64,000 nt of DNA from NCBI GenBank assembly GCA_021372615.1, contig JAJFUB010000132.1:1-64000 (forward strand), given 5' to 3'. Each line of letters starts with the position of its first letter. Position 1 is the first letter of the stretch. Of this stretch, positions 1 through 64,000 are shown piece by piece. The DNA is from a bacterium. Lineage in GTDB: Bacteria; Armatimonadota; Zipacnadia; Zipacnadales; UBA11051. Both the position numbers and the translations under genes were made by a program. A model generated the notes under the pieces. That model had not been told where the DNA came from. It made no database searches and saw only the letters and a program-made list of their open reading frames with translations.

Positions 1-89
1 GGTCGGTGACCGCTCCCACAGACTGGCGTCTGCTCAGTGGCGTGGCCCACATGAGGGCCGTGGTCCGCGCGTGGGAGGGGTCACCGACC
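1..89. repeat. Nested hairpin element at the window edge
   Basis: Bases 1-19 pair with 71-89 with one mismatch. Inside lie two small hairpins: CAGAC/GTCTG at 19-32 and GGCCC/GGGCC at 44-59. The whole folds like a three-armed structure. It lies just past the stop of the minus-strand radical SAM gene, so it could end that transcript, but no T-run follows. The left edge may be cut by the window. Confidence 0.5.
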
Positions 90-100
90 CCGACCGGACC

Positions 101-1138
101 TCAGCGACGCCTCAAGTAGTCCAGCGGGTACTTCCGCCCCATCGCGCAATCCTGGCACAGCGGCAGCCCCGCCAGTCTCCCCCACCTCATCCGCCGCCGC
201 AGGGCCTGCAGCTTGTCCCCGTGCCAGATCTCGGGGATCGTCTGCTCGGTGGCGTTCCCCAGGCCGAAGTCCGCCTGCACGTCATAGCAACACAGGCCGA
301 TCTCGCCGCCCGCGCCGATGACGAGCGTGTCGTGCAGCCGCCCGCAGTCCACGTACACAAAGCCGCGGCGCCGGTCGGGTCGCGCCAACTCGGGGGCGAC
401 GACCTGCCCGGCCCAGTCAGTCCACGGCTTCAGCTCGAGGCGGACGTTCGGCCGCCCGCGGGCCAGGGCCTGCCAGCGCGCCACGACGGCGCTGAACTCC
501 GGCAGCGTCGCCTCAGTGGCAATCACCTGCAGGGCAATGACAGGGAGGTCGCGGTCGCTCGTCGCGTTCAGCTCCAGCAGGCCCCGCACGTTGTCCATGA
601 CCTGGGCGAAGGCGCCGCCGCAGCGCAGGCTCTCATACGTCTCGGGGCTGCTACCGTCCACGGACACCCCCAGCCACGTCAGGGGTGAGGCCAGCAGCCC
701 GGCCGCGGCTGCCTGGTCCAGCAGCGTCGCGTTCGTGCTGAGCGTCAGGCCCCGCATGGCGTTCCGTTCCTGCCCGTACGCCAGCAGGCCGGGCAGCCGC
801 TCGCCGGCCAGATGGACAAAGTCCAGCAGTCGTGGGTGCAGCAGCGGCTCGCCGAACCAGTGCAGCGCCAGAAAGCGCACATGCCCGCCCGAACGCGCCT
901 CAGCCGCCGCGATCTGCTCGATGAGCCGCTCGAACAGGTCCGGGCTCATGTCCCGCGCGGGCCGCCGCATGTCCCGGCGCGGGCACATGCGGCAGTTCAG
1001 GTTGCACCGGCTGGTGGTCTCGATGACGAAGCTCGTGGGGAAGTCCGGGGTGCGCGGCACCCGCCAGGCGCCGTACAGCCGCGCCAACGGGGCGTTGACC
1101 AGGCGCAGGAAGGCCGATTGGCGAGCAGGAGAGTTCAT
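101..1138 (-). CDS. Radical SAM/SPASM domain protein
   Basis: The 345-residue protein has the radical SAM signature CxxxCxxC at Cys45, Cys49 and Cys52 (SRCNLNCRMC), which binds the SAM-cleaving 4Fe-4S cluster. A C-terminal SPASM-type region follows, with Cys in DCGRLHD, GLCCYD and LCQDCAMG, which would hold auxiliary clusters. The order matches SPASM enzymes that modify peptides or act as sulfatase-maturase-like proteins. The substrate cannot be named because no precursor peptide or sulfatase is adjacent. The start is ATG at 1138 behind an AGGGG-like site. It lies 71 bases after the ZnuA-like gene on the same strand, separated by an inverted pair of REP-like units. Family is confident; function is open. 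Confidence 0.85.
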   Translation of the reverse strand: MNSPARQSAFLRLVNAPLARLYGAWRVPRTPDFPTSFVIETTSRCNLNCRMCPRRDMRRPARDMSPDLFERLIEQIAAAEARSGGHVRFLALHWFGEPLLHPRLLDFVHLAGERLPGLLAYGQERNAMRGLTLSTNATLLDQAAAAGLLASPLTWLGVSVDGSSPETYESLRCGGAFAQVMDNVRGLLELNATSDRDLPVIALQVIATEATLPEFSAVVARWQALARGRPNVRLELKPWTDWAGQVVAPELARPDRRRGFVYVDCGRLHDTLVIGAGGEIGLCCYDVQADFGLGNATEQTIPEIWHGDKLQALRRRMRWGRLAGLPLCQDCAMGRKYPLDYLRRR

Positions 1139-1145
1139 AGCCCCT

Positions 1146-1213
1146 GTAGTGGCGCGATTTATCGCGCCCGCACGGCGCAGTGAGATGCACGGCGCGATGA
1201 ATCGCGCCGCTAC
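1146..1213. repeat. Inverted pair of GTAG-headed palindromes (BIME-like)
   Basis: The left unit at 1146-1168 is GTAGT followed by the palindrome GGCGCGATTTATCGCGCC. The right unit at 1191-1213 is the inverse, the palindrome GGCGCGATGAATCGCGCC followed by GCTAC. The two units match at 21 of 23 positions when inverted, with a 22-base spacer. The TAG stop of the ZnuA-like gene (1210-1212) lies in the right unit. A related palindrome sits at 18061-18078. Confidence 0.8.
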
Positions 1214-2259
1214 CGATCGAAGATGCCCGCGCCGCAGGAGGGCGCGCGGGGACGGGACAGGCGACGGCCGATGACGATCCCCAGCAGTAGCCCCAGGAGC
1301 CCGGCTGCCAGCAGCCGGGCGCCAGTCGTCGCGGGCGACGTCTTCGGCTCCACGCCCCTGGCGTCAATGGCCGCCAGGGCGGCGGTGTTGTCGGCCATCT
1401 GTGACAGGTACGTGTCCTGCCCCGGGCGTGTGTCCAGGAAATGCACGTAGACGATGGGCGCGCCGCTGTCGCTGGCGATCTGGCGGGCCGCCTCGCCCTG
1501 CTTGGACTGGCGCATGGACAGCGGGCAGACAATGGCCGAGTAGGCGCCCCGGCGCAACTGCGCCACGGCCTCTTGCAGGCGCCGGCCGGCCACCGTGCCG
1601 GAGCCCTCCGCCATGGCGACTTCGCCCACCGGCACGCCGAAGTTGGCGATGACGTCACAGACACCGGGGATCATGGCCAGCATCGGCCGACCGGACAGCC
1701 CGCGTTCCTGGACGACACGCAGGCCCGCCTGGCGCTGGGCGGCCAGCTCCTGCTCGAAGGCCTGCAGACGCGCCTGAAGCACCGCCGCGGGCAGCCCTAT
1801 CTGGGCCAGCCGCCCCGCGACGGCGCGCGCGATGGCGACGGCGTTGTCCAGGCGGAGCCACGGCGCGTGGGGGTTGCGGGGGTAGCCGGGGTAGTCGTGC
1901 AGCGCGGCGCCCCGGGCGGCGTAGTCGTCCCAGTCCAGGGAGGGCTTGTCGCGCAGGGCGGATTTGATGGCTGCCTCGAACTCATGCGAGGAGCTGGCTG
2001 CATAGATGACCAACTCGCTGCGGCCAAAGCTCCGCACCTGCGCGGCGGAGATGGTGAAGTCGTGGGGGTCGGAACCGGGCGGCAGCACGACCTGCATCTC
2101 CACCAGGTCGCCCGCGACCGCCTGCACGATGGCAGCCATGTCGGGCATCGTGACCAGCACCAGCGGTCGCCCAGCCGCATGCGCCGGGATCGTACCGACC
2201 ACGATGGCGGCCAGCAGGCCCACCAAGCGACTCAGCCCCGCATTCGTCCCGCAGTTCAT
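1210..2259 (-). CDS. ZnuA-like metal-binding protein with C-terminal membrane anchor
   Basis: The 349-residue protein resembles the periplasmic zinc/manganese-binding proteins of ABC importers (SBP_bac_9/ZnuA). It has an N-terminal signal segment (about residues 8-29), then the family's PGSDPHDF motif, whose His is a metal ligand. Later VIANFGVPVGEVA and IVYVHFLDT match the C-lobe pattern. It differs from typical members: no lipobox, and a C-terminal hydrophobic helix (about residues 312-330) with a basic tail (GRRLSRPR), which would anchor it in the membrane. No permease or ATPase of a metal importer is next to it. It may serve a distant transporter or act in sensing or metal delivery. Family fairly sure, role uncertain. 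Confidence 0.75.
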   Translation of the reverse strand: MNCGTNAGLSRLVGLLAAIVVGTIPAHAAGRPLVLVTMPDMAAIVQAVAGDLVEMQVVLPPGSDPHDFTISAAQVRSFGRSELVIYAASSSHEFEAAIKSALRDKPSLDWDDYAARGAALHDYPGYPRNPHAPWLRLDNAVAIARAVAGRLAQIGLPAAVLQARLQAFEQELAAQRQAGLRVVQERGLSGRPMLAMIPGVCDVIANFGVPVGEVAMAEGSGTVAGRRLQEAVAQLRRGAYSAIVCPLSMRQSKQGEAARQIASDSGAPIVYVHFLDTRPGQDTYLSQMADNTAALAAIDARGVEPKTSPATTGARLLAAGLLGLLLGIVIGRRLSRPRAPSCGAGIFDR

Positions 2260-2334
2260 TGGCGATATCGCACCTGCCCGATTCGCCTCAGCATATCAGA
2301 AACACCGGAAGGTGTCACTCCTGCCCCGAGACGT

Positions 2335-2340
2335 TATAAT
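2335..2340 (+). promoter_or_regulatory. Putative -10 box for the GH172-type gene
   Basis: A perfect TATAAT lies 33 bases before the chosen start of the next gene. The -35 region is poor (GTGTCA at 17-base spacing). A small hairpin (ACACC-GGAA-GGTGT, 2302-2315) lies just upstream, between the divergent genes. Confidence 0.4.
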
Positions 2341-2372
2341 GCGCACAGTCCGCTCCCTGCATGGAGGCCGCA

Positions 2373-3971
2373 ATGTCCCGCTTCATCCAGTCCAGTCTCA
2401 CCTTCGCGCTGGTGTTTGTCTGCCTCTCGGCGGTGACGATGGCGCAGAGCCCCACCTGGTTCAGCCCCGAGAACCTGCCCCCCCAGCTCCGGCACCCGCT
2501 GAAGCTGCTGGCAACCACTGCCATGTCCGGCGAGGGCAAGGACTTCTTCAGCCTCAAGCCCGGCCAGACGGCCACCATCGGCACGATCACCGGCCCCGCC
2601 ATCATCTTCCGCATCTGGTCCACCTCCAGCAACACGAAGCTATCCTCGCTGGACATGATCGTGGATGGGAAGAAGGAGACGCTGGTGGACCGAGGCCGGT
2701 GGAGCGAGGAGCAGTGGCGCAAGACCAGTCCCCTGCGTTCTCTGGACAAGCAGGCCTACTGGTCGTATGTCCCGGTCTTCGTCAAGAAGCAGGCCGTGTT
2801 CCGCGCCCACAGCTTTGAGCAGGGCACGAACGAGCCGATGAAGTTCTACCTGCAGGTCGGCTATCGGCAAGTGCCGGCGACAGAGCTGGCGGCCGCTGCG
2901 AAGCTGGACCTCAAGCCCATCCGCGAGGAGTTGGGGCAAGCCTACGCCCTGGAGCCGAGCTTCTGGGGCAATCCCGCCACTGCGGCGAAGGGGCCGCTGA
3001 CGTTGGGGAAGGCGTGGACGGTGCCGGTGTCGGGCCCGGCCCAGGTGCAATGTCTGGCCCTCACCGTCGGCGACGCCGCCACGCCCGAGCAACTGCGGGC
3101 GACGCGGCTGGTCGTGACGTGCGACGGGGTGCGGACCATTGATGCACCCGTGGGCGCGCTGTTCGGCACAGGGCACCGTGCGGCGGAAAAGCGACGCGGC
3201 TGGATCCCGGCCATCGGTACGCCGGTGGGGGACGGAGCGCTACGCCTCGCCTTCCCGATGTTCTTCGCCCAGTCCATGACGGTGGCCCTGGAGCCGTTCG
3301 GGAAGGGCGCTCTCCCGTCGGCCGAAGTGGCGATCCACCACATGCCGCTCAAGCAGGCCCCGAGGTACCGCCTGTGCGCGCAGTACTTCTCCCAACTCTC
3401 CGTCGCCGACCAACCCATGACGCTGCTGAACGTCACGGGCGAGGGGATCTTCGTGGGCACGAACCTGTGTGTGGACGGCAAAGACCGGAAGACCTTCGCC
3501 TTTCTCGAAGGCAATGAGCAGATCTACATCGATGGCGGCGCCAAGCCGACCATCGAGGGCACGGGCACTGAGGACTACTTCAACAACGCCTGGTACTTCG
3601 AGGCCGGGGAGAAGGCGAACCTCTTCTGCGGGGTGACGTTCAAGCAGGATCGCGAGCCACCGATGGTGGACTGCTACCGCTACCTGGTCTCGGACTGCAT
3701 CCCGTTCCAGAAGAGCTTCCGGTTCGACCTGCAGCACGGCAGCCGCAACAAGGCGCCGGACGTGCTGTACGAGGGCGTGAACTTCTGGTACCAGGTGTCG
3801 CCGACGAACGTGGCCGAGCCAGTGGCGGCCAGGGCCCCGGCGGCCGGTGGAGCCGCGGGAGAGCCGACCGAGGGCGGCAAGATCCCGCTCGTGCGGATCG
3901 TGGGCTTCGTGCTGGCGCTGGCAGTGGTCGGCTTCGTCACGTGGTGGCTGCTGCTGAAGCGCAAGGCGTGA
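2373..3971 (+). CDS. DUF2961 (GH172-type) secreted protein with C-terminal anchor
   Basis: The chosen ATG has GGAGG five bases upstream; the in-frame ATG at 2361 has no such site. The 532-residue product has a signal peptide ending near VTMAQS, then a DUF2961 domain. The hallmark GTGTEDYFNNAWYF is present near residue 390. DUF2961 was reclassified as glycoside hydrolase family 172, with characterised members acting on fructofuranose or arabinofuranose links; the substrate here is unknown. After a low-complexity linker (about 475-500) comes one membrane helix and the tail LLLKRKA. This layout resembles a cell-surface sorting signal. The gene is transcribed away from the ZnuA-like gene and ends before a strong hairpin. 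Confidence 0.88.
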   Translation: MSRFIQSSLTFALVFVCLSAVTMAQSPTWFSPENLPPQLRHPLKLLATTAMSGEGKDFFSLKPGQTATIGTITGPAIIFRIWSTSSNTKLSSLDMIVDGKKETLVDRGRWSEEQWRKTSPLRSLDKQAYWSYVPVFVKKQAVFRAHSFEQGTNEPMKFYLQVGYRQVPATELAAAAKLDLKPIREELGQAYALEPSFWGNPATAAKGPLTLGKAWTVPVSGPAQVQCLALTVGDAATPEQLRATRLVVTCDGVRTIDAPVGALFGTGHRAAEKRRGWIPAIGTPVGDGALRLAFPMFFAQSMTVALEPFGKGALPSAEVAIHHMPLKQAPRYRLCAQYFSQLSVADQPMTLLNVTGEGIFVGTNLCVDGKDRKTFAFLEGNEQIYIDGGAKPTIEGTGTEDYFNNAWYFEAGEKANLFCGVTFKQDREPPMVDCYRYLVSDCIPFQKSFRFDLQHGSRNKAPDVLYEGVNFWYQVSPTNVAEPVAARAPAAGGAAGEPTEGGKIPLVRIVGFVLALAVVGFVTWWLLLKRKA

Positions 3972-3980
3972 GGAATCGAC

Positions 3981-4011
3981 ACGGGGCGCCGTCCTCACGG
4001 CGGCGCCCCGT
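3981..4011. terminator. Hairpin between convergent genes
   Basis: ACGGGGCGCC (3981-3990) pairs perfectly with GGCGCCCCGT (4002-4011) over an 11-base loop, ten bases after the GH172-type stop. There is no clear T-run. It probably ends transcription from both sides. Confidence 0.6.
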
Positions 4012-4017
4012 CTGCCT

Positions 4018-4045
4018 TCGCGTAACCCGTACCCCGTAGCCCGCC
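4018..4045. repeat. Heptanucleotide short tandem array
   Basis: Four seven-base units in register: TCGCGTA, ACCCGTA, CCCCGTA, GCCCGCC. The array ends three bases before the rhomboid stop codon. Other heptad arrays occur at 15370, 30984 and perhaps 36527. Confidence 0.5.
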
Positions 4046-4047
4046 CC

Positions 4048-4737
4048 TCAGTACCGCACATCCAGCACACGCGGCCGCGGAAGCGTACGTCGCGGCATCA
4101 CCGCGAACCGCTTCACCAGCCACAGGCCGGCGATGAAGCCGCCAATGTGCGCCCAGACGGCCACACCCCCACCGGCGCCCCCGATGCTGCCCAACCCCGC
4201 GAAGAACTGGAAGACGAACCACAGGCCCAGGAACACCACCGCAGGCAGGTCCACGACGGTGATGAAGACCACCAGGATGACCAGTGTGCGCACCGTGGCG
4301 CCCCGGAAGAGCACGAAGTAGGCGCCCAGGACGCCGGCAATGGCGCCGCTAGCCCCCAGCACCGGCACTGACGCGAAGCCGGAGACCAGCGCATGTGCCA
4401 GCGCGGCGATCGTCCCACACAGCAGGTAGAAGACCAGATAGCGGAAGTGCCCCATGCGGTCCTCGACGTTATCGCCGAAGATCCACAGGAAGAGCATGTT
4501 CCCCGCCAGGTGCAGCACCCCACCGTGCATGAACATCGAGGTCAGGATGGTCAGGAAGACGAAGCTCAGGGGCTCCCCGGCGTCTCGGTGGATGAGGTGC
4601 GCGGGGTTGAGCGCGAACTCCGTCCGCAAGTCCTTCTCCTGGACCTGCCACACAAACACGAGCAGGCAGGTGGCGATGATCAGGTAGTTGACCACCGGCG
4701 GGCGCGAGGACGGGATGTTGTCACGTAGGGGTAGCAT
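4048..4737 (-). CDS. Rhomboid family intramembrane serine protease
   Basis: The 229-residue polytopic protein has the full rhomboid signature. HGGVLHLAGNMLFLWIFG (residues 71-88) includes Asn80 of the oxyanion hole. GASGA follows with Ser130 as nucleophile, and AHIGGF gives His197 as the catalytic base. About six hydrophobic helices are visible, the minimal bacterial rhomboid size. The enzyme would cut transmembrane segments of client proteins in the inner membrane; no client can be named. It stands alone, with a REP-like element upstream and a convergent terminator downstream. Confidence 0.93.
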   Translation of the reverse strand: MLPLRDNIPSSRPPVVNYLIIATCLLVFVWQVQEKDLRTEFALNPAHLIHRDAGEPLSFVFLTILTSMFMHGGVLHLAGNMLFLWIFGDNVEDRMGHFRYLVFYLLCGTIAALAHALVSGFASVPVLGASGAIAGVLGAYFVLFRGATVRTLVILVVFITVVDLPAVVFLGLWFVFQFFAGLGSIGGAGGGVAVWAHIGGFIAGLWLVKRFAVMPRRTLPRPRVLDVRY

Positions 4738-4810
4738 GGAGTGTCCTGAATGAGCTGGGTCGCAGGCTGCTCGGGCGCTAGTGTCGCGTCCCGTGATTGG
4801 CTATGTGCTC

Positions 4811-4864
4811 CCAGTAGCGCGGGCGGCCCGCCCGCGCGGGCAGGCGAGCCGCCTGCCCTACTGC
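4811..4864. repeat. REP-like inverted pair, copy 1 of the CCAGTAG family
   Basis: CCAGTAG (4811-4817) opens the element and CTACTG (4858-4863) closes it in inverse. Inside are two adjacent hairpins, GCGGGCGGCCCGCCCGC and GGGCAGGCGAGCCGCCTGCC. Other copies are at 29998 and 61665. It lies 31 bases past the stop of the large glycosidase-like gene. Confidence 0.85.
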
Positions 4865-4894
4865 ACAGCCTCTAGCCATCACCGGGACAGCACA

Positions 4895-7800
4895 CTACGG
4901 CGTGGCGCCGGCCCGGCTGCGCACGTACGGGATGGCCTCGGCGTGCAGCCGCTGCGCTTGCGCCAGCAACTCGGCGGCGGGAGCGGCTACGGCGGCCGCC
5001 TCGCCCGCAACGACACGATCCTCCAACAACAGCCGCTGGCAGAACGCCTCCGCTGTGTCATCCACGAGCTGCTGCAGCTTCGCGTCCCGCGTGTTCGCGA
5101 AGGGCTGCGAGCGCGGGCTCTGCTTGACGAGGTCCGGAGGGACGAGCACGTCGAAGTTGGCCCGGTAGACGTCCGCCACCTCTGACAGCAGGCGTAGGCT
5201 GTCCTGGAGTTGGGCGAGCACCTCGCCCAGCGGCTTCGCCGCCGTCACGGCCTCCGCGAGCTTGGCCTGGGCGGCCGACAGGCGGGCGTGGGCGAGGGTG
5301 TAGTCGCCGCGCTTGGTGGCCTCGGCGGCCTGCCGCGATAGCCCGGCGGCAGCACCGAGGTCCACACCATTGGCCGCGGCGACTGCGGCGTCCATGTCGT
5401 AGATGACGCGCTCGTTGTCGTAGTGGCCCCGATGCACGGCGGCCAAGGCCGCCTGCGCCCCCGCCGCAGTCCCGCAGTAAAGCACGCGGCCGTCGCCGGG
5501 AGCCAGCGTGACGGCCAGGCCACCAGCGGGGAAGGGTGCCGGCGCGGTGAGGCCGCTCAGGTCACAGAGCTGGGTCGCGGCCCCGAGCTTGCCGGCGTCG
5601 GCCCGCAGCGTCGCCTGCTGCTCATGCTCCACGTCCTGGTTCACGGCCACGATGAAGAAGCCGCCGCCGGTGCGCTGCTTGAGCACCCCGAGCGTCACCG
5701 CCGGGCCCTGGTAGGCCGCCTTGCCCAGGTCCAGCGGCTGCGCCTCGGCGGTGAAGGGGTGGTCGTCCACGCAGTCCGTCTCCAGCAGCGACGGCCCGAT
5801 GGCCGTGACCTGCCGGCCCGCCGCGCGCAGCGCCTCCCACCCCGACGTCCCCACACCCCACGAGTCGCACAGTGTGTAGAAGTAGTGCTGGTTGTAGCGC
5901 CAGCAGGGCGGCGACTGGCTGCCATGCCACGTGATGCCCTTGCCGCCGTTGGCCACGACCAGCCAGATCATCAGCCGCGTCTCAGGGCCGGTCGGCAGCA
6001 GCCACGTGTAGCCCTCCCGGCCGCCGAAGGCCGGTAGCATCACCCATACGGGGGCCGGGGTCTGCCGGGCGCAGAAGCGCACGAGCTTGGTCACTTCCCA
6101 TGGGCGGCGGCCAGTGTTGCGGATCGGGTACTCATCACCGTAGTACACCGGCATGTACGGCAGGTACTCGGTGCGGTCGAGGTTGAGGATCACGAGCACG
6201 GGGTGGTTGGGGTCGGCCTCGCGGTACAGGGACTGCAACTCCACATACGCCGGCACATGGCCCGAGCCCGGTTCATCGCTCAGGTCGTAGGCGAGGATGA
6301 GGTCGCCGTACTCGCGGGCAAAGGTGCGGCGCAGATCCAGGTCAAAGCCGGTCTCGGCGATGCGCGCCAGCATGGCCTCCCGCGTTCCGGGCGGCTCGGG
6401 CAGCTCCACGTAGGCGCCGTCGGGCCGGTGCCCGAAGCGCCGCAGCATGTCGCCCTTGGGGATCAGGCGCATGTGGTACTGCCGCGCCAGGTCGCACAGC
6501 CACGGCTTCTCCCCCGCCTTCAGCGGCGTCAGGCAGATGTTCTCGCCGACGATGTACGTGTTCAGGTACGCTCGCCGGTACAGCCGAAGCTGCCGCTCGG
6601 TGGCCTGCTGCAACGTGCCCATCTCCGGCCCGGTGTAGCCGCGGAAGTACTCGCCGAACGGGTAGAAACCCGCCAGCGCCGGGTAGGGGTTGTCATCCGG
6701 CGGCGCGGGCAGGTTCTGCGGGAACCGGGCATTGATGAGCGCGGGTGAGAGCGCCACGCTCTGCGCAGTCGGCCCCGTGCCGGCGACCAAGCGCAGTTCC
6801 TGAACCTGCTGCCCGGGCCACGGCAGCTTCAGGGCGGCCGGCGTAGTCGGGGACAGGGGGACGGTCTGCTGCCACGACACAGGCTTGCCCGCCACGCGGC
6901 CCGTCACGCGCACTTCGGCCGATCTCGCGCCGCTCACGGGCGCTACGCCCAGCGTGAGGTCGCCCGCGCCCGGCAAGTTCAGCGGGCTGAGCGATACGGC
7001 CAAGTCCCGGCTGGCGCTGACGATGGGCCCGCCGCCGGGGACGGGCGCGATGAGGTAGGTCGTCTGCCAGGTCCCGCCAGCCGGCAGCTCGACGGGCCGG
7101 TATGTCCACTCCAGCGTGTTGAGGGCGGGCGTGAGGGAGACGAGGGCGTGTTCGGTCTGGGCGCGATCGAAGAGGACCGCCAGGCTGCGCTGCGCCGCGG
7201 GGTCGCTGTAGGCCAGCCAGCCCTCGCGGAGGTCGGTGATCGGGATGTTGGCCCGCGTCAGGCTTTCCAGCGGCTGCACGACGCGCAGATGGTCGCGCGC
7301 CGGCCAGGTGAAGACGCCGTGGCCTGGGGGCAGGGCCTGCTGGACCCGGAGGCTCAGGCACCGCTTCTCGGCCGCCGTATTGCGCACCCGCAGCGTCACT
7401 TCCAGCGACGCCGACCCGTCCGGCAGCCGCAGCTCCTTTTCAAACTGCAGGTCGGCGAGGCTGCCGCCGGCGCCCTGGTGCCGCACGCGGACGCAGCGCC
7501 GGGGCTCGATGACCTCCAGGATACACGGGTCGTCGCGCAGCAGGCCTGGGGGCGCCTCGGCCGGGGCAATCTCGGCGGCCATGCCACCGGGGCGGATCCC
7601 CTGCCACACGGTGGTCTCGTGATCCCCGGGCTTGAGCACATAGCTGCACACGCGGCCGCCCAGGATCGGCTCGACGATCGCACGGGCGAAGTCGTTGTCC
7701 AGCACATCGCCGGCGGGGATGAGTTGCACGTCGTCGTACCAGACGGAGCCGGCGCCGCCGTTGCGCAGATAGAGCAGGACGCTGCGCGTGGCGGCGTCGG

Positions 7801-8260
7801 TGCTGAAGTCCCAGACCAGTTCTGTCCACTCGGGCTGCTGCTCGATGCGCCGGCTGGACAGGTACTGCAGGCGGTTGCCCTTCTCGTCGGCGGTCATCAC
7901 CGAGCAGTAGGCCATGCCATCGCCCGAGGTCCTCAGCCACACGCGGAGGGTCATGCGGCCGGGCCCGACGAGGCGGTCGCCCAGCTCCTGGCCGGCGATG
8001 TTGTTGTTCGCCTTGCCGGCATCGGTGATCTGCTCGCGGGGCAAGCCGGTGATCTGCAGCGAGCGGGCGCCGCTGTGGGCGTCGTCGGAGGCCTCGATCT
8101 TCCCGCGCGGGTTGCTCCAGTACACCGGCTCCCAGTCCTGTGGCAGGTTGGTGGCCGGGGCCAGAGTCTCGAAGCCGGGGTTGCTGACGGGGTTGGTCTG
8201 GGCGAGGGCGAGGGTGGCGCCGCACAGGGCGGCCAGGGCAAGGGCCAGGCGGGCAGGCAT
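4895..8260 (-). CDS. Large secreted glycosidase-like protein with N-terminal CBM
   Basis: The ATG at 8260 follows GGAGG by six bases and opens a clean signal peptide (residues 1-20). The 1121-residue protein then shows a CBM4/9-like module (about 22-180, ending VWYDDVQLIP), a beta-rich middle part and a TIM-barrel-like region (about 530-860). YDLSDEPGSG near residue 660 carries the D-E-P pattern typical of the acid/base glutamate in clan-A-like glycoside hydrolases. The last 200 residues are alanine-rich and helical. I do not recognise a numbered GH family. It is probably exported and acts on extracellular polysaccharide. It is the last gene after groEL on this strand but is separated from it by a hairpin. 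Confidence 0.7.
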   Translation of the reverse strand: MPARLALALAALCGATLALAQTNPVSNPGFETLAPATNLPQDWEPVYWSNPRGKIEASDDAHSGARSLQITGLPREQITDAGKANNNIAGQELGDRLVGPGRMTLRVWLRTSGDGMAYCSVMTADEKGNRLQYLSSRRIEQQPEWTELVWDFSTDAATRSVLLYLRNGGAGSVWYDDVQLIPAGDVLDNDFARAIVEPILGGRVCSYVLKPGDHETTVWQGIRPGGMAAEIAPAEAPPGLLRDDPCILEVIEPRRCVRVRHQGAGGSLADLQFEKELRLPDGSASLEVTLRVRNTAAEKRCLSLRVQQALPPGHGVFTWPARDHLRVVQPLESLTRANIPITDLREGWLAYSDPAAQRSLAVLFDRAQTEHALVSLTPALNTLEWTYRPVELPAGGTWQTTYLIAPVPGGGPIVSASRDLAVSLSPLNLPGAGDLTLGVAPVSGARSAEVRVTGRVAGKPVSWQQTVPLSPTTPAALKLPWPGQQVQELRLVAGTGPTAQSVALSPALINARFPQNLPAPPDDNPYPALAGFYPFGEYFRGYTGPEMGTLQQATERQLRLYRRAYLNTYIVGENICLTPLKAGEKPWLCDLARQYHMRLIPKGDMLRRFGHRPDGAYVELPEPPGTREAMLARIAETGFDLDLRRTFAREYGDLILAYDLSDEPGSGHVPAYVELQSLYREADPNHPVLVILNLDRTEYLPYMPVYYGDEYPIRNTGRRPWEVTKLVRFCARQTPAPVWVMLPAFGGREGYTWLLPTGPETRLMIWLVVANGGKGITWHGSQSPPCWRYNQHYFYTLCDSWGVGTSGWEALRAAGRQVTAIGPSLLETDCVDDHPFTAEAQPLDLGKAAYQGPAVTLGVLKQRTGGGFFIVAVNQDVEHEQQATLRADAGKLGAATQLCDLSGLTAPAPFPAGGLAVTLAPGDGRVLYCGTAAGAQAALAAVHRGHYDNERVIYDMDAAVAAANGVDLGAAAGLSRQAAEATKRGDYTLAHARLSAAQAKLAEAVTAAKPLGEVLAQLQDSLRLLSEVADVYRANFDVLVPPDLVKQSPRSQPFANTRDAKLQQLVDDTAEAFCQRLLLEDRVVAGEAAAVAAPAAELLAQAQRLHAEAIPYVRSRAGATP

Positions 8261-8293
8261 GGCGGTCCTCCGGTTGCCGTCAGTCCACACGCA

Positions 8294-8323
8294 GACAGGC
8301 GGGCCACAATGGGCCCGCCTGTC
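8294..8323 (-). terminator. groEL terminator hairpin
   Basis: GACAGGCGGGCC (8294-8305) pairs perfectly with GGCCCGCCTGTC (8312-8323) over a 6-base loop, 31 bases after the groEL stop. The T-run on the minus strand is weak. Confidence 0.65.
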
Positions 8324-8353
8324 GGTTTCGTCTGCAGCGATCCGGCTTCCTGC

Positions 8354-9985
<1,632 letters not shown>

Positions 9986-10012
9986 AGCCTCAGAATCTCC
10001 TTCGTTTCAGGG

Positions 10013-10034
10013 GTAGTGCGGGCTTGCAGCCCGC
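10013..10034. repeat. Single GTAG-headed palindrome
   Basis: GTAGT followed by GCGGGCT-TGC-AGCCCGC, located between groES and groEL. It differs by one loop base from the copy at 17142-17163. Confidence 0.75.
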
Positions 10035-10048
10035 GCCGGCCGACGCCT

Positions 10049-10330
10049 CTACGCGAGCTTGGCGTAGACCTGGTCGGCTTCGAGGATCAGGTAATCCTCA
10101 CCAGCGTCGCTGACTTCGCGGCCGCCGTACTTGGCGAATACCACGCGGTCGCCGGCTTTGACATCCAGGGGCTGGGTGGAGCCATCTTCCAGGCGATACT
10201 CACCCACGCAGACGACGGTGCCCCATTGCGGCTTCTCACGGGCGGTCTCGGGCAGCAGGATGCCACCCTCGGTGGTCTTGGCCTCATCAACCTTGATCAT
10301 CACTCTGGCGCCTAGCACTTTCAGAGCCAC
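10049..10330 (-). CDS. groES: 10 kDa co-chaperonin GroES
   Basis: The 93-residue product (VALKVLGARVMIKVDEAKTT... to LEADQVYAKLA) is a normal-length GroES with the mobile loop region (TEGGILLPETAREKPQWG). The GTG at 10330 is chosen because GGGAGG lies eight bases upstream and the sequence aligns from there; the open frame upstream is not GroES-like. It caps GroEL. It is the first gene of the operon, behind a sigma70-type promoter and a perfect CIRCE operator. Confidence 0.96.
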   Translation of the reverse strand: MALKVLGARVMIKVDEAKTTEGGILLPETAREKPQWGTVVCVGEYRLEDGSTQPLDVKAGDRVVFAKYGGREVSDAGEDYLILEADQVYAKLA

Positions 10331-10436
10331 TAACTGTACCTCCCTTCGGGTCGCTGACGGCATCTGAAGGGGCCCGCCCGGTCTCGGGCGCGGCCCACCA
10401 TTGCCATGCACTGCCCCGCCGGAGCGGGTGAGACAG

Positions 10437-10465
10437 AATATAGCGCATGGCGAGCGGTTTGGCAA
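10437..10465 (-). promoter_or_regulatory. groESL promoter
   Basis: On the minus strand TTGCCA (10460-10465), a 17-base spacer and TATATT (10437-10442) form a good sigma70-type promoter. Transcription would start near 10430, about 100 bases before the groES start. Confidence 0.7.
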
Positions 10466-10472
10466 GAGGGAA

Positions 10473-10499
10473 TTAGCACTCTCCATGGGCGAGTGCTAA
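10473..10499. promoter_or_regulatory. CIRCE operator (HrcA site)
   Basis: TTAGCACTC (10473-10481), a 9-base spacer and GAGTGCTAA (10491-10499) match the CIRCE consensus perfectly. This is the known operator of the heat-shock repressor HrcA, so groESL should be derepressed by heat. It lies 7 bases upstream of the -35 box, instead of overlapping the promoter core or the transcript start. Confidence 0.97.
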
Positions 10500-10582
10500 A
10501 GCGATGCTGTCGGCCCGCCCCGCAGGTGCTCCCACCCCGCTCGGCGAATGTCTTCGGACCCCATCCCCACGGGAGAAAGCCC

Positions 10583-13500
10583 ATGCGATTCTGCCTGCTG
10601 CCAGCCCTGGCCCTGCTCGTCTCGGCCCTGGCCCATGCCGAGCCTACCCTCGTCGTTGACGCCATGGAGGACCTGGCCGCCTGGCGCACCGGCGGCCAGA
10701 AGGAGGCCTCCCTGCGCCCCGAGACCGCCCGTGTCGCCGAGGGCAAGCAGGCCCTGCGCTTTGACGTCAAGATTGACCACAACGCCGGCGAGGGCATCCA
10801 GGGCAAGCAGTATCCGAAGGGCTGGCCGCGGGTCGAGCGCAACCCGCAGCCGCCCCTGGACCTCTCCCCCGTCGGGGCGATCGGGTTCGACATCTGGACC
10901 GAGAGCAGCCGCGCCGCCATGCCCGGCTCGTCGCTGCACATGATCCTGCGCGACCAGAGCGGTGCGAACTGGTCGGCCAACCTGGGCCAACTCCCCCTCG
11001 GGAAGTGGCAGCACTTCCGACTGGACCTGGGCACCTTCCGGCACGACGCCATCGTCCACTGGCAGTTCTTCCTGTCCGAGTCGGACTACAACCACGGCGA
11101 TGCGGTGAGCTTCATCATTGACAACGTGGTCGGCTACGCCGCCCAGCGGTCGCGGCAGTTGCTGCCCAGGCTGGCGGCCAAGACGCTGGCTCTGCAGCGG
11201 CTGGCCCCCGGAGCGGCCGCGGAGCAGATGGCCCGGCTGGCAGCTGTGAAGCATGAGACGGAGGCGGCGGTCCAGCGCTTCCAGGCCCTGGACCAGGTCA
11301 GCCTGCAGGAGTCCAATGCCCTGGACCAGGACTGCGAGCGGCTGGTGGCCGAGGCGGCGGCCCTCGCTCTGGAGATGGGGGCGGCCCGGACCGTGCCCGA
11401 TGGGTCGTACTGCATCGCCACCGAGCACAGCTTGCGCAAGATCATGCGGGACGACACGGACCTGAACGTCCGGCGCGAGCTGAAGCTGTCGGTGGCGGGC
11501 AATGAGCACGAGGACGGGCAGATCGTCGTCCGCGCGATGACGAAGGACATCCCACGCCTGGCCGCCGACTGGACAGACCTCATCGTCCCGGGCGGGGCCA
11601 AGCTCCCGCGTAGCCTCGTCACTGTCAACGCCGTGGGCTATGTCGAGATGCTCAAGACCAGCTACCCGGTGGACCGCGGCGGCTGGTGGCCTGACCCGCT
11701 CCTCCCGCTGGATTGGCCTGGGAGCGGCAAGCAGGGCCTGGGGCCGCTCGCTGACAGCTTCTGCAAGCAGGGGGAGACGCAGCCCCTCTGGGTCACTGTC
11801 GCCTGCCCGGCGGGCACCAGGCCGGGCGCCTACCGGGGCACAATCACCCTCAGGCCGGAGGGGCTGCCACAAAGCCAGGTCGCGCTAACGGTGCAGGTGC
11901 GGAACTTCAGCCTGCCCCTGCGCCCGCGCCTCAAGACCGCCTTCGCGTTCTTCGAGGGCGAGTACCGCAACTACTTCAAGCGCCCCATGGCCGAGGCCGA
12001 GCGCCACGCCGCCGAGGACTTCCTGCTGGCCCACAAGCTCAACCCGATGAACCTGTACACCCCATGGGCGTGGCCGGGGCTGAAGGACCTCCAGCGGATG
12101 CGCGAGCGCGGCCTGAACGCCGTCTGCCTGGGCTACTGCCCCGACACGCCCGAGAAGTTCGGCGACCTGGTCTACTACCGCTATCTGCGCGAGCAGCGTC
12201 GGCAACTGGCCGCCGCGAACATGGCCGCCGACGGCTGGCTCTACGGCTACGACGAGCCCCACTGTCGCCCGGACTTCGAGCAGTTCAAGGGCATCATGCG
12301 TGAGGTGTACGACATGGTCGAGGCGGTCGCGCCGGGCATGCCGCGCGGCTCCACGACCGCCATCGTGCCGGACCTGCTCGGGGCGGTGAACCTGTGGGTC
12401 CCCCAGACGATGCAGGTTGTGCGCCACGACACGCTGGCCCGGCAGCAGGCCGGGGACACCGTCTGGACCTACGTGGCCTGCACCCCACCGCATCCCTTTG
12501 CCAACTACTTCATCGAGTACGCCACGCTCGAACAGCGGCTGCTGGGCTGGCAGACATGGCAGGAGCGCTGCACGGGCTTCCTGTACTACGCCACGAACCT
12601 CTGGCGCCCCAACTACGAGGAGCCCTCACCCCCTGCCCCCTCTCCCACGGGGAGCGGGGGGGAGATGGTTCGCTGGCCGGATCGGCCCTGGAACCCCCGC
12701 CCGGCCAAGGACTTCCAGTTCAACGGCGACGGGCTCCTGATCTACCCCCACCCGGACGGCAGCCTGCTGTCCACGATCCGCCTGGAGGCCATCCGCGATG
12801 GCTTTGAGGACTATGACCTCCTGTGCCTGCTGCGGGACGGCGGAGCGGCGCTGAAGGCCGCGAGGAAGCGCCCCGATCTGGTCAAGCAGGCGGCGGAGTA
12901 CAGCGTCGTGCCGGAGACCGTCTCCAAGTCGCTCACCGACTACAACCACGACCCGAGCGTGCTGCTGGCCCGCCGTGAGGTCGTGGCGGGCGTGCTGGAG
13001 CAGGTGAAGACGGCCCTGGGCGACGCGGCCTGGCAGAAGGTGCTGACGGCCGAGCAGCCCCTCTCCCCGACCTCAGGCATCAAGGGCAACGGCGAAGCTG
13101 TCGTCGATCCGCCCTGCACCTTCGCTCCCAGGCAGATGCGAGCGTGGGATAGCGGGCCGAAGCTCGGGGCGAAGGCCGACGTGCACGGGCCCATCGCCGG
13201 GGCAGCGGGGCCGGTGTCGGCCGTCGCGACCGGGCACGGCAAGGGCTGGGCGGACTTCGAGAGCGAGTTTGTCCGGGTGCAGCCGGGGACATACGCGGTG
13301 CGCGTGCGCGTCAAGCCGGACTTCAGGAGCGGTCTGGTGCGCGTGTTGCTCTACAAGTACGACGAGGACAGGCGGCCCCTGGACCTGCCGACGCAGGCGC
13401 AGGGCGATCTGCCCGCCGCGCTGTTGGGCACGATCACCAGCAGCGGCCAGTGGGAGACGCACCGCTATCTGGTCAACATCCCGGCGCAGGTGAAGCTCGC

Positions 13501-14056
13501 GCAGATCTACCTGCAATGCTACCGCCTCGACGGTAGGGTGGCCTGCGATGCCCTGAGCCTGGAGCCGTGGAAGCCGGAGGCAGGCCTGGTGGACGACATG
13601 GAAGAGATCGGCAACTGGCGGCCTGGCTTCCCCGAGTCCAGCGTGGCGCGCGAGACACAGCTCGTCCACCAGGGCGACGCGGCCCTGGCATACGCGGTGA
13701 AGATTGACCACAAGGGCGGCGAGGAGAAGTACCCTATCGGCTGGCCCAGCCTCACCTACACGCCGGTCCCGCCGCTGGACTGGACCGGCAAGCAGGCGCT
13801 GACCTTCTGGGTGTACCCGACCACCAACCGCCCGGCGCTGCCTGCGCGCGCCATCAACTTCTCGATCCGGAGCAAGCCGGGCGACTCGCCCTTCCCCCCG
13901 CTGAGCCTCAAGCCCGGCGAGTGGCAGCAGGTGCGCATCCCGCTGGCGGGCAAGAGCCTGCCGGCGGTGAGCAGCCTGCACTTCTTCGTCGAGGAGGCGG
14001 CCTACCAGGACGGGGATTGGGTGCGACTCGTGATGGACGACATGCGGGTGGAGTAG
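10583..14056 (+). CDS. DUF4091 glycosidase-like protein with duplicated N/C modules
   Basis: ATG at 10583 follows GGGAGAAAG and opens a signal peptide ending at ALAHA. The 1157-residue protein has an N-terminal module (about 22-180) whose start (VDAMEDLAAWR, VKIDHNAGEG) is repeated near residue 1001 (VDDMEEIGNWR, VKIDHKGGEE); both look like sugar-binding beta-sandwiches. The centre carries a TIM-barrel region with LYGYDEPH near 554 and the DUF4091 signature IRDGFEDYDLL near 735. DUF4091 is linked to GH123-like N-acetylhexosaminidases. Residues about 680-694 (a Pro/Ser/Gly stretch) are encoded by an inserted palindromic repeat. It is divergent from groES; the substrate is unknown. Confidence 0.8.
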   Translation: MRFCLLPALALLVSALAHAEPTLVVDAMEDLAAWRTGGQKEASLRPETARVAEGKQALRFDVKIDHNAGEGIQGKQYPKGWPRVERNPQPPLDLSPVGAIGFDIWTESSRAAMPGSSLHMILRDQSGANWSANLGQLPLGKWQHFRLDLGTFRHDAIVHWQFFLSESDYNHGDAVSFIIDNVVGYAAQRSRQLLPRLAAKTLALQRLAPGAAAEQMARLAAVKHETEAAVQRFQALDQVSLQESNALDQDCERLVAEAAALALEMGAARTVPDGSYCIATEHSLRKIMRDDTDLNVRRELKLSVAGNEHEDGQIVVRAMTKDIPRLAADWTDLIVPGGAKLPRSLVTVNAVGYVEMLKTSYPVDRGGWWPDPLLPLDWPGSGKQGLGPLADSFCKQGETQPLWVTVACPAGTRPGAYRGTITLRPEGLPQSQVALTVQVRNFSLPLRPRLKTAFAFFEGEYRNYFKRPMAEAERHAAEDFLLAHKLNPMNLYTPWAWPGLKDLQRMRERGLNAVCLGYCPDTPEKFGDLVYYRYLREQRRQLAAANMAADGWLYGYDEPHCRPDFEQFKGIMREVYDMVEAVAPGMPRGSTTAIVPDLLGAVNLWVPQTMQVVRHDTLARQQAGDTVWTYVACTPPHPFANYFIEYATLEQRLLGWQTWQERCTGFLYYATNLWRPNYEEPSPPAPSPTGSGGEMVRWPDRPWNPRPAKDFQFNGDGLLIYPHPDGSLLSTIRLEAIRDGFEDYDLLCLLRDGGAALKAARKRPDLVKQAAEYSVVPETVSKSLTDYNHDPSVLLARREVVAGVLEQVKTALGDAAWQKVLTAEQPLSPTSGIKGNGEAVVDPPCTFAPRQMRAWDSGPKLGAKADVHGPIAGAAGPVSAVATGHGKGWADFESEFVRVQPGTYAVRVRVKPDFRSGLVRVLLYKYDEDRRPLDLPTQAQGDLPAALLGTITSSGQWETHRYLVNIPAQVKLAQIYLQCYRLDGRVACDALSLEPWKPEAGLVDDMEEIGNWRPGFPESSVARETQLVHQGDAALAYAVKIDHKGGEEKYPIGWPSLTYTPVPPLDWTGKQALTFWVYPTTNRPALPARAINFSIRSKPGDSPFPPLSLKPGEWQQVRIPLAGKSLPAVSSLHFFVEEAAYQDGDWVRLVMDDMRVE
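12622..12664. repeat. C-rich/G-rich palindrome inserted in frame inside a CDS
   Basis: A run of CCCTCACCCCCTGCCCCC is followed by TCTCCCACGGGGAGCGGGGG. CCCCC-T-CTCC (12636-12645) pairs with GGAG-C-GGGGG (12651-12660). It is read through as SPPAPSPTGSGGE in the DUF4091 protein, a composition unlike its surroundings. Confidence 0.65.
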
Positions 14057-14063
14057 ACGGGGC

Positions 14064-15368
14064 TCAGGAGGGCGGCGTGGCGACCACGAACGGGCGGAAG
14101 CGCTCCACGTAGGCTTCCTCGATCTCCACGTCCGCCTTCACGGCCTCGCCCTCGTACTCGGTGTTGAAGACGCGGCCGTGGGCGTGGGCGAGGTTGACCA
14201 GGTCCATCCGCGCGTAGGGCAACTCCAGGGTCAGCCGCACCAGCTTGCTAAAGACGTGGCGCGCGATCTCCGCCCGCAGCTCGTCCAGTCCCTCGCCGGT
14301 CAGCGCCGAGATGGGCAGCCCCTGGGGGAGCTGCTTCAGCACCGCGGCGCCGCGTGCGGGCGCCATCTGATCCCACTTGTTCAGCGCCAGGATCGTCGGC
14401 TTCTCCCCGATGTTCAAGCTCCGCAGAGTCTCCTCGGTGGAGCGCATCTCCGTCAGAGCAAACTCCTTGCTGGCGTCTACCACATGGATCAGCACTGCGG
14501 ACTCGACGACCTCCTCCAGCGTGGCACGGAAGGCCTCGACGAGCTGCTTGGGCAGGTCGTGGATGAAGCCGACGGTGTCGCTGAGCAGCACCTCGTGGTC
14601 GGCGATGTTGACGCGGCGGCAGGTGGGGTCGAGGGTCTCGAAGAGACGGTCGCGCACAGAGACTTCGTCGGTCCCGGCCAGCGCGTTGAGCAGCGTAGAC
14701 TTGCCGGCATTGGTGTAGCCGACGAGGCTCACGGTCGAGAGCCCGGCGCGGCGGCGCGTGTCGCGTTCGACGTCACGGCGCCGGCTGACCTCCCCCAGTT
14801 CCTCCTTCAGGCGCCCGATGCGGGCGCGCAGACGTCGCCGGTCGGTCTCCAGCTTCGTCTCCCCGGGGCCGCGCACGCCCACGCCGCCGGCCGCCCCGCC
14901 ACCAATCCGGTCCATCATCTTCCCCCGCCCGGTCAGGCGCGGGAGCAGATACGAGAGCTGCGCCAACTCGACCTGCAGCTTCCCCTCGGCCGTGTGCGCG
15001 TGCTGGGCGAAGATGTCCAGGATCAGCTCGGTCCGGTCCAGGACCTTGCAGCCTTCGAGGGCGTCCACCAGGTTCCGCACTTGCCGCGGTGACAACTCGC
15101 CGTCGAACAGCGCCACGGTGGCGTCGAGCGAGGCCATCTCGGCCTTCAGCTCCAGGAGCTTGCCCTTGCCCAGGAAGGTGTTCTGGTGGGGCGCCTCGCG
15201 GTTCTGCACCATGACGCCCACGGGCTCGGCCCCGGCGGCTTTCGCCAGGTCAGCCAGCTCGTCCATCGAGCGCAGGCCCTCGCCGATCAGCCGATCGGTG
15301 CCGACCAGCACGGCGCGCTCGATCTCTTCGCCCTTGCGTTCCAGGCCAACGCCGATGATGTCAGTCAT
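14064..15368 (-). CDS. hflX: GTPase HflX
   Basis: The 434-residue protein has the HflX N-terminal domain, including the GLFDGELSPRQ-like stretch and the glycine-rich RIGGGAAGGVGVRGPGE loop. The G domain follows: G1 GYTNAGKST, G3 DTVGF and G4 NKWD. HflX binds 50S/70S ribosomes and splits stalled or hibernating ribosomes after stress. It has its own TTTGCA-N17-TATAGT promoter upstream. It lies last in a minus-strand series miaA-hfq-dapF-dapL-small ORF-hflX, recalling the miaA-hfq-hflX order of proteobacteria. The start lacks a clear Shine-Dalgarno and is preceded by a heptad repeat. It ends 7 bases from the convergent DUF4091 gene. Confidence 0.96.
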   Translation of the reverse strand: MTDIIGVGLERKGEEIERAVLVGTDRLIGEGLRSMDELADLAKAAGAEPVGVMVQNREAPHQNTFLGKGKLLELKAEMASLDATVALFDGELSPRQVRNLVDALEGCKVLDRTELILDIFAQHAHTAEGKLQVELAQLSYLLPRLTGRGKMMDRIGGGAAGGVGVRGPGETKLETDRRRLRARIGRLKEELGEVSRRRDVERDTRRRAGLSTVSLVGYTNAGKSTLLNALAGTDEVSVRDRLFETLDPTCRRVNIADHEVLLSDTVGFIHDLPKQLVEAFRATLEEVVESAVLIHVVDASKEFALTEMRSTEETLRSLNIGEKPTILALNKWDQMAPARGAAVLKQLPQGLPISALTGEGLDELRAEIARHVFSKLVRLTLELPYARMDLVNLAHAHGRVFNTEYEGEAVKADVEIEEAYVERFRPFVVATPPS

Positions 15369-15369
15369 G

Positions 15370-15418
15370 GGGATGGGGATCAGGCATTAGGGATTAGGGA
15401 CTGGGTACGGCAACGGCT
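15370..15418. repeat. Heptanucleotide short tandem array upstream of hflX
   Basis: Seven imperfect seven-base units in register: GGGATGG, GGATCAG, GCATTAG, GGATTAG, GGACTGG, GTACGGC, AACGGCT. The array begins one base from the hflX start codon and replaces the usual ribosome-binding region. Confidence 0.55.
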
Positions 15419-15435
15419 ACGGCCGCACAGCCAAC

Positions 15436-15464
15436 ACTATAGAACAGGCGCCGGGAAATGCAAA
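15436..15464 (-). promoter_or_regulatory. hflX promoter
   Basis: On the minus strand TTTGCA (15459-15464), exactly 17 bases and TATAGT (15436-15441). The -35 box overlaps the T-rich tail of the upstream gene's terminator. Confidence 0.6.
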
Positions 15465-15491
15465 GGGCCGGCCTCAGCGGAGGTCGGCCCT
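15464..15491 (-). terminator. Intrinsic terminator of the small ORF
   Basis: AGGGCCGGCCTC (15464-15475) pairs with GAGGTCGGCCCT (15480-15491) with one mismatch and a 4-base loop. On the minus strand it is followed by TTTGCATTTCC. It separates the dapF/dapL group from hflX. Confidence 0.7.
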
Positions 15492-15531
15492 GAAGGATCC
15501 GGGGATGGATGGGGGGGCAGCCTGGGCACCG

Positions 15532-15825
15532 TCACAAGCGATGGAAGGTCCAGGGAAAGGTCCCCGCTGCGGGCAGACCCGGCGTGGTCTCGATGTACGC
15601 CAGCGCCGAGGTGAAGATCAGCACGTCGCTGTCATCCACGACCAGGCGCAGGATGCCCTCTTTCATGGCCCGCGTGAGGCGGCCCCTGAAGTCCTCGACC
15701 TCGGCGACGGCCGGCATGGGCTGCGGCGAGAACTCGAACACTTCCTCATGTCCGTCCACGAAGTGCAGCTTCATGATGAAGGGCGCTTCGGGCGGCGGTC
15801 CGCTTCCTTCGGGGGGGTGCACCAT
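15532..15825 (-). CDS. Small hypothetical protein (97 aa)
   Basis: I do not recognise this protein. From the ATG at 15825 it is 97 residues: a proline-rich start, then a conserved-looking core beginning MKLHFVDGHEEVFEF and ending in a hydrophobic/aromatic tail (GTFPWTFHRL). The frame continues open upstream only because it overlaps dapL in another frame. The ribosome-binding site (AAGGAGAG) lies about 14 bases upstream, so the internal ATG at 15774 remains possible. It follows dapL by 100 bases and precedes its own terminator, so it is probably expressed. There is no signal peptide or membrane segment. Confidence 0.55.
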   Translation of the reverse strand: MVHPPEGSGPPPEAPFIMKLHFVDGHEEVFEFSPQPMPAVAEVEDFRGRLTRAMKEGILRLVVDDSDVLIFTSALAYIETTPGLPAAGTFPWTFHRL

Positions 15826-15926
15826 GGTGAGATCGCACTCTCCTTCGCGGATAAGCTCAGCGCGCTCTACGCATTGTGCGTGTTTCGTCCTGCGACCGCC
15901 CCGCACCTTCGTCCGGGGGCAACGCC

Positions 15927-17120
15927 TCAGAACTCCAGCGTCAGGTTCGCCCGCATCGCCGCGATGGCCTCCTCGATCTGCGCCAGCTTGTCCTGGCCCT
16001 TGATCGTCAGCGAGAAGCGCACGAAGCCCTCGCCGTACTCCCCGTAGACGGCGCCGGGGATGGCCAGCACGCGGCACTTGGCCAGCAGGTCGGTGGCGAA
16101 GCTCTTGCTCGTGTGCCCCTTGGGCACCGGCACCCACACGTAGAACGTGGCCTTGGGCGCGTCCAGCTTCCAGCCGAGGCTGTTGAGGCCCGAGACGAAG
16201 GCGTCGCGGCGGCGCTGGTACTCGTTCCGCATCTGCGGGACCCAGTCCTCGAACCGGTTCAGGCCGACGATGGCCGCCCGCTGGATGGCCATGAAGGTGC
16301 CGCTGTCAATGTTGCTCTTGCAGCGCGACAGGGCCTCGACATAGGGCTTGCCGCCCATGGCCCAGCCGACGCGCCAGCCGGTCATGTTGAAGGTCTTGGA
16401 CAGCGAGTGCATCTCGATGGCGACGTCCTTGGCGCCCTCGATCTGCAGCACGCTCGGGGGCTGCACGCCGTCGTAGGCGACTTCGGAGTAGGCGCAGTCA
16501 TTGACCAGGATGATCTGATGCTCCCGGGCGAAGGCCACGGCCTGCTCCAGGAACGCCAGGTCGGCAATGGCCCCGGTGGGGTTGTTCGGGTAGTTCAGGA
16601 ACATCATCTTGGCGGCCTTGGCCACGCTGCGGGGGATGGCGTCGAAGTCCGGCAGGAAGCCGTTCTCGGGCAGCAGGGGCATCGGGAAGGCCGCGCCGCC
16701 ACACCAGGTCGTCTGGACCTTGTAGACCGAGTAGGCCGGGTCGGGCACGAGCACCACGTCGCTGGGGTCAATGTAGGCCCAGATGATGTGCGCCAGGGCT
16801 TCCTTGGACCCGATGACGCTCTGGATCTCCTTGCCCTCGGGGTCCACCGCGACGCCAAAGCGGCGCTGGGCGAAGTCCGCCACGGCGGCCTTGTACTCCG
16901 GGATACCGAAGCCCGTCTCGTCGTACGGGTGGGTCTCGGGGTCGTGAGCCGCCTCCGCGAGCGCGTCAATGATGAAGTCCGGGGTGGGCATGTCGGGGTC
17001 GCCGATCCCGAAGTCAATCGGCTCCTTGCCGTCCGCAATCATCTTGCTCTTCAGCTCATTGATCTCGCGGAAAGGGTACGGCGGAATGCGCTGCAGCCTC
17101 TGCGCCTGCGGGATGTCCAC
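15927..17120 (-). CDS. dapL: LL-diaminopimelate aminotransferase-type enzyme
   Basis: A fold-type I PLP aminotransferase of 397 residues. The GTG at 17120 is chosen because GGAGG lies seven bases upstream and homology-like sequence starts there (DIPQAQRLQRIPPYPF). Visible motifs are YPNNPTGA, NDCAYSEVAYDG and SLSKTFNMTGWRVGW, with the PLP lysine near residue 243. DapL makes LL-diaminopimelate from tetrahydrodipicolinate in one step for lysine and peptidoglycan. The assignment rests on the family look and on dapF lying directly upstream; other class I aminotransferases remain possible. It is separated from dapF by 56 bases holding a single GTAG palindrome. Confidence 0.82.
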   Translation of the reverse strand: MDIPQAQRLQRIPPYPFREINELKSKMIADGKEPIDFGIGDPDMPTPDFIIDALAEAAHDPETHPYDETGFGIPEYKAAVADFAQRRFGVAVDPEGKEIQSVIGSKEALAHIIWAYIDPSDVVLVPDPAYSVYKVQTTWCGGAAFPMPLLPENGFLPDFDAIPRSVAKAAKMMFLNYPNNPTGAIADLAFLEQAVAFAREHQIILVNDCAYSEVAYDGVQPPSVLQIEGAKDVAIEMHSLSKTFNMTGWRVGWAMGGKPYVEALSRCKSNIDSGTFMAIQRAAIVGLNRFEDWVPQMRNEYQRRRDAFVSGLNSLGWKLDAPKATFYVWVPVPKGHTSKSFATDLLAKCRVLAIPGAVYGEYGEGFVRFSLTIKGQDKLAQIEEAIAAMRANLTLEF

Positions 17121-17141
17121 TGCGTTGCCTCCGAGCGATGC

Positions 17142-17163
17142 GTAGTGCGGGCTTCCAGCCCGC
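17142..17163. repeat. Single GTAG-headed palindrome
   Basis: GTAGT followed by GCGGGCT-TCC-AGCCCGC between dapF and dapL. It is one base different from the copy between groES and groEL. Confidence 0.75.
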
Positions 17164-17176
17164 TCAGGCCCCGAAC

Positions 17177-18043
17177 CTATAGGACGGCCCGAGCCAGTAG
17201 TTCCTCGTTGACCGTCCCCTCGCAGACCTCGGTCGCCGGGCCGGTCATGTAGACATGGTTGTCCGCTTCGGACCACTCGATCTGCAGGTCGCCGCCCAGC
17301 AGGTGCACGGTCACCTGGCGACCGCAGTGGCCTCCCAGGATGGCGGCGACGGTCGTGGCGCACGCCCCCGTGCCGCAGGCCATGGTCTCGCCCGCGCCCC
17401 GCTCCCACACGCGCATCCGCACCTCGCTGCGGTCCAGCACCTGCACGAACTCCACGTTGGTCTTGCGCGGGAACAGGCTGTGGCACTCCAGTTGCGGCCC
17501 GTGCTCGCGCACCATGGTGTCGCAGATCTCGTCCACCTTGATGACGCAGTGGGGGTTGCCCATCGAGACGCAGGTGGCGGTGTAGCTACACTCCGGCAGC
17601 GGCACCTCGACGCCCTGCGCCGGCGCGGCGGCCTCGCCGGTCATGGGGATCTCGCCGCGCGTCAGGCGCGGCTCGCCCATGTCCACGCGCACGGACTGTA
17701 CCTTGCCCTCACCCACGTCGAGGCGCGGGCGGATCAGCCCGGCGCCGGTCTCGACCGTCAGTTCGGTCTTCTCGGTCAGCCCGTGCTCGAAGACGTACTT
17801 GGCGAAGCAGCGCATGGCGTTGCCGCACATCTCGGCCTCGGAGCCGTCGCTGTTGAAGGTGCGCATGTGGAAATCAGCCTGCGACGAGGGGAGAATCAGG
17901 ATGATGCCATCGCTGCCGATGCCGAAGTGGCGCTCGGACAGCAGGCGTGACAACTCCGGGAGGTCATAGGGGCTCAAGTCCTGCCCGATGCCGTCTATGT
18001 AGATGTAGTCATTGCCGAGGCCGTGCATTTTGGTGAAGCGCAT
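17177..18043 (-). CDS. dapF: Diaminopimelate epimerase
   Basis: The 288-residue protein interconverts LL- and meso-diaminopimelate in lysine/peptidoglycan synthesis. The N-terminus MRFTKMHGLGNDYIYID is typical. The two catalytic cysteines are visible: Cys73 in EMCGNAMRC and Cys223 in ACGTGACA. The duplicated-fold length is normal. It stands directly upstream of dapL, so the aminotransferase and epimerase steps are likely co-expressed. It follows hfq but is separated from it by an intrinsic-type hairpin and a GCGCGA palindrome. Confidence 0.97.
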   Translation of the reverse strand: MRFTKMHGLGNDYIYIDGIGQDLSPYDLPELSRLLSERHFGIGSDGIILILPSSQADFHMRTFNSDGSEAEMCGNAMRCFAKYVFEHGLTEKTELTVETGAGLIRPRLDVGEGKVQSVRVDMGEPRLTRGEIPMTGEAAAPAQGVEVPLPECSYTATCVSMGNPHCVIKVDEICDTMVREHGPQLECHSLFPRKTNVEFVQVLDRSEVRMRVWERGAGETMACGTGACATTVAAILGGHCGRQVTVHLLGGDLQIEWSEADNHVYMTGPATEVCEGTVNEELLARAVL

Positions 18044-18060
18044 GTCAACCCTCGCAGTGT

Positions 18061-18078
18061 GGCGCGATTCGTCGCGCC
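18061..18078. repeat. GGCGCGA palindrome, related to the 1146 pair
   Basis: GGCGCGA-TTCG-TCGCGCC, a perfect 7-bp stem just upstream of the dapF start. The head reads GTGTGG, not GTAGTGG, so it is a degenerate unit of the same family. Confidence 0.6.
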
Positions 18079-18092
18079 GCCATAGAAAGCAC

Positions 18093-18117
18093 GCACGACA
18101 GGGAGTACCTGTCGTGC
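18093..18117 (-). terminator. Terminator downstream of hfq
   Basis: GCACGACAGG (18093-18102) pairs perfectly with CCTGTCGTGC (18108-18117) over a 5-base loop. On the minus strand it is followed by GTGCTTTCT, a weak T-run. It would stop most miaA-hfq transcripts before dapF. Confidence 0.7.
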
Positions 18118-18164
18118 CTTCGGTGTCGGGGCTGCGGGGTGCGGCTCTCCGCGGCGTTCCGCAA

Positions 18165-18380
18165 CTACTCGTTGTTGCGCGACTGGGGCCCCAGCACCGA
18201 GACGGCGCTCTTGTAGACCAGCAACTCGACGCCGCCGATGTCCAGAATCAGGGTGAAGGCGTCACAGGACTTGATGAGCCCGCGCAGGTCCTTGCCATTG
18301 ACCAGCAGCACGCGCACGGGTGTCCGGCTTGTAATGAGCTTCTTGAGGTACTCGTCTTGGATGCTGGCCTTGCCCGACAT
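18165..18380 (-). CDS. hfq: RNA chaperone Hfq (variant Sm2 motif)
   Basis: The 71-residue protein has the Hfq Sm fold pattern: IQDEYLKKL with Gln8 and Asp9, VLLVNGKDLRGLIKSCDAF (Sm1) and LLVYKSAVSVL (Sm2). Hfq hexamers bind U-rich ends of small RNAs on the proximal face and A-rich tracts on the distal face. The usual YKHA is YKSA here (Ser58 replaces the His that contacts uridine), which may alter RNA binding. The C-terminal tail is very short. The start overlaps the miaA stop by one base (TAATG), the classic miaA-hfq coupling. Confidence 0.9.
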   Translation of the reverse strand: MSGKASIQDEYLKKLITSRTPVRVLLVNGKDLRGLIKSCDAFTLILDIGGVELLVYKSAVSVLGPQSRNNE

Positions 18381-19324
18381 TACGCCTCACCTGCCCCAGG
18401 GAGATGCTGTTCAATCATGCGCACGGCCGCGTCAAAGCCCTCAGAGTCCGCCCATTCCAGCCACGTCATCGTCTCACGTCGAAACCACGTCAGTTGGCGC
18501 TTGGCATAGCGCCGGGTATCGCGCTTGATCTGGGCTACGACCTCCGCCCAGTCTCCGCCCGTTTCCAGGAAGGCCAACAGGTGCCGGTAGCCGATGGCCT
18601 GCATGGCCTGGTGGGCCGTCGTCACGCCCGCCTCCCGCAGGTGCTCGACCTCCCGCAGCCACCCGGCAGCCAACATCTGGTCCACGCGAGCCTCGATGCG
18701 CGCGTACAGCACCGCCCGCGGGGATGTCAGGGCGAAAGTGGCGGCATTATAGTGGACTTTGGCCGCGTCGTCAACGCGAGCCAGGGCCGCCAGAGGCTCT
18801 CCAGTGTGCTCGTAGACCTCCAGCGCCCGGATGATCCGCTTGCGGTCACCGGCCCCCAGTCGGGCGACCGTCTGCGGGTCCACCTGCCGCAGACGCTCCC
18901 GCAGCGAGCCGAGCCCGTGCGCGTCGGCCTCCTGCTCCAGGCGCTGCCGGATCTCCTGCGTCTCCGGCGTCCCCCCCGGGGGGAAGCTCAGCCCGCCCAA
19001 GACCGCCCGGATGTAGAGGCCTGTCCCCCCACATAGGATCGGTAGCTTGCCGCGCGCATGGATGTCGGCAATGGCCGCAGCAGCCTCACGCTGGAAGTCC
19101 GCCACCGTGTACGGCGTGCGCGGGTCGGCGACGTCTACCAGGTGGAAGCGCGCCCGGGCGTGGTCGGCGGCCGTAGGCTTCGCCGTGCCGACGCCAAACT
19201 CCTGGTATATCTGCATTGAGTCTGCGGAAACGACCTCCCCGCCATGCCGCTCGGCGAGGCGCACTGCGGCCTCGGTCTTGCCGGTGGCGGTCGGGCCGCC
19301 GATGACGAGCAGGGGGATGGGCAT
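18380..19324 (-). CDS. miaA: tRNA dimethylallyltransferase MiaA
   Basis: The 314-residue enzyme transfers dimethylallyl to A37 of tRNAs reading UNN codons. The P-loop GGPTATGKTEAAVRLA lies at the very N-terminus, followed by EVVSADSMQIYQE, the FHLVDVADP segment, and PILCGGTGLYIRAVL, all typical. Length is normal. It is the first gene of miaA-hfq. Upstream there is a long non-coding region with a plus-strand terminator, so its own promoter should lie between 19330 and 19440. I see no strong box there. Confidence 0.97.
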   Translation of the reverse strand: MPIPLLVIGGPTATGKTEAAVRLAERHGGEVVSADSMQIYQEFGVGTAKPTAADHARARFHLVDVADPRTPYTVADFQREAAAAIADIHARGKLPILCGGTGLYIRAVLGGLSFPPGGTPETQEIRQRLEQEADAHGLGSLRERLRQVDPQTVARLGAGDRKRIIRALEVYEHTGEPLAALARVDDAAKVHYNAATFALTSPRAVLYARIEARVDQMLAAGWLREVEHLREAGVTTAHQAMQAIGYRHLLAFLETGGDWAEVVAQIKRDTRRYAKRQLTWFRRETMTWLEWADSEGFDAAVRMIEQHLPGAGEA

Positions 19325-19441
19325 GGTCTGATTATAGGGCGGCGAACGGCCTTGTCCAGCCTCAAGGACCCGTCAAGTCGCCTTGCGGAAAACCTGAAGA
19401 AAAATAACCAAGCTACATGTTTGGGCTCTGTCGCTACCGGG

Positions 19442-19522
19442 TATAGTAGACGCAGAAACCCTCCCTTTGACGCGCTGAGCGCGGCAGGCGATACCCGGAT
19501 AAGCCTGCCGCGCTCAGTTTTT
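19442..19522 (+). ncRNA. Candidate small RNA gene next to hfq
   Basis: TATAGT at 19442-19447 could be a -10 box (the -35 is weak, TTGGGC at 15-base spacing). About 28 bases further starts a perfect 15-bp stem, CTGAGCGCGGCAGGC (19475-19489) with GCCTGCCGCGCTCAG (19503-19517), followed by TTTTT. This is a textbook intrinsic terminator, yet no plus-strand gene precedes it. The simplest reading is a transcript of about 70 bases starting near 19454. No known RNA family is recognised. Confidence 0.5.
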
Positions 19523-19572
19523 GTGCCCCGGTGTCCCCACTGTCGGAACCTTCCCGGCGTCGCCTGGTGTTA

Positions 19573-19601
19573 TTGACCGCGAACTGGACGGCTAGTATAC
19601 T
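19573..19601 (+). promoter_or_regulatory. Promoter of the ABC/GldG operon
   Basis: TTGACC (19573-19578), exactly 17 bases, TATACT (19596-19601). Both boxes match the sigma70 consensus at five of six positions. Transcription would start near 19608. Confidence 0.8.
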
Positions 19602-19643
19602 GGCGCTGCCTTCCGAGGTCGTCGCATCGTGTCACGCATCGGG

Positions 19644-19712
19644 TCCCCCGCCGGGTGGGGGAGGCGGTGTGTTTTGTTTCTCGTGTCGGGCGCTGGTCGT
19701 AGGCGAGCGCCC
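19644..19712 (+). promoter_or_regulatory. Structured leader of the ABC operon
   Basis: The leader has a hairpin TCCCCC/GGGGGA (19644-19662) followed by a T-rich GTGTTTTGTTT stretch, then a second hairpin GGGCGCT/AGCGCCC (19688-19712). The first could act as an early terminator. No riboswitch class is recognised. Confidence 0.4.
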
Positions 19713-19795
19713 ACTCCCTGATCCCAATTGTTCCCGGCCATCTCCCGCCATCCGTGTGCAGGATGGGGTCACACCCGCTTGTCGGAGGTCAGAAT

Positions 19796-20734
19796 ATGAT
19801 TGAGGTACAGGGCCTGACCAAGTACTACGGCCCACATCCGGCGATCATGGATGTTTCGTTCCAGGTGGAGGCAGGTGAGGTCGTAGCCTTCCTGGGGCCC
19901 AACGGCGCCGGCAAGACGACGTGCATGCGCATCCTCACCGGCTTCATGCCGGCCAATGCCGGCACGGCGACCATCGCCGGGTTCGACATCCATGAGCAGT
20001 CGCTGGACGCGCGCCGCCAGATCGGCTACCTGCCCGAGCACACCGCGCTCTACCGCGACATGCGGGTGCGGCAGTACCTGCGCTACATGGGACAGCTCGC
20101 CGGCATGGGCTCCGCGCAGGTCAAGGACCGCATGGACAATGTCATGACCCGCTGCGGTCTGGCGGAGCGGGCCGACCAGATCATCGGCACCCTCTCGCGG
20201 GGCTACCGCCAGCGCGTCGGCATCGCCCAGGCGATGCTCCACGATCCCCAGGTGCTCATCCTCGACGAGCCGACCATCGGGCTGGACCCCAACCAGATCC
20301 GCGAGGTCCGCAGCCTCATCAAGAGCCTGGCCGGCGACCACACAGTCATGCTCTCCACCCACATCCTCCCCGAGGCCCAGGCGACCTGCGAGCGGGTCAT
20401 CATCATCAACCAGGGCAAGATCGTCGCCACCGACACCACCTCGGCCCTGACCCACCGGGTCAAGGACGCCGAGACCATGATGTTCCGGGTGGCCCAGGAC
20501 GACGGGGCCATTCCCGCGGCGCTGCGCGCCCTCCAGAACGTCCACGCGGTGCGGGCGGTCCGGGGCGACAAGGGTGCGTACCAGGTGGAGACTTCCGTGG
20601 GCTGCGACTGCCGCCCGGAGGTGGCGCGCGCCATCGTCGAGGGCGGCTGGGGTCTGCTGGAACTGCGCCCGCTGGAGATGAGCCTGGAGGAAGTATTCGT
20701 CGAACTCACCACCGAAGATGAGGAGGTTGGCTAG
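19796..20734 (+). CDS. ABC transporter ATP-binding protein (ABC-2 exporter type)
   Basis: The ATG at 19796 follows GGAGG by seven bases. The 312-residue ATPase has Walker A GPNGAGKTT, signature LSRGYRQRVGIAQAM, Walker B VLILDEPTIGLDP and the switch His in LSTHILPEA. The C-terminal part, with a final LEEVFVELTTE, is typical of ABC-2/GldA-like exporters. It powers the permease encoded one base downstream. Together with the following GldG-like and DUF4340 proteins this forms a widespread four-gene operon linked in Bacteroidota to gliding, but found far more widely. The exported substrate is unknown. Confidence 0.93.
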   Translation: MIEVQGLTKYYGPHPAIMDVSFQVEAGEVVAFLGPNGAGKTTCMRILTGFMPANAGTATIAGFDIHEQSLDARRQIGYLPEHTALYRDMRVRQYLRYMGQLAGMGSAQVKDRMDNVMTRCGLAERADQIIGTLSRGYRQRVGIAQAMLHDPQVLILDEPTIGLDPNQIREVRSLIKSLAGDHTVMLSTHILPEAQATCERVIIINQGKIVATDTTSALTHRVKDAETMMFRVAQDDGAIPAALRALQNVHAVRAVRGDKGAYQVETSVGCDCRPEVARAIVEGGWGLLELRPLEMSLEEVFVELTTEDEEVG

Positions 20735-20735
20735 G

Positions 20736-21449
20736 ATGCGCAACGTCCTGACCATCGCCCGGCGCGAGATGATGGGCTACTTCACTTCCCCCATGGCCTA
20801 TGCGGCCATGCTGTTCTTCCTGGGCGTCTGCGGTCTGATCTTCGTGCTCAGCACCTCGCAGTCCGGCGCCAAGGCCGACATGACCGGCATGTTCCACAGC
20901 ATGGTGTTCCTGAGCCTGCTCATGTGCCCGGTCATCACCATGGGCCTGCTCGCGCAGGAGACGAACTCGGGCACCTACGAACTGCTGATGACCCGCCCGG
21001 TGCACGACGCCGAGGTCGTGGTGGGCAAGTTCCTCGGCGCGTTCGGGCTCTACCTGGCCATCATCGTGGTCAGCCTCGAGTTCCCGCTCATCTTCGAGGG
21101 CTTCGGCTCGCCCGACTGGGGCCAGACCCTCTGCGGCTATGTGGGCATCATCCTGGCCGGCATGGCCTTCCTGGCCGTCGGGGTGTTCACCAGCTCCCTG
21201 ACCTCCAACCAGATCGCCGCGTGGCTCATGGGCCTGATCCTGCTGCTGTTCTTCTGGCTGATCGGCTGGATCGGCTATGGCGGCAGCGGCCTGCTGGGCG
21301 ATGTGGCCAAGTCGCTGTCGTCGTACGAGAACTTCGGCGACCTGGAGAAGGGTGTCATCTCCAGCAAGAACATCGTGTACTTCGTGACCCTGATCGGCTT
21401 CTTCCTGTTCCTGGCGACGCGCTCGCTGGAGAGTCGGCGGACGGTCTAG
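20736..21449 (+). CDS. ABC-2 type permease (GldF-like)
   Basis: The 237-residue integral membrane protein has about six helices and the GLLAQETNSGTYELLMTRPV segment, which matches the coupling-helix pattern of ABC-2 permeases near ELRSGTIE. The ATG at 20736 lies nine bases after GGAGG and one base after the ATPase stop. It would form the membrane channel of the exporter. A G6/C6 hairpin after its stop may lower expression of the next genes. Confidence 0.9.
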   Translation: MRNVLTIARREMMGYFTSPMAYAAMLFFLGVCGLIFVLSTSQSGAKADMTGMFHSMVFLSLLMCPVITMGLLAQETNSGTYELLMTRPVHDAEVVVGKFLGAFGLYLAIIVVSLEFPLIFEGFGSPDWGQTLCGYVGIILAGMAFLAVGVFTSSLTSNQIAAWLMGLILLLFFWLIGWIGYGGSGLLGDVAKSLSSYENFGDLEKGVISSKNIVYFVTLIGFFLFLATRSLESRRTV

Positions 21450-21454
21450 CGCTT

Positions 21455-21471
21455 CGGGGGGACACCCCCCG
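21455..21471 (+). other. Intercistronic hairpin
   Basis: CGGGGGG-ACA-CCCCCCG directly after the permease stop and 41 bases before the GldG-like gene. There is no T-run. It may act in mRNA stability or partial polarity within the operon. Confidence 0.45.
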
Positions 21472-21511
21472 CCGGCACACTGCAACCGCATATTTGGGTA
21501 GGTGAAACATA

Positions 21512-23194
21512 ATGGCAGAATCGCGGGAAGAGCAACACTCCGCCAAGCGTGACCCGCGCCTGATGGCGCTGCCCAGCGAGGCGATGACGGTAGTGGCCTT
21601 CTATGGCCGCATGGCCGGATGGGCCGGCAGCGTGCTCCTTCTGGCCGCGCTGTTCATGGCGATGATCGCCAAGACGCTCAATCGCATGCCGATCAAGGTC
21701 GTCGGCATCCTGGCGTTGCTGTGCATCGCCTTCTGGGTCTACAGCAACATCCACCAACTCGTGGTCGCCGTCCGCACGCGCGGGGTCCAGAGCGCGCTGA
21801 ACTCCGCCTTGTTCAGCGTGTTCATCCTCGCGATCCTCGTGGTGCTCAACTACATCGGTCTGCGCCACGAGGTCTTCCGGGCGGACCTGACCAAGAGCAA
21901 GCAGTACTCGCTCTCCGAACAGACCATCAAGATCGTCAAGGGCCTGGACAAGAAGGTCACCATCACGGCCTTCATCTCCCAGGAGCAATACAACTCCGAC
22001 AAGCTGCGCCGGCTGCTGCACATGTACGAGATCGCCGGCGGCAGCAAGCTCGGCGTCAAGGTCTATGACTTCAAGACCGACATTGACAAGGCCCAGGAGT
22101 ATGGGGCCCGGTTCGATGGCACGATGTACATTGAGTCGGGGGAAGAGGGCTCCAAGCGCAAGGAAGAGATCCAGGGCGGCACCGAGGAGCAGATCACCAG
22201 CGCCATCCTCGCCGCCACCACCGGCCAGAAGACCCGCATCTGTCTGCTGACCGGTCACGGTGAAATCGGCGTGGAGGGCGGCGGACCGGACAAGCCCTCC
22301 CTGGGCATGCTCAAGAGCATCCTGCAGAACCAGCAGTACCAACTGGACAGCCTGAACCTGTTCACCCAGGCCAAGCCGCAGGTACCCACGGACTGCAAAC
22401 TGCTGATCATCGCTGGCGCCAAGTACGCCCCCACCGCCAAGGAGATGACCGCCATCAACCAGTACCTGGACCAGGGCGGCAACCTCTGGCTGCTGCTGGA
22501 GCCGCCGCCGGCCCCGGACTTCGCCGACCTGCTCAAGGCCCATGGCGTGACCCCGCTCGCCGGCGTCGTGACCGACACGGACCCGTACAGCAGCGCCGAG
22601 GGCAACCCGACCATCCTGGCCGCACACCCGCAGGAGCATGACACCACCGGCCCGCTGCAGACCGTCGTGCTGCCCACCTCCATTGCCTTCGACGTGCAGG
22701 AGAGCGCGCCGCCGCCGTCCATGCCCGGTGCGCCCCCGCCGCCGTCCAATGACAAGGCCAAGGCCATCCTGAAGACCAGCGATGTGGCCAGCGTCAAGGG
22801 CATCAGCGGGCGCCGCGGTCCCTTCGCCGTCGCGGTGGCCGTGGACGAGAGCCCGGCTCCGCCCCAGCAGATGCCCGGCCAGGAGCCGCAGGAACAGTCA
22901 CCGGCCGAGCGCAAGGCGCGCCTCCTGGTCGTCGGTGACTCCGACTTCATCACCGACACATTCCTGCCGAACCTCGGCGGCCTGAGCCGACAGAACCTGG
23001 CGTTCGCCTCCATGTCGGTCAACTGGCTGGTCAAGAACGAGAAGCTCGTCAGCATCCCGGCGAAGGAGCCCGACGACAAGCCCTACAGCGTCACGGACGC
23101 CCAGCGCCGCTTCACCTGGGTGCTCACCGCCGGGATCGTTCCGTTGCTTATCATCATCGCCGGCGTGTTCGTCTGGTGGCGCAGGAGGGTCTAG
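21512..23194 (+). CDS. GldG family protein (ABC-associated auxiliary protein)
   Basis: The 560-residue protein matches the GldG/ABC_transp_aux layout. It has N-terminal helices (about 30-120), a large extracytoplasmic domain starting with DLTKSKQYSLSEQT, the ICLLTGHGE segment and the LDQGGNLWLLLEP segment, and a final helix before the basic end WWRRRV. A Pro/Gln-rich insert lies near residues 395-415 and again near 450-470. The family accompanies ABC-2 exporters; it probably forms the periplasmic partner. Its molecular role is not well established. Confidence 0.88.
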   Translation: MAESREEQHSAKRDPRLMALPSEAMTVVAFYGRMAGWAGSVLLLAALFMAMIAKTLNRMPIKVVGILALLCIAFWVYSNIHQLVVAVRTRGVQSALNSALFSVFILAILVVLNYIGLRHEVFRADLTKSKQYSLSEQTIKIVKGLDKKVTITAFISQEQYNSDKLRRLLHMYEIAGGSKLGVKVYDFKTDIDKAQEYGARFDGTMYIESGEEGSKRKEEIQGGTEEQITSAILAATTGQKTRICLLTGHGEIGVEGGGPDKPSLGMLKSILQNQQYQLDSLNLFTQAKPQVPTDCKLLIIAGAKYAPTAKEMTAINQYLDQGGNLWLLLEPPPAPDFADLLKAHGVTPLAGVVTDTDPYSSAEGNPTILAAHPQEHDTTGPLQTVVLPTSIAFDVQESAPPPSMPGAPPPPSNDKAKAILKTSDVASVKGISGRRGPFAVAVAVDESPAPPQQMPGQEPQEQSPAERKARLLVVGDSDFITDTFLPNLGGLSRQNLAFASMSVNWLVKNEKLVSIPAKEPDDKPYSVTDAQRRFTWVLTAGIVPLLIIIAGVFVWWRRRV

Positions 23195-23200
23195 CGGATC

Positions 23201-24676
23201 ATGAAGAATGCCAAACGCCTCATCGCCGCCGCTGCCGTCCTGGTCGTCCTGCTGGCCTGGGTGCTGGTCAAGGACCGTGGCCGGGTAGCGGAAAAGGAAG
23301 AGGTCTTCAAGCTCAAGACCGAGCAGGTCAGTGCCCTGCAGGTCAAGACCGACACGCTGTCGCTGATGCTCCGCAAGGAGGGCGACCAGTGGGTGCTGGC
23401 TGAGCCGGTCAAGGGCTGGGCGGACAAGGACGCCGCCGAGCGCGCCGTCAACGCCATGGCCCGCCTCAAGCCGACCGGCAGCCGCGCCAAGGATGTCAAC
23501 CTGGACGACGACAAGTGGGGTCTGAAGAAGCCCAAGCTGACCGCGACCATCACCTATGATGGCAACCGGACGGCCACGTTGTACCTGGGCAACCAGACGC
23601 TGGACAGCTCGGAGTACTTCGGCCGCATCGAGGGACGCAACAAGCTGTACTTCATCCCCACCAGCATCTACAGTGACCTGACGCAGGCCGTGGACGCGCT
23701 GCGCGACAAGTCCCTGGTGCACGTGAAGAAGGAAGACATCAAGTCGCTGACCCTCCAGTACCCTGACCGGGTGCTGGCAGTCGAGAAGGGCGGCACGGCC
23801 GAGGAGCCCCAGTGGTCCCTGACCCAGCCGTACCAGGCCAAGGCCGACGAGTGGGCCGCCAAGACGGTCGCCGAGAAGCTGGCGGACCTGAAGGCCGACG
23901 GCTTCGCCCCCGACACGCCGGCTGCGGGCAAGGACTACGGCTTCGCCAAGCCCATGCTCAAGGCGACGCTCACCACCCGCGACGGCAAGCAGTTCGTCGT
24001 GACCTTCGGCGCCAAGGGGCAGGAGATCGCCCCGCCGGGCGCCGAGAGCGCCCCGGGTTCCGTGCCGGGCCCCAAGGGCGTCGTCTACGCCCAGGTGGAG
24101 GGCCGGCCGGAAGTCCTGTTCGTCGCCGACAGCAACATGAGCGACCTGCAGAAGACCGACATGGACCTGCGCGACAAGCGTCTGCTGGACTTCAAGAAGG
24201 AGCAGGTGCGCGAGATCAAGGTGGAGCGCAAGCAAGGCGTCTCCTTCACCGTCGAGCGCAGCGGTCCGGATACCTGGCGCATCTCCGCGCCGAGCCCGGG
24301 CAAGGCCAACAAGACCAAGGTGGACGACCTGCTGTGGGACCTCACCGAACTGGAAGCCAAGGAGTTCCTCGGCGAACAGCAGGACCTCAAGCCCTACGGT
24401 CTGGCCGTCTCGGACATCATCTACACAGTGACCGTTGCGGGTCGCAGTGAGCCCATCAGGATCTACATCGGCTACCAGAAGGTGGATGGCGTCTACTACT
24501 GCCGGACCTCGCTGAGCAACCAGGTGTATGCCATCGGCGAGATGCCGGTCGTGGACCTGCCCAAGTCCCTGAACGACCTCAAGGACACCACGCCCGCCGC
24601 CACCGCAGCCCCGGCTCCCGCGCCGGCGCCCACGGTGCCGGCGACACCTGCGCCGCCGCCGGGCGGCGCGCAGTAG
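23201..24676 (+). CDS. DUF4340 domain protein
   Basis: The 491-residue protein has one N-terminal helix (residues 5-24). A repeated beta-rich unit follows, in which WVLAEPVKGWADKDAAERAV and WSLTQPYQAKADEWAAKTV mark successive copies, as in DUF4340. The C-terminus is Ala/Pro-rich (about 465-491). It is anchored in the inner membrane with the bulk outside. It is the last gene of the ABC/GldG operon and ends 23 bases before a strong terminator. Function is unknown; constant neighbourhood with GldG suggests a shared complex. Confidence 0.88.
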   Translation: MKNAKRLIAAAAVLVVLLAWVLVKDRGRVAEKEEVFKLKTEQVSALQVKTDTLSLMLRKEGDQWVLAEPVKGWADKDAAERAVNAMARLKPTGSRAKDVNLDDDKWGLKKPKLTATITYDGNRTATLYLGNQTLDSSEYFGRIEGRNKLYFIPTSIYSDLTQAVDALRDKSLVHVKKEDIKSLTLQYPDRVLAVEKGGTAEEPQWSLTQPYQAKADEWAAKTVAEKLADLKADGFAPDTPAAGKDYGFAKPMLKATLTTRDGKQFVVTFGAKGQEIAPPGAESAPGSVPGPKGVVYAQVEGRPEVLFVADSNMSDLQKTDMDLRDKRLLDFKKEQVREIKVERKQGVSFTVERSGPDTWRISAPSPGKANKTKVDDLLWDLTELEAKEFLGEQQDLKPYGLAVSDIIYTVTVAGRSEPIRIYIGYQKVDGVYYCRTSLSNQVYAIGEMPVVDLPKSLNDLKDTTPAATAAPAPAPAPTVPATPAPPPGGAQ

Positions 24677-24699
24677 CCCTACGGCAAGCGCCTCAGCGA

Positions 24700-24731
24700 C
24701 CCCGGCAGGCTCTGCCGGGGTTGCTGCTTTT
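24700..24731 (+). terminator. Terminator of the ABC/GldG operon
   Basis: CCCCGGCAG (24700-24708) pairs perfectly with CTGCCGGGG (24712-24720) over GCT, then TTGCTGCTTTT. Confidence 0.9.
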
Positions 24732-24764
24732 CCGGGGCACAAGGATGCATGGTGGTGCAGAATG

Positions 24765-24773
24765 TGCTATAAT
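24765..24773 (+). promoter_or_regulatory. Extended -10 promoter
   Basis: TGCTATAAT is an extended -10 element with a perfect TATAAT. No good -35 is seen. Transcription near 24780 would give a leader of about 34 bases for the HTH gene. Confidence 0.55.
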
Positions 24774-24813
24774 CAGGGCACAAGACTGCATGACAGGACG
24801 GATAGTGGTCTAT

Positions 24814-25014
24814 ATGGCGCACGACGTGATGACAGCCGACCAGGCCGCGGAGTTCCTGCAGACGAGCCGTGACACGCTGCTGCGCAAGGCCCGGCGGGGC
24901 GAGCTACCCGCGGCCAAGCTGGGCCGCGAGTGGCGCTTCCGCCGCGCCGACCTGGAGGCGTGGCTGATCGAGGGCGGGGACGCGCTACGAGGTCGTGGGG
25001 CAGACGAAGACTGA
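24814..25014 (+). CDS. Excisionase-type helix-turn-helix protein
   Basis: The 66-residue product from the ATG at 24814 has the winged-helix pattern of the excisionase/MerR-like family (TIGR01764): MTADQAAEFLQTSRDTLLRKARRGELPAAKLGREWRF in several conserved blocks, then RADLEAWL. Such small proteins bind DNA and can act in excision or as stand-alone regulators. No integrase or prophage gene is nearby, so a regulatory role is likelier. Starts at 24721 or 24790 in the same frame are possible but would lie upstream of, or close to, the predicted transcript start. Confidence 0.75.
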   Translation: MAHDVMTADQAAEFLQTSRDTLLRKARRGELPAAKLGREWRFRRADLEAWLIEGGDALRGRGADED

Positions 25015-25065
25015 GCTAGGGTTGGCCGGGCCAGTGGCTAACCGCGCGCGGCGGACCCGGTTCGC

Positions 25066-25094
25066 TTGACTCATCTCCCCCGTTCCAATATCCT
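25066..25094 (+). promoter_or_regulatory. Promoter of the radical SAM/RNase G block
   Basis: TTGACT (25066-25071), 17 bases, TATCCT (25089-25094). The start of transcription would be near 25101, within a small hairpin. Confidence 0.6.
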
Positions 25095-25096
25095 AT

Positions 25097-25118
25097 CCGC
25101 AGGCCGCTTTCCCTGCGG
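25097..25118 (+). other. Hairpin near transcript start
   Basis: CCGCAGG (25097-25103) pairs with CCTGCGG (25112-25118), followed by TCTTGTGT. It could end the HTH transcript or protect the 5' end of the next mRNA. Confidence 0.4.
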
Positions 25119-25134
25119 TCTTGTGTAGAGGTGT

Positions 25135-27000
25135 GTGTCTTTGGGCTGCGATCCCGGCACTGATTCCCACGTGGGGCTGCTGCAACAGCGTTTCCTCGAG
25201 CAGGTACAAACCCCGGCGCGGTATCTCGGACTTGAGCACAACAGCATCGTCAAGGACGCTGCGTCCGTGCGCGCGCGTTTCGCCCTGTGCTACCCCGATA
25301 CGTACGAGATCGGGATGTCGCACCTGGGCTCCCTGATCCTCTACAGCGTCATCAACAGCCACCCGGAGGTCTGGTGCGAGCGCGCCTACCACCCGTGGTT
25401 CGATGCCAGCGAGTTGATGCGCCGCGAGGGTCTGACGCTGACGAGCCTGGAGTCCCACACGCCGCTGGCGCAGTTCGACTTCGTGGGCCTGACGCTGCAG
25501 CATGAGCTGAACTACACCGCGGTGCTGTCGCTGCTCGACCTGGCACAGATCACGCTCCGCGCCGCCGAGCGCCGCCCTGAGGAGCCCCTGGTCATCGCGG
25601 GCGGGCCGTGCGCCTACAACCCCGAGCCCGTGGCCGACTTCTTCGACCTGTTCGTCATCGGCGAGGGCGAGGAAGTCACGCTGGAGCTGCTTGACGCCTA
25701 CCTGGCCGAGCAGGAGACATGGGGGGAAGCGCCGGACGCCGACCAGCGAGCCGCGCTGCTGGCCAGGCTGGCGCAGATCGAGGGTGTGTACGTGCCGCGA
25801 TTCGGCACGGAGCGCACCGTCCGCAAGCGCCTGGTGCAGGAGTTCGAGCACACGCCGGCGGCCACCCGCCCACCTGTCCCCTACCCCGAGATCGTGCACG
25901 ACCGGGGACAGATCGAGATCAACCGGGGCTGCACGCGCGGCTGCCGGTACTGCCAGGCCGGGATGGTCTATCGCCCCGTCCGCGAGCGCAGCGTCGAGAC
26001 ACTCGTCGCCCAGGCCACGGAGGTCATTGACAGCACGGGCTATGACGAGGTCTCCCTGGTCTCGCTCAACTGCCCGGACTACACGCATATCCTGCCCCTG
26101 GTGGATCGCCTGCACGAGCAGTTGTCCGATCGCCGAGTGGCCATTGGCCTGCCGTCGCTGCGCATTGACAGCTTCAGCGTGGAGTTGGCCGAGCGCGTGC
26201 AGCGGGTCAAGAAGACGGGGCTGACGTTCGCGCCCGAGGCGGGATCGCAGCGCCTGCGGGATGCCATCAACAAGGGCGTCACGGAGGACGACCTGAGGCA
26301 GGCGGCGGGGGCGGCCTTCCAGAATGGCTGGCACCGCCTGAAGCTGTACTTCATGATCGGGCTGCCGGGCGAGACCGAAGATGACGTGCACGCGATTGCG
26401 GACCTGGTGGTCTCCGTGCTGCAGCTCGGCCGCGAGGTGCTCGGCCCGGACAAGGGCCGCCTGGCGCTCAACGTGAGCATCGCCGGCTTCATCCCCAAGC
26501 CCCATACGCCCTTCCAGTGGGCGCGGCAGAACACGATCGACGAACTGGAGGCCAAGCAAACGCTGCTACGGGAGCTGCTGGCCCGGCACAAGCAGGTCAA
26601 GCTGTCCTTCCACAGCGCGCCCCAGGCCGTGCTGGAGGGTCTGCTGGCGCGAGGTGGACGCGACTGGGCCGATCTGATCGAGGCCGCCTACCGCGAGGGC
26701 GCCGTGTTCGAGTCCTGGAGCGACCGCTTCGATCTCGGCCTGTGGCTGCGGGTCGCTGGGGAGCGGGGGCGCGATCTGCTGTCCGAGGCCCAGCGGGAGT
26801 GGGCCGTGGACGCCCCGCTGCCGTGGGATCACATCAGTTGCGGCGTGTCAAAGGACTTCCTGGCCCGCGAGGCCCGTCTGGCCGAGAGCCTGGCGCTCAC
26901 CACCGATTGCCGCTTCGGCGCCTGCAGCGGCTGCGGCCTGCGCGGCCTGTCCGACCAGTGCGCCTCCCGCAGCGCGACTGAGGCGGAGGCCCGCCCATGA
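25135..27000 (+). CDS. TIGR03960 family B12-binding/radical SAM protein
   Basis: The 621-residue protein starts at a GTG with AGAGG close upstream. The N-terminal half contains a cobalamin-binding-like domain (YPDTYEIGMSHLG, VIAGGPCAYNPEP). The radical SAM motif INRGCTRGCRYCQAGM has Cys near 265, 269 and 272. GLPGETEDD lies further on, and the Cys-rich end ends in DCRFGACSGCGL, as in the TIGR03960 family. Family members are widespread next to TIGR03936 and RNase G or ribosomal genes; the reaction is unknown. Its stop overlaps the next start by four bases (ATGA), so the two are translationally coupled. Confidence 0.92.
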   Translation: MSLGCDPGTDSHVGLLQQRFLEQVQTPARYLGLEHNSIVKDAASVRARFALCYPDTYEIGMSHLGSLILYSVINSHPEVWCERAYHPWFDASELMRREGLTLTSLESHTPLAQFDFVGLTLQHELNYTAVLSLLDLAQITLRAAERRPEEPLVIAGGPCAYNPEPVADFFDLFVIGEGEEVTLELLDAYLAEQETWGEAPDADQRAALLARLAQIEGVYVPRFGTERTVRKRLVQEFEHTPAATRPPVPYPEIVHDRGQIEINRGCTRGCRYCQAGMVYRPVRERSVETLVAQATEVIDSTGYDEVSLVSLNCPDYTHILPLVDRLHEQLSDRRVAIGLPSLRIDSFSVELAERVQRVKKTGLTFAPEAGSQRLRDAINKGVTEDDLRQAAGAAFQNGWHRLKLYFMIGLPGETEDDVHAIADLVVSVLQLGREVLGPDKGRLALNVSIAGFIPKPHTPFQWARQNTIDELEAKQTLLRELLARHKQVKLSFHSAPQAVLEGLLARGGRDWADLIEAAYREGAVFESWSDRFDLGLWLRVAGERGRDLLSEAQREWAVDAPLPWDHISCGVSKDFLAREARLAESLALTTDCRFGACSGCGLRGLSDQCASRSATEAEARP

Positions 27001-27671
27001 TGCTCCGGGAACGCACCTTCGCGCTGATCACGTTCCGCAAGACCGGTTGGCTGCGCTTCCTGGGGCACCTGGACGTCGTGCGCGCCTTCGACCGGGCCAT
27101 CCGCCGCGCCAAGCTGCCGGTGGCCTACTCGCAAGGCTTCTCGCCCCATACGCTGCTCAGCTTCGCCATGCCGCTGCCGGTGGGCATCGCGGGGGAGAAC
27201 GAGCTGGCGGGCCTGGAGTTGGCCGTGGAGTGGGACCCGCGCGCGGTCTACAAGAGCCTGTCGCGGCAACTGCCCCCCGAACTGGGCATCGTCGGAGTGC
27301 AGATGCTGCAGAAGTCCAAGCGCTCGATCTTCGCCGACCTGGCGGCCGCGGACTACCGCGCCGACTTCACCGGCGTGGACGCCCAGGGTCTGGCGCAGGC
27401 TGTGCGCGCGTTGCAGGCCGAGCCGGAGTGGCTCATCCACCGCACCACCAAGAGCAAGGAAGTGGACCTGGACCTCAAGCGCAGGGTCCATGGTCTGAAG
27501 GCGCTGGAGGGGACGCTGCTGATGCGCATCGGGCTCGGACAGGACAACCTGGCGAAGCCCGAGGAGGTCCTGGAGCTGCTCTCGCGCCACCTGGACCACC
27601 CGCTGGAGACCGCGCTGACCCGCGTGGCGCTGTACTCCGAGCGACAGTTGCCCTTCACACCGGCTCTCTGA
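26997..27671 (+). CDS. TIGR03936 family radical SAM-associated protein (DUF2344)
   Basis: The 224-residue protein matches the DUF2344/TIGR03936 family: TFRKTGWLRFLGHLDVVRAFDRAIRRA near the start, SQGFSPHTLLSFAMPLPVG, then a more variable second half. In many genomes it is fused to or follows the TIGR03960 radical SAM protein, as here with a four-base overlap, so it is probably a partner subunit. It has no iron-sulfur cysteines of its own. ATG codons at 26997 and 27000 are both possible starts. Confidence 0.9.
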   Translation: MMLRERTFALITFRKTGWLRFLGHLDVVRAFDRAIRRAKLPVAYSQGFSPHTLLSFAMPLPVGIAGENELAGLELAVEWDPRAVYKSLSRQLPPELGIVGVQMLQKSKRSIFADLAAADYRADFTGVDAQGLAQAVRALQAEPEWLIHRTTKSKEVDLDLKRRVHGLKALEGTLLMRIGLGQDNLAKPEEVLELLSRHLDHPLETALTRVALYSERQLPFTPAL

Positions 27672-27701
27672 AGGCGTAGTATATAGCTAGCGAGAGACTT
27701 C

Positions 27702-27841
27702 GCCGGAAGCGACCTTCCGGCACGGCCGCAGTCGTCCCGGCCGCCGACGAGCGGCCCGCGCGAAGTGACGCGCGGGGGCTCGAGCGGCAGAGCGCCGGTG
27801 CGGTCCATATCACACCACCGGCGGGAGCCGTCGCGCTGCCG
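27702..27841 (+). promoter_or_regulatory. Structured leader of the RNase G gene
   Basis: Three strong hairpins lie in the 191-base gap: GCCGGAAG/CTTCCGGC (27702-27721, loop CGAC), CCCGCGCG/CGCGCGGG (27755-27776), and CGCCGGTG/CACCGGCG (27793-27823). The last is closed by an outer CGGCAG/CTGCCG pair (27785-27841). No T-run follows any of them. It may be a leader recognised by the nuclease itself. Confidence 0.5.
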
Positions 27842-27862
27842 CCGCATCGAGGCTCAGAACCA

Positions 27863-29554
27863 ATGGAGACTGACATCATTGTCAACGTCGCCACGCCGCG
27901 CACGCGGGTGGCGATCATGCAGGACGGCGAGCTGGCCGAACTGCTGCTGGAAAGCGAAGACCGCGTCGTTGGGAATATCTACCTCGCCCGGGTGGAGAAC
28001 GTCGTACCGGGCCTGGATGCCGCGTTTGTCGACTGCGGCATGGACAAGAATGCGTTCCTCCATGTCTCCGACGCCATGGAGACGGAGCCCTCGCGTGCGC
28101 AGATGCGCCGCAAGATGGAGTCCTTCCCCCCCATCAAGGAAGTCGTCAAGAACGGCGACCAGTTCCTGGTGCAAGTCACCAAGGGCCCGGTGGACGCCAA
28201 GGGCGCGCGCGCCACGCGGCGCCTGGCTCTCCCCAGCCGCAACCTCGTGCTCATGGCCGACGGGCGAGGCAAGGTCGGCGTCTCCAAGAAGATCGAGGAC
28301 GACCAGGAACGCGCCCGGCTGCGCGAGCTGGCGGTCAAGACCAAGCCCGAGGGCTTCGGCATGATCGTCCGTACCCGCGCCGAGGGCGCCGACCGCAAGG
28401 ACTTCGAGGCCGACGTCAAGTTCCTGATGAGACTGTGGCGCTCGATCCAGGCGCGGGCCCGGCAAGAGAAGGCCCCGGCCCTCATCTACGAGGACCTCAG
28501 CCTCGTCTTCGAGGTCCTGCGCGATGTCTTTGACCCCAACGTCCGCAACTTTGTCGTGGACGACAAGATCACCTACGACAAGGTGCTCAACCTCCTGAAT
28601 ACACTGGCGCCCGAGCTGCGCCCGCGCGTGAAGCTCTACCGTGAAGAAGAGCCCATCTTCGCGCACTACAAGGTTGAACAGGAGATCGAGCGGGCGCTGC
28701 ACCGTAAGGTCTGGCTGCCCAAGGGCGGCTACATCGCCATAGACCCCACCGAGGCCCTCACGGCCATCGACGTGAATACGGGCAAGTTCACCTCCCCCAA
28801 GCGGCTGGAGGACACGGTGCTGCGCACGAACCTGGAAGCGGCGACGGCCATCGCCCGCCAACTGCGCCTGCGCGACATCGGCGGCATCATCGTCATTGAC
28901 TTCATTGACATGGACAACCCGCGCCACCGGCGGCAGGTCACGGCGGCGCTGAAGGCCGCGCTCGAAGAAGACCGCATGCGCACGCGCATCATGCACATCA
29001 CGCGGCTGGGGCTGGTCGAGATGACGCGCAAGCGCACCGGCCAGAGCCTCAACCGGCAGATGCTGATCCCGTGCCCGTGCTGCGAGGGCACCGGGCGCAT
29101 CCACAGCCCGGAGACCGTAGCGACGCGCCTGGCTGAGGCCCTGCGCCAGGCCGCGCTGCAGCACCCCGGACAGGCTCTGTTGGTGAAGGCCAACCCGGAC
29201 GTGGTGCTGCTGCACGTGGGCTCGCAGGGCACCATCGCGACGCAGACCGAGCAGCGCCTGGGCCACAACGTGTACTTCCGCGGGGTGCCGGACATGCACC
29301 CGGAGACGTTCGAGGTCACGCCCGACACCGACCGCAATCTCAAGAAGGTCCACCTGACGTTGCGCAAGGGCCAGAAGATCGCCTTGGAGAGCGACGACGT
29401 GGTCGCCCGGCCTGAGGAGGGCCTGGTGGCTCTGCGAGATGGGTACCTGATCGAGGTTCCCGGGATTCCGGCTGACGCCGCCCTGCCGCTGCAGGTGCGT
29501 CTGACCGATGTGCAGCGCTCCCACGCCGTTGCGGAGCCCATGAACCGCAAGTAG
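27863..29554 (+). CDS. rng: Ribonuclease E/G family endoribonuclease
   Basis: The 563-residue protein is RNase G-sized, without the long RNase E scaffold tail. It has the S1 part (VGNIYLARVENVVPGLDAAFVDCG) and the catalytic domain with IDVNTGKF and IVIDFIDMDN, whose aspartates bind Mg. The zinc-link PCPCCEGTGRI has its cysteines in place. It cuts single-stranded A/U-rich RNA and matures rRNA and mRNA. It is third in the block after the TIGR03960/03936 pair, a common neighbourhood. An SD-like GAGG lies ten bases before the ATG. Confidence 0.95.
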   Translation: METDIIVNVATPRTRVAIMQDGELAELLLESEDRVVGNIYLARVENVVPGLDAAFVDCGMDKNAFLHVSDAMETEPSRAQMRRKMESFPPIKEVVKNGDQFLVQVTKGPVDAKGARATRRLALPSRNLVLMADGRGKVGVSKKIEDDQERARLRELAVKTKPEGFGMIVRTRAEGADRKDFEADVKFLMRLWRSIQARARQEKAPALIYEDLSLVFEVLRDVFDPNVRNFVVDDKITYDKVLNLLNTLAPELRPRVKLYREEEPIFAHYKVEQEIERALHRKVWLPKGGYIAIDPTEALTAIDVNTGKFTSPKRLEDTVLRTNLEAATAIARQLRLRDIGGIIVIDFIDMDNPRHRRQVTAALKAALEEDRMRTRIMHITRLGLVEMTRKRTGQSLNRQMLIPCPCCEGTGRIHSPETVATRLAEALRQAALQHPGQALLVKANPDVVLLHVGSQGTIATQTEQRLGHNVYFRGVPDMHPETFEVTPDTDRNLKKVHLTLRKGQKIALESDDVVARPEEGLVALRDGYLIEVPGIPADAALPLQVRLTDVQRSHAVAEPMNRK

Positions 29555-29557
29555 CCT

Positions 29558-29953
29558 ATGCGCCCGCCTAAGCCTTCACCCTTCTTCCGTCCCCAGCGGA
29601 TGGACGCGCTGGTGCAGGCGCCCTCCCGTCCGCTGTTGACGCACGCCCGCCGCCGGGTGGTGGCGTGGGTCGTGGCGCTGGCGCTGTTCGCCCTCGCGGC
29701 CGGGACCGCCATCTACCTGGCGCACCCCGAGCGCTGGCAGCATCCCGGGGAGAGGAAGTCAGCGCAGGGCCAGGAGACGAGGACGCGAATCGCGCAGGAG
29801 GAGCCCGGCGTGGCCGCCGTGGAGGTGCAGCGCGGCCGGGACACGCGCACGTACCGTTTCCGGCGGGTCGGCAAGCAGGTCGTGGTGGAGGAGACGACAC
29901 CCCCGAAGCCGCAGAAGAAGGGCTGGTGGCAGCGGCTCTTCGGCCGCGACTGA
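29558..29953 (+). CDS. Hypothetical single-pass membrane protein
   Basis: A 131-residue protein starting three bases after the RNase G stop and so probably co-translated with it. It has a basic N-terminus, one membrane helix (about residues 34-54, VVAWVVALALFALAAGTAIYL), then a charged domain rich in Arg/Glu/Gln and a Trp/Phe-containing end (GWWQRLFGRD). I recognise no family. An internal ATG at 29600 is an alternative start. Confidence 0.6.
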   Translation: MRPPKPSPFFRPQRMDALVQAPSRPLLTHARRRVVAWVVALALFALAAGTAIYLAHPERWQHPGERKSAQGQETRTRIAQEEPGVAAVEVQRGRDTRTYRFRRVGKQVVVEETTPPKPQKKGWWQRLFGRD

Positions 29954-29997
29954 GGGGGGCCCGCACGCGCTTCGCCAGTGCCGGCTACTCTACAGTA

Positions 29998-30059
29998 CCA
30001 GTAGCGCGGGCGGCCTCGCCCGCGCGCCGACGGGCAGGCGAGGTCGCCTGCCCTACTGG
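29998..30059. repeat. REP-like inverted pair, copy 2 of the CCAGTAG family
   Basis: CCAGTAG (29998-30004) and CTACTGG (30053-30059) are the ends. Between them lie GCGGGCGGCCTCGCCCGC and GGGCAGGCGAGGTCGCCTGCC hairpins. The TAG in its right end is the stop codon of the PHP gene (30053-30055). It separates convergent genes and may also terminate both. Confidence 0.9.
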
Positions 30060-30913
30060 AGAGGCGGAGCGCCGCTCCTCCCCCGCGCCTGCGCCCACCC
30101 CAACAGCTTCTCCGCACACGAGTCCGGCACCTCAATCCCCCCGATGTCCACCGGATAGCTCCCGGACGGCCCGTGGCAGTCTGTCCCGCCCGTGACGTAC
30201 AGCCCCAACCGCTCCGCCATCTCGAGGTACCGCCTTGTGTCGGCCGGGCTGTGCGCCGTGTGGTAGGCTTCCAGGCCGGCGATGCCCTGCAGCACCAGTT
30301 GCGGAATCAGAGCGTCGTCCCTCACGAGCCCCGGGTGGGCCAGCACCGGCAGCCCCCCGGCCTCGCGGATCAGTGCCGAGGCGCGTTCGGGCTTCAGTCG
30401 GTAGCGCTCCATGTACGCCGGACGCCCCCGCCGCAGGTACACCTCGAAGGCCTCATTGGTCGTCTCGACCACACCGCGCCGTACCAGCGCCAGCGCCACA
30501 TGCGGCCGCCCCAGGGCAATGTCATGCCCCTCCTCGGCTCCGGCGGCGGCCTCGACATCCGCCACCTCCAACGCCACCCCCAGCTCGTTCAGGCGCGCCA
30601 CTGTGCGCTCGATGCGCGCGGCACGCTCCACGCGGACATGCCGCAGCTCATCCAGCAGCGGCTCATAGTCCGACCGCGCGAAGTAGCCCAGGATGTGCAG
30701 CTCCTGTCCCCGGCGCACGCTGCTCACCTCAACGGCGGGCAGGTAGGCGATGCGCCCCTCCGCCGCCGCCAACGCCGCGGCGTTGGCCGCCATCGAGTCG
30801 TGATCGCAGATGGAGACCGCGGTCAGCCCCTTGCCGACCGCCAGGTCAATGATCTGCTCGGGGCTGTATGCCCCGTCCGAAGCCGTGGAATGAACGTGAA
30901 GATCAACACTCAT
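30053..30913 (-). CDS. PHP domain phosphoesterase (TrpH/RNase AM-like)
   Basis: From the ATG at 30913 the product is 286 residues and opens with SVDLHVHSTASDGAYSP, the metal-binding HxH of PHP domains. SICDHDS, LPAVEVSS, GRPHVA, LPVLAHPG and TGGTDCHGPSG supply the remaining ligands. The family includes E. coli TrpH (RNase AM/YciV), which trims 5'-nucleotides from RNA and acts on 3',5'-bisphosphates. The C-terminus (GRSGAPPLQ) and the stop codon are encoded at the edge of a dispersed repeat, so the natural end may have been replaced. No good SD is seen. Confidence 0.88.
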   Translation of the reverse strand: MSVDLHVHSTASDGAYSPEQIIDLAVGKGLTAVSICDHDSMAANAAALAAAEGRIAYLPAVEVSSVRRGQELHILGYFARSDYEPLLDELRHVRVERAARIERTVARLNELGVALEVADVEAAAGAEEGHDIALGRPHVALALVRRGVVETTNEAFEVYLRRGRPAYMERYRLKPERASALIREAGGLPVLAHPGLVRDDALIPQLVLQGIAGLEAYHTAHSPADTRRYLEMAERLGLYVTGGTDCHGPSGSYPVDIGGIEVPDSCAEKLLGWAQARGRSGAPPLQ

Positions 30914-30983
30914 GGGCCATACCGAATGACGCCTGCAGGACGATGGGCCGCCAGGGCCGGGGAAGCCGCTCTCTGCCTGCCCC

Positions 30984-31018
30984 ATCCATCACTCCGCATT
31001 CATCATTCATCACTCTTC
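30984..31018. repeat. Heptanucleotide short tandem array over the mrfA 3' end
   Basis: Units in register: ATCCATC, ACTCCGC, ATTCATC, ATTCATC, ACTCTTC. The stop codon and last codons of the MrfA-like gene lie inside it. Confidence 0.55.
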
Positions 31019-33288
31019 CTTTCGGTCAGCCACCACCGGACCAGCTTCAGCGCGCCGGCTTTGTCCAGGGGGCGGTTCATGCTACCACAGCTGGCCTGCT
31101 GCACACACGCGGGACAGCCCTGCTCGCACGGGCAGTTCGCGATCGTCTGCTCGGCGGCCTGCAGCAGCTCCGGCACGACCCGGAAGGCCGCCTCGGCGAT
31201 CCCCACGCCGCCGGGGTAGCCGTCGTAGACGCAGATCGCGGGGCCCGAGATGTCCGGATGCAGCGGGGTGGAGATGCCCCCCACATCGTGCGGATCGCAC
31301 GAGGCGAATAGCGGCAGCAGCATGATCATCACATGCTCCAGCGCGTGCAGCGCCCCGGCCTGGTCGTAGACCTCGTCCTCGGGCAGGCGCATCGCCTCCG
31401 GCGACGGCAGCAGCCACAGACCCATTGTCTCGAAGTCCTCGGCCGGCAGCTCCAGGGCCTCGCTGCCCATCTGCTGCTCGGTCACCTGCCGGATCCTCTG
31501 GTACCCCACGACCTGCGAGCGCACCGTGACCGGCCCCAGTTCCAGGTGCAGGGCCCCCGCCTGGGCCGTCTCCGCGCCCTCGGTGACGCGCCGCACTTCG
31601 GACATCACCAGGGGCTGGGTGTAGTACTCGGCGTCGGCCGGCCGCACCCGGGCCACCCGCTCCTCCAGGTCCAGCTTCTCGACCAGGTAGGTCTGCCCGC
31701 CATGCAGGTAGATCGCCCCCTGGTGGACCATGCGGAAGGCCGACTGGCCGTCCATGGTGCCCAACAGGGCGCCGCTGTCGGCGTGGACGATGTCATAGCC
31801 CGCGCCCGAGGCGCTGCGGATGCTAATGTCGCGCGCGGGGTACAGCTCCGGGTCCACCCAGTACCAGCGCGAGCGCTCGATGACATACCCGCCGTCGCGC
31901 AGGACCTCCAGGATGGCCGGCATCTTGCGCCCGAAGAGTGCTGTCTCGCCATCCCCGAGGGGCAGCTCATAGGCCGCGCACATCAGGTGGCCGGCGAGGA
32001 TGAAGGTGTTTTGGGGGTCAATGATCGCGCGCTCGGTGCTGGCCCCGGCGAGGTAGTCCGGGTTGTTGACGACATACTGGTGCATGGGCCCGCTCAGGCC
32101 GATGAGCACCGCCAGGGCGTCCTCGTGCCCGCGCCCGGCGCGCCCCATCTGCTGCCACGCCCCGGCGATTGTGCCCGGATAGCCGGCCATCACGACCGCC
32201 TCCAGGCCGCCGATGTCCACGCCCAACTCCAGGGCCGTCGTAGCCGTCACGCCCAGCAACTCCCCCGCGAACAGGCGCCGCTCGATCTCCCGGCGCTCCA
32301 GCGGCAAGTACCCGCCCCGATAGGCCATCACGCGGGCATCCAGCCCGCCTTCGCGGAGTTGCTCGCGGGCATAGCGCAGGATCAGCTCCGCCTGGCTCCG
32401 GGCGAGGGTGAAGGTGATGTTGCGCACCTCGCGCCGCACCAGCAGAGCCATCAGGTCGGCGGCCTCCAGGTTCCCGCTGCGGCGGCGGCCCGTCACCTGC
32501 TCCACGACCGGCGGGTTCCAGAAGACGATGAGCTTGCGGCTCCGGGGCGCACCGTCATCGGCGATCACGCGCAGGGGCAGCCCGGTCAGCTTCGCTGTCA
32601 GCTCCTCGGGGTTGGCGATGGTCGCCGAGCAGCAGATGAAGCGTGGATCGGACCCGTAGTGGGCGCAGAGGCGCCGCAGCCGCCGGATGACGTTGGCCGT
32701 GTGCGAGCCGAAGATGCCCCGGTATGTGTGGACCTCGTCGAGCACGACGTACTGCAGGTTGCGGAAGAAGTCCGACCACGTGTGGTGGTAGGGCAAGATG
32801 CCGACATGCAGCATGTCGGGGTTGGTCAGCACGACCTGGGCGTTGCGCTTGATCAGCCGGCGGCGGTCGCGCGGCGTGTCGCCGTCGTAAGTGTCGGCCA
32901 CGAAGCGCTCCCCGGCGCCGTAGTCGCCGAGCTTGCGCAGTTGGTCCTGCGCCAAAGCCTTGGTGGGGTAGATCAGCAGCGCCCGGCTGCCGGAGTTGCG
33001 GTACAGCGCGTCCACGATCGGCAGCAGGTAGGTCAGGGTCTTGCCGCTCGCCGTGCCTGAGACCGTGCAGACGTGCCCGCCGCCCAGCACCGCCGAGATG
33101 GCCTCAGCCTGGTGGCTGTACAGGTGTTCGATGCCCTGGGCGGCCAGCAGCGACGCGACCTCCGGGTGCAGGGGCAGTTCGGCGTCGCTGAAGGTGGCGG
33201 CGCGAGCGGGCCGCTCGCGCACATGGATGACCTGCCCCCCGTAGCTCTCGCGGCCCTGGATGTCAGCCAGCAGGCGCTCGACGTTCAT
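31003..33288 (-). CDS. mrfA: MrfA/Hrq1-like DEAD-box helicase with zinc-binding MZB domain
   Basis: The 761-residue helicase has the Q-like YSHQAEAI, Walker A SGTASGKTLTYL, VLDEVHTYRG (DEVH), SATIANP, and the second RecA domain ending GRAGRGHE. The C-terminal four-cysteine cluster NCPCEQGCPACVQQASCG marks the MZB (DUF1998) domain. This layout is that of Bacillus MrfA (YprA) and eukaryotic Hrq1, 3'-5' DNA helicases for mitomycin-type crosslink repair. The MrfB nuclease is not next to it. It overlaps tatC by four bases. Confidence 0.92.
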   Translation of the reverse strand: MNVERLLADIQGRESYGGQVIHVRERPARAATFSDAELPLHPEVASLLAAQGIEHLYSHQAEAISAVLGGGHVCTVSGTASGKTLTYLLPIVDALYRNSGSRALLIYPTKALAQDQLRKLGDYGAGERFVADTYDGDTPRDRRRLIKRNAQVVLTNPDMLHVGILPYHHTWSDFFRNLQYVVLDEVHTYRGIFGSHTANVIRRLRRLCAHYGSDPRFICCSATIANPEELTAKLTGLPLRVIADDGAPRSRKLIVFWNPPVVEQVTGRRRSGNLEAADLMALLVRREVRNITFTLARSQAELILRYAREQLREGGLDARVMAYRGGYLPLERREIERRLFAGELLGVTATTALELGVDIGGLEAVVMAGYPGTIAGAWQQMGRAGRGHEDALAVLIGLSGPMHQYVVNNPDYLAGASTERAIIDPQNTFILAGHLMCAAYELPLGDGETALFGRKMPAILEVLRDGGYVIERSRWYWVDPELYPARDISIRSASGAGYDIVHADSGALLGTMDGQSAFRMVHQGAIYLHGGQTYLVEKLDLEERVARVRPADAEYYTQPLVMSEVRRVTEGAETAQAGALHLELGPVTVRSQVVGYQRIRQVTEQQMGSEALELPAEDFETMGLWLLPSPEAMRLPEDEVYDQAGALHALEHVMIMLLPLFASCDPHDVGGISTPLHPDISGPAICVYDGYPGGVGIAEAAFRVVPELLQAAEQTIANCPCEQGCPACVQQASCGSMNRPLDKAGALKLVRWWLTERKSDE

Positions 33289-34181
33289 GGCTCATCCTGT
33301 GGCTCGGGCGCGTCTGGCGGCGCGTCGAGCGGCTCGGCTTCGGCCGCCGGGGGCAGTCCCTGTCCCCCGCCGCCGAGGCCGTACGGGTCGTCGTCCGTCG
33401 CCGTGTACGCCGCCTCGTCTGCGGCTGCGGCTTCCCGCTTCGCCCGCTCGACCCACCTGGCCAGTGTGATGCTCAGGAAGTACAGCCCGATCAGCGGCAG
33501 CCCCATGGCCGCCATCGTGACGGGGTCGGTCGTCGGGGTCACGATAGCCACGACGATCAGGATGATGACGGCGGCGTTGCGCCACTGGCGGCGCAACCCC
33601 TCCGAGGTGGTCAGCCCGATCCAGACCAGGAACATCACGACCATCGGCAACTCGAACAGGATGCCGGTGGCCACCAGGCATTGCAGCAGGAAGCGCAGGT
33701 ACGAGCCCAGCGTCCACTCCGGCGCCACCTGGAAGCTGACGAGGTTGAACCGCAGCAGGAACCAGCAGAACACCGGGGCGAGGAAGTAGCAGAAGAGCAC
33801 GCCCACCACAAACAGCCCGATGAAGCCGGGGATGAACCAGTAGGTGAGCTTGCGCTCACGGGGCGTCAGCGCCGGGTTCACGAACCGGAGCAGTTCCCAC
33901 AGCCACAGCGGTGCGGTCACGACGACGCCGACGATCAGCGAGGCGTACATCATGATCAGCAGGCCGCCGACCGGCTCGAAGATGCGGAAGTTGAAGTCGC
34001 TCAAGCCGGCCCATCGGGCGCCCTGCCAGGCCGGCCACTCGAGCGCCCAGAAGACCGAGTTGCGGAACAGCCAGGCGCCCCCCGTCGCCAGCGCAATGTA
34101 CAGCAGCGACCGCAGCAGCGCGAAGCGGAACTCCTCCAGATGCTCCCAGAAGGTCATCTCGGCGTTGGGGTTGGTTGCCAT
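33285..34181 (-). CDS. tatC: Sec-independent translocase subunit TatC
   Basis: The 298-residue protein has the TatC N-terminus (MTFWEHLEEFRFALLRSL) with the conserved glutamate that reads the twin-arginine signal, and about six membrane helices. Other family segments are PLWLWELLRFVNPALTPRERKL and VTPTTDPVTM. It exports folded proteins. An unusually long acidic, Pro/Gly-rich cytoplasmic tail (about residues 250-298) follows the last helix. tatA/B are not adjacent. The stop overlaps the mrfA start (ATGA). Confidence 0.96.
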   Translation of the reverse strand: MATNPNAEMTFWEHLEEFRFALLRSLLYIALATGGAWLFRNSVFWALEWPAWQGARWAGLSDFNFRIFEPVGGLLIMMYASLIVGVVVTAPLWLWELLRFVNPALTPRERKLTYWFIPGFIGLFVVGVLFCYFLAPVFCWFLLRFNLVSFQVAPEWTLGSYLRFLLQCLVATGILFELPMVVMFLVWIGLTTSEGLRRQWRNAAVIILIVVAIVTPTTDPVTMAAMGLPLIGLYFLSITLARWVERAKREAAAADEAAYTATDDDPYGLGGGGQGLPPAAEAEPLDAPPDAPEPQDEP

Positions 34182-34253
34182 GGGGCACCCCGTCGGGCCC
34201 GTGGGCCCACGGTCTGGCGCGGCCGCTCGGAACCCGCGCGTCCGGATACGTCA

Positions 34254-34286
34254 AAGCCTCCACTGCCCGACGGACAATGGAGGCTT
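34254..34286 (-). terminator. Terminator of the sugar-type ABC ATPase gene
   Basis: AAGCCTCCA (34254-34262) pairs perfectly with TGGAGGCTT (34278-34286) over a 15-base loop, 22 bases after the ABC ATPase stop. The minus-strand tail is CTTTGACG. Confidence 0.7.
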
Positions 34287-34307
34287 CCGGTTCCCGTCCG
34301 TGCGAGA

Positions 34308-35414
<1,107 letters not shown>

Positions 35415-35453
35415 AGACGGGACACGCTCCGGGATCGAACAGGACCGACAGGG

Positions 35454-35473
35454 GTAGGGCGCGCGTTGCGCCC
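35454..35473. repeat. GTAG-headed palindrome in a leader
   Basis: GTAG overlaps GGGCGC-GCGTT-GCGCCC. It is a possible lone REP-like unit in the leader of the ABC ATPase gene. The palindrome is short, so it could be chance. Confidence 0.4.
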
Positions 35474-35524
35474 GCTCGAACGCCGCCAAGACAGGTCTGG
35501 TCCTGCCCGCGGCCCTCAGCAAAA

Positions 35525-35546
35525 CGGCCCGTATACCCACGGGCCG
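35525..35546 (-). terminator. Intrinsic terminator after the acyltransferase, inside the next leader
   Basis: CGGCCCGT (35525-35532) pairs with ACGGGCCG (35539-35546). On the minus strand TTTT follows at 35524-35521. It lies downstream of the acyltransferase stop and also immediately downstream of the ABC ATPase promoter. Confidence 0.8.
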
Positions 35547-35557
35547 GACCTGCTGCG

Positions 35558-35586
35558 ATTATAGGTGAGGTCGGGCCGGATGTCAA
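35558..35586 (-). promoter_or_regulatory. Perfect consensus promoter of the ABC ATPase gene
   Basis: Minus strand: TTGACA (35581-35586), exactly 17 bases, TATAAT (35558-35563). All 12 box positions match the sigma70 consensus. Transcription would start near 35551. Confidence 0.85.
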
Positions 35587-35595
35587 TTCGCTCGG

Positions 35596-36531
35596 TCACA
35601 GGGCCGCCGCGGCCCGCTCCCGTTGCCGCGCCCGCTGCTCCTCGGTCTTCCAGCGGTCGTGCAGCCACAGCCAGTTGTCCGGGGCCATGCGAATGGCCTG
35701 CTCGATGGCCGCGTTGACCCGCCGGGTGTTCTCGATCAGGTCCGCGTCCCGGTCCTGCGTCGCCACCATCTCGAGCTCCGGCAGCAGCACCCCCTCGAAA
35801 GTGCCGTCCCAGTGGCGGATGCAGAAGCCCGCGAAGACCCGCGCCCGCGTGGCGCGAGCCAGCCAGGCCGGACCGGTGACCGACCAGGCCGGCCGGCCCA
35901 TGAAGTCCACCTGGACCCCGCCCTCCAGGGCATGCTGGTCGGGAAGAATGCCCAGAAGCCCCCCCGACTTGAGCACGCGCACCATCTCCAGCGTCTCGTC
36001 CCGGTCCAGGACGCGCAGGCCATGGCTCAGCCGGGCCTCGCGGATGGTCTGGTCGGCTCCCGGGTGTTTGTGGGGGCGCGCCACGACCGACATGGGCTGA
36101 CCCAGCCCATCCGCCACCCGGATCGCGGACCACTCCCACTGCCCGAGGTGGGCCGTGATCATCAGCACCCCTGATCCCGCCGCCAGGGCCTCCCGCACCG
36201 GGTCCAGCGGCGGCACCGGCACGAGCCGACGCAGGTCTTCGGGCCGCAGGTACGGCAGCTTCAGCATCTCACCCACAGTGCGGGCCGCGTTGCGGACCGA
36301 GCGGACGTAGACTCCGCGCCGCTCCGTTGGCGACATCTCCGGGAAGGCTGCGGCGATGTTCGCATCGGCCATGCGCCCGCGGCGCCGGGCCAGCAGAATG
36401 ACCAGCGCGGCCAGTGCGTCAGACACGCCCCAGAGCGCCCGCAGCGGCAGCAGACGCCCCAGTAGACTTCCCATGCTCAAGCCGGCCGAAGCTGCTGCCC
36501 GCCCCAGCCGTCGTCCCAGGCTGACCCTCAT
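35596..36531 (-). CDS. LpxL/HtrB-like lysophospholipid (lipid A) acyltransferase
   Basis: From the ATG at 36531 (MRVSLGRRLG) the protein has 311 residues; a GTG at 36543 is also in frame. It has the family's HxxxxE motif in ITAHLGQWEWSAI, then GILPDQHALEGGVQVDFMGRPA and the C-terminal PDNWLWLHDRWK, which is typical of LpxL-type secondary acyltransferases (PF03279). These acylate lipid A precursors at the inner membrane, which points to a Gram-negative-type envelope. Some members act on other lipids, so the exact substrate is uncertain. Confidence 0.9.
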   Translation of the reverse strand: MRVSLGRRLGRAAASAGLSMGSLLGRLLPLRALWGVSDALAALVILLARRRGRMADANIAAAFPEMSPTERRGVYVRSVRNAARTVGEMLKLPYLRPEDLRRLVPVPPLDPVREALAAGSGVLMITAHLGQWEWSAIRVADGLGQPMSVVARPHKHPGADQTIREARLSHGLRVLDRDETLEMVRVLKSGGLLGILPDQHALEGGVQVDFMGRPAWSVTGPAWLARATRARVFAGFCIRHWDGTFEGVLLPELEMVATQDRDADLIENTRRVNAAIEQAIRMAPDNWLWLHDRWKTEEQRARQRERAAAAL

Positions 36532-36561
36532 GTACTCACCCACTACTCCGCGTTACCCACC
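36527..36561. repeat. Possible heptad array at the acyltransferase start
   Basis: On the minus strand units of seven can be read as GGGTAAC, GCGGAGT, AGTGGGT, GAGTACA. GCGGAGT also occurs as a unit in the array at 30984-31018. The match is weak. Confidence 0.3.
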
Positions 36562-36572
36562 CTAAAACAGAT

Positions 36573-36608
36573 TCGCCGCCGGGGAGCCAATGCCCTCCCC
36601 GGCGGCGA
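36573..36608 (-). terminator. Terminator of the iclR/Fe-S operon
   Basis: TCGCCGCCGGGGAG (36573-36586) pairs perfectly with CTCCCCGGCGGCGA (36595-36608). The minus-strand tail is ATCTGTTTTAG. Confidence 0.85.
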
Positions 36609-36629
36609 TAGGCGGACCAACGGTACTGG

Positions 36630-37652
36630 CTAACCCTCCGGCGGTGGGATGACCCATGGCTCCTTGCGCCGGAACTCGTTCTCGAACTGACTCTCGATGA
36701 TCCCCCGCTTCTCCAGGGCGATCATGCAGGCGCGGATGCAGCCCTTCGCACCGCAGACCGCGTAGTAGCCCGTCGTGGAGAGCATCGTCTTGTAGTAGTC
36801 CACCACGTGCCCGGTGGGGAACTCGGGCGTCTTGCGCCACGTGGCCCCGGCGATGGTGTAGGCCAGCTTGTAGGCCTCCTCCTCGCTGCAGTGTTGCTTG
36901 GCCACGTTGAGCCGCAGGCCGGGGCAGTCCCTGGCCAGGAACGGCGAGGCCTCCACGTTCAGCCCGTGATGGGTCAGTGTGCACTTGCCCATGTGCACAT
37001 CGCCCCACTCGATGACCTGATCCTCGATCTGGATGCGGACCACCTGGTTGTCCTTCACGTGCGGAATGCAGTGGCCCGGGCAGTCGCGCACGCAGGCCAT
37101 GCAGCGGTTGCACAGCGACGGCTTCAGCACCGGGTCGGGCTCCAGCTCCGCGTCGGTGATGATCATGCCGAGGCGCTGGCGCGGCCCGAACTTCTTGGTC
37201 AGGAAGACCTTCGACCAGCCGATCTCACCCAGGCCGGCGGCCACGCCGGCGATGCGGATCTGCGGGTAGATGTCCGGCCCCGGCTGCCCCTCGCGCAGCG
37301 GGCCCTGGCGCGGCATGGCTTCGGGCACGCCCGGGTAGATGGGGATGGCCTCAAAGCCATGGTCCTCGATGAAGCACGCCGTCTCGTAAGTGCCCTTGGG
37401 GCGGAACAGGTTGTTGAGCCGGTTGTAGGCGAAGAAGGTGTAGTTGCTCCAGTGCGTGCCCTCCTCGATGCCCCGGTAGGTGCCCCGGGGGATCCGGCGC
37501 AGAGTCACGATCACCGTCTTGGCCTTCGGGTAGATCAGCGCGGGGTTCATCTGGTCGGGCGCGCCCGCGAAGCGCGAGATGGGCGCCATGCCGACCATGT
37601 CCAGCCCGCGGCTGATCCCGTAGTCCTTGATCATCTGCGAGGTGAGCTTCAT
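36630..37652 (-). CDS. QueG-like ferredoxin-domain protein (copy B)
   Basis: From the ATG at 37652 the product has 340 residues. The N-terminal half resembles the DUF1730/QueG-type domain (LDMVGMAPISRF, AKTVIVTLRRIPRGTYRG, VAAGLGEIGWSKVFLTKKFGPRQRLGMI in blocks). It is followed by a ferredoxin motif CNRCMACVRDCPGHCI, and further cysteines occur near the end (VCGAKGCIRACM). It is a paralogue of the gene just upstream and overlaps it by four bases. True QueG has two 4Fe-4S clusters and a cobalamin site; which residues remain here is unclear. It is probably a redox enzyme of unknown substrate. Confidence 0.75.
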   Translation of the reverse strand: MKLTSQMIKDYGISRGLDMVGMAPISRFAGAPDQMNPALIYPKAKTVIVTLRRIPRGTYRGIEEGTHWSNYTFFAYNRLNNLFRPKGTYETACFIEDHGFEAIPIYPGVPEAMPRQGPLREGQPGPDIYPQIRIAGVAAGLGEIGWSKVFLTKKFGPRQRLGMIITDAELEPDPVLKPSLCNRCMACVRDCPGHCIPHVKDNQVVRIQIEDQVIEWGDVHMGKCTLTHHGLNVEASPFLARDCPGLRLNVAKQHCSEEEAYKLAYTIAGATWRKTPEFPTGHVVDYYKTMLSTTGYYAVCGAKGCIRACMIALEKRGIIESQFENEFRRKEPWVIPPPEG

Positions 37653-38581
37653 CGGGCCTTCTCCTCCTCGCGCGCGCGGAAGCCCTCCGGGTCGGCACAG
37701 CCCTTGCCCTGTGACAGCGGCGCCGGCTTGACGCTCTGCCCCATCGTGTCCAGGGCCCACGGCTCGCGCCAGCGGAACTCGCTGCTGAAGGTGTTGCTCA
37801 GCTTGCCATTGCGCTCCAGTTGGTCGAGGCAGGTGCGGGTGCACAGGGCGGCGAGGCGGTCCGGCTTGCCTGCCGGGTGGTAGCGGTTGCCGCTGGCGCC
37901 GTTGCGGCAGGCCTTGCACTTGCCGTAGTCCACCCCGCAGACGGTCATCTGCTTTCCCGCGATGTCGAGGGTCTCCTCACCGGAGGCCTCCAGTGCCCCG
38001 AGCGGACAGATCTCCACACAGGCGCCGCACTGGCCGCAGATCGACTCTGTCAGCAGCGGGTCGGCTTCCAGCGGGGCGTCGCTGAGAATGAGCTGGAAGC
38101 GCTGGCGCGGCCCGAACTGCGGGGACAGGAAGACGCCGTGGTAGCTGATCTCGCCCAGCCCGGCGGCCACGGCGGCATAGTCGAAGTCGGGATAGACGTT
38201 CGGCGCCGGAGAGCCCTCGCGGACGACGATGCCCTGCGGATGCGCCTCGGGCGGGAAGGGGAACAGCGGCGTGGCTTCCCAGCCGTTGTCCTCGATGAAG
38301 CTGACGACCTCGAAGGTCATCATGGCGACGAACTCGCCATCCAACCAACTGTACCCGAACATCTCGTAGGCGCCGAGGTTGGTGCCTTCCTCGGTGGCCC
38401 GCAAGGTGCCGCGGGTGATGCGCCGCCCGACCACAATGATGCTCTTGGCGTCCGGGAAGATGGACAGGGGGTTCCGCTCCGCCGGGACGTTGGCGAAGCG
38501 CTCGGGCGGGGCGATGCCGACCAGATCGGCCCCGGCCTTGCGGGCATACTCCTTGACTTGCTGCGCCGTCAGCATATCCAC
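37649..38581 (-). CDS. QueG-like ferredoxin-domain protein (copy A)
   Basis: The 310-residue protein shares the layout of its downstream neighbour: ADLVGIAPPERF, AKSIIVVGRRITRGTLRA, VAAGLGEISYHGVFLSPQFGPRQRF in blocks, then CGQCGACVEICPLGAL (a 4Fe-4S motif) and extra cysteines (CGVDYGKCKACRNGA, LCTRTCL). The pair arose by tandem duplication. Two such proteins under an IclR regulator suggest an inducible catabolic or detoxifying reduction rather than tRNA queuosine synthesis. The substrate is unknown. Confidence 0.75.
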   Translation of the reverse strand: MDMLTAQQVKEYARKAGADLVGIAPPERFANVPAERNPLSIFPDAKSIIVVGRRITRGTLRATEEGTNLGAYEMFGYSWLDGEFVAMMTFEVVSFIEDNGWEATPLFPFPPEAHPQGIVVREGSPAPNVYPDFDYAAVAAGLGEISYHGVFLSPQFGPRQRFQLILSDAPLEADPLLTESICGQCGACVEICPLGALEASGEETLDIAGKQMTVCGVDYGKCKACRNGASGNRYHPAGKPDRLAALCTRTCLDQLERNGKLSNTFSSEFRWREPWALDTMGQSVKPAPLSQGKGCADPEGFRAREEEKAR

Positions 38582-38592
38582 GACTCCTCCGA

Positions 38593-38618
38593 CCAGTATT
38601 GAGGCGGCCTCGCCGCCT
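38593..38618. repeat. Half-unit of the CCAGTAG family
   Basis: CCAGTATTG followed by AGGCGGC-CTC-GCCGCCT. It resembles the left arm of the elements at 4811, 29998 and 61665 but lacks the inverted partner. It lies between iclR and the Fe-S genes. Confidence 0.45.
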
Positions 38619-38670
38619 GTGTGTGGCGTGTCTGATGCGATGGCTGCGCCGGCAGAGGGCCAGTTCCGCT

Positions 38671-39417
38671 CTATCGGCCGACCGTGATCTGCCTGGAGAT
38701 CTCCTCGGCGGTCGCCTGCACCGCCGCCAACGCCGCTGCCCGCTGCTCGCCGGCAAAGCGCACCGCCGGGGCGAACAGCCCCAGCGCCGCGACGACCTCG
38801 CCGTCCTGCCGCACCGGGAAGGAGGCCCGCGCCAGACCGTCCGCCCGCACGTCTTCATACTGCCCGGCTTGCCGGACCGCGGCCAGGGCCTGCTCCAGGG
38901 CCGCCATGTCCCCCACCTCGGGCCACGCTGTGCCAGGCAGGCCGTTGCGGGCCACGAACCCCGCCAGTGCCTCTGTCGGCAGATAGGCCAGCAGCACCCG
39001 CCCGTTGGCGGCCGCGTAGATGCTCTCCACGAGCTGCAGATCGCGCCGCAGTTGCAGCAGGCTGTCGCCTTCGGCCCGGGCCAGCTCGAAGAGCCGATCC
39101 TGGTGCAGGGCCGACAGCACGAGGTTCTCATGTACCTGGGCCGCCAGCGCCATCAGCAGCGGCTCGGCGACCTGCACGAGGTCGCTCCCGTACCCCCGCA
39201 CCCGCCCCAGCCGCAGGGCCATCGGGCCCAGCATGTAGCCCTTCCGCGCGCCGACCTGATCCACATAGCTGCGGCTGACGAGCGTCTTGAGCAGATTCGC
39301 GCACGTGCTGGCGTTCAGGCCCGTGTGGCGCGCGATGTCACTCAGCGGCACCGGCTCGCCGCCGCGTCGGGCGAGGTACTCGAGGATGTCGAAAGCTCGG
39401 TGGAGGGACTGTATCAT
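38671..39417 (-). CDS. IclR family transcriptional regulator
   Basis: The 248-residue protein has the IclR winged-helix domain (SLHRAFDILEYLARRGGEPVP, then SDIARHTGLNASTCANLLKTL) and the C-terminal effector-binding domain (YAAANGRVLLAYLP, ASFPVRQDGEVVAALGLFAP). IclR proteins usually control an adjacent catabolic operon in response to a small organic ligand. Here the likely targets are the two ferredoxin-like genes downstream, 89 bases away. An imperfect operator-like TGTT-N9-AACA lies upstream at 39438-39454. Confidence 0.92.
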   Translation of the reverse strand: MIQSLHRAFDILEYLARRGGEPVPLSDIARHTGLNASTCANLLKTLVSRSYVDQVGARKGYMLGPMALRLGRVRGYGSDLVQVAEPLLMALAAQVHENLVLSALHQDRLFELARAEGDSLLQLRRDLQLVESIYAAANGRVLLAYLPTEALAGFVARNGLPGTAWPEVGDMAALEQALAAVRQAGQYEDVRADGLARASFPVRQDGEVVAALGLFAPAVRFAGEQRAAALAAVQATAEEISRQITVGR

Positions 39418-39437
39418 TTCATTATTACAAAAGTCTT

Positions 39438-39454
39438 TGTTGCTATGCTGAACA
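39438..39454. promoter_or_regulatory. Possible IclR autoregulatory site
   Basis: TGTT-N9-AACA in an AT-rich patch 20 bases upstream of the iclR start. The match is short, so this is tentative. Confidence 0.3.
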
Positions 39455-39494
39455 TCTTATCGGCCCCCCTCCCTGCTGTCAAGCCCCAGAAACG

Positions 39495-39524
39495 AAGACA
39501 GCGCGCCATGGGGCGCGCTGTCTT
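39495..39524 (-). terminator. Terminator of the glycan cluster
   Basis: AAGACAGCGCGCC (39495-39507) pairs perfectly with GGCGCGCTGTCTT (39512-39524) over a 4-base loop. The minus-strand tail is CGTTTCT. It ends the run that started with the GT39 gene at 47884. Confidence 0.8.
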
Positions 39525-39541
39525 GCCGGGCAGGCCGGGGC

Positions 39542-40237
39542 TCAAGCCGAGCGGGTGCCGCAGCCGATGAGACCCTTGGTCAGCACGCGGGCCCGGGGCA
39601 CCCCGTGCACCTTGTACCAGAACCGCCAGTGCGCGTGCTGCAGGGCGCTCAGCAGCCGTCCCCCCAGGTTCGCGACTGCGCTGCCCGTCACGTAGATATC
39701 CACGGGGGCCACCTGGATCTCGGCGAAGCCGGCCTGCTCGAGCACATAGACCATCGTGTCCTCGGTGAAGCCGACCTCGTGGGTGAGATCCATGTGGAAG
39801 GTCCGCGCGGCGGTCAGCGGGTTAGCCATGTTCGGCGTCCTGAAGATAGCCTTGCCACCCGGGAGCAGCCGCTCGCGGATGAGGCTCACGAGCGGGATGA
39901 TCTCGGGCTTGGCGATGTGCTCGATGACATCGTTCATGGCAATCGCGGCGTACAGATCGGACCGCGCCAGGCACTCCGCGGCCGTCTCCTGCCGCGCGTC
40001 GAGCCCCTGCTCACGGCAGTAGGCCACGTTCTCAGCGTCCCGGTCCACGCCGAGGGCCTCGCAGCCCAGCTCCCCCCTGCAATAGACCAGGAAATCGCCC
40101 AACCCACAGCCGATGTCAAGCACACGCCCCTGGGGCAGGTCGCTCATCAGCGCCCCGTAGTTGCGCCGGTAGTAGGCCCTGGCCGCCCGCTCGTCCGGGA
40201 AGCTCCGTACACGCTTCAGGTGGGGCGAATACGACAT
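39542..40237 (-). CDS. SAM-dependent methyltransferase (class I)
   Basis: The 231-residue protein from the ATG at 40237 has motif I VLDIGCGLGDFLVYC, an acidic loop GVDRDAENVAYC and motif IV-like AIAMNDVIEHI. A C-terminal part with VGFTEDTMVYVLEQAGF is typical of small-molecule or sugar methyltransferases. It starts one base after the glycosyltransferase stop and ends the glycan cluster, so it probably methylates a cluster sugar or lipid-linked intermediate. Confidence 0.82.
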   Translation of the reverse strand: MSYSPHLKRVRSFPDERAARAYYRRNYGALMSDLPQGRVLDIGCGLGDFLVYCRGELGCEALGVDRDAENVAYCREQGLDARQETAAECLARSDLYAAIAMNDVIEHIAKPEIIPLVSLIRERLLPGGKAIFRTPNMANPLTAARTFHMDLTHEVGFTEDTMVYVLEQAGFAEIQVAPVDIYVTGSAVANLGGRLLSALQHAHWRFWYKVHGVPRARVLTKGLIGCGTRSA

Positions 40238-40238
40238 T

Positions 40239-41390
40239 TCAGCGCTTCCTCCGGGCCTTGTGTTCGGCGATGACTTCCTCAAACAGCGCCTCGTACCGGT
40301 CGGCCGCCGCATCGCAGGTGTAGAGGCTGAAGGCCCGCTCGTGGGCGGCATCCCCCATGGACCGCACGAGACCCGGATCGGCCAGCAGGCGGGCCAGATG
40401 CCCCGCCAGCGCCACATCGTCGTCGGGGTCCATGAGAATCCCGGTGTCACCGACCACCTCGGGTGAAGCCCCGACATCCGAGGTCACACAGGCCAGCCCC
40501 GCCATCATCGCCTCGCCGAGGACCACGCCGAACGACTCCATCTGACTCGGGAAGACGAAGATGCTGCTGGTGCGGTACAGGTCGGCGTACTGCGCGGACG
40601 TATTCTCCAGCCAGCCGTGGAACACCACGGGCGTGGGTGCGTCCGCTGCCATGGCCTGCAGTTGCGCCATGTCCGGCCCGTCGCCCACAATGTGGAGTTC
40701 AAGGTCGAGGGAATGGTGTCGCAGCGCCCGCAGCATGGTGCGGAAACCCTTGCGCTCCAGCAGGCGCCCGACCATGAGCACCCGGCGAGGGTCCTTGGCC
40801 GCGGGGTCGTACGGCATCGGGCGCAGCCCGTGGGGGATAACCTGCAGGCGGTCATCCGCGGCCATACGGGGCGCCGCGCGGGCTACGAGGTTGGCCAACT
40901 GTCGGCTGGGGGTCACGATCCGGTCGGGCTGGCGCGCCAGCCAGCCCCATGCCCGCCGCATCAGCTTGTGCTCAAGCTGGAAGCGGTGCGGGTTGTAGCC
41001 GGGGATGTCCGAGCCGTGGGCCGAGATGACGAGGGGCAGGCGCCCACGCCGCGCGAGGGCCACGGCGACGGGGCCGGTCGGGAAGATGAAGTGGGCATGC
41101 ACGAGGTCATACGGCTGGGCCCGCAGCAACTCCCGGCCCTTGCGCCAGGCCGGCCACAGGTAGGTGGCCATCTCTCGCGTCGTGCAGATCTCGATCCGCG
41201 AGCGGCGGCAGGGCACGCGGTGGACCCGCACCAGCTCATCGAGCTCGAAGGCCGGGAGGTCCTGGTAGGCCATGGTCACCACGTCGAGGTCGTGGCCGCG
41301 CCGCGCCAGCTCCTGCGCGATGCTGCGGCAGATCGGGGCGCCGCCGCCGCCCAGCGGCGGGTACTCATAGTCCATGACCAGTATGCGCAT
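40239..41390 (-). CDS. GT4 family glycosyltransferase
   Basis: From the ATG at 41390 (MRILVMDYEYPPLGGGGAP) the protein has 383 residues; GTG codons at 41399 and 41396, just after the previous stop, are alternatives. The GT-B fold is clear: donor-side EX7E-like FVFPSQMESFGVVLGEAMMAG, VGRLLERKGF, VGDGPD, and acceptor-side VISAHGSDIPGY. It would add one sugar from a nucleotide sugar to a lipid-linked or glycan acceptor in the cytoplasm. Confidence 0.9.
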   Translation of the reverse strand: MRILVMDYEYPPLGGGGAPICRSIAQELARRGHDLDVVTMAYQDLPAFELDELVRVHRVPCRRSRIEICTTREMATYLWPAWRKGRELLRAQPYDLVHAHFIFPTGPVAVALARRGRLPLVISAHGSDIPGYNPHRFQLEHKLMRRAWGWLARQPDRIVTPSRQLANLVARAAPRMAADDRLQVIPHGLRPMPYDPAAKDPRRVLMVGRLLERKGFRTMLRALRHHSLDLELHIVGDGPDMAQLQAMAADAPTPVVFHGWLENTSAQYADLYRTSSIFVFPSQMESFGVVLGEAMMAGLACVTSDVGASPEVVGDTGILMDPDDDVALAGHLARLLADPGLVRSMGDAAHERAFSLYTCDAAADRYEALFEEVIAEHKARRKR

Positions 41391-41399
41391 GTCCACCAC

Positions 41400-42260
41400 T
41401 CAGAGGTTATTGGCGGCCATCTCTCGGAAGTTCGTCACGCGCAACCCGCGGCGGGCGATCATCTCCCCCACCTCGGGCGCACTCAGTGCCTGGTGCTCGG
41501 CAGCCCACGCATAGCCCCATCGGTGGCGCGTGTAGGCATCGCAGGCCTCCGTGGCGGGGTGACACATGATCTCGTGCCGGCCCGGCTGCAGCCCGCCCAG
41601 GAGGCTCAGGAGCAGTTCGCGGCTCAGATGCCCCGCCGCCAGCATGCCCCACACTTCGTCGGTGTGGCCGATGGCTCCTGTGTCGCGCCCGCGGACCCGC
41701 CCGATCACATAGGCCATCAGCCGGCGCCGCACCGGCCCGACCCGCACCGACCCTGTCTCCAGGGCCCCTCGCCCCGGCAGCCGGATGAACGGGATGCCGT
41801 GCGCGCGGCACAGCTCCAGGCACATCTCAAACAGCGGCGGCCACAGGTGCAGATGCTGATGGCTGTCCAGGTGTGTGGGGCGCAGGCCCGCTGCCACCAT
41901 CCGCTCCAGTTGCGCCTCAGCCTCGCGCCGCACCTGCTCCAGGGGCAGCCGCCCGGTCAGCAGCCGCGCCATGAACTGCTTGTGGCCCAGCACCAGGCGC
42001 CCCTCGCGGTCCAGGAGCGCCGGAATCTGCCCCGGCTCGGCCGCCGGGCGCTCGTGGATCCACGCCAGGTGCAGCCCCACACCCAACTCGGGCAGGCGGT
42101 GGGCCAGCGCGATGGCCTCCGCGGCCGCGGGGCCTGTCACCAGCAGACTGGCTGACCGCACGACACCCGCCCGACACAGCGCAGCCACGGAGGCGTTCAC
42201 TGCCGGCGCCAGGCCGAGATCGTCGGCATTGAGGACGACACTGACGTCGTGCTGGCTCAT
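41400..42260 (-). CDS. ChbG/HpnK (YdjC) family carbohydrate deacetylase
   Basis: The 286-residue protein begins VSVVLNADDLGLAPAVN, whose Asp-Asp pair binds the metal. It carries the HxxxH-like HLDSHQHLHLWP and the C-terminal EIMCHPA. The YdjC family removes N-acetyl groups from sugars such as chitobiose (ChbG) or acts in hopanoid biosynthesis (HpnK). Its ATG overlaps the upstream GT2 stop by four bases, so it acts with that transferase, possibly deacetylating an N-acetyl sugar on a lipid carrier. Confidence 0.9.
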   Translation of the reverse strand: MSQHDVSVVLNADDLGLAPAVNASVAALCRAGVVRSASLLVTGPAAAEAIALAHRLPELGVGLHLAWIHERPAAEPGQIPALLDREGRLVLGHKQFMARLLTGRLPLEQVRREAEAQLERMVAAGLRPTHLDSHQHLHLWPPLFEMCLELCRAHGIPFIRLPGRGALETGSVRVGPVRRRLMAYVIGRVRGRDTGAIGHTDEVWGMLAAGHLSRELLLSLLGGLQPGRHEIMCHPATEACDAYTRHRWGYAWAAEHQALSAPEVGEMIARRGLRVTNFREMAANNL

Positions 42261-43222
42261 GCCGGTGGGTCTTCGGGGCCCGGCTCGCGGCGCGCGAAGC
42301 CGACGTTCTCGCGGACGATGAATAGCGGCCGGCCCTTCGTCTCCTCGTAGATCTGCGAGATGTACTCGGCGATGATCCCCAGCACGAAGAGCTGGATGCT
42401 GGCCGCCAGCATGATCAGCCAGACAGTCGAGGTCCAGCCGGGCACAACGAGATGGGCGACAAACTTGGCGTAGACGGCCCACAGGCCGTAGATCCATGAC
42501 AGCAGGAAGACGATCAGGCCCGACCAGACCCCGAGGCGCAGGGGCTGGGTGGAGAACGAGATGATCGCCGTCAGGGCGAACTTGAGCATGCGCCCCAGTG
42601 AGTACTTGGTCTCGCCGGCAAAGCGTCGGTCCGCCTCAAACTCGACCGCGGTCTGCGAGAAGCCTACCCAGTTCATCAGGCCCCGCAGGAATACAGTGTG
42701 CTCCCGCAGCTTCTTCAGCTCTTCCAGGACAGCACGATCCACCAGACGGAAGTCCGCCGCATTCGGTGTGATGGGCACATCCGAGATGCGGTTGATGAAG
42801 GCGTAGAAGGCGGCCGTGAGGCCCCGCTTGAGCGGCCCGGCGTCCAGAGTGTTGGTGCGGATGGTGTTGACCACGTGATAGCCCTCGCGCCACTTCTCCA
42901 GCAGGCGCGGGATCAACTCTGGCGGGTGCTGCAGGTCGGCGTCCATCATCACGATCGCCTGGCCCGTTGCGGCACACAGGCCCGCCATGAGGGCGCACTG
43001 GTGGCCGAAGTTCCGCGACAGGCGCACGCCGCGGACCCGGCCGTTGTCCCGCGCCAGGCGCTCGATCAGGTCCCACGTGTCATCGGCGCTGCCGTCGTCC
43101 ACGAGCACGATCTCGGAGGTCATGTCCAGGCCGTCCAGCACGGCGCTTACCCGGCGGACGAACTCCGCGGCCGTCTCGGCTTCATTGTACATGGGCGAAA
43201 CGACCGATAGTCTCACGCTCAT
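42257..43222 (-). CDS. GT2 polyprenyl-phosphate glycosyltransferase (ArnC/DPM-like)
   Basis: From the ATG at 43222 (MSVRLSVVSPMYNEAETA) the product has 321 residues. The GT-A motifs VLVDDGSADDTW and IVMMDADLQHPPE (DxD) are present. Two C-terminal membrane helices (about residues 228-250 and 262-285) follow, then a conserved cytoplasmic tail. Such enzymes load a sugar onto undecaprenyl phosphate. It overlaps the YdjC deacetylase by four bases. Confidence 0.93.
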   Translation of the reverse strand: MSVRLSVVSPMYNEAETAAEFVRRVSAVLDGLDMTSEIVLVDDGSADDTWDLIERLARDNGRVRGVRLSRNFGHQCALMAGLCAATGQAIVMMDADLQHPPELIPRLLEKWREGYHVVNTIRTNTLDAGPLKRGLTAAFYAFINRISDVPITPNAADFRLVDRAVLEELKKLREHTVFLRGLMNWVGFSQTAVEFEADRRFAGETKYSLGRMLKFALTAIISFSTQPLRLGVWSGLIVFLLSWIYGLWAVYAKFVAHLVVPGWTSTVWLIMLAASIQLFVLGIIAEYISQIYEETKGRPLFIVRENVGFARREPGPEDPPA

Positions 43223-43233
43223 GTCAGCGGTCC

Positions 43234-45249
43234 TCACGGGTGCATGGCGTAGAGTTTCAGCCCGCCCACGGAGAAGACCTCCGTGAACTCCTGCGGGCGA
43301 GACCGAATCAGGGCCTCGGCTTTCGGCTGCAAGCCCGGATCGTCGGGGCGCAAGAGCACGAACACCGGGCGATTGAGTTCGCGTAGCATCAGCCGCTGCG
43401 GCGACGTCAGCGGTCGCCCCCCGTACAGGGCGCGCACCAGTTCCATACGCGCCGGGCACTCGGCGTAGCCGCCGGTCATCCAGTAGTTGGGGATGGCCGT
43501 GAAGAGCTGCCGTCGAGCCAGCAGCGGCACTTCGAGCAGTTGGGTGTTCTGCTGACACTCGGACGGGTCGTCAATGACGACGGCATCCGGCGGCGTGGCC
43601 CGGCGGATGAAGTCGTACATGGCGCGACGCGCGGGACTCATGTCCGGCGAAGCCACCACCTCGGTCCCTGCGCGCTCGAAGTGGAACTGCCCCAGGTACC
43701 TGCCCGTGCGTGCCCGCGCCGGCATCGTGGTGAGCAGCGTGAGGCACAGCAGGGCGACGACGCCCGCCACCAGCACGGTGCGCAGACGGGGGCTACGCAG
43801 CCCCGACAGCCCGGCGCACACCAAGAGGGCCATGAAGGGCGACAGCAGCTGGACGAACTTGTAGTGGTTCTCGTAGGGCAACCGCACCACCAGCGCGCAC
43901 AGGGCCAGGAGCACCGCACCGATGCAGACCAGATACGCGACCGGCTCGCGCCGCCGCAGCAGGACGACCAGGCCGGGGACCGCAAAGGGCCACGCCCACA
44001 CCCACGGCCCGGCCAGGTCCCAGAGACGCCCAGGCAGCGGCGCCGCGGAAGTCACCAGGCCCATGGTGCTCTCCTGGAAGGCGCCCCCCAGTTCGCGCAT
44101 GTGAGCCGCTCCGATGGCCATGCCGCCCACCACGCTTGCCAGCAGCCACAGGCCATTGGGAACGAACGGGGCCGGAGAGCGGAAGGCGGCCCACAGCAGA
44201 GCGAAGACCAGGGCCAGGGGGACTACCATCGCCCCGCTAGTCGGGTGCAGCAGCACCCCGCCAGCCACACAGAGCGCCACAATGAGAGCCGGCCACCAGC
44301 CGGCTCTCTCCCGGGGGGTCTTCAGGAGCAGCGTGACGGCGGCCACGAAGCAGGTGATGCCCAGCCCGCCCCCGCCCACCTCGCCCCATCCCTCCAGGGG
44401 CACGCTGCAGCTCGTCCATCCAAGAGTCAGAGCCAGCACGTTCAGGCGGTCGGTGAACACGTACTCCGCCAGCGAGGCCCGACCGGCCAGCAGCCGCAGG
44501 AGCAGCCAGCCGAAGCCGAATCCATTCACTCCGCCCACGGAGGCCAGGGCCGCCAGCCAGGGCCACGGCGGCCCTGTGAAGAGCAGCGCCGCGACCTCGT
44601 ACACTGCGACCACGAGCGGCCATAGGGCCACCACGTTGAGCAACAGCGCCGCCCCGGCGGTGGTTCTGCCCAGGGCGTGCGCCATCTCGATGATGAACAG
44701 GTCATAGCCCCAGTACAGGTAGGCTCGGCGACCGGCGAAGACGGGGTTCTCGGGGGGGACGCGCTCCAACGTCTGCAGCCCGCTGGCGGTGTGCCACAGG
44801 CCATGCGCGCCCATCATGAGCCGGCAGTTGCCCCATACCGGGGCCAGAACGATCAGCCCGACCAGGACCGTCGCACCCAGGAGCCAGGCATCCTGCTTGT
44901 TCGCCCGGGGGCGGACCCGCCACACCGCCACGGCCCCGAGTAGGGCCAACACGGCGTACTCGGCCAGCACCCAGTGCAGCGCCCCGTCCCAGGCCAGTCC
45001 GGCTTCGCGGTGCGCCCACAGCAGCAGGGCCGTCAGCGCGATGCTGCCCATGACGAAGAAGGGGAGGCGCCGCATGGGCAGGGCCGGTTGGGCCAGGCCG
45101 CTCAGCACCCACAGAGCCACCGCCGGGGAGATGATGAGCGCCAGGACGTCCACCAGGCTGCCCAGTTCCCTGCCGCCGCCGGGGAGGGTCCAGAGGGCGG
45201 GCCCCAGCAGCAGTACACTGAGCAGGATGCGGACGACGGTCAGCTTCAT
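43234..45249 (-). CDS. Large polytopic membrane protein, GT-C-like
   Basis: The 671-residue protein from the ATG at 45249 has about 13 hydrophobic helices in the first 510 residues. A soluble C-terminal domain (about 540-671) follows, ending FSVGGLKLYAMHP. The shape resembles GT-C glycosyltransferases that use lipid-linked sugars, but I see no clear catalytic DE/DD motif in the first loop. It overlaps the GT2 gene upstream by four bases. It could be a transferase, a flippase partner or a polymerase; no family is assigned with confidence. Confidence 0.65.
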   Translation of the reverse strand: MKLTVVRILLSVLLLGPALWTLPGGGRELGSLVDVLALIISPAVALWVLSGLAQPALPMRRLPFFVMGSIALTALLLWAHREAGLAWDGALHWVLAEYAVLALLGAVAVWRVRPRANKQDAWLLGATVLVGLIVLAPVWGNCRLMMGAHGLWHTASGLQTLERVPPENPVFAGRRAYLYWGYDLFIIEMAHALGRTTAGAALLLNVVALWPLVVAVYEVAALLFTGPPWPWLAALASVGGVNGFGFGWLLLRLLAGRASLAEYVFTDRLNVLALTLGWTSCSVPLEGWGEVGGGGLGITCFVAAVTLLLKTPRERAGWWPALIVALCVAGGVLLHPTSGAMVVPLALVFALLWAAFRSPAPFVPNGLWLLASVVGGMAIGAAHMRELGGAFQESTMGLVTSAAPLPGRLWDLAGPWVWAWPFAVPGLVVLLRRREPVAYLVCIGAVLLALCALVVRLPYENHYKFVQLLSPFMALLVCAGLSGLRSPRLRTVLVAGVVALLCLTLLTTMPARARTGRYLGQFHFERAGTEVVASPDMSPARRAMYDFIRRATPPDAVVIDDPSECQQNTQLLEVPLLARRQLFTAIPNYWMTGGYAECPARMELVRALYGGRPLTSPQRLMLRELNRPVFVLLRPDDPGLQPKAEALIRSRPQEFTEVFSVGGLKLYAMHP

Positions 45250-46229
45250 TTGTCTCCTGATGCCTCGCCCTGGCGGACCACCCGCCGGACGCGGTAGATC
45301 GGCTTGTTCTGGCTCTCGTAGTACGTGCGCACCTGCACCTCGGCCATCAGCCCCATGGTGATGAACTGCACCCCCACGATCATCAGCAGCACCGCCAGCA
45401 GCAGCAGCGGGCGGGTGCCGATGTTGACATTGAGGACCAGCTTCTCCACCGACAGGTACAGCGCCAGCAGGAAGCCCAGAGCGCCGGAGATCACGCCCCA
45501 GCGCCCGAATACCTGGATCGGCTTGGTTGAGTAGGCCAGCAGGAACTTGACGGTCATCAGGTCGAGCACGACCCGGAGGATGCGCGAGAGGCCGTACTTG
45601 CTCTTGCCGAAGCGGCGCGGGTGGTGGGTCACGACCACCTCGGCCACGCTGCCGCCTGCCCAGTAGGCCAGCGCGGGGATGTAGCGGTGCATCTCGCCGT
45701 ACAGCCGCACATCGCGCAGCACCTCGCGGCGGTAGGCCTTGAGCGAGCAGCCGTAGTCGTGCAGGTACACCCCGGTCATCCAGGAGATCAACCAGTTGGC
45801 GATCTTGGAGGGCAGGATGCGGGTGAGCCACTTGTCCTTGCGGTCGCGCCGCCACCCGCTGACCACGTCGTAGCCCTCTCTCATCTTGTCCAGCAGCTTC
45901 GGGATGTCCGCCGGGTCGTTCTGCAGGTCGGCATCCATGGCGATGACGACGTCGCCCGTGGCCTGATCGAACCCGGCGGCCATGGCGGCTGTCTGCCCGA
46001 AGTTGCGCCGCAGGTGGATGATGACGAAGCGACTGTCGCGCTCGGCCAGCGCGTCCAGCCGAGCCGCCGTATCGTCGCTGCTGCCGTCGTTGACCAACAC
46101 CACCTCGCACGGCAAGGGCAGCCCGGCCATCGTCCCCACCAGCGCCTCGTATAGCGGCTGCACGTTGTCCTCTTCGTTGTACACCGGGAGAACCAGCGAT
46201 ACACTCTTGATGCTGCCAGCGGCTTCCAT
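45246..46229 (-). CDS. GT2 polyprenyl-phosphate glycosyltransferase (ArnC-like), second copy
   Basis: The 327-residue protein has VSLVLPVYNEEDNVQPLYEA, VVLVNDGSSDDTA and VIAMDADLQNDPADIPKLLDKM, with RRNFGQTAAM between them. Two C-terminal helices close the protein. The pattern is close to ArnC/DPMS enzymes that make undecaprenyl-phosphate sugars. It is a paralogue of the GT2 at 42257 and sits directly upstream of the 671-residue membrane protein, which may use its product. Confidence 0.93.
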   Translation of the reverse strand: MEAAGSIKSVSLVLPVYNEEDNVQPLYEALVGTMAGLPLPCEVVLVNDGSSDDTAARLDALAERDSRFVIIHLRRNFGQTAAMAAGFDQATGDVVIAMDADLQNDPADIPKLLDKMREGYDVVSGWRRDRKDKWLTRILPSKIANWLISWMTGVYLHDYGCSLKAYRREVLRDVRLYGEMHRYIPALAYWAGGSVAEVVVTHHPRRFGKSKYGLSRILRVVLDLMTVKFLLAYSTKPIQVFGRWGVISGALGFLLALYLSVEKLVLNVNIGTRPLLLLAVLLMIVGVQFITMGLMAEVQVRTYYESQNKPIYRVRRVVRQGEASGDK

Positions 46230-46263
46230 GACGCTTCCCTCAGATCAGGTGCACGCAAGAGAG

Positions 46264-46281
46264 CGGGCCGCGAACGGCCCG
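46264..46281 (-). terminator. Small hairpin between GT39 and GT2 genes
   Basis: CGGGCCG-CGAA-CGGCCCG. The 7-bp stem has no T-run. It may give partial termination or processing. Confidence 0.4.
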
Positions 46282-46294
46282 AGCCCCGTGCCGT

Positions 46295-47884
46295 TCACCG
46301 TCTTCCCTTCCATCGGTAGATGCTCATCGGTCCGGCCCACGTGCCGGGCACCTCGGCGACCAGCTCATAGTTGGTGGCGATCAGACCCATGACGAGGCTG
46401 TCCAGCCGCTGCCCTCCGCTGTAGCGGCCGCTGTCGCGCATGAAGCTGCGGGCGTCGGCGCTGATGACAGCGTACTGCGCCCCGCCGCTGAGCCACTCGC
46501 GGATGATCTCGCCATTGTACATGTGCACCCGGCGCAGGAGGGCGGTGTCGGACGACTCGCGGTAGGAGAATAGCTGGTGCGTCAGGGCCCCCGGGAGCAG
46601 CAGTCCCGCCTGCAGGAACTGGTGCGGGTCGTCCAGAGTGAAGATCGCGGACCCCGGAGGAACCGTCCGGGCCAGGGCACGGGCGCCGACGCCGATGCGC
46701 TCCAGAGCCGTGGGGCGCTGCAGCGAGAGCTCCAGGCGTGGGCCAGGCCCGGTGAAGACGGCCATCGCCACGGCGAAAGCCCCCACCAGCGCCAGGGCAC
46801 GCGCGGCGGCCGTCGTCTGCGGGGCCGACAGGGACCGAACCGCCAGCACCAGCATCGCCGCCGCCGGCATCGCCACCAGGAAGAAGATGTACGGGTCGAG
46901 CAGGTAGTAGACGTTGCCGCCGCCGATCGCCGCCGCCGCCGGGACGTGGCTGAGCCAGAACAGCAGCGCCGTGCCCAGCATCCAGCCCAGCGGCTGAGGC
47001 ATCGCTGTCCCGGGGGCATCACTCGTCGCGTCTCGCGCCCGCATGAACGGCGCCCCGACCACCAGCAGCAGAATGATGCCGGCATAGGCCCGCAGGAGCA
47101 TCGCCACATGCCAAACGATGGCCCGCACGGAGGCCGGTGTCGCTTCGCCGTAGCTCCCCATGCTGGGCACCTGTGGCCCCAGCATGCCAACGGACATGGA
47201 CCATAGCACGTTCGCGGGGGCCATCAGCACGAAGGGCAGCAGCACCAGCCCGAACACCGCCCAGGAGAACACGACACCCCCGATGCGCACCGGCAGCGCC
47301 AGGGGGTACTTCCACAGCGCATACACCCACAGCACCAGCACCAGAGGCAGCATATCCTGCCGGCACAGCAGCACCCCCGCCAGCGCCGCGTTGGCTGCCA
47401 GTAGCGCCGCCGGTCGGGGTCGCGGCAGGATCAGCAACGCCAGCGCCAGGACGATGAAGAAGGCGGTCGGGGCGACGGCATAGGCATGGAGGTAGTAGTT
47501 GAGAGCGAAGGGGTTGCCGGCCAGGAGCCACACGAGGAGGACGCCCGCCCACGGCCCGGCCAGCCGCCGCACGATTGAGACGCTCAGTGCCAGGCCCGCG
47601 AACATGAAGAGGGCTGACTCGAGGCGTCCGACCAGCAGCGATGGCCCGCAGAGAGCCTGTCCGGCCCCATAGAGATAGTAGAGCAGCGGCGGGAGCTTGG
47701 CGAAGAAATCGCGGAAGGGTAGCTGACCGTGGGTGACAGTGGCCCAGCCCTCGTACAGGTAGCCGCCCTCGTCGTAGACGCTGGTGCCGTACAGGCAGAA
47801 GGCGACCGTCTCGGCCACCAGGACAAGCACGCCCGCAAGGAGCAGGGCTCGGGCCAGGCCGGTTGTCTGCCGAAAGGCTGACAT
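46295..47884 (-). CDS. GT39-type (ArnT/PMT-like) membrane glycosyltransferase
   Basis: From the ATG at 47884 the product has 529 residues with about 11 helices. The first periplasmic loop reads YDEGGYLYEGWATVTHGQLPFRDFFAKLPPLLYYLYG in consecutive blocks, the acidic-residue-plus-KxP pattern of GT39/ArnT enzymes. Such enzymes transfer a sugar from undecaprenyl phosphate to lipid A, protein or glycan outside the inner membrane. It is the first gene of the minus-strand glycan cluster, divergent from the DUF6785 gene. Confidence 0.85.
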   Translation of the reverse strand: MSAFRQTTGLARALLLAGVLVLVAETVAFCLYGTSVYDEGGYLYEGWATVTHGQLPFRDFFAKLPPLLYYLYGAGQALCGPSLLVGRLESALFMFAGLALSVSIVRRLAGPWAGVLLVWLLAGNPFALNYYLHAYAVAPTAFFIVLALALLILPRPRPAALLAANAALAGVLLCRQDMLPLVLVLWVYALWKYPLALPVRIGGVVFSWAVFGLVLLPFVLMAPANVLWSMSVGMLGPQVPSMGSYGEATPASVRAIVWHVAMLLRAYAGIILLLVVGAPFMRARDATSDAPGTAMPQPLGWMLGTALLFWLSHVPAAAAIGGGNVYYLLDPYIFFLVAMPAAAMLVLAVRSLSAPQTTAAARALALVGAFAVAMAVFTGPGPRLELSLQRPTALERIGVGARALARTVPPGSAIFTLDDPHQFLQAGLLLPGALTHQLFSYRESSDTALLRRVHMYNGEIIREWLSGGAQYAVISADARSFMRDSGRYSGGQRLDSLVMGLIATNYELVAEVPGTWAGPMSIYRWKGRR

Positions 47885-48022
47885 GAGTAGTGCGATTTCC
47901 TCTGCGATGCGCCACGAGCCCCCGCGTAGCGAGTGTTGCCTCCCCCCAGCCTGACAATGTGCATTATCGGGACACGGAAGGGATGAGTCAAGCAGGTCCG
48001 GTCGGCGCGGGCGGAGTGGGCC

Positions 48023-50014
48023 GTGCAGGAGGCGCACCTGCCGCCGGCGAATGGTCTGCCGCCAAAGGAGGCGGCACCGATCGCAGACCGCGCTGCATCA
48101 GCAATCGCACACCCCCCGCCCACTCCGGTGACGCCGCGCGCGGTCATCCTCGGTCTGCTGCTCATCGTCCCCAACGCCTGGTTCATCCTGTGGGGCTACG
48201 TGTGGGGGCCGCAGAGCCGCCCCACCACCGTGTCGTTGTACTTCAACGTCATCATCACACTGCTCATCCTGTGCGGGCTCAATGCGCTGCTGTCCCGCAT
48301 CTCCAGGCGCCTGACCCTCAGCCAGGGAGAGATGCTGGTCATCTACGCCATGCTGGCCATCGCCAGCGCGGTGTGCGGCCTCGACCAGATCCAGACGATG
48401 CTGCCGGTGGTGGCGCACCCCTTCTGGCACTCCACGCCCGAGAACCACTGGGAGCAGCTCTTCTTAGAGAAAGTCCCGACGTTCCTGACCGTCACCGACC
48501 AGCGGGCGCTATACGCCTACTACGAGCTGAACGAGCCGCTCTTCGCGACCCCGTACTGGCGGCAGTGGCTGGTGCCGGCCGCGTGGTGGTCGGGCTTCTC
48601 GTTCACGCTCATCACCGTCATGCTGGCCCTGTCCAGCCTGTTCCGCAAGCAGTGGACCGAGGAAGCCAAGCTCAGCTTCCCGATCGTGCAGCTCCCCCTG
48701 GAGATGACGCGTCCGGAGACGCCGTTGTGGCGCAGCCGACTGATGTGGGTCGGGTTCGCCGTGGCCTTTGTGGTGGACGCCGTCAACGGCCTGCACCAGA
48801 TCTGGCCAGTGATCCCCAGCCTGACGGGTGAGCTGAGCGCCAAGTACGACCTGGGGCAGATCGTCAAGGCGATGCCCTGGCGGGCCATCGGCTGGACGCC
48901 CCTGATGGTCTTCCCCTTCGTGGTGGGGCTGGCATTCTTCATCCCGCTGGACCTGGCCCTCAGCTCCTGGTTCTTCTACATCGGCTGGAAGCTCGTGCGC
49001 ATCAGCTTCGCGGCGGCGGGATGGCACAGCCTCCCCCGCGCTCCGTGGATTGACGAGCAGTCCTTCGGCGCCTACATGGCCCTGGCGTTCTTCTCGCTCT
49101 ACTCCAGCCGGCGCCACATTGTGCGGGCTGTCGAGAGCGCCTTCGGCGTCCAGCACGGCGACGATAGCCGCGAGGCCTTCTCGTACCGCTTCACGGTCTG
49201 GACCATCATCATCGGCCTGGCGCTGCTCATCGGCTTCTGCCTGCACGCCGGGATGGACCTGTGGTGGGCGGTCGCCTTTCTGGTACTGTACCTGGGCGTC
49301 TCCATCGCCGTGGCCCGCATCCGCGCGGAGCTGGGCTCGCCGGTGCATGACCTGCACAAGATCGGGCCGGAGGCGGTGCTGACCACCGTAGCCGGGCCGC
49401 GCCGCATCGGCGTGAGCAACCTCGTGATGTTCGCCTTCTACTGGTCCATCAACCGCGCCCACCGCAGCCACCCGATGCCTAACCAGATTGAGGGCATGAA
49501 GCTGTCGAGTGTCAGCAACACCTCGCAGACCGGCCTGGCCCTGGCGCTGACGCTGGCCACCGTGTTGGGCCTGGTGCTGGGCTGGGGCATCCTGCTCGAT
49601 GCGTTCTTCCGCGTGGGCGGGGAACGGTGGGCCGGGAAAGGGCAAGAAGCCTTCTCCCGCCTGCAGTCGTGGCTGGAGAGCCCGGGCACCACGAACTGGT
49701 ATGCGACCGCGGCGCTGCCGGTGGGCTTCCTGTTCACAGTAGCCCTGGCGGCGATGCGCACGAGCTTCACCTGGTGGCCGCTGCACCCGGCGGGCTTCGC
49801 CGTGTCGGGAAGCTGGTCCATGGCCCTGTTCGCGCCCTCCATCCTCGTGAGCTGGGTGCTCAAGTCGCTCGTCCTGCGCTATGGCGGGATGGGCGCCTTC
49901 CGTCCGGCCTCGATGTTCTTCATGGGGCTGATCCTCGGTGAGTTCCTGGCCGGGGCGATCTGGGGGACCCTGGGCATCTTCCTGCACATGCGCATGTACA
50001 ACTTCCTACCGTGA
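48023..50014 (+). CDS. DUF6785-type polytopic membrane protein
   Basis: The 663-residue protein starts at GTG 48023 with GGAG seven bases upstream. It has about 14 membrane helices with conserved-looking segments SQGEMLVIYAMLAIAS, PLEMTRPETPLW, VGLAFFIPLDLALSSWFFY and HDLHKIGPE. It resembles the DUF6785/DUF6784 proteins common in Planctomycetota and Armatimonadota, which look like distant relatives of oligopeptide (OPT-type) transporters. A transport role is plausible but unproven. It is divergent from the GT39 gene and followed by a nested palindrome. Confidence 0.7.
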   Translation: MQEAHLPPANGLPPKEAAPIADRAASAIAHPPPTPVTPRAVILGLLLIVPNAWFILWGYVWGPQSRPTTVSLYFNVIITLLILCGLNALLSRISRRLTLSQGEMLVIYAMLAIASAVCGLDQIQTMLPVVAHPFWHSTPENHWEQLFLEKVPTFLTVTDQRALYAYYELNEPLFATPYWRQWLVPAAWWSGFSFTLITVMLALSSLFRKQWTEEAKLSFPIVQLPLEMTRPETPLWRSRLMWVGFAVAFVVDAVNGLHQIWPVIPSLTGELSAKYDLGQIVKAMPWRAIGWTPLMVFPFVVGLAFFIPLDLALSSWFFYIGWKLVRISFAAAGWHSLPRAPWIDEQSFGAYMALAFFSLYSSRRHIVRAVESAFGVQHGDDSREAFSYRFTVWTIIIGLALLIGFCLHAGMDLWWAVAFLVLYLGVSIAVARIRAELGSPVHDLHKIGPEAVLTTVAGPRRIGVSNLVMFAFYWSINRAHRSHPMPNQIEGMKLSSVSNTSQTGLALALTLATVLGLVLGWGILLDAFFRVGGERWAGKGQEAFSRLQSWLESPGTTNWYATAALPVGFLFTVALAAMRTSFTWWPLHPAGFAVSGSWSMALFAPSILVSWVLKSLVLRYGGMGAFRPASMFFMGLILGEFLAGAIWGTLGIFLHMRMYNFLP

Positions 50015-50019
50015 CCGCT

Positions 50020-50134
50020 GGGGTCTGTCCCCGAAGGTCTGCGCAGCAGGGCGCAGGGGGCTGACCCCACAGAGGTGATGACATCGGGGTCAGCCCCCTG
50101 CGGGTGGCTCCGCCTCCCTCCGGGGACAGACCCC
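50020..50134. repeat. 115-bp doubly nested palindrome
   Basis: The outer arms GGGGTCTGTCCCCG (50020-50033) and CGGGGACAGACCCC (50121-50134) are a perfect 14-bp inverted repeat. The inner arms GCAGGGGGCTGACCCC (50053-50068) and GGGGTCAGCCCCCTGC (50086-50101) are a perfect 16-bp inverted repeat. It lies five bases after the DUF6785 stop and ten before the methyltransferase start. It could form a cruciform or a strong RNA hairpin. Confidence 0.85.
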
Positions 50135-50144
50135 TACCACACTC

Positions 50145-50912
50145 ATGCTACCATCACGCCCCCTGGGACAGTTCTTCACGCCCCCACAGGTCGTTGACCT
50201 GGCCTTCGCCGTGCTCGCCTGGCTGCGGCCGGATGTGCGCGCAGGACGGCTGGTGGACCTGTCGTGCGGCGAGGGGGCGTTCCTGGCCGGGGCGCTGCGG
50301 CATGGCTTCCTCGTCGAGCGTGTCTACGGCCTCGACGTAGACCCGAAGTTGCTGCCGGTGTGGCAAGCGCACTTCCCCCCGCCCGCGCGCCCCCACCTCG
50401 CCCTGGCGGACGGGCTCCTCGGCACGATGACGGAGGCCTTCGAGGTGGTGGTGGGCAACCCGCCCTTCGGCGGCAGCCCCGACCCCGCTGTGCTGCCACA
50501 CCTGATGGGGGTCTACCACTGGTGGCGGCTGGGCCGCCGTGGTGGCGGTTCGTTCCCACGGGAGCTATGGTTCCTGGAGCGGTCGCTGCGCCTCCTGCGC
50601 CCCGGCGGGCTGCTGGGCCTCGTGCTGCCCGAGGGCTTCCTGGCGAACAAGCGGTGGCGTCCGCAGCGGGAGGACCTGCTGCGGACGGCGCAGGTGGAGG
50701 CGGTGATCGGGCTGCCCCGGTCGGTGTTCCGTCACAGCCACGCCGCGGTCAAGACGTGCCTGATCTTCGTCAGGCAGCAGGCGCCAGCGGCGGGGCACGT
50801 GGTGCGGCTGGCGGAGTTGGACGACGAGGACTTGCCGTGCCCCGAGGCGCTCCTCGGAGCCTGGGAGGCGGGGGCGGTGCATGCCACAGAGGCGCCGTGG
50901 CGGGAGGCGTAG
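50145..50912 (+). CDS. Solitary short N6-adenine DNA methyltransferase-like protein
   Basis: The 255-residue protein opens with LGQFFTPPQVVDLAF, the start pattern of HsdM-type methylases. Motif I LVDLSCGEGAFLAGAL and the catalytic NPPFGG (motif IV) follow, then LRPGGLLGLVLPEGFLAN and a final LPRSVFRHSHAAVKTCLIFV. It is half the length of a type I HsdM and lacks a recognisable target-recognition domain. No HsdS, HsdR or other nuclease is adjacent. It may be an orphan methylase, a degenerate relic or an RNA/protein methylase using the same fold. Confidence 0.8.
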   Translation: MLPSRPLGQFFTPPQVVDLAFAVLAWLRPDVRAGRLVDLSCGEGAFLAGALRHGFLVERVYGLDVDPKLLPVWQAHFPPPARPHLALADGLLGTMTEAFEVVVGNPPFGGSPDPAVLPHLMGVYHWWRLGRRGGGSFPRELWFLERSLRLLRPGGLLGLVLPEGFLANKRWRPQREDLLRTAQVEAVIGLPRSVFRHSHAAVKTCLIFVRQQAPAAGHVVRLAELDDEDLPCPEALLGAWEAGAVHATEAPWREA

Positions 50913-50941
50913 GGCCGCTGCATCGCGGCAGGCAAACACGA

Positions 50942-50967
50942 CGGGGCCGGCATCAATGCCGGCCCCG
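50942..50967. terminator. Bidirectional terminator between convergent genes
   Basis: CGGGGCCGGCAT (50942-50953) and ATGCCGGCCCCG (50956-50967) form a long perfect stem with a minimal loop. It serves the methyltransferase on one side and the lipoprotein gene on the other (minus tail TCGTGTTTGCC). Confidence 0.7.
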
Positions 50968-50993
50968 CTGGCTTGCAGGACGAGCCTGGTGGC

Positions 50994-52025
50994 TTAGTTG
51001 ACGATGATGTTGATGTCACCCAGGGCCGTGACCGTGACGCTCAGCGTGCCCACGGCGGAGGTGTACGGCTGCGACGCGGTGATGGTCACCGGGCCGCCCT
51101 CCTTGATCCCGTGGATAGTGGCGTTCGGGCTGTCGGTCGCCGCAGGGGCGACGGTCACCGTCGTGTTGTCACCAGAGGTGAAGGTGATGGGCACATCGGT
51201 GATCTCCGTAGAGCCACTGTAACACTTGGCCACAATGTCCTGGTACTGCCAGATGTTGATCGTGGTGGATCCGCCCGCGGCAGTGCCGGCCGGGGCCACG
51301 TACGGCGACCCGACCGTCGTGATCTCCACCCGGTCAATGTTGGGGTTCACCGCGATGTTGTGGATGGCCGGCGTGGCGATAGCCTTCGCCTCTTCGACCT
51401 TGATGCCCGTGTTCCCGCGTGCGACGCCCGTAACCAGCCCCGTCTGGTCCACCTGGGCGAGCGTGTTATCCAAGGACGACCAGGTGAAGTCGGCGTCCAG
51501 CACGACGTTCCCGTCCACATCGTAGCCGGTAGCGGTGAGCTGCGTGTTGCCACCTACCAGTACCGACGAGGCGCCCGTGATCTCAATGCGGATGACCGTA
51601 GTTGCCATGGTCATGGTCACGCTCACGGCCACGTTGGGCAGCACCTCGACCCCGGCGGTGGCGTCGCAGATCACCGTCCCTGTGCCGTTGAGGCCGTCAT
51701 AGCCCTTGATGATCAGCGTCGTGGCCCCGATGTGCACTGCCTCGACGGTGACGTTGACGACTTCCTCTGACGGGCTGGTCCGGTTCACGATGATGGGGGC
51801 GCACTTGGGCAACCCCGTATTCGTGTCTATGACCTCGATGACCAGGGACATCAGCTTGGCCGGCAGGTACTCGGGCATGACCACCCCATCGGGAAGTGCC
51901 GGGAACCTGACGCTGAACCGCAGCGATCCCACGTCGCCGCCGCCGCTGCCACTTCCCCCCCCGCAACCGCACAGCAAGATGATCGCCAGCAGGCCTGCAC
52001 CCAGAACCATCATGCGCGTGCTCAT
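50994..52025 (-). CDS. Lipoprotein with Ig-like (BIG) domains
   Basis: The 343-residue protein has a lipoprotein signal peptide (lipobox LCGC, Cys21 as acylation site) followed by a Gly/Ser linker. The rest is Thr/Val-rich and beta-structured, with a BIG_2-like segment near 150-220 (IEITGASSVLVGGNTQLTATG, WSSLDNTLAQVDQTGLVTGVARG in blocks) and a second near 230-343. It is probably a surface or periplasmic structural protein. It is downstream of the FecR gene on the same strand, 40 bases away. Confidence 0.82.
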   Translation of the reverse strand: MSTRMMVLGAGLLAIILLCGCGGGSGSGGGDVGSLRFSVRFPALPDGVVMPEYLPAKLMSLVIEVIDTNTGLPKCAPIIVNRTSPSEEVVNVTVEAVHIGATTLIIKGYDGLNGTGTVICDATAGVEVLPNVAVSVTMTMATTVIRIEITGASSVLVGGNTQLTATGYDVDGNVVLDADFTWSSLDNTLAQVDQTGLVTGVARGNTGIKVEEAKAIATPAIHNIAVNPNIDRVEITTVGSPYVAPAGTAAGGSTTINIWQYQDIVAKCYSGSTEITDVPITFTSGDNTTVTVAPAATDSPNATIHGIKEGGPVTITASQPYTSAVGTLSVTVTALGDINIIVN

Positions 52026-52065
52026 CTCGTCCTCCTCCGTGCTCTTGCTCGTGGATGAATGATGT

Positions 52066-53727
52066 CTAGTCGAACCCCTTGATGACGCCCAGGCTCACGA
52101 CCGTGTCGTCCTCGGGCCTGGCCAGCACCGACAGCACCGTCGTCCAGTTGTGCCCGAACTCGCGGTAGGCCCGCGCGGACAAGAGCGACCCCTGCCCCTC
52201 CCGGTGGGCATATTCGAGGAACAGGTCCACATCATAGCGGTCGTACAGCTCGGGGAAGTAGGCGCCCAGAGTCTCGAGGCTCCGGTCCGCCGGATCGGAG
52301 CCGAACTCCCCATACACGTCCCATTTGCCGGCAATCACGGGGAAAGAGAAGTCCATCGAGACCCCGGTGCCGATGTCGTTGTAGTGCAAAGCGTTGAAGC
52401 CCACCGTGCCCCGGAAGATCGAGCCCTCGACGCGGGTGTAGTAGCCGCGCAGGTGGTCCTGATCCAGCGGCAGGAAGTCATGGACATAGCCCAGGTCAAA
52501 GCGCACGGCCCCCAGCTGTGGCTGCCACCGGACGGCGTCGGCCGTGTCGAAGCCGACGAGCGTGCCCAGGTTACTGTTGTTGACCGGCCCCATGATGAAA
52601 TGCTGGCGCCCGACGGTGACATCGCCGCAGCGGGGGCGCGCCTTGGCGAAGGCCTCGCTGATCTCGGCGCGCCACTCGCAGTCGGTGCGCGTCCAGGCCA
52701 GGCCGCCCAGCTCGAAGTAGATGTCGTTCCACACGGCGCTGGGCCGTACTCGCACCCCGGCCAGGCTGCTGTCGGTGCTGCCCAGGGCGAAGAGGTCGGC
52801 CCGAGTGGTGCGACCGTAGAAGCGCTTGCCGAAGGCCTTGGCCGGTTCGGTCTGCAGCATCGTCAGGGGCGCCACATCGAGCGCCACATCCGGCGCGGGC
52901 AGCGGGAGTGCGGCCAGGCGTTGTCCCGAGGACCTGCGCTGCCCGTCCGCCACGGAAGCCGTCCCCACCCGGGTGCTCTGCAGATCAATGACCACGGTGC
53001 CGTTGTGCAGCGGGTACCATCCATCCGCGCCCATGGCGGGCGAGTGGCTCGCTTGGAACTCGGCGCGCTGCGCCAACCCGGTAGGCGAGGCCGGGGTGGA
53101 CTGCAGGTTGGTGTGGGGGGCCAGACCCTCCCACCACTGGTCGGCCGTCCCGCTGAAGAACTCCTCGCCGGGCACGTGGCGCACCTCGCCGGGGGTGCCG
53201 TCCCGCCCGATGCGGGCCTGCGTGCCCCGCCCCACTTCACGCGTCTGCCCACCGCCGCTCAACTCGGCCAGTCCATCAAAGATGGTGAGGACGTTCGTCG
53301 CCCGCTCGCGCGCCGCGCCCATGTCTCCGGCGTCGAACTCCAGCACTGTGCCCTTGATGGAGGCCACGCCCGTGCCGCCCTGGATGCGGGCCGTCGTGCC
53401 CTTCACGATCCGCGCGTACAGCTTGCCATAGCCCATGGAGAGGTCTTTGCCGGCGATCTTGACGAGGGTCAGGTCGCTCAGCGGGGAGAGGCGAATGAGG
53501 CTGCCGTCGGAGAACTTGATCTCACACTTGCCCCGCTTGCCGGTACGCACCTGCGCCCCGGCGCCCAGCATCCGGCCGACCTTCGCCGGCGCCCAGGTCG
53601 CGCCGGCCGAGGCCCGGCACTTCACGTCGAGCAGGACCGCCGTGATCTTGGCTGTCTGCGCCGACACCGCGGCCGGGAGCAGGGCCAGCACCAGCAGCAG
53701 GCAGCAGGCGATCTTGGGTCGGTTCAT
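52066..53727 (-). CDS. FecR domain protein with C-terminal barrel-like region
   Basis: The 553-residue protein has a signal peptide (ending VSAQT) and a FecR domain (about 28-180: VQVRTGKRGKCEIKFSDGSLIRL-like block, GTGVASIKGTVLEFD). A long C-terminal part has alternating aromatic strands (VRFDLGYVHDFLPL, YYTRVEGSIFRG) that suggests an outer-membrane beta-barrel. FecR domains sense or transmit signals at the envelope. It overlaps the CHASE2-cyclase by four bases, and the two are very likely a functional pair. Confidence 0.82.
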   Translation of the reverse strand: MNRPKIACCLLLVLALLPAAVSAQTAKITAVLLDVKCRASAGATWAPAKVGRMLGAGAQVRTGKRGKCEIKFSDGSLIRLSPLSDLTLVKIAGKDLSMGYGKLYARIVKGTTARIQGGTGVASIKGTVLEFDAGDMGAARERATNVLTIFDGLAELSGGGQTREVGRGTQARIGRDGTPGEVRHVPGEEFFSGTADQWWEGLAPHTNLQSTPASPTGLAQRAEFQASHSPAMGADGWYPLHNGTVVIDLQSTRVGTASVADGQRRSSGQRLAALPLPAPDVALDVAPLTMLQTEPAKAFGKRFYGRTTRADLFALGSTDSSLAGVRVRPSAVWNDIYFELGGLAWTRTDCEWRAEISEAFAKARPRCGDVTVGRQHFIMGPVNNSNLGTLVGFDTADAVRWQPQLGAVRFDLGYVHDFLPLDQDHLRGYYTRVEGSIFRGTVGFNALHYNDIGTGVSMDFSFPVIAGKWDVYGEFGSDPADRSLETLGAYFPELYDRYDVDLFLEYAHREGQGSLLSARAYREFGHNWTTVLSVLARPEDDTVVSLGVIKGFD

Positions 53728-55640
53728 GGCTGGCTCGTCTCCCCTACCGGCTGTGTCGGCGGATGCAAGTCGGGCAGATCCACCGTGTACAGCTCGAGTG
53801 TCTCGGCGCGGCCACGTACGCTCTGGGTGCCCAGATGCTTGAGGGGCAGGTCGGTCGTCCCCAGCGCCGCCACCGTCTGCCCACTCATCAGGATTCCGGT
53901 CCGGAAGTCCTTGTTGAGCCCCTCGATGCGCGAGGCGGTGCTGACGGTATCGCCGATCACCGTGTATTCCAGCATTTGCTCGGAGCCGATGTCCCCGGCC
54001 ACGAGCGCCCCACTGTGGATGCCGATGCCCATGAGCAGAGGCGCCTGGCCCGCCGCCACGGCAGCAGCGTTTTCGGCCGCCATGCGCCGCTGCATGGCCA
54101 CCGCGGCCCGCACCGCCCGGGCCGCATGGTCGTCCTGGGCCACCGGGTCCCCAAACACGGCCATGATGCCGTCACCGATGAACTTGTGTATGGTTCCCCC
54201 AAACTCGCGGATGACCTCCACCATCGCCGTGAGATACTTGTTGAGGCGCTCGACCACGACCTCGGGGTCGCTGGTGGAGCACAGGGTCGTGAAGCCGCGC
54301 AGGTCGCTGAACATCACTGTCGCGTCCAGCCGCCGCCCCTGCACTTTCCTGACCGGATTGCTCAGGATGACGTGGAGTACTTCGGCCGACACTCGTTGCT
54401 GCCAGGCCCGGCGCAGCCGTAGCCGTGCCCGCTCCTCAGTCAGGTACATGTAGACCGTGCCTGCCACGTAGGCCAGGAGACCGCTCAGGAGCGGCGGCAC
54501 CAGCGGCAGCCACAGCCGCATCTGCCACATCAGCAGGAACGTCGCCAGGACCGTCACAGCCAGCAGCACGAGGGTCAGCAGCCCGGCCCGCAGGGGGCGC
54601 AGGTACACCGTGGCCGCCGCCACGAGTAGTGCCAGCAGTCCCGTCACCAGCCACAGGACCGGCAGCGGCGTCGGGCGGATGGCGCTGCCCTCCAGCAGCG
54701 TCACCAGGGCATTGGCTTGAACCTCCACCCCCGGCATCTGCACCAGCCGTGCTTCCTCCGGGTGTCCCGGGTCCTGACGGGCCATGGGCGTCGGGTAGAC
54801 ATCCTGCAGGATCTCCGCCGTGCCGCCCACCAGGACGATCTTGTCGCGGAAGGTCCCCGGCGGGGTGATCCCCTCGAGCACCTGGTAGTAGGGCACGTAC
54901 TTGATGGTGCCGGCCGGCCCGGTGTAGTTGATGAGGATGGTGTCCCCGCCGATATACGGATGACCGCTGGCCCCGGCCCGGAGGCCCGCCGCGGCAATCG
55001 CGGCCGGATCGCGCCCGAGGTAGTGCGCCGCCAGCATCACCGGCAGCGTGTAGTAGGGCTCTTCCTGGTGCTGCCGGGTCAGCCAGGCCCGGCGCACGGT
55101 GGCGTCCGGGTCGCGCGGGATGTTCGTCAGCCCCACGTCCAGCATCGTCTCGGCGAAGCAGTCGACGGGGAAGCTGACGCTGCTGACACCGGTGGCCATC
55201 TCCTCGCCGCGAGTGGCAGTGTCCTGGTTGAGTTGGCCAGCCAGGATCACACGCCCGCAGCGCGCCATGGCCTGCGCCAGCGCCTCGTCGGCGGCCGGGT
55301 CGTCCGAGGGGCTGTCGAAGAGGATGTCCATGCCAATGACTCGCGCACCGTCCGCGGCCAGCCGGTCGAGCAGACGGGCGTGCACCGAGCGCGGCCAGGG
55401 CCACTCGCTCAGGCGGTTGCGGGCCTGCTTGAGCGACTCGTTGTCAATGGCGACGATGACGACTTGCTCGTTGAAGCGGGAGGGACGGCTGGCGAGACGG
55501 GAGTCGTAGGCGCCCAACTCCAGGCGCCACAGCAGAGACCCCAGGGGGGCGGGGGGGCGATGCAGAACCACAGCCGCTGCCGCGGCGGCGACAGTGCAGA
55601 GCACGACAGCCAGTGCGGACCGGATGCGCCGTTGGTTCAT
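53724..55640 (-). CDS. CHASE2 domain adenylate/guanylate cyclase
   Basis: The 638-residue protein has an N-terminal helix, a periplasmic CHASE2 sensor domain (about 45-320, with VVIVAIDNESL, RVIGMDILFDSPS, IVLVGGTAEILQD), three helices (about 325-400) and a class III cyclase domain (about 440-610). The cyclase has ATVMFSDLRGFT, FIGDGIMAVFGDP (both metal aspartates) and YTVIGDTVSTASRIE. It would make cAMP or cGMP in response to an envelope signal. It is coupled to the FecR gene downstream. Confidence 0.94.
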   Translation of the reverse strand: MNQRRIRSALAVVLCTVAAAAAAVVLHRPPAPLGSLLWRLELGAYDSRLASRPSRFNEQVVIVAIDNESLKQARNRLSEWPWPRSVHARLLDRLAADGARVIGMDILFDSPSDDPAADEALAQAMARCGRVILAGQLNQDTATRGEEMATGVSSVSFPVDCFAETMLDVGLTNIPRDPDATVRRAWLTRQHQEEPYYTLPVMLAAHYLGRDPAAIAAAGLRAGASGHPYIGGDTILINYTGPAGTIKYVPYYQVLEGITPPGTFRDKIVLVGGTAEILQDVYPTPMARQDPGHPEEARLVQMPGVEVQANALVTLLEGSAIRPTPLPVLWLVTGLLALLVAAATVYLRPLRAGLLTLVLLAVTVLATFLLMWQMRLWLPLVPPLLSGLLAYVAGTVYMYLTEERARLRLRRAWQQRVSAEVLHVILSNPVRKVQGRRLDATVMFSDLRGFTTLCSTSDPEVVVERLNKYLTAMVEVIREFGGTIHKFIGDGIMAVFGDPVAQDDHAARAVRAAVAMQRRMAAENAAAVAAGQAPLLMGIGIHSGALVAGDIGSEQMLEYTVIGDTVSTASRIEGLNKDFRTGILMSGQTVAALGTTDLPLKHLGTQSVRGRAETLELYTVDLPDLHPPTQPVGETSQP

Positions 55641-55684
55641 TGGGAGACCCCGGGGGAGCGGCCGGCTTCCACCGACGGCCGACG

Positions 55685-56392
55685 TCAGTAAGCGCCGCGA
55701 CCGCTCAGTACGGCTGGAATGGTCAGCAACAGGATCTTGAGGTCAAGCCACAGGCTGCGCCGTCGCACGTACTCGATGTCCAGCTCGACCCACCGCTCAA
55801 AGGGAATGTCGCTGCGGCCGCTGATCTGCCAGATGCACGTCAGGCCGGGACGGATGGCGAGGCGCTCGCGCTGCCACGGCTCGTAGTTCTCGACCTCCTC
55901 CGGCAGCGGCGGGCGTGGCCCCACCAGGCTCATCTGCCCCATCAGCACATGGAACAACTGCGGGGTCTCGTCCAGACTGGTCCTGCGGATCCAGCGTCCA
56001 ACGCGTGTGATGCGGGGGTCCCGGCGGATCTTGAACACAGGGCCACTGGCCTCGTTGACTGCCTCCAGATCGGCGCGGATGCTCTCCGCGTTGGCCACCA
56101 TGGACCGGAACTTCAGGAACCGGAAGGGGAGGCCGTTCTCCCCCAGGCGGGTCTGGCCGTAGAGGACCGGCCCCCGTGACTCCAGCTTGATGGCCAGGGC
56201 CACCAGAGCCATGGGGAGGCCCAGGAACAGGAGCGCGAAGCCGGCGCCAATGACGTCAATGACGCGCTTGGTGACCATGTAGGCGCGGGAGACGCCCGTC
56301 CGCGGAGGTGCGATGGTGGCGGCCTCGGTGGGGAGCCGCACGGGCTGGACCTGGGTCATGGGGAAAGCGTGGACGCGCGCGACCCGCCTCAC
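55685..56392 (-). CDS. Undecaprenyl-phosphate sugar-1-phosphate transferase
   Basis: A bacterial sugar transferase (PF02397) of 235 residues that starts an exopolysaccharide or glycan on the lipid carrier. It has one N-terminal helix (RVIDVIGAGFALLFLGLPMAL), the catalytic GPVLYGQTRLGENG and FRFLKFRSM, then RRTSLDETPQLFHVL and SLVGPRPPLP. The GTG at 56392 overlaps the EpsI stop (GTGA), suggesting coupling; the ATG at 56359 would give a shorter protein. It lies beside exosortase and EpsI, the usual setting of EPS-linked sorting systems. Confidence 0.93.
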   Translation of the reverse strand: MRRVARVHAFPMTQVQPVRLPTEAATIAPPRTGVSRAYMVTKRVIDVIGAGFALLFLGLPMALVALAIKLESRGPVLYGQTRLGENGLPFRFLKFRSMVANAESIRADLEAVNEASGPVFKIRRDPRITRVGRWIRRTSLDETPQLFHVLMGQMSLVGPRPPLPEEVENYEPWQRERLAIRPGLTCIWQISGRSDIPFERWVELDIEYVRRRSLWLDLKILLLTIPAVLSGRGAY

Positions 56393-57027
56393 TGGTACCA
56401 GAAGCGGACCGCCGGCACGTAGACGCTGGCTAACACCTCCTCCAGAAGCTCCCGCGCTGCCTCAATCGCCCCAGGCCGGGGGTAGGTGCTCAGGGACAGC
56501 ATCAGGCCGCCGGTTCCCCGCGGGGCCTGCGACACTGCCCAGCCCTGCTGCATCCAGTCGCCGGTCGTTCCCCCCCTGTGCGCGAACACGTACAGTACCA
56601 GGATCTCCTGGCTGCCGCGCCGACCGTGTAGCATCTGCCCGTGCAGCGGCCCCGCATGGGGACAGCCCGGCGGCGCCGCCACACTGACTAGTTTCTTCTC
56701 CGACACCTGCCAGCCCTGCTGCGGCAGGCACGACAGCGGGGAATGCACTGCCCGCCAGTCGGTGCCGTAGACCAGACTCAGGTGAACGTTCCGGTTCGAC
56801 GACTTGTACTCCAGCTCGTCCATCACGTCGGCGCCCAGATACTGGAAGATGCGCTGATCCACCGGGACGCGCTCCGCCGCCATGTCCCCAATCCGGGTCG
56901 GGATGTCGCGGAAGTCCACGCGATAGCGCACCTGCGGGGCGCGCCGCGCCCACAGCAGATTGGCATAGGCGGCGCCCCCCAGCAACAGCACCGCGGCGAC
57001 TAGATATCGTCGCGCATCCGCGTGCAT
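56389..57027 (-). CDS. EpsI/DUF3485 exosortase-associated protein
   Basis: The 212-residue protein has one N-terminal helix (about 10-26) and an extracytoplasmic domain with LVYGTDWRAVHSPLSCLPQQGW in blocks, the HSP..CLP..GW signature of the EpsI family. A few conserved aromatic residues follow. EpsI proteins nearly always accompany exosortases and are sometimes fused to them. It overlaps the exosortase gene by 28 bases and the sugar transferase by four. Confidence 0.92.
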   Translation of the reverse strand: MHADARRYLVAAVLLLGGAAYANLLWARRAPQVRYRVDFRDIPTRIGDMAAERVPVDQRIFQYLGADVMDELEYKSSNRNVHLSLVYGTDWRAVHSPLSCLPQQGWQVSEKKLVSVAAPPGCPHAGPLHGQMLHGRRGSQEILVLYVFAHRGGTTGDWMQQGWAVSQAPRGTGGLMLSLSTYPRPGAIEAARELLEEVLASVYVPAVRFWYQ

Positions 57028-57884
57028 CCGATGAGACTCCCAAAGGCGAATAGTGTGAGCAGCGCGATCAGGAACACGAGCATGCCTGACAGCGTGTGGA
57101 AGAACCCTTCGGCCGCTTTGGGGCCGAAGGACTGCGCCAGCACCAGGGTCAGCCAGATGCGGATGGCGTTGGCGACCAGGGCTGCCGGCAGCGACATGGC
57201 GAAGATCAGCAGGCGCTTGAGCATGGGCGCCACCACGACGTATGCATACAGGGCGCCCAGAGCGGTCATGGCGATGGCTGACTTGAGGCCGCTGCAGGCG
57301 ATCGCCACCTCAAAGCGGTAGCCGGGGATCTGCAGCGAGGTGCCTGAGCGGACGACCGGTATGCCCAGGAAGCCGGCCGTGCCGCCAGCGATCCTGGCCC
57401 CCCATAGCTGCATCGGCTGAGCGAACTTGTCCACCAGCAGCCGCCCCATCGGCACCATGAACAGCAGGAACACGAGGGGGAAGATGATGACGCGCGCCGC
57501 CGGCCAGCCCCACAGCCAGATCACCAGTCCGATGATGACCGTCACGAGGGCGAAGCCCTGCGGGAAGTTGACGTCCTTGGCGATGGCGACCAGATGCAGG
57601 GCCAGGCCGAGAGCGATCAGCGGTAGGCCGAGGGCGAAGTCCCGCCGCGGCGCGGCGGCGAGTTCGTCGCGTCGCCGGTAGATCAGGTACGCGGTGATCA
57701 GCGGAATGAGGAAGCCGTGCCCGTAGTACTCGTTGTGCCAGCCCTTCTGCCAGAGCCAGACGAAGTGCTGGTGCCAGCCGGCCACGAGCAGCAGTGCCAG
57801 GAGCGCCAACACCAGGGGGGAGGGGGAGGCAGAGGTTCGGGGCAGCGCCGGTGTCTGTGCAGCGTCCTGTGCCTCAGCGGCCAT
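57000..57884 (-). CDS. Exosortase (EpsH family)
   Basis: From the ATG at 57884 the product has 294 residues with about eight helices. The presumed catalytic triad is visible: Cys197 in IACSGLKS, Arg242 in NAIRI, His263 in GFFHTLSG. The N-terminal WHNEYYGHGFLIPL is typical. Exosortases cleave and anchor proteins with a C-terminal PEP-CTERM-like signal and are linked to extracellular polysaccharide loci. No classical PEP-CTERM protein lies in this window, although two proteins have other anchor-like ends. A GTG at 57896 is an alternative start. Confidence 0.94.
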   Translation of the reverse strand: MAAEAQDAAQTPALPRTSASPSPLVLALLALLLVAGWHQHFVWLWQKGWHNEYYGHGFLIPLITAYLIYRRRDELAAAPRRDFALGLPLIALGLALHLVAIAKDVNFPQGFALVTVIIGLVIWLWGWPAARVIIFPLVFLLFMVPMGRLLVDKFAQPMQLWGARIAGGTAGFLGIPVVRSGTSLQIPGYRFEVAIACSGLKSAIAMTALGALYAYVVVAPMLKRLLIFAMSLPAALVANAIRIWLTLVLAQSFGPKAAEGFFHTLSGMLVFLIALLTLFAFGSLIGCTRMRDDI

Positions 57885-57908
57885 GGAGCGTCCCACGCAT
57901 CTCGTTCG

Positions 57909-58541
57909 TTAGCGGTGGCTGCGGCGGCGGCGCACCCGGCCGTGCCGCAGGTGCCGCGAGGCACGGGCCAGGCGGGGCGGAACCAGGTAGACAAGGGCCC
58001 CGATGGCGGCCCCGGCCAGGGCGATGAGCAGTGTGTACCCCAGCCCGCCCACCAGGCTATTGACCAGCTTGATGGCAGACGTCGCCAGAGTGTACCAGGC
58101 GTAGTACAGCCGTTCGCCGATCGCGCGCGGCACTACACCCTCGGGTGTCGCCCGCTGAGCCAGCGCGGTCACGATCAGATTGAGCAGCCCGCTGGCAAGC
58201 ACGGCGACAAGCGCGCCCAGCAGGGCGTTGCGCACCATGGCGCGGGGCTTGACCCTGTCGCTGCGGCTGCGCCGACGGACGCGGACCGCCTTGATCCAGT
58301 CCGTACCGCAGGCCGGGCAGCGGGACAGGTTCGACGGGAAGGCCTGGCCGCAGAAGCACAGGCGGTACTGCTTCTGGCCGCAGTGTGGGCACACCTGGGC
58401 GTCCAGCGCCAGCGTGCCGCCGCAGCGGTGGCACGCTTTTGCTTGCCCCCCGGCGGCGTCAGGTGGCCCCGTGTCGCCCGGCTGCGTCACCTCGACATCT
58501 TGCTCCGGCGCAGCCGGCTGGCCGTCCGACACCGTGCACAC
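57909..58541 (-). CDS. Double zinc-ribbon membrane protein
   Basis: The 210-residue protein starts at a GTG. It has two zinc ribbons in the first 85 residues: CHRCGG with CPHCG, and CFCG with CPACG. Two membrane helices (about 100-125 and 165-190) follow, then a very basic tail. The ribbon-plus-helices plan is common in uncharacterised bacterial proteins. Its place 24 bases ahead of the exosortase gene suggests co-expression, but no role can be assigned. Confidence 0.65.
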   Translation of the reverse strand: MCTVSDGQPAAPEQDVEVTQPGDTGPPDAAGGQAKACHRCGGTLALDAQVCPHCGQKQYRLCFCGQAFPSNLSRCPACGTDWIKAVRVRRRSRSDRVKPRAMVRNALLGALVAVLASGLLNLIVTALAQRATPEGVVPRAIGERLYYAWYTLATSAIKLVNSLVGGLGYTLLIALAGAAIGALVYLVPPRLARASRHLRHGRVRRRRSHR

Positions 58542-58593
58542 CTGCCCTGAGTATCAACGTGACGGCAGCGGGATGCTGACCGACCCGAGCGCC

Positions 58594-60270
58594 TCACTGG
58601 GGCGCCGGCAGCGTCCCCGTGGAGGCAACATCAGGCACACGCTCGAACAGCACCCAGTTGCCGTTGGCGAACGTCTGGCGGACACGCCAACTCGACACCG
58701 TGGGCGTCCGCGTGACGGCCATGCGCCATAACTGCGCCCAGCCCTGGGCCTGCTCCGGCCGCGCCACATCCACGATCTGCGGTGTGAGTACCAGCCAGCG
58801 GACCTGCCCCACCACTTGCTCGATGCGGCGCAGGTCCACGTCGTTGCGCGGCAGCCAGATCGCCGGGCGGTCTGCATACCACGCGATGGCCCACGGCATG
58901 TCACTGAGCACCACAGCGGGGGCGTTCTCCCGCCCGCCGAGCTGCGGGATCATGGCGTTCAGTTCCTGGCTGGCCCGGCGCACCGCGGTGGGCACCGGCG
59001 ACGCAACCGGCCGGCCGGGAGCCAACTGCAGGAACAGCGGCACCAGGTGCAGCACCATCAGCACCACCACCGCGAACACGGTCCAGCGCACGCGCAGACG
59101 CTCCGTCAGCGGCTTCATCCGCAGGTCGAGCAGTTGGTAGAAGAAGGCGACGGCAATGACCGTGCACACCGGCGCCATCGGCATGAGCAGGCGCGTGTCG
59201 TGGCCCATGATGCACAGGGCGAAGAACAGCAGTAGCGCCAGGATGTATAGCCCTGGCCGCAGCCGGTCCATCCCGGCATGGCCCAGGGGCACGATCACCC
59301 CGACAAGGAAGAACGGCATGATGGCCAGGCCGGTGAAGGAGAACCACAGCGGGTACGCCTCTACGGCAGCGTCGCGACACCGCTCGTAGATCTCGCGGGG
59401 CGCCGAGAACATGAAGGAGACCACGCCCGGCGGGTTCTGCTCGTACGACCGGTAGATCATGTTGCCGCTGAAGGTGCGGGTGTTGACCATGGCCTCGTAG
59501 GCGCTGGCATTGCTCAGCGGGTTCCCCGTCACCCGGTAGGTGCGGTAGAACCACGGGAGCAAGACCACCACGAAGGCCGCCGTGAACAGTATGATGTTCG
59601 GCATTCGCTGCCTGGCCGAGGCGTTCAGGACGAGGACCAGGAGTACTGGCGCGAAGGCCATCAGCCAGGTGAAGTGGGTGAGATACAACAGGCCGGTGAG
59701 TACCCCGGCGACGGCGGCCAGGGGCATGCGCATCGGGGCGCGGCTCTGGTGGAGGATCAGCACTACGCACAGCAGCGTGAACAGCAGCCCCAGCAGCGCG
59801 CCCTCGGTGCCCGAGACGCCCACGGTCAACGCCACGACGTTCGTGCCCAGGACGATGGCGCTGAGCATCCCGACCTTGCGCGAGAAGGCCGTCTGGCCCA
59901 GCCAGAACACCAGGGGAATCGTCAGCAGGAACGGTATGCCCGAACTCCACGAGATGCTCTGGTTCGACGGCCCGAACAGGCGGAATAGCAGCGACATGAA
60001 CAGGGGCTGTAGCGGGGCGTGGACGAGGTCGGGGTGGCTCTGGATACTCGGTGCGAGAGCCAGCGTCAGGGGCCGGATCAGGTCCGTGGTGAAGCCCTGG
60101 CCGGTGGCAATGTTGCGTGCCACCTGGGCCAGGTCCATGGCCCGCAGGTCACTGAGCTCGGCCATCCGGGCCGACTGGTAGACGACGAAGACGAACAGAA
60201 CGCCGACTGCGAGTACCGCGCCCGCCAGCCACACCCGCAGCATCTTGGGCACAGGGGCGTTCTCTACCAT
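58594..60270 (-). CDS. GT39-type membrane glycosyltransferase
   Basis: The ATG at 60270 follows GGAGG by five bases, giving 558 residues with about 11 helices. The first loop contains LRAMDLAQVARNIATGQGFTTD and HPDLVHAPLQPLFMSLLFRLFG in blocks, as in ArnT/PMT-like proteins. The C-terminal soluble domain (about 440-558) has FLQLAPGRPV and IAWYADRPAIWLPR. It would move sugar from a lipid carrier to an exported acceptor. It heads the exosortase-side cluster on this strand. Confidence 0.85.
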   Translation of the reverse strand: MVENAPVPKMLRVWLAGAVLAVGVLFVFVVYQSARMAELSDLRAMDLAQVARNIATGQGFTTDLIRPLTLALAPSIQSHPDLVHAPLQPLFMSLLFRLFGPSNQSISWSSGIPFLLTIPLVFWLGQTAFSRKVGMLSAIVLGTNVVALTVGVSGTEGALLGLLFTLLCVVLILHQSRAPMRMPLAAVAGVLTGLLYLTHFTWLMAFAPVLLVLVLNASARQRMPNIILFTAAFVVVLLPWFYRTYRVTGNPLSNASAYEAMVNTRTFSGNMIYRSYEQNPPGVVSFMFSAPREIYERCRDAAVEAYPLWFSFTGLAIMPFFLVGVIVPLGHAGMDRLRPGLYILALLLFFALCIMGHDTRLLMPMAPVCTVIAVAFFYQLLDLRMKPLTERLRVRWTVFAVVVLMVLHLVPLFLQLAPGRPVASPVPTAVRRASQELNAMIPQLGGRENAPAVVLSDMPWAIAWYADRPAIWLPRNDVDLRRIEQVVGQVRWLVLTPQIVDVARPEQAQGWAQLWRMAVTRTPTVSSWRVRQTFANGNWVLFERVPDVASTGTLPAPQ

Positions 60271-60347
60271 ACGGACCTCCAGGGGAGCGATGCTGGCGGC
60301 AACCACTTGAGTCTATCACAAGACCCGGCTCCCGAACAAGCGTCACC

Positions 60348-61535
60348 TCAGGCCCCGGCCGCCTTCATGCCCCAGGCCGCGCTGCCCGCCTGAGCGCCCC
60401 GCGCGCCCAGGTACCCGCACCAGCCCTCCCACAGCCTGCGCCGTCCGTCCTCCGACGCCCGCTGCCGCAGCTCCTCGCGGCTGCAACCCTCGCCCAGGAG
60501 CTGCTTGGCCTCCTTGCCGGCGCGCATGAAGGCCTGCACCTTGGGCACCGAGGCGTCGTCGCAAATCGTCTCGGCGAGCGTCAGGCTGACGCCGTTGGCG
60601 CCGTCGGCCGCGGACAGGAAGACGAAGTCCTCTACCTCCTGCGCGGGCATCTGGCGCAGGTGGAAGCAGCCCAGGCGCCAGGTGAACGGCACGCGACAGC
60701 CCTCGCAGAATATCTTCGGCGTGAGCCGGGGCGAAATGGAGGGGTCAAAGTGGCTCAGCCCGATCTCTTCGAGGAACGGGAGCTGGGCAGGGCGTAGGTC
60801 CTCGACGTGCGCCGAGCGCGTGCCGCTGGTCAAGCCGCTGTAGAGCTGCTCCCAGTAGGGCAGCACGAACTCGGGGAAGCGCGCGGGCGGGATGAAGCTG
60901 GCGATGTCGTCACACATGCCGCTGCCGGCAGGATTCGGGAAGGGCTGCCCGTTCACCCCGGCGCAGACGCGGTCGAAATCCAGGATGCTGTCCACCACCA
61001 GGCGCATGAACTCCCTCGCCAGCGGCGGATCGTCATAGATGTCCGTGAAGAAGCCGTCCCCGCGCAGCTCGTAGGCCGTCGTCAGGGGGCCCTCGCCGCC
61101 GAAAGACCACCGCACCGGCTCATCCGGGAAGCGCTGCTGCAGCTCGTCCCGGAAGCGCAGGAAGTACGGCGCCATGCCCTGCGAAAGCCAGTCCACGGGC
61201 TGCTGCAGCGCCGCCACGCCCTCGGCTAGCGAGCCATAGACATGCGTGTGCGCCACCTCCCCGCCCTCGGGGAAGAGCAACTCCGAGCCGAGGCAGTTGA
61301 CATGCCCGTAGCTGATGGCGGGCGTCAGGAGCGGGTACTGCCCCACCTCGTCTCCGAAGACCTCACGCTGGCGGATACGTCCGAGGCGGTAGGTCTCCGC
61401 ACAGGCCGAGACCTCCAGGTTGAACTCGCGGATGGGGATGCCGGCCAGGGCGCGCAGGGCCCCCTGCGAGCTGCCAACATACCAGCCGAACCCCGCGCGC
61501 TCGCGGGCGGTCGCGTAGTCAGGGCGTGTGGTCAT
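60348..61535 (-). CDS. URO-D/MtaA-like protein
   Basis: From the ATG at 61535 the product has 395 residues. It has the uroporphyrinogen decarboxylase-like fold signs: SFGGEGPLTTAYEL, MCDDIASFIPPARFPEFVLPYWEQL, and a late metal-type Cys in KIFCEGC. Such proteins include URO-D itself and corrinoid methyltransferases of the MtaA/CmuA type. The metal-ligand CEGC and lack of a haem gene neighbourhood favour a methyltransferase-like or unknown enzyme. It lies between two REP-rich gaps and shows no partner. Confidence 0.7.
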   Translation of the reverse strand: MTTRPDYATARERAGFGWYVGSSQGALRALAGIPIREFNLEVSACAETYRLGRIRQREVFGDEVGQYPLLTPAISYGHVNCLGSELLFPEGGEVAHTHVYGSLAEGVAALQQPVDWLSQGMAPYFLRFRDELQQRFPDEPVRWSFGGEGPLTTAYELRGDGFFTDIYDDPPLAREFMRLVVDSILDFDRVCAGVNGQPFPNPAGSGMCDDIASFIPPARFPEFVLPYWEQLYSGLTSGTRSAHVEDLRPAQLPFLEEIGLSHFDPSISPRLTPKIFCEGCRVPFTWRLGCFHLRQMPAQEVEDFVFLSAADGANGVSLTLAETICDDASVPKVQAFMRAGKEAKQLLGEGCSREELRQRASEDGRRRLWEGWCGYLGARGAQAGSAAWGMKAAGA

Positions 61536-61664
61536 GGGCTTCACCCGGTGGAGGAATGGGATGGCGTGGGGCAGTTCGGCGGCAGCGGAGGCTGCACCTG
61601 CCGTGGGCGCGCTCGTCGTGCCCCGGCCAGTGCCGCCCCGTCGGGGCAGTGGCGCCCCCTCCAA

Positions 61665-61729
61665 CCAGTAGCGCGGGCGGCCTCGCCCGCGCGCTCACGA
61701 CGGGCAGGCGAGGCCGCCTTCCCTACTGG
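61665..61729. repeat. REP-like inverted pair, copy 3 of the CCAGTAG family
   Basis: CCAGTAG (61665-61671) and CTACTGG (61723-61729) enclose GCGGGCGGCCTCGCCCGC and GGGCAGGCGAGGCCGCCTTCC. The left arm is identical to copy 2. It lies 16 bases past the LamG stop. Confidence 0.9.
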
Positions 61730-61745
61730 GAGGGGCGGAGGGGCG

Positions 61746-62501
61746 TCAGCGCATCCCTTGCGTGGCGGCGGCGAAGATCCCCTCTTCTGACAGCACAGTG
61801 TCGAAGATACGGATCTCATCCACCACGCCGTCGAAGGCGTACGCGTTCTTGCGGCCGATGTAGTTGCCGATGACCAAGGGGCGCGAGGCCGGCAGGATCG
61901 GCTGCGTCACCGCGCTCTCCCCCATCTGCTCGCAGTCCACGTAGACCGCGATGGTCTTGCCGTCATACGTGGCGGCCACATGGCTCCAGAGACCCGCGGG
62001 AACGGACCACTCGGGGCTGTACAGGCGCGTCTCGGACCCGTCCGCCGAGCCGTACTCGAAGGCCACGCGCGTCCAGAAGTAGCGCAGGCGCCAGCCGGGC
62101 CAGGGCGGATTGCCGCTGCGGTCGCCCTTGTTGCCGATGATCTCGTAGGTGGCGCCTCGCCCCGCCGGCTTGATCCAGGCCATGGCGGTGAAGGCGGCCG
62201 GAGCCGTCAGCCCCTCGACGTTCTTGATCTCCAGGAACTGCTCGTCTTTGGCCGCGAAGCGCAGGCCATGCGGGGTGATGGCGTCCACCACCTGCGGCAG
62301 GCGGCCCTCCAGGCCGTTCGCCACGGCGTCATGCCCGTGGCCGCTGCCATCGGCGACGACGCCGGCCCTGATCTCATCGAGGGGCCAGTGGGCGAGCAGC
62401 TCTGCCGAGGCCGACCCGGCCACGAACACCAGTGCCGCCAGGAGCCCGATGGCCGCCAGGCCGCACGGGCGGACAGGGACTGCGACCGGCTCACTTCGCA
62501 T
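61746..62501 (-). CDS. Secreted LamG-type concanavalin-like protein
   Basis: The 251-residue protein has a signal peptide (ending SASAE) and one LamG/laminin G-like domain: LLAHWPLDEI, GRLPQVVDAI, AMAWIKPAG, WSHVAATYDGKTIAVYVD and FDGVVDEIRIFD. LamG_3 domains bind sugars or form surface modules. It overlaps the truncated glycosidase-like gene upstream by 11 bases, so the two are probably co-expressed. Confidence 0.9.
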   Translation of the reverse strand: MRSEPVAVPVRPCGLAAIGLLAALVFVAGSASAELLAHWPLDEIRAGVVADGSGHGHDAVANGLEGRLPQVVDAITPHGLRFAAKDEQFLEIKNVEGLTAPAAFTAMAWIKPAGRGATYEIIGNKGDRSGNPPWPGWRLRYFWTRVAFEYGSADGSETRLYSPEWSVPAGLWSHVAATYDGKTIAVYVDCEQMGESAVTQPILPASRPLVIGNYIGRKNAYAFDGVVDEIRIFDTVLSEEGIFAAATQGMR

Positions 62502-64000
62502 ACGCCTCGACCTCCTGTAGGCCCGGCGTCTTCTGCTCGGGCAGCAGCTTCCCGGCGAGGATGCGCAGTGTCTTCACCTTGACCGGGTCGAACGACACGG
62601 TCAGCGGGCCGTCGCCGGCCAGCGTGCCCACGGTCTTCCACTCGCCCTCCGCGGCGCCGGGAACCTGCACCTCGGCAGCGGCGAGGCTGGTGGAGTACAC
62701 CACCACGCGACCGATCTGCTGCTCGGCGGGCCAGATGAGCTGCAGCCACTGCTCACCCTTGGCCTCCTTGGCGTTCCAGCCCATGGAGGTGGTGATGCCA
62801 TCCACGACGCGGTCAGGGTTGTTGCCATACACCGACCCGCTGGAGATGACAACGCGCACGCCGCTGTCCTCGAAGGCCAGGTTGCCGGGCTGCTTGCGCT
62901 CGCCTTCGGCTCTGGCGATGGTCTCGCGGGCAGCCTGGAGCGAGGCCCGGCCGGCCAGCGCCGTCCGGGTGGTGTAGATGTGGCTGTCGTAGATCTCGAA
63001 GCGATCAGTGAGCGTCCCGCCGTTGAGCGTGACACTGCGCCCCTCGGACACGACGGCCAACGTCGCCGGGGCACCCTTGAGGCTCAGGCTTACCTCCTGC
63101 GGCTCCGTCGCGGTGTTCACTGCGAAGATGAAGAGATCATTGCCGACGCGGCGCGCGGAGACGTGAAGGTGCTCGGGCTTGGGGGCTTTGACGGTGACCA
63201 CGCCGGGGGCGTCGGGCGCCAGAACGGCTTCCTGCAGGTCCTTCATTTCGCGGGCGAGGAACGGCATTCCCAGGAACAGATCAGGGTAGTTGCTGATCTG
63301 CGAGTGGGTGTACCAGATGAACCCCTTGGCGCCGTAGACGGTCGCCTGGACGGCCTGGTTGCGCATCTCCATCAGGTTCGGCCCGCGGTTGCCGCTCTTG
63401 CCGTAGTCCCCGTAGTTGAAGGCCTGGGGTGTCACCCAGGCGGGCTTGCGGCCACCGGTCGCTTCGCGGACGGCCTGCATGAACTGCCCGGTCTTCTCGA
63501 TGGGTGAGGCGGCCAGCCCGCCTTTGAGGAAGCACGGATACGGATCGGGCATCAGGACATCCCCGCCCCGCTCGTAACGGGCGATCCCGGGGATGGTGTC
63601 GTTGAGCATGATGCACGGGTGGTACGGGTCGGTATCGCGCACGACTTCGTAGATCTCCTGGGCGCGCTGGGGCAGGACGGGCCGCAGCTCCGGCTCGTCT
63701 GCCATGTACCAGGCGAACAGGCCGGGGTGGTCCATCAGGGCCTTCACCCGCCGCGTCAACTCGGTCTTCTCGGCTTCGTTGAGCGGGCGCTTCACATCCT
63801 CGTCCCGGTTCATGAAGGCCCGGCTGTAGGGGCTGAAGGTGGCGTAGGCGCCCTTCGCCGCCACTTCGTCCAACCACGCCCGTACCACGTCCTCGGCGAA
63901 GTACTCCTTGCTGTACGCCTGCAGGACCGTGTAGCCGTCTGCCGGGTCGAAGGTGGCCGGGGCCTGGCTGAACCAGCCGTAGGGCATGAAGGGCTTCCCG
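62491..64000 (-). CDS. Glycosidase-like TIM-barrel protein, start outside the window
   Basis: The frame stays open to the right edge, so the true start lies beyond 64000. The visible part (at least 498 residues) has a barrel-like region with FAWYMADEPELRP, a D-E-P motif as in the other two large secreted proteins. A beta-rich part (FAVNTATEPQEVSLSL) and a C-terminal discoidin-like segment (VRVVISSGSVYGNN, VKVKTLRILAGKLLPEQKTPG) follow. It probably acts on an extracellular glycan. It overlaps the LamG gene by 11 bases. Confidence 0.75.
   Translation of the reverse strand, partial: GKPFMPYGWFSQAPATFDPADGYTVLQAYSKEYFAEDVVRAWLDEVAAKGAYATFSPYSRAFMNRDEDVKRPLNEAEKTELTRRVKALMDHPGLFAWYMADEPELRPVLPQRAQEIYEVVRDTDPYHPCIMLNDTIPGIARYERGGDVLMPDPYPCFLKGGLAASPIEKTGQFMQAVREATGGRKPAWVTPQAFNYGDYGKSGNRGPNLMEMRNQAVQATVYGAKGFIWYTHSQISNYPDLFLGMPFLAREMKDLQEAVLAPDAPGVVTVKAPKPEHLHVSARRVGNDLFIFAVNTATEPQEVSLSLKGAPATLAVVSEGRSVTLNGGTLTDRFEIYDSHIYTTRTALAGRASLQAARETIARAEGERKQPGNLAFEDSGVRVVISSGSVYGNNPDRVVDGITTSMGWNAKEAKGEQWLQLIWPAEQQIGRVVVYSTSLAAAEVQVPGAAEGEWKTVGTLAGDGPLTVSFDPVKVKTLRILAGKLLPEQKTPGLQEVEAYAK

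Follow-up and report, generated by a model that had tools for sequence, protein, structure and literature searches.

An exosortase block joined to a CHASE2-cyclase/FecR cassette in one family of Zipacnadales: a combination of two known modules

A block of eight co-directional genes of a Zipacnadales bacterium (Armatimonadota) was identified as two known modules combined in a way specific to one family, and not as a wholly new system. Module A is an exosortase block and module B is a sensor cassette with a CHASE2-cyclase and a FecR-domain protein. The two are somewhat more probably than otherwise the parts of a composite operon, in which a pre-existing sensor cassette was joined to the sole PEP-CTERM sorting machine of the genome. 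The window, the whole stretch of 64,000 nucleotides that was analyzed, represents contig C132 of a 6.41-Mb assembly (96.7% complete, 68% GC; hereafter G000). By the list of open reading frames and Pfam and TIGR profile searches, all eight genes named by a sequence-only reading of the window were located on the minus strand with the stated domains, within about 9.3 kb (50994-60306). The genes and the two neighbors of the block are as follows.

60348-61664, minus: URO-D-like gene, 41 bp upstream of the GT39 gene
58594..60306, minus: GT39/PMT_2-type membrane glycosyltransferase (GT-C); PF13231, 1.1e-7; start probably ATG at 60270
57909..58541, minus: double zinc-ribbon membrane protein (ZnR), double zinc ribbon plus TM, by alignment, distribution and structure model
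57000..57896, minus: exosortase, XrtA-type; PF09721, 4.4e-64; TIGR03109, 212.6 bits
56389..57027, minus: EpsI (DUF3485); PF11984, 8.1e-19
55685..56392, minus: short polyprenyl-phosphate sugar-1-phosphate transferase (Bac_transf); PF02397, 1.3e-63
53724..55640, minus: CHASE2 extracytoplasmic sensor, TM helices and class III cyclase; PF05226, 2.3e-60; PF00211, 2.5e-26
52066..53727, minus: FecR protein with signal peptide, FecR domain, linker and predicted C-terminal outer-membrane beta-barrel; PF04773, 6.7e-7
50994..52025, minus: Ig-like (Big_2) lipoprotein; PF02368, 7e-11; lipobox-like LLCGCG at the N-terminus
50145-50912, plus: N6-methylase-like gene, convergent, downstream of the block

The exosortase and EpsI genes overlap by 28 bp, and overlaps of 4 bp were found both between EpsI and the sugar transferase and between the cyclase and FecR; the sizes of 28 and 4 bases given by the earlier reading were correct, but the overlaps occur in three places and not in two. 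An overlap of the same 28-bp length was available between exosortase and EpsI in the loci checked from other genera. The remaining gaps within the block are 12-52 bp. The order of the eight genes is not a matter of chance, because it was found again in four other genomes, and the block may be read as one transcript. No excess of promoter-like or minus-strand terminator sequences was found in the block, such a scan being little informative at 68% GC. The URO-D-like gene is located outside the conserved block and its position is not kept in relatives; it could carry the promoter.

The proteins of the window were searched against exosortase loci fetched from relatives, and the order GT39–ZnR–exosortase–EpsI was found in 28 of the 36 exosortase loci (Zipacnadia, ex-WS1, Armatimonadota). 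Among the eight others, several are cut by contig ends, two of family f4 carry no ZnR gene, and one is the second exosortase of another genome (G001). The GT39 gene is the first gene of this order-wide core. The exosortase, the only one in G000, gave 212.6 bits with TIGR03109 against the XrtA cut-off of 208, and its Cys201, Arg246 and His267 were invariant in an alignment of 13 sequences. EpsI gave 68.6 bits with PF11984 (cut-off 26.1) and 39.6 bits with TIGR02914, below the cut-off of 42.8. The sugar transferase is composed of the catalytic half only (235 aa), with 289.8 bits for TIGR03025, slightly below the cut-off of 295.55; a transferase of this kind follows EpsI in nine of the 40 loci tallied. 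As an exopolysaccharide-type neighbor of the exosortase, this PF02397 protein is encoded in the window in 4-bp overlap with EpsI.

The search of G000 for PEP-CTERM proteins gave seven matches at E<=0.001 and 11 above the family cut-off. At least eight substrate genes with PEP-TM-Arg tails (PEP...RRRR) are encoded away from the block, with C-terminal ends such as PEPTTLALLGLGLGGLVLRRRRRD, and most of the PEP-CTERM proteins inspected begin with a signal-peptide-like segment. Inspection of the C-termini of the proteins of the block itself detected no PEP-CTERM tail. Since an exosortase of the XrtA level, its catalytic residues and PEP-CTERM proteins are found in the same genome, module A is, in the ordinary reading of these sequences, the PEP-CTERM sorting machine, and the sole one, of G000. 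Exosortase systems are widespread, and their regulation and partner proteins are poorly known.

One candidate partner is the zinc-ribbon membrane protein. In the alignments of relatives, eight Cys residues (37, 40, 51, 54, 62, 64, 75 and 78) forming two ribbons are invariant, followed by hydrophobic helices and a basic tail; in the structure model the ribbons have pLDDT of about 90, and helices are placed at 99-131, 141-162 and 167-186. Apart from the two f4 loci devoid of it, the position of ZnR between GT39 and the exosortase is fixed across the order, and when 291 genomes from the phylum were searched, strong full-length matches were nearly confined to the order. A fold search against PDB gave no match at E<=0.001, and a search of PDB by sequence profile gave only weak matches to generic zinc fingers, with no close solved relative; no paper was found by a literature search pairing exosortase with zinc ribbon. 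ZnR is thus, as judged from its position and distribution, an exosortase-associated and nearly order-specific protein, constituting a new zinc-ribbon membrane protein of exosortase loci conserved across the order.

The components of module B are widely distributed. CHASE2 domains were detected in 53 and FecR domains in 55 of 61 genomes of the phylum. Among the matches listed for genomes G000-G013, a FecR match was located within 4 kb of 36 of the 52 CHASE2 matches, where about 1% would be expected; the count is approximate, since for three FecR matches an approximate position was taken from the loci. The form of the cassette in which the FecR protein is long, and in which the Ig-like lipoprotein usually comes next, was found in families f3, f4, f5, f6, f7 and f8, away from exosortase. 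A second CHASE2-cyclase/FecR/Ig cassette is present in G000 itself on contig C4 (L102, about 4025-9108), with no exosortase nearby, and this copy groups with the f3 copies instead of the exosortase-linked ones. Module B, a putative envelope-sensing cassette, is widespread in the class and normally unlinked to exosortase. The Ig-like lipoprotein gene follows the FecR gene in G000, G002, G003, G004, G005 and G006. For the FecR protein of the window, 14 strands were predicted at 321-550 in a model of very low confidence (pLDDT of 33.7, built from an alignment of four rows), too low to serve for a fold search; the beta-moment z was 1.87, and the homologues carry a terminal Phe. The C-terminal part may form an outer-membrane beta-barrel; no relative was found in PDB.

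Modules A and B are adjacent and co-directional in five of the seven genomes of the family (f1), namely G000 of genus g1 and G002, G004, G005 and G006 of genus g3. The combination noted from the window alone is therefore shared by two genera, at block protein identities of about 28-55% and with unrelated flanks: genes common to g1 and g3 are absent on both sides, and the boundaries of the block are the limits of synteny. In G001 of the sister genus g2, the sugar transferase gene is followed after 15 bp by a convergent methyltransferase gene, the same gene that follows the cassette in the window, so that this is a site without the cassette; no barrel-type FecR was found elsewhere in G001. The exosortase-linked copies are compatible with a single origin, with moderate support of 62/63 in the cyclase tree and 79/87 in the FecR tree. 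Because the order is kept at 28–55% identity while the flanks differ, the join is probably functional; the comparison of these sequences gives good grounds for the view that selection keeps the modules joined in this order, and speaks indirectly for a functional tie between them. The value of this lineage is that its sole exosortase has the sensor cassette appended, and the sister genus without the cassette provides a natural comparison.

Among the loci examined, no linkage of A and B was found in families other than f1, and for this reason the idea of an exosortase-cyclase system shared by the phylum at large was rejected. The block was not scored as absent from G003, in which a barrel-FecR fragment and the Ig gene are located at a contig end. 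An apparent second barrel FecR of G004 was also rejected, probably being one gene split over two contig ends. The proposal that the block is a new multi-gene system stands in that the joined order recurs within the family, but it does not hold for the modules, both of which are known and normally unlinked in the class, nor for genus g2, which has no cassette at this site.

In class III cyclases, an Asn is the transition-state residue. The cyclase of the window (53724..55640) retains the metal-binding Asp pair together with Lys, Thr and Arg, and the catalytic Asn is replaced by Ser (VSTASR). By residue alignment, all five linked cyclases keep Asp, Asp, Lys, Thr and Arg and carry Ser for Asn. 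The same replacement was found in most relatives of the order, and the other cyclases of G000 keep Asn. Solved cyclase homologues exist for this domain. A total of six class III cyclase domains were found in G000, and no match to the cNMP-binding domain of the CRP type (PF00027) was obtained at E<=0.001 in this 96.7% complete genome; the same search gave matches in 10 of the 14 control genomes. The best match to HTH_Crp_2 in G000 was rejected as CRP, being a GntR-type regulator by inspection. Within the order (G000-G040), class III cyclases were found in 39 and PF00027 in nine of the 41 genomes, and outside the order PF00027 was found in 16 of the 20 genomes. How the cyclases signal in these genomes apparently devoid of cNMP receptors is a separate question. 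In our view, these cyclases without a visible receptor and ZnR as exosortase partner are the more interesting leads. The control of surface output by cAMP or cGMP, which had been suggested from the sequence, is disfavored by the replacement of Asn and by the lack of a detectable PF00027 receptor in G000.

In the composite operon proposed here, module A would act on exported proteins whose genes are located elsewhere, trimming their C-terminal PEP-CTERM anchors, in connection with surface-glycan synthesis. The FecR protein may be inserted in the outer membrane by its barrel, with the FecR domain in the periplasm contacting CHASE2 of the inner-membrane cyclase, and the state of the outer membrane or surface would then be passed to the cytoplasm via this FecR–CHASE2 contact, possibly with a nucleotide as the output. 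The Ig lipoprotein may be accessory. By the joining of the cassette to module A, the sensor and the sorting machine would be set under common expression, and the sensor may tune the output of surface proteins or glycans, that is, exert control on export.

A less likely explanation is that the two modules are neighbors without coupling, the cassette having come to lie downstream of module A in the ancestor of the family, riding on its transcript or using its own promoter, and sensing something unrelated to export. The cassette is indeed self-standing elsewhere in the class, G000 carries its second copy away from any exosortase, and the family member G001 has none at its exosortase site. Such indifferent neighborhood, however, does not readily account for the joint order kept between two genera at 28-55% identity without conservation of the flanking genes, nor for the abutting or overlapping genes of the block.

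Two further possibilities concern the output of the cassette, and both are improbable. One of them supposes that cyclic nucleotide is made by the linked cyclase in small amounts or not at all, and that the CHASE2/FecR pair has a structural or protein-contact role in which the cyclase domain is degenerate, as might be expected from the Ser that takes the place of the transition-state Asn in every linked cyclase and most order relatives, and from a genome in which no cNMP-binding domain was found and the best HTH_Crp_2 match is of the GntR type. A dead domain, however, would not need the metal Asp pair, Lys, Thr and Arg that are kept in all linked copies, and the Asn is kept by the other cyclases of the same genome; moreover, the receptor search covered CRP-type PF00027, and a receptor of another kind, such as a GAF domain, may be present. 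The other, equally doubtful, supposes a feedback-controlled sorting, in which the exosortase, with its glycan partner, builds a surface layer whose state is sensed by the cassette, and the output of the exosortase is adjusted accordingly, by a path that depends on cyclic nucleotides or is independent of nucleotides, without a CRP-type receptor.

The composite operon resembles the PEP-CTERM/exosortase system (EpsH/XrtA; Haft 2006, PMC1569441; TIGR03109, TIGR02914, TIGR02595) with respect to the XrtA-level exosortase with catalytic residues, the adjacent probable EpsI, the sugar transferase and the dispersed PEP-CTERM proteins, but is different from it in that GT39 and ZnR have a fixed place upstream and, in family f1, the CHASE2-cyclase/FecR cassette is added downstream. 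The sensor pair is not new by itself, as clusters of CHASE2-cyclase and FecR have already been described (PMC9239204; PMC5498481). In Campylobacterota, CHASE2-adenylate cyclases cluster with FecR-domain outer-membrane proteins (PMC9239204), and the likeness extends to a cyclase adjoining a FecR-domain protein, part of which is putatively located in the outer membrane. Those clusters include in addition a phosphodiesterase and a TPR protein, neither of which was detected by Pfam in the block and its two neighbors, whereas the cassette here includes the Ig lipoprotein and, in family f1, has the exosortase block upstream.

In Sinorhizobium meliloti, cyaD1 (SMc02176, CHASE2) is located beside the FecR-domain gene SMc02177, and cAMP raises succinoglycan synthesis through Clr (PMC5498481). 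This precedent for a link between cyclase and polysaccharide is general and not specific, because the plant signal that passes via CyaD1D2K has no control over the exo genes (PMC5498481). In S. meliloti, the outer-membrane barrel NsrA acts upstream of the CHASE2 cyclases (PMC7529298, PMC13001267), so that the CyaD1/CyaD2/CyaK–NsrA–Clr system shares with the cassette the CHASE2 cyclases, an outer-membrane barrel (here predicted) and the FecR-domain gene beside cyaD1, but reads cAMP with the CRP-family Clr, in contrast to G000, in which no cNMP-binding domain was found by PF00027. As in FecA-FecR-FecI, the FecR domain would be the periplasmic part of a path from outer membrane to cytoplasm; the partner here is a cyclase, and Pfam detected neither a FecI-type sigma factor nor a TonB-dependent receptor in the block and its two neighbors.

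The surroundings of the exosortase core also vary among the relatives. In family f3 (L121, L127, L128, L132 and L133), the genes for recX, RNase Y and a YmdB-like phosphoesterase are located immediately upstream of the core. Upstream of GT39 in genus g3 (L123, L125 and L139), one to three tandem copies were found of a gene for a probably secreted protein of ~480 aa (cluster c30). In family f5 (L126, L129, L131, L134, L136, L138, L140 and L146), a gene for a SurA/PPIC-type peptidyl-prolyl isomerase lipoprotein, another envelope factor, follows the core in the slot occupied by the cyclase cassette in f1.
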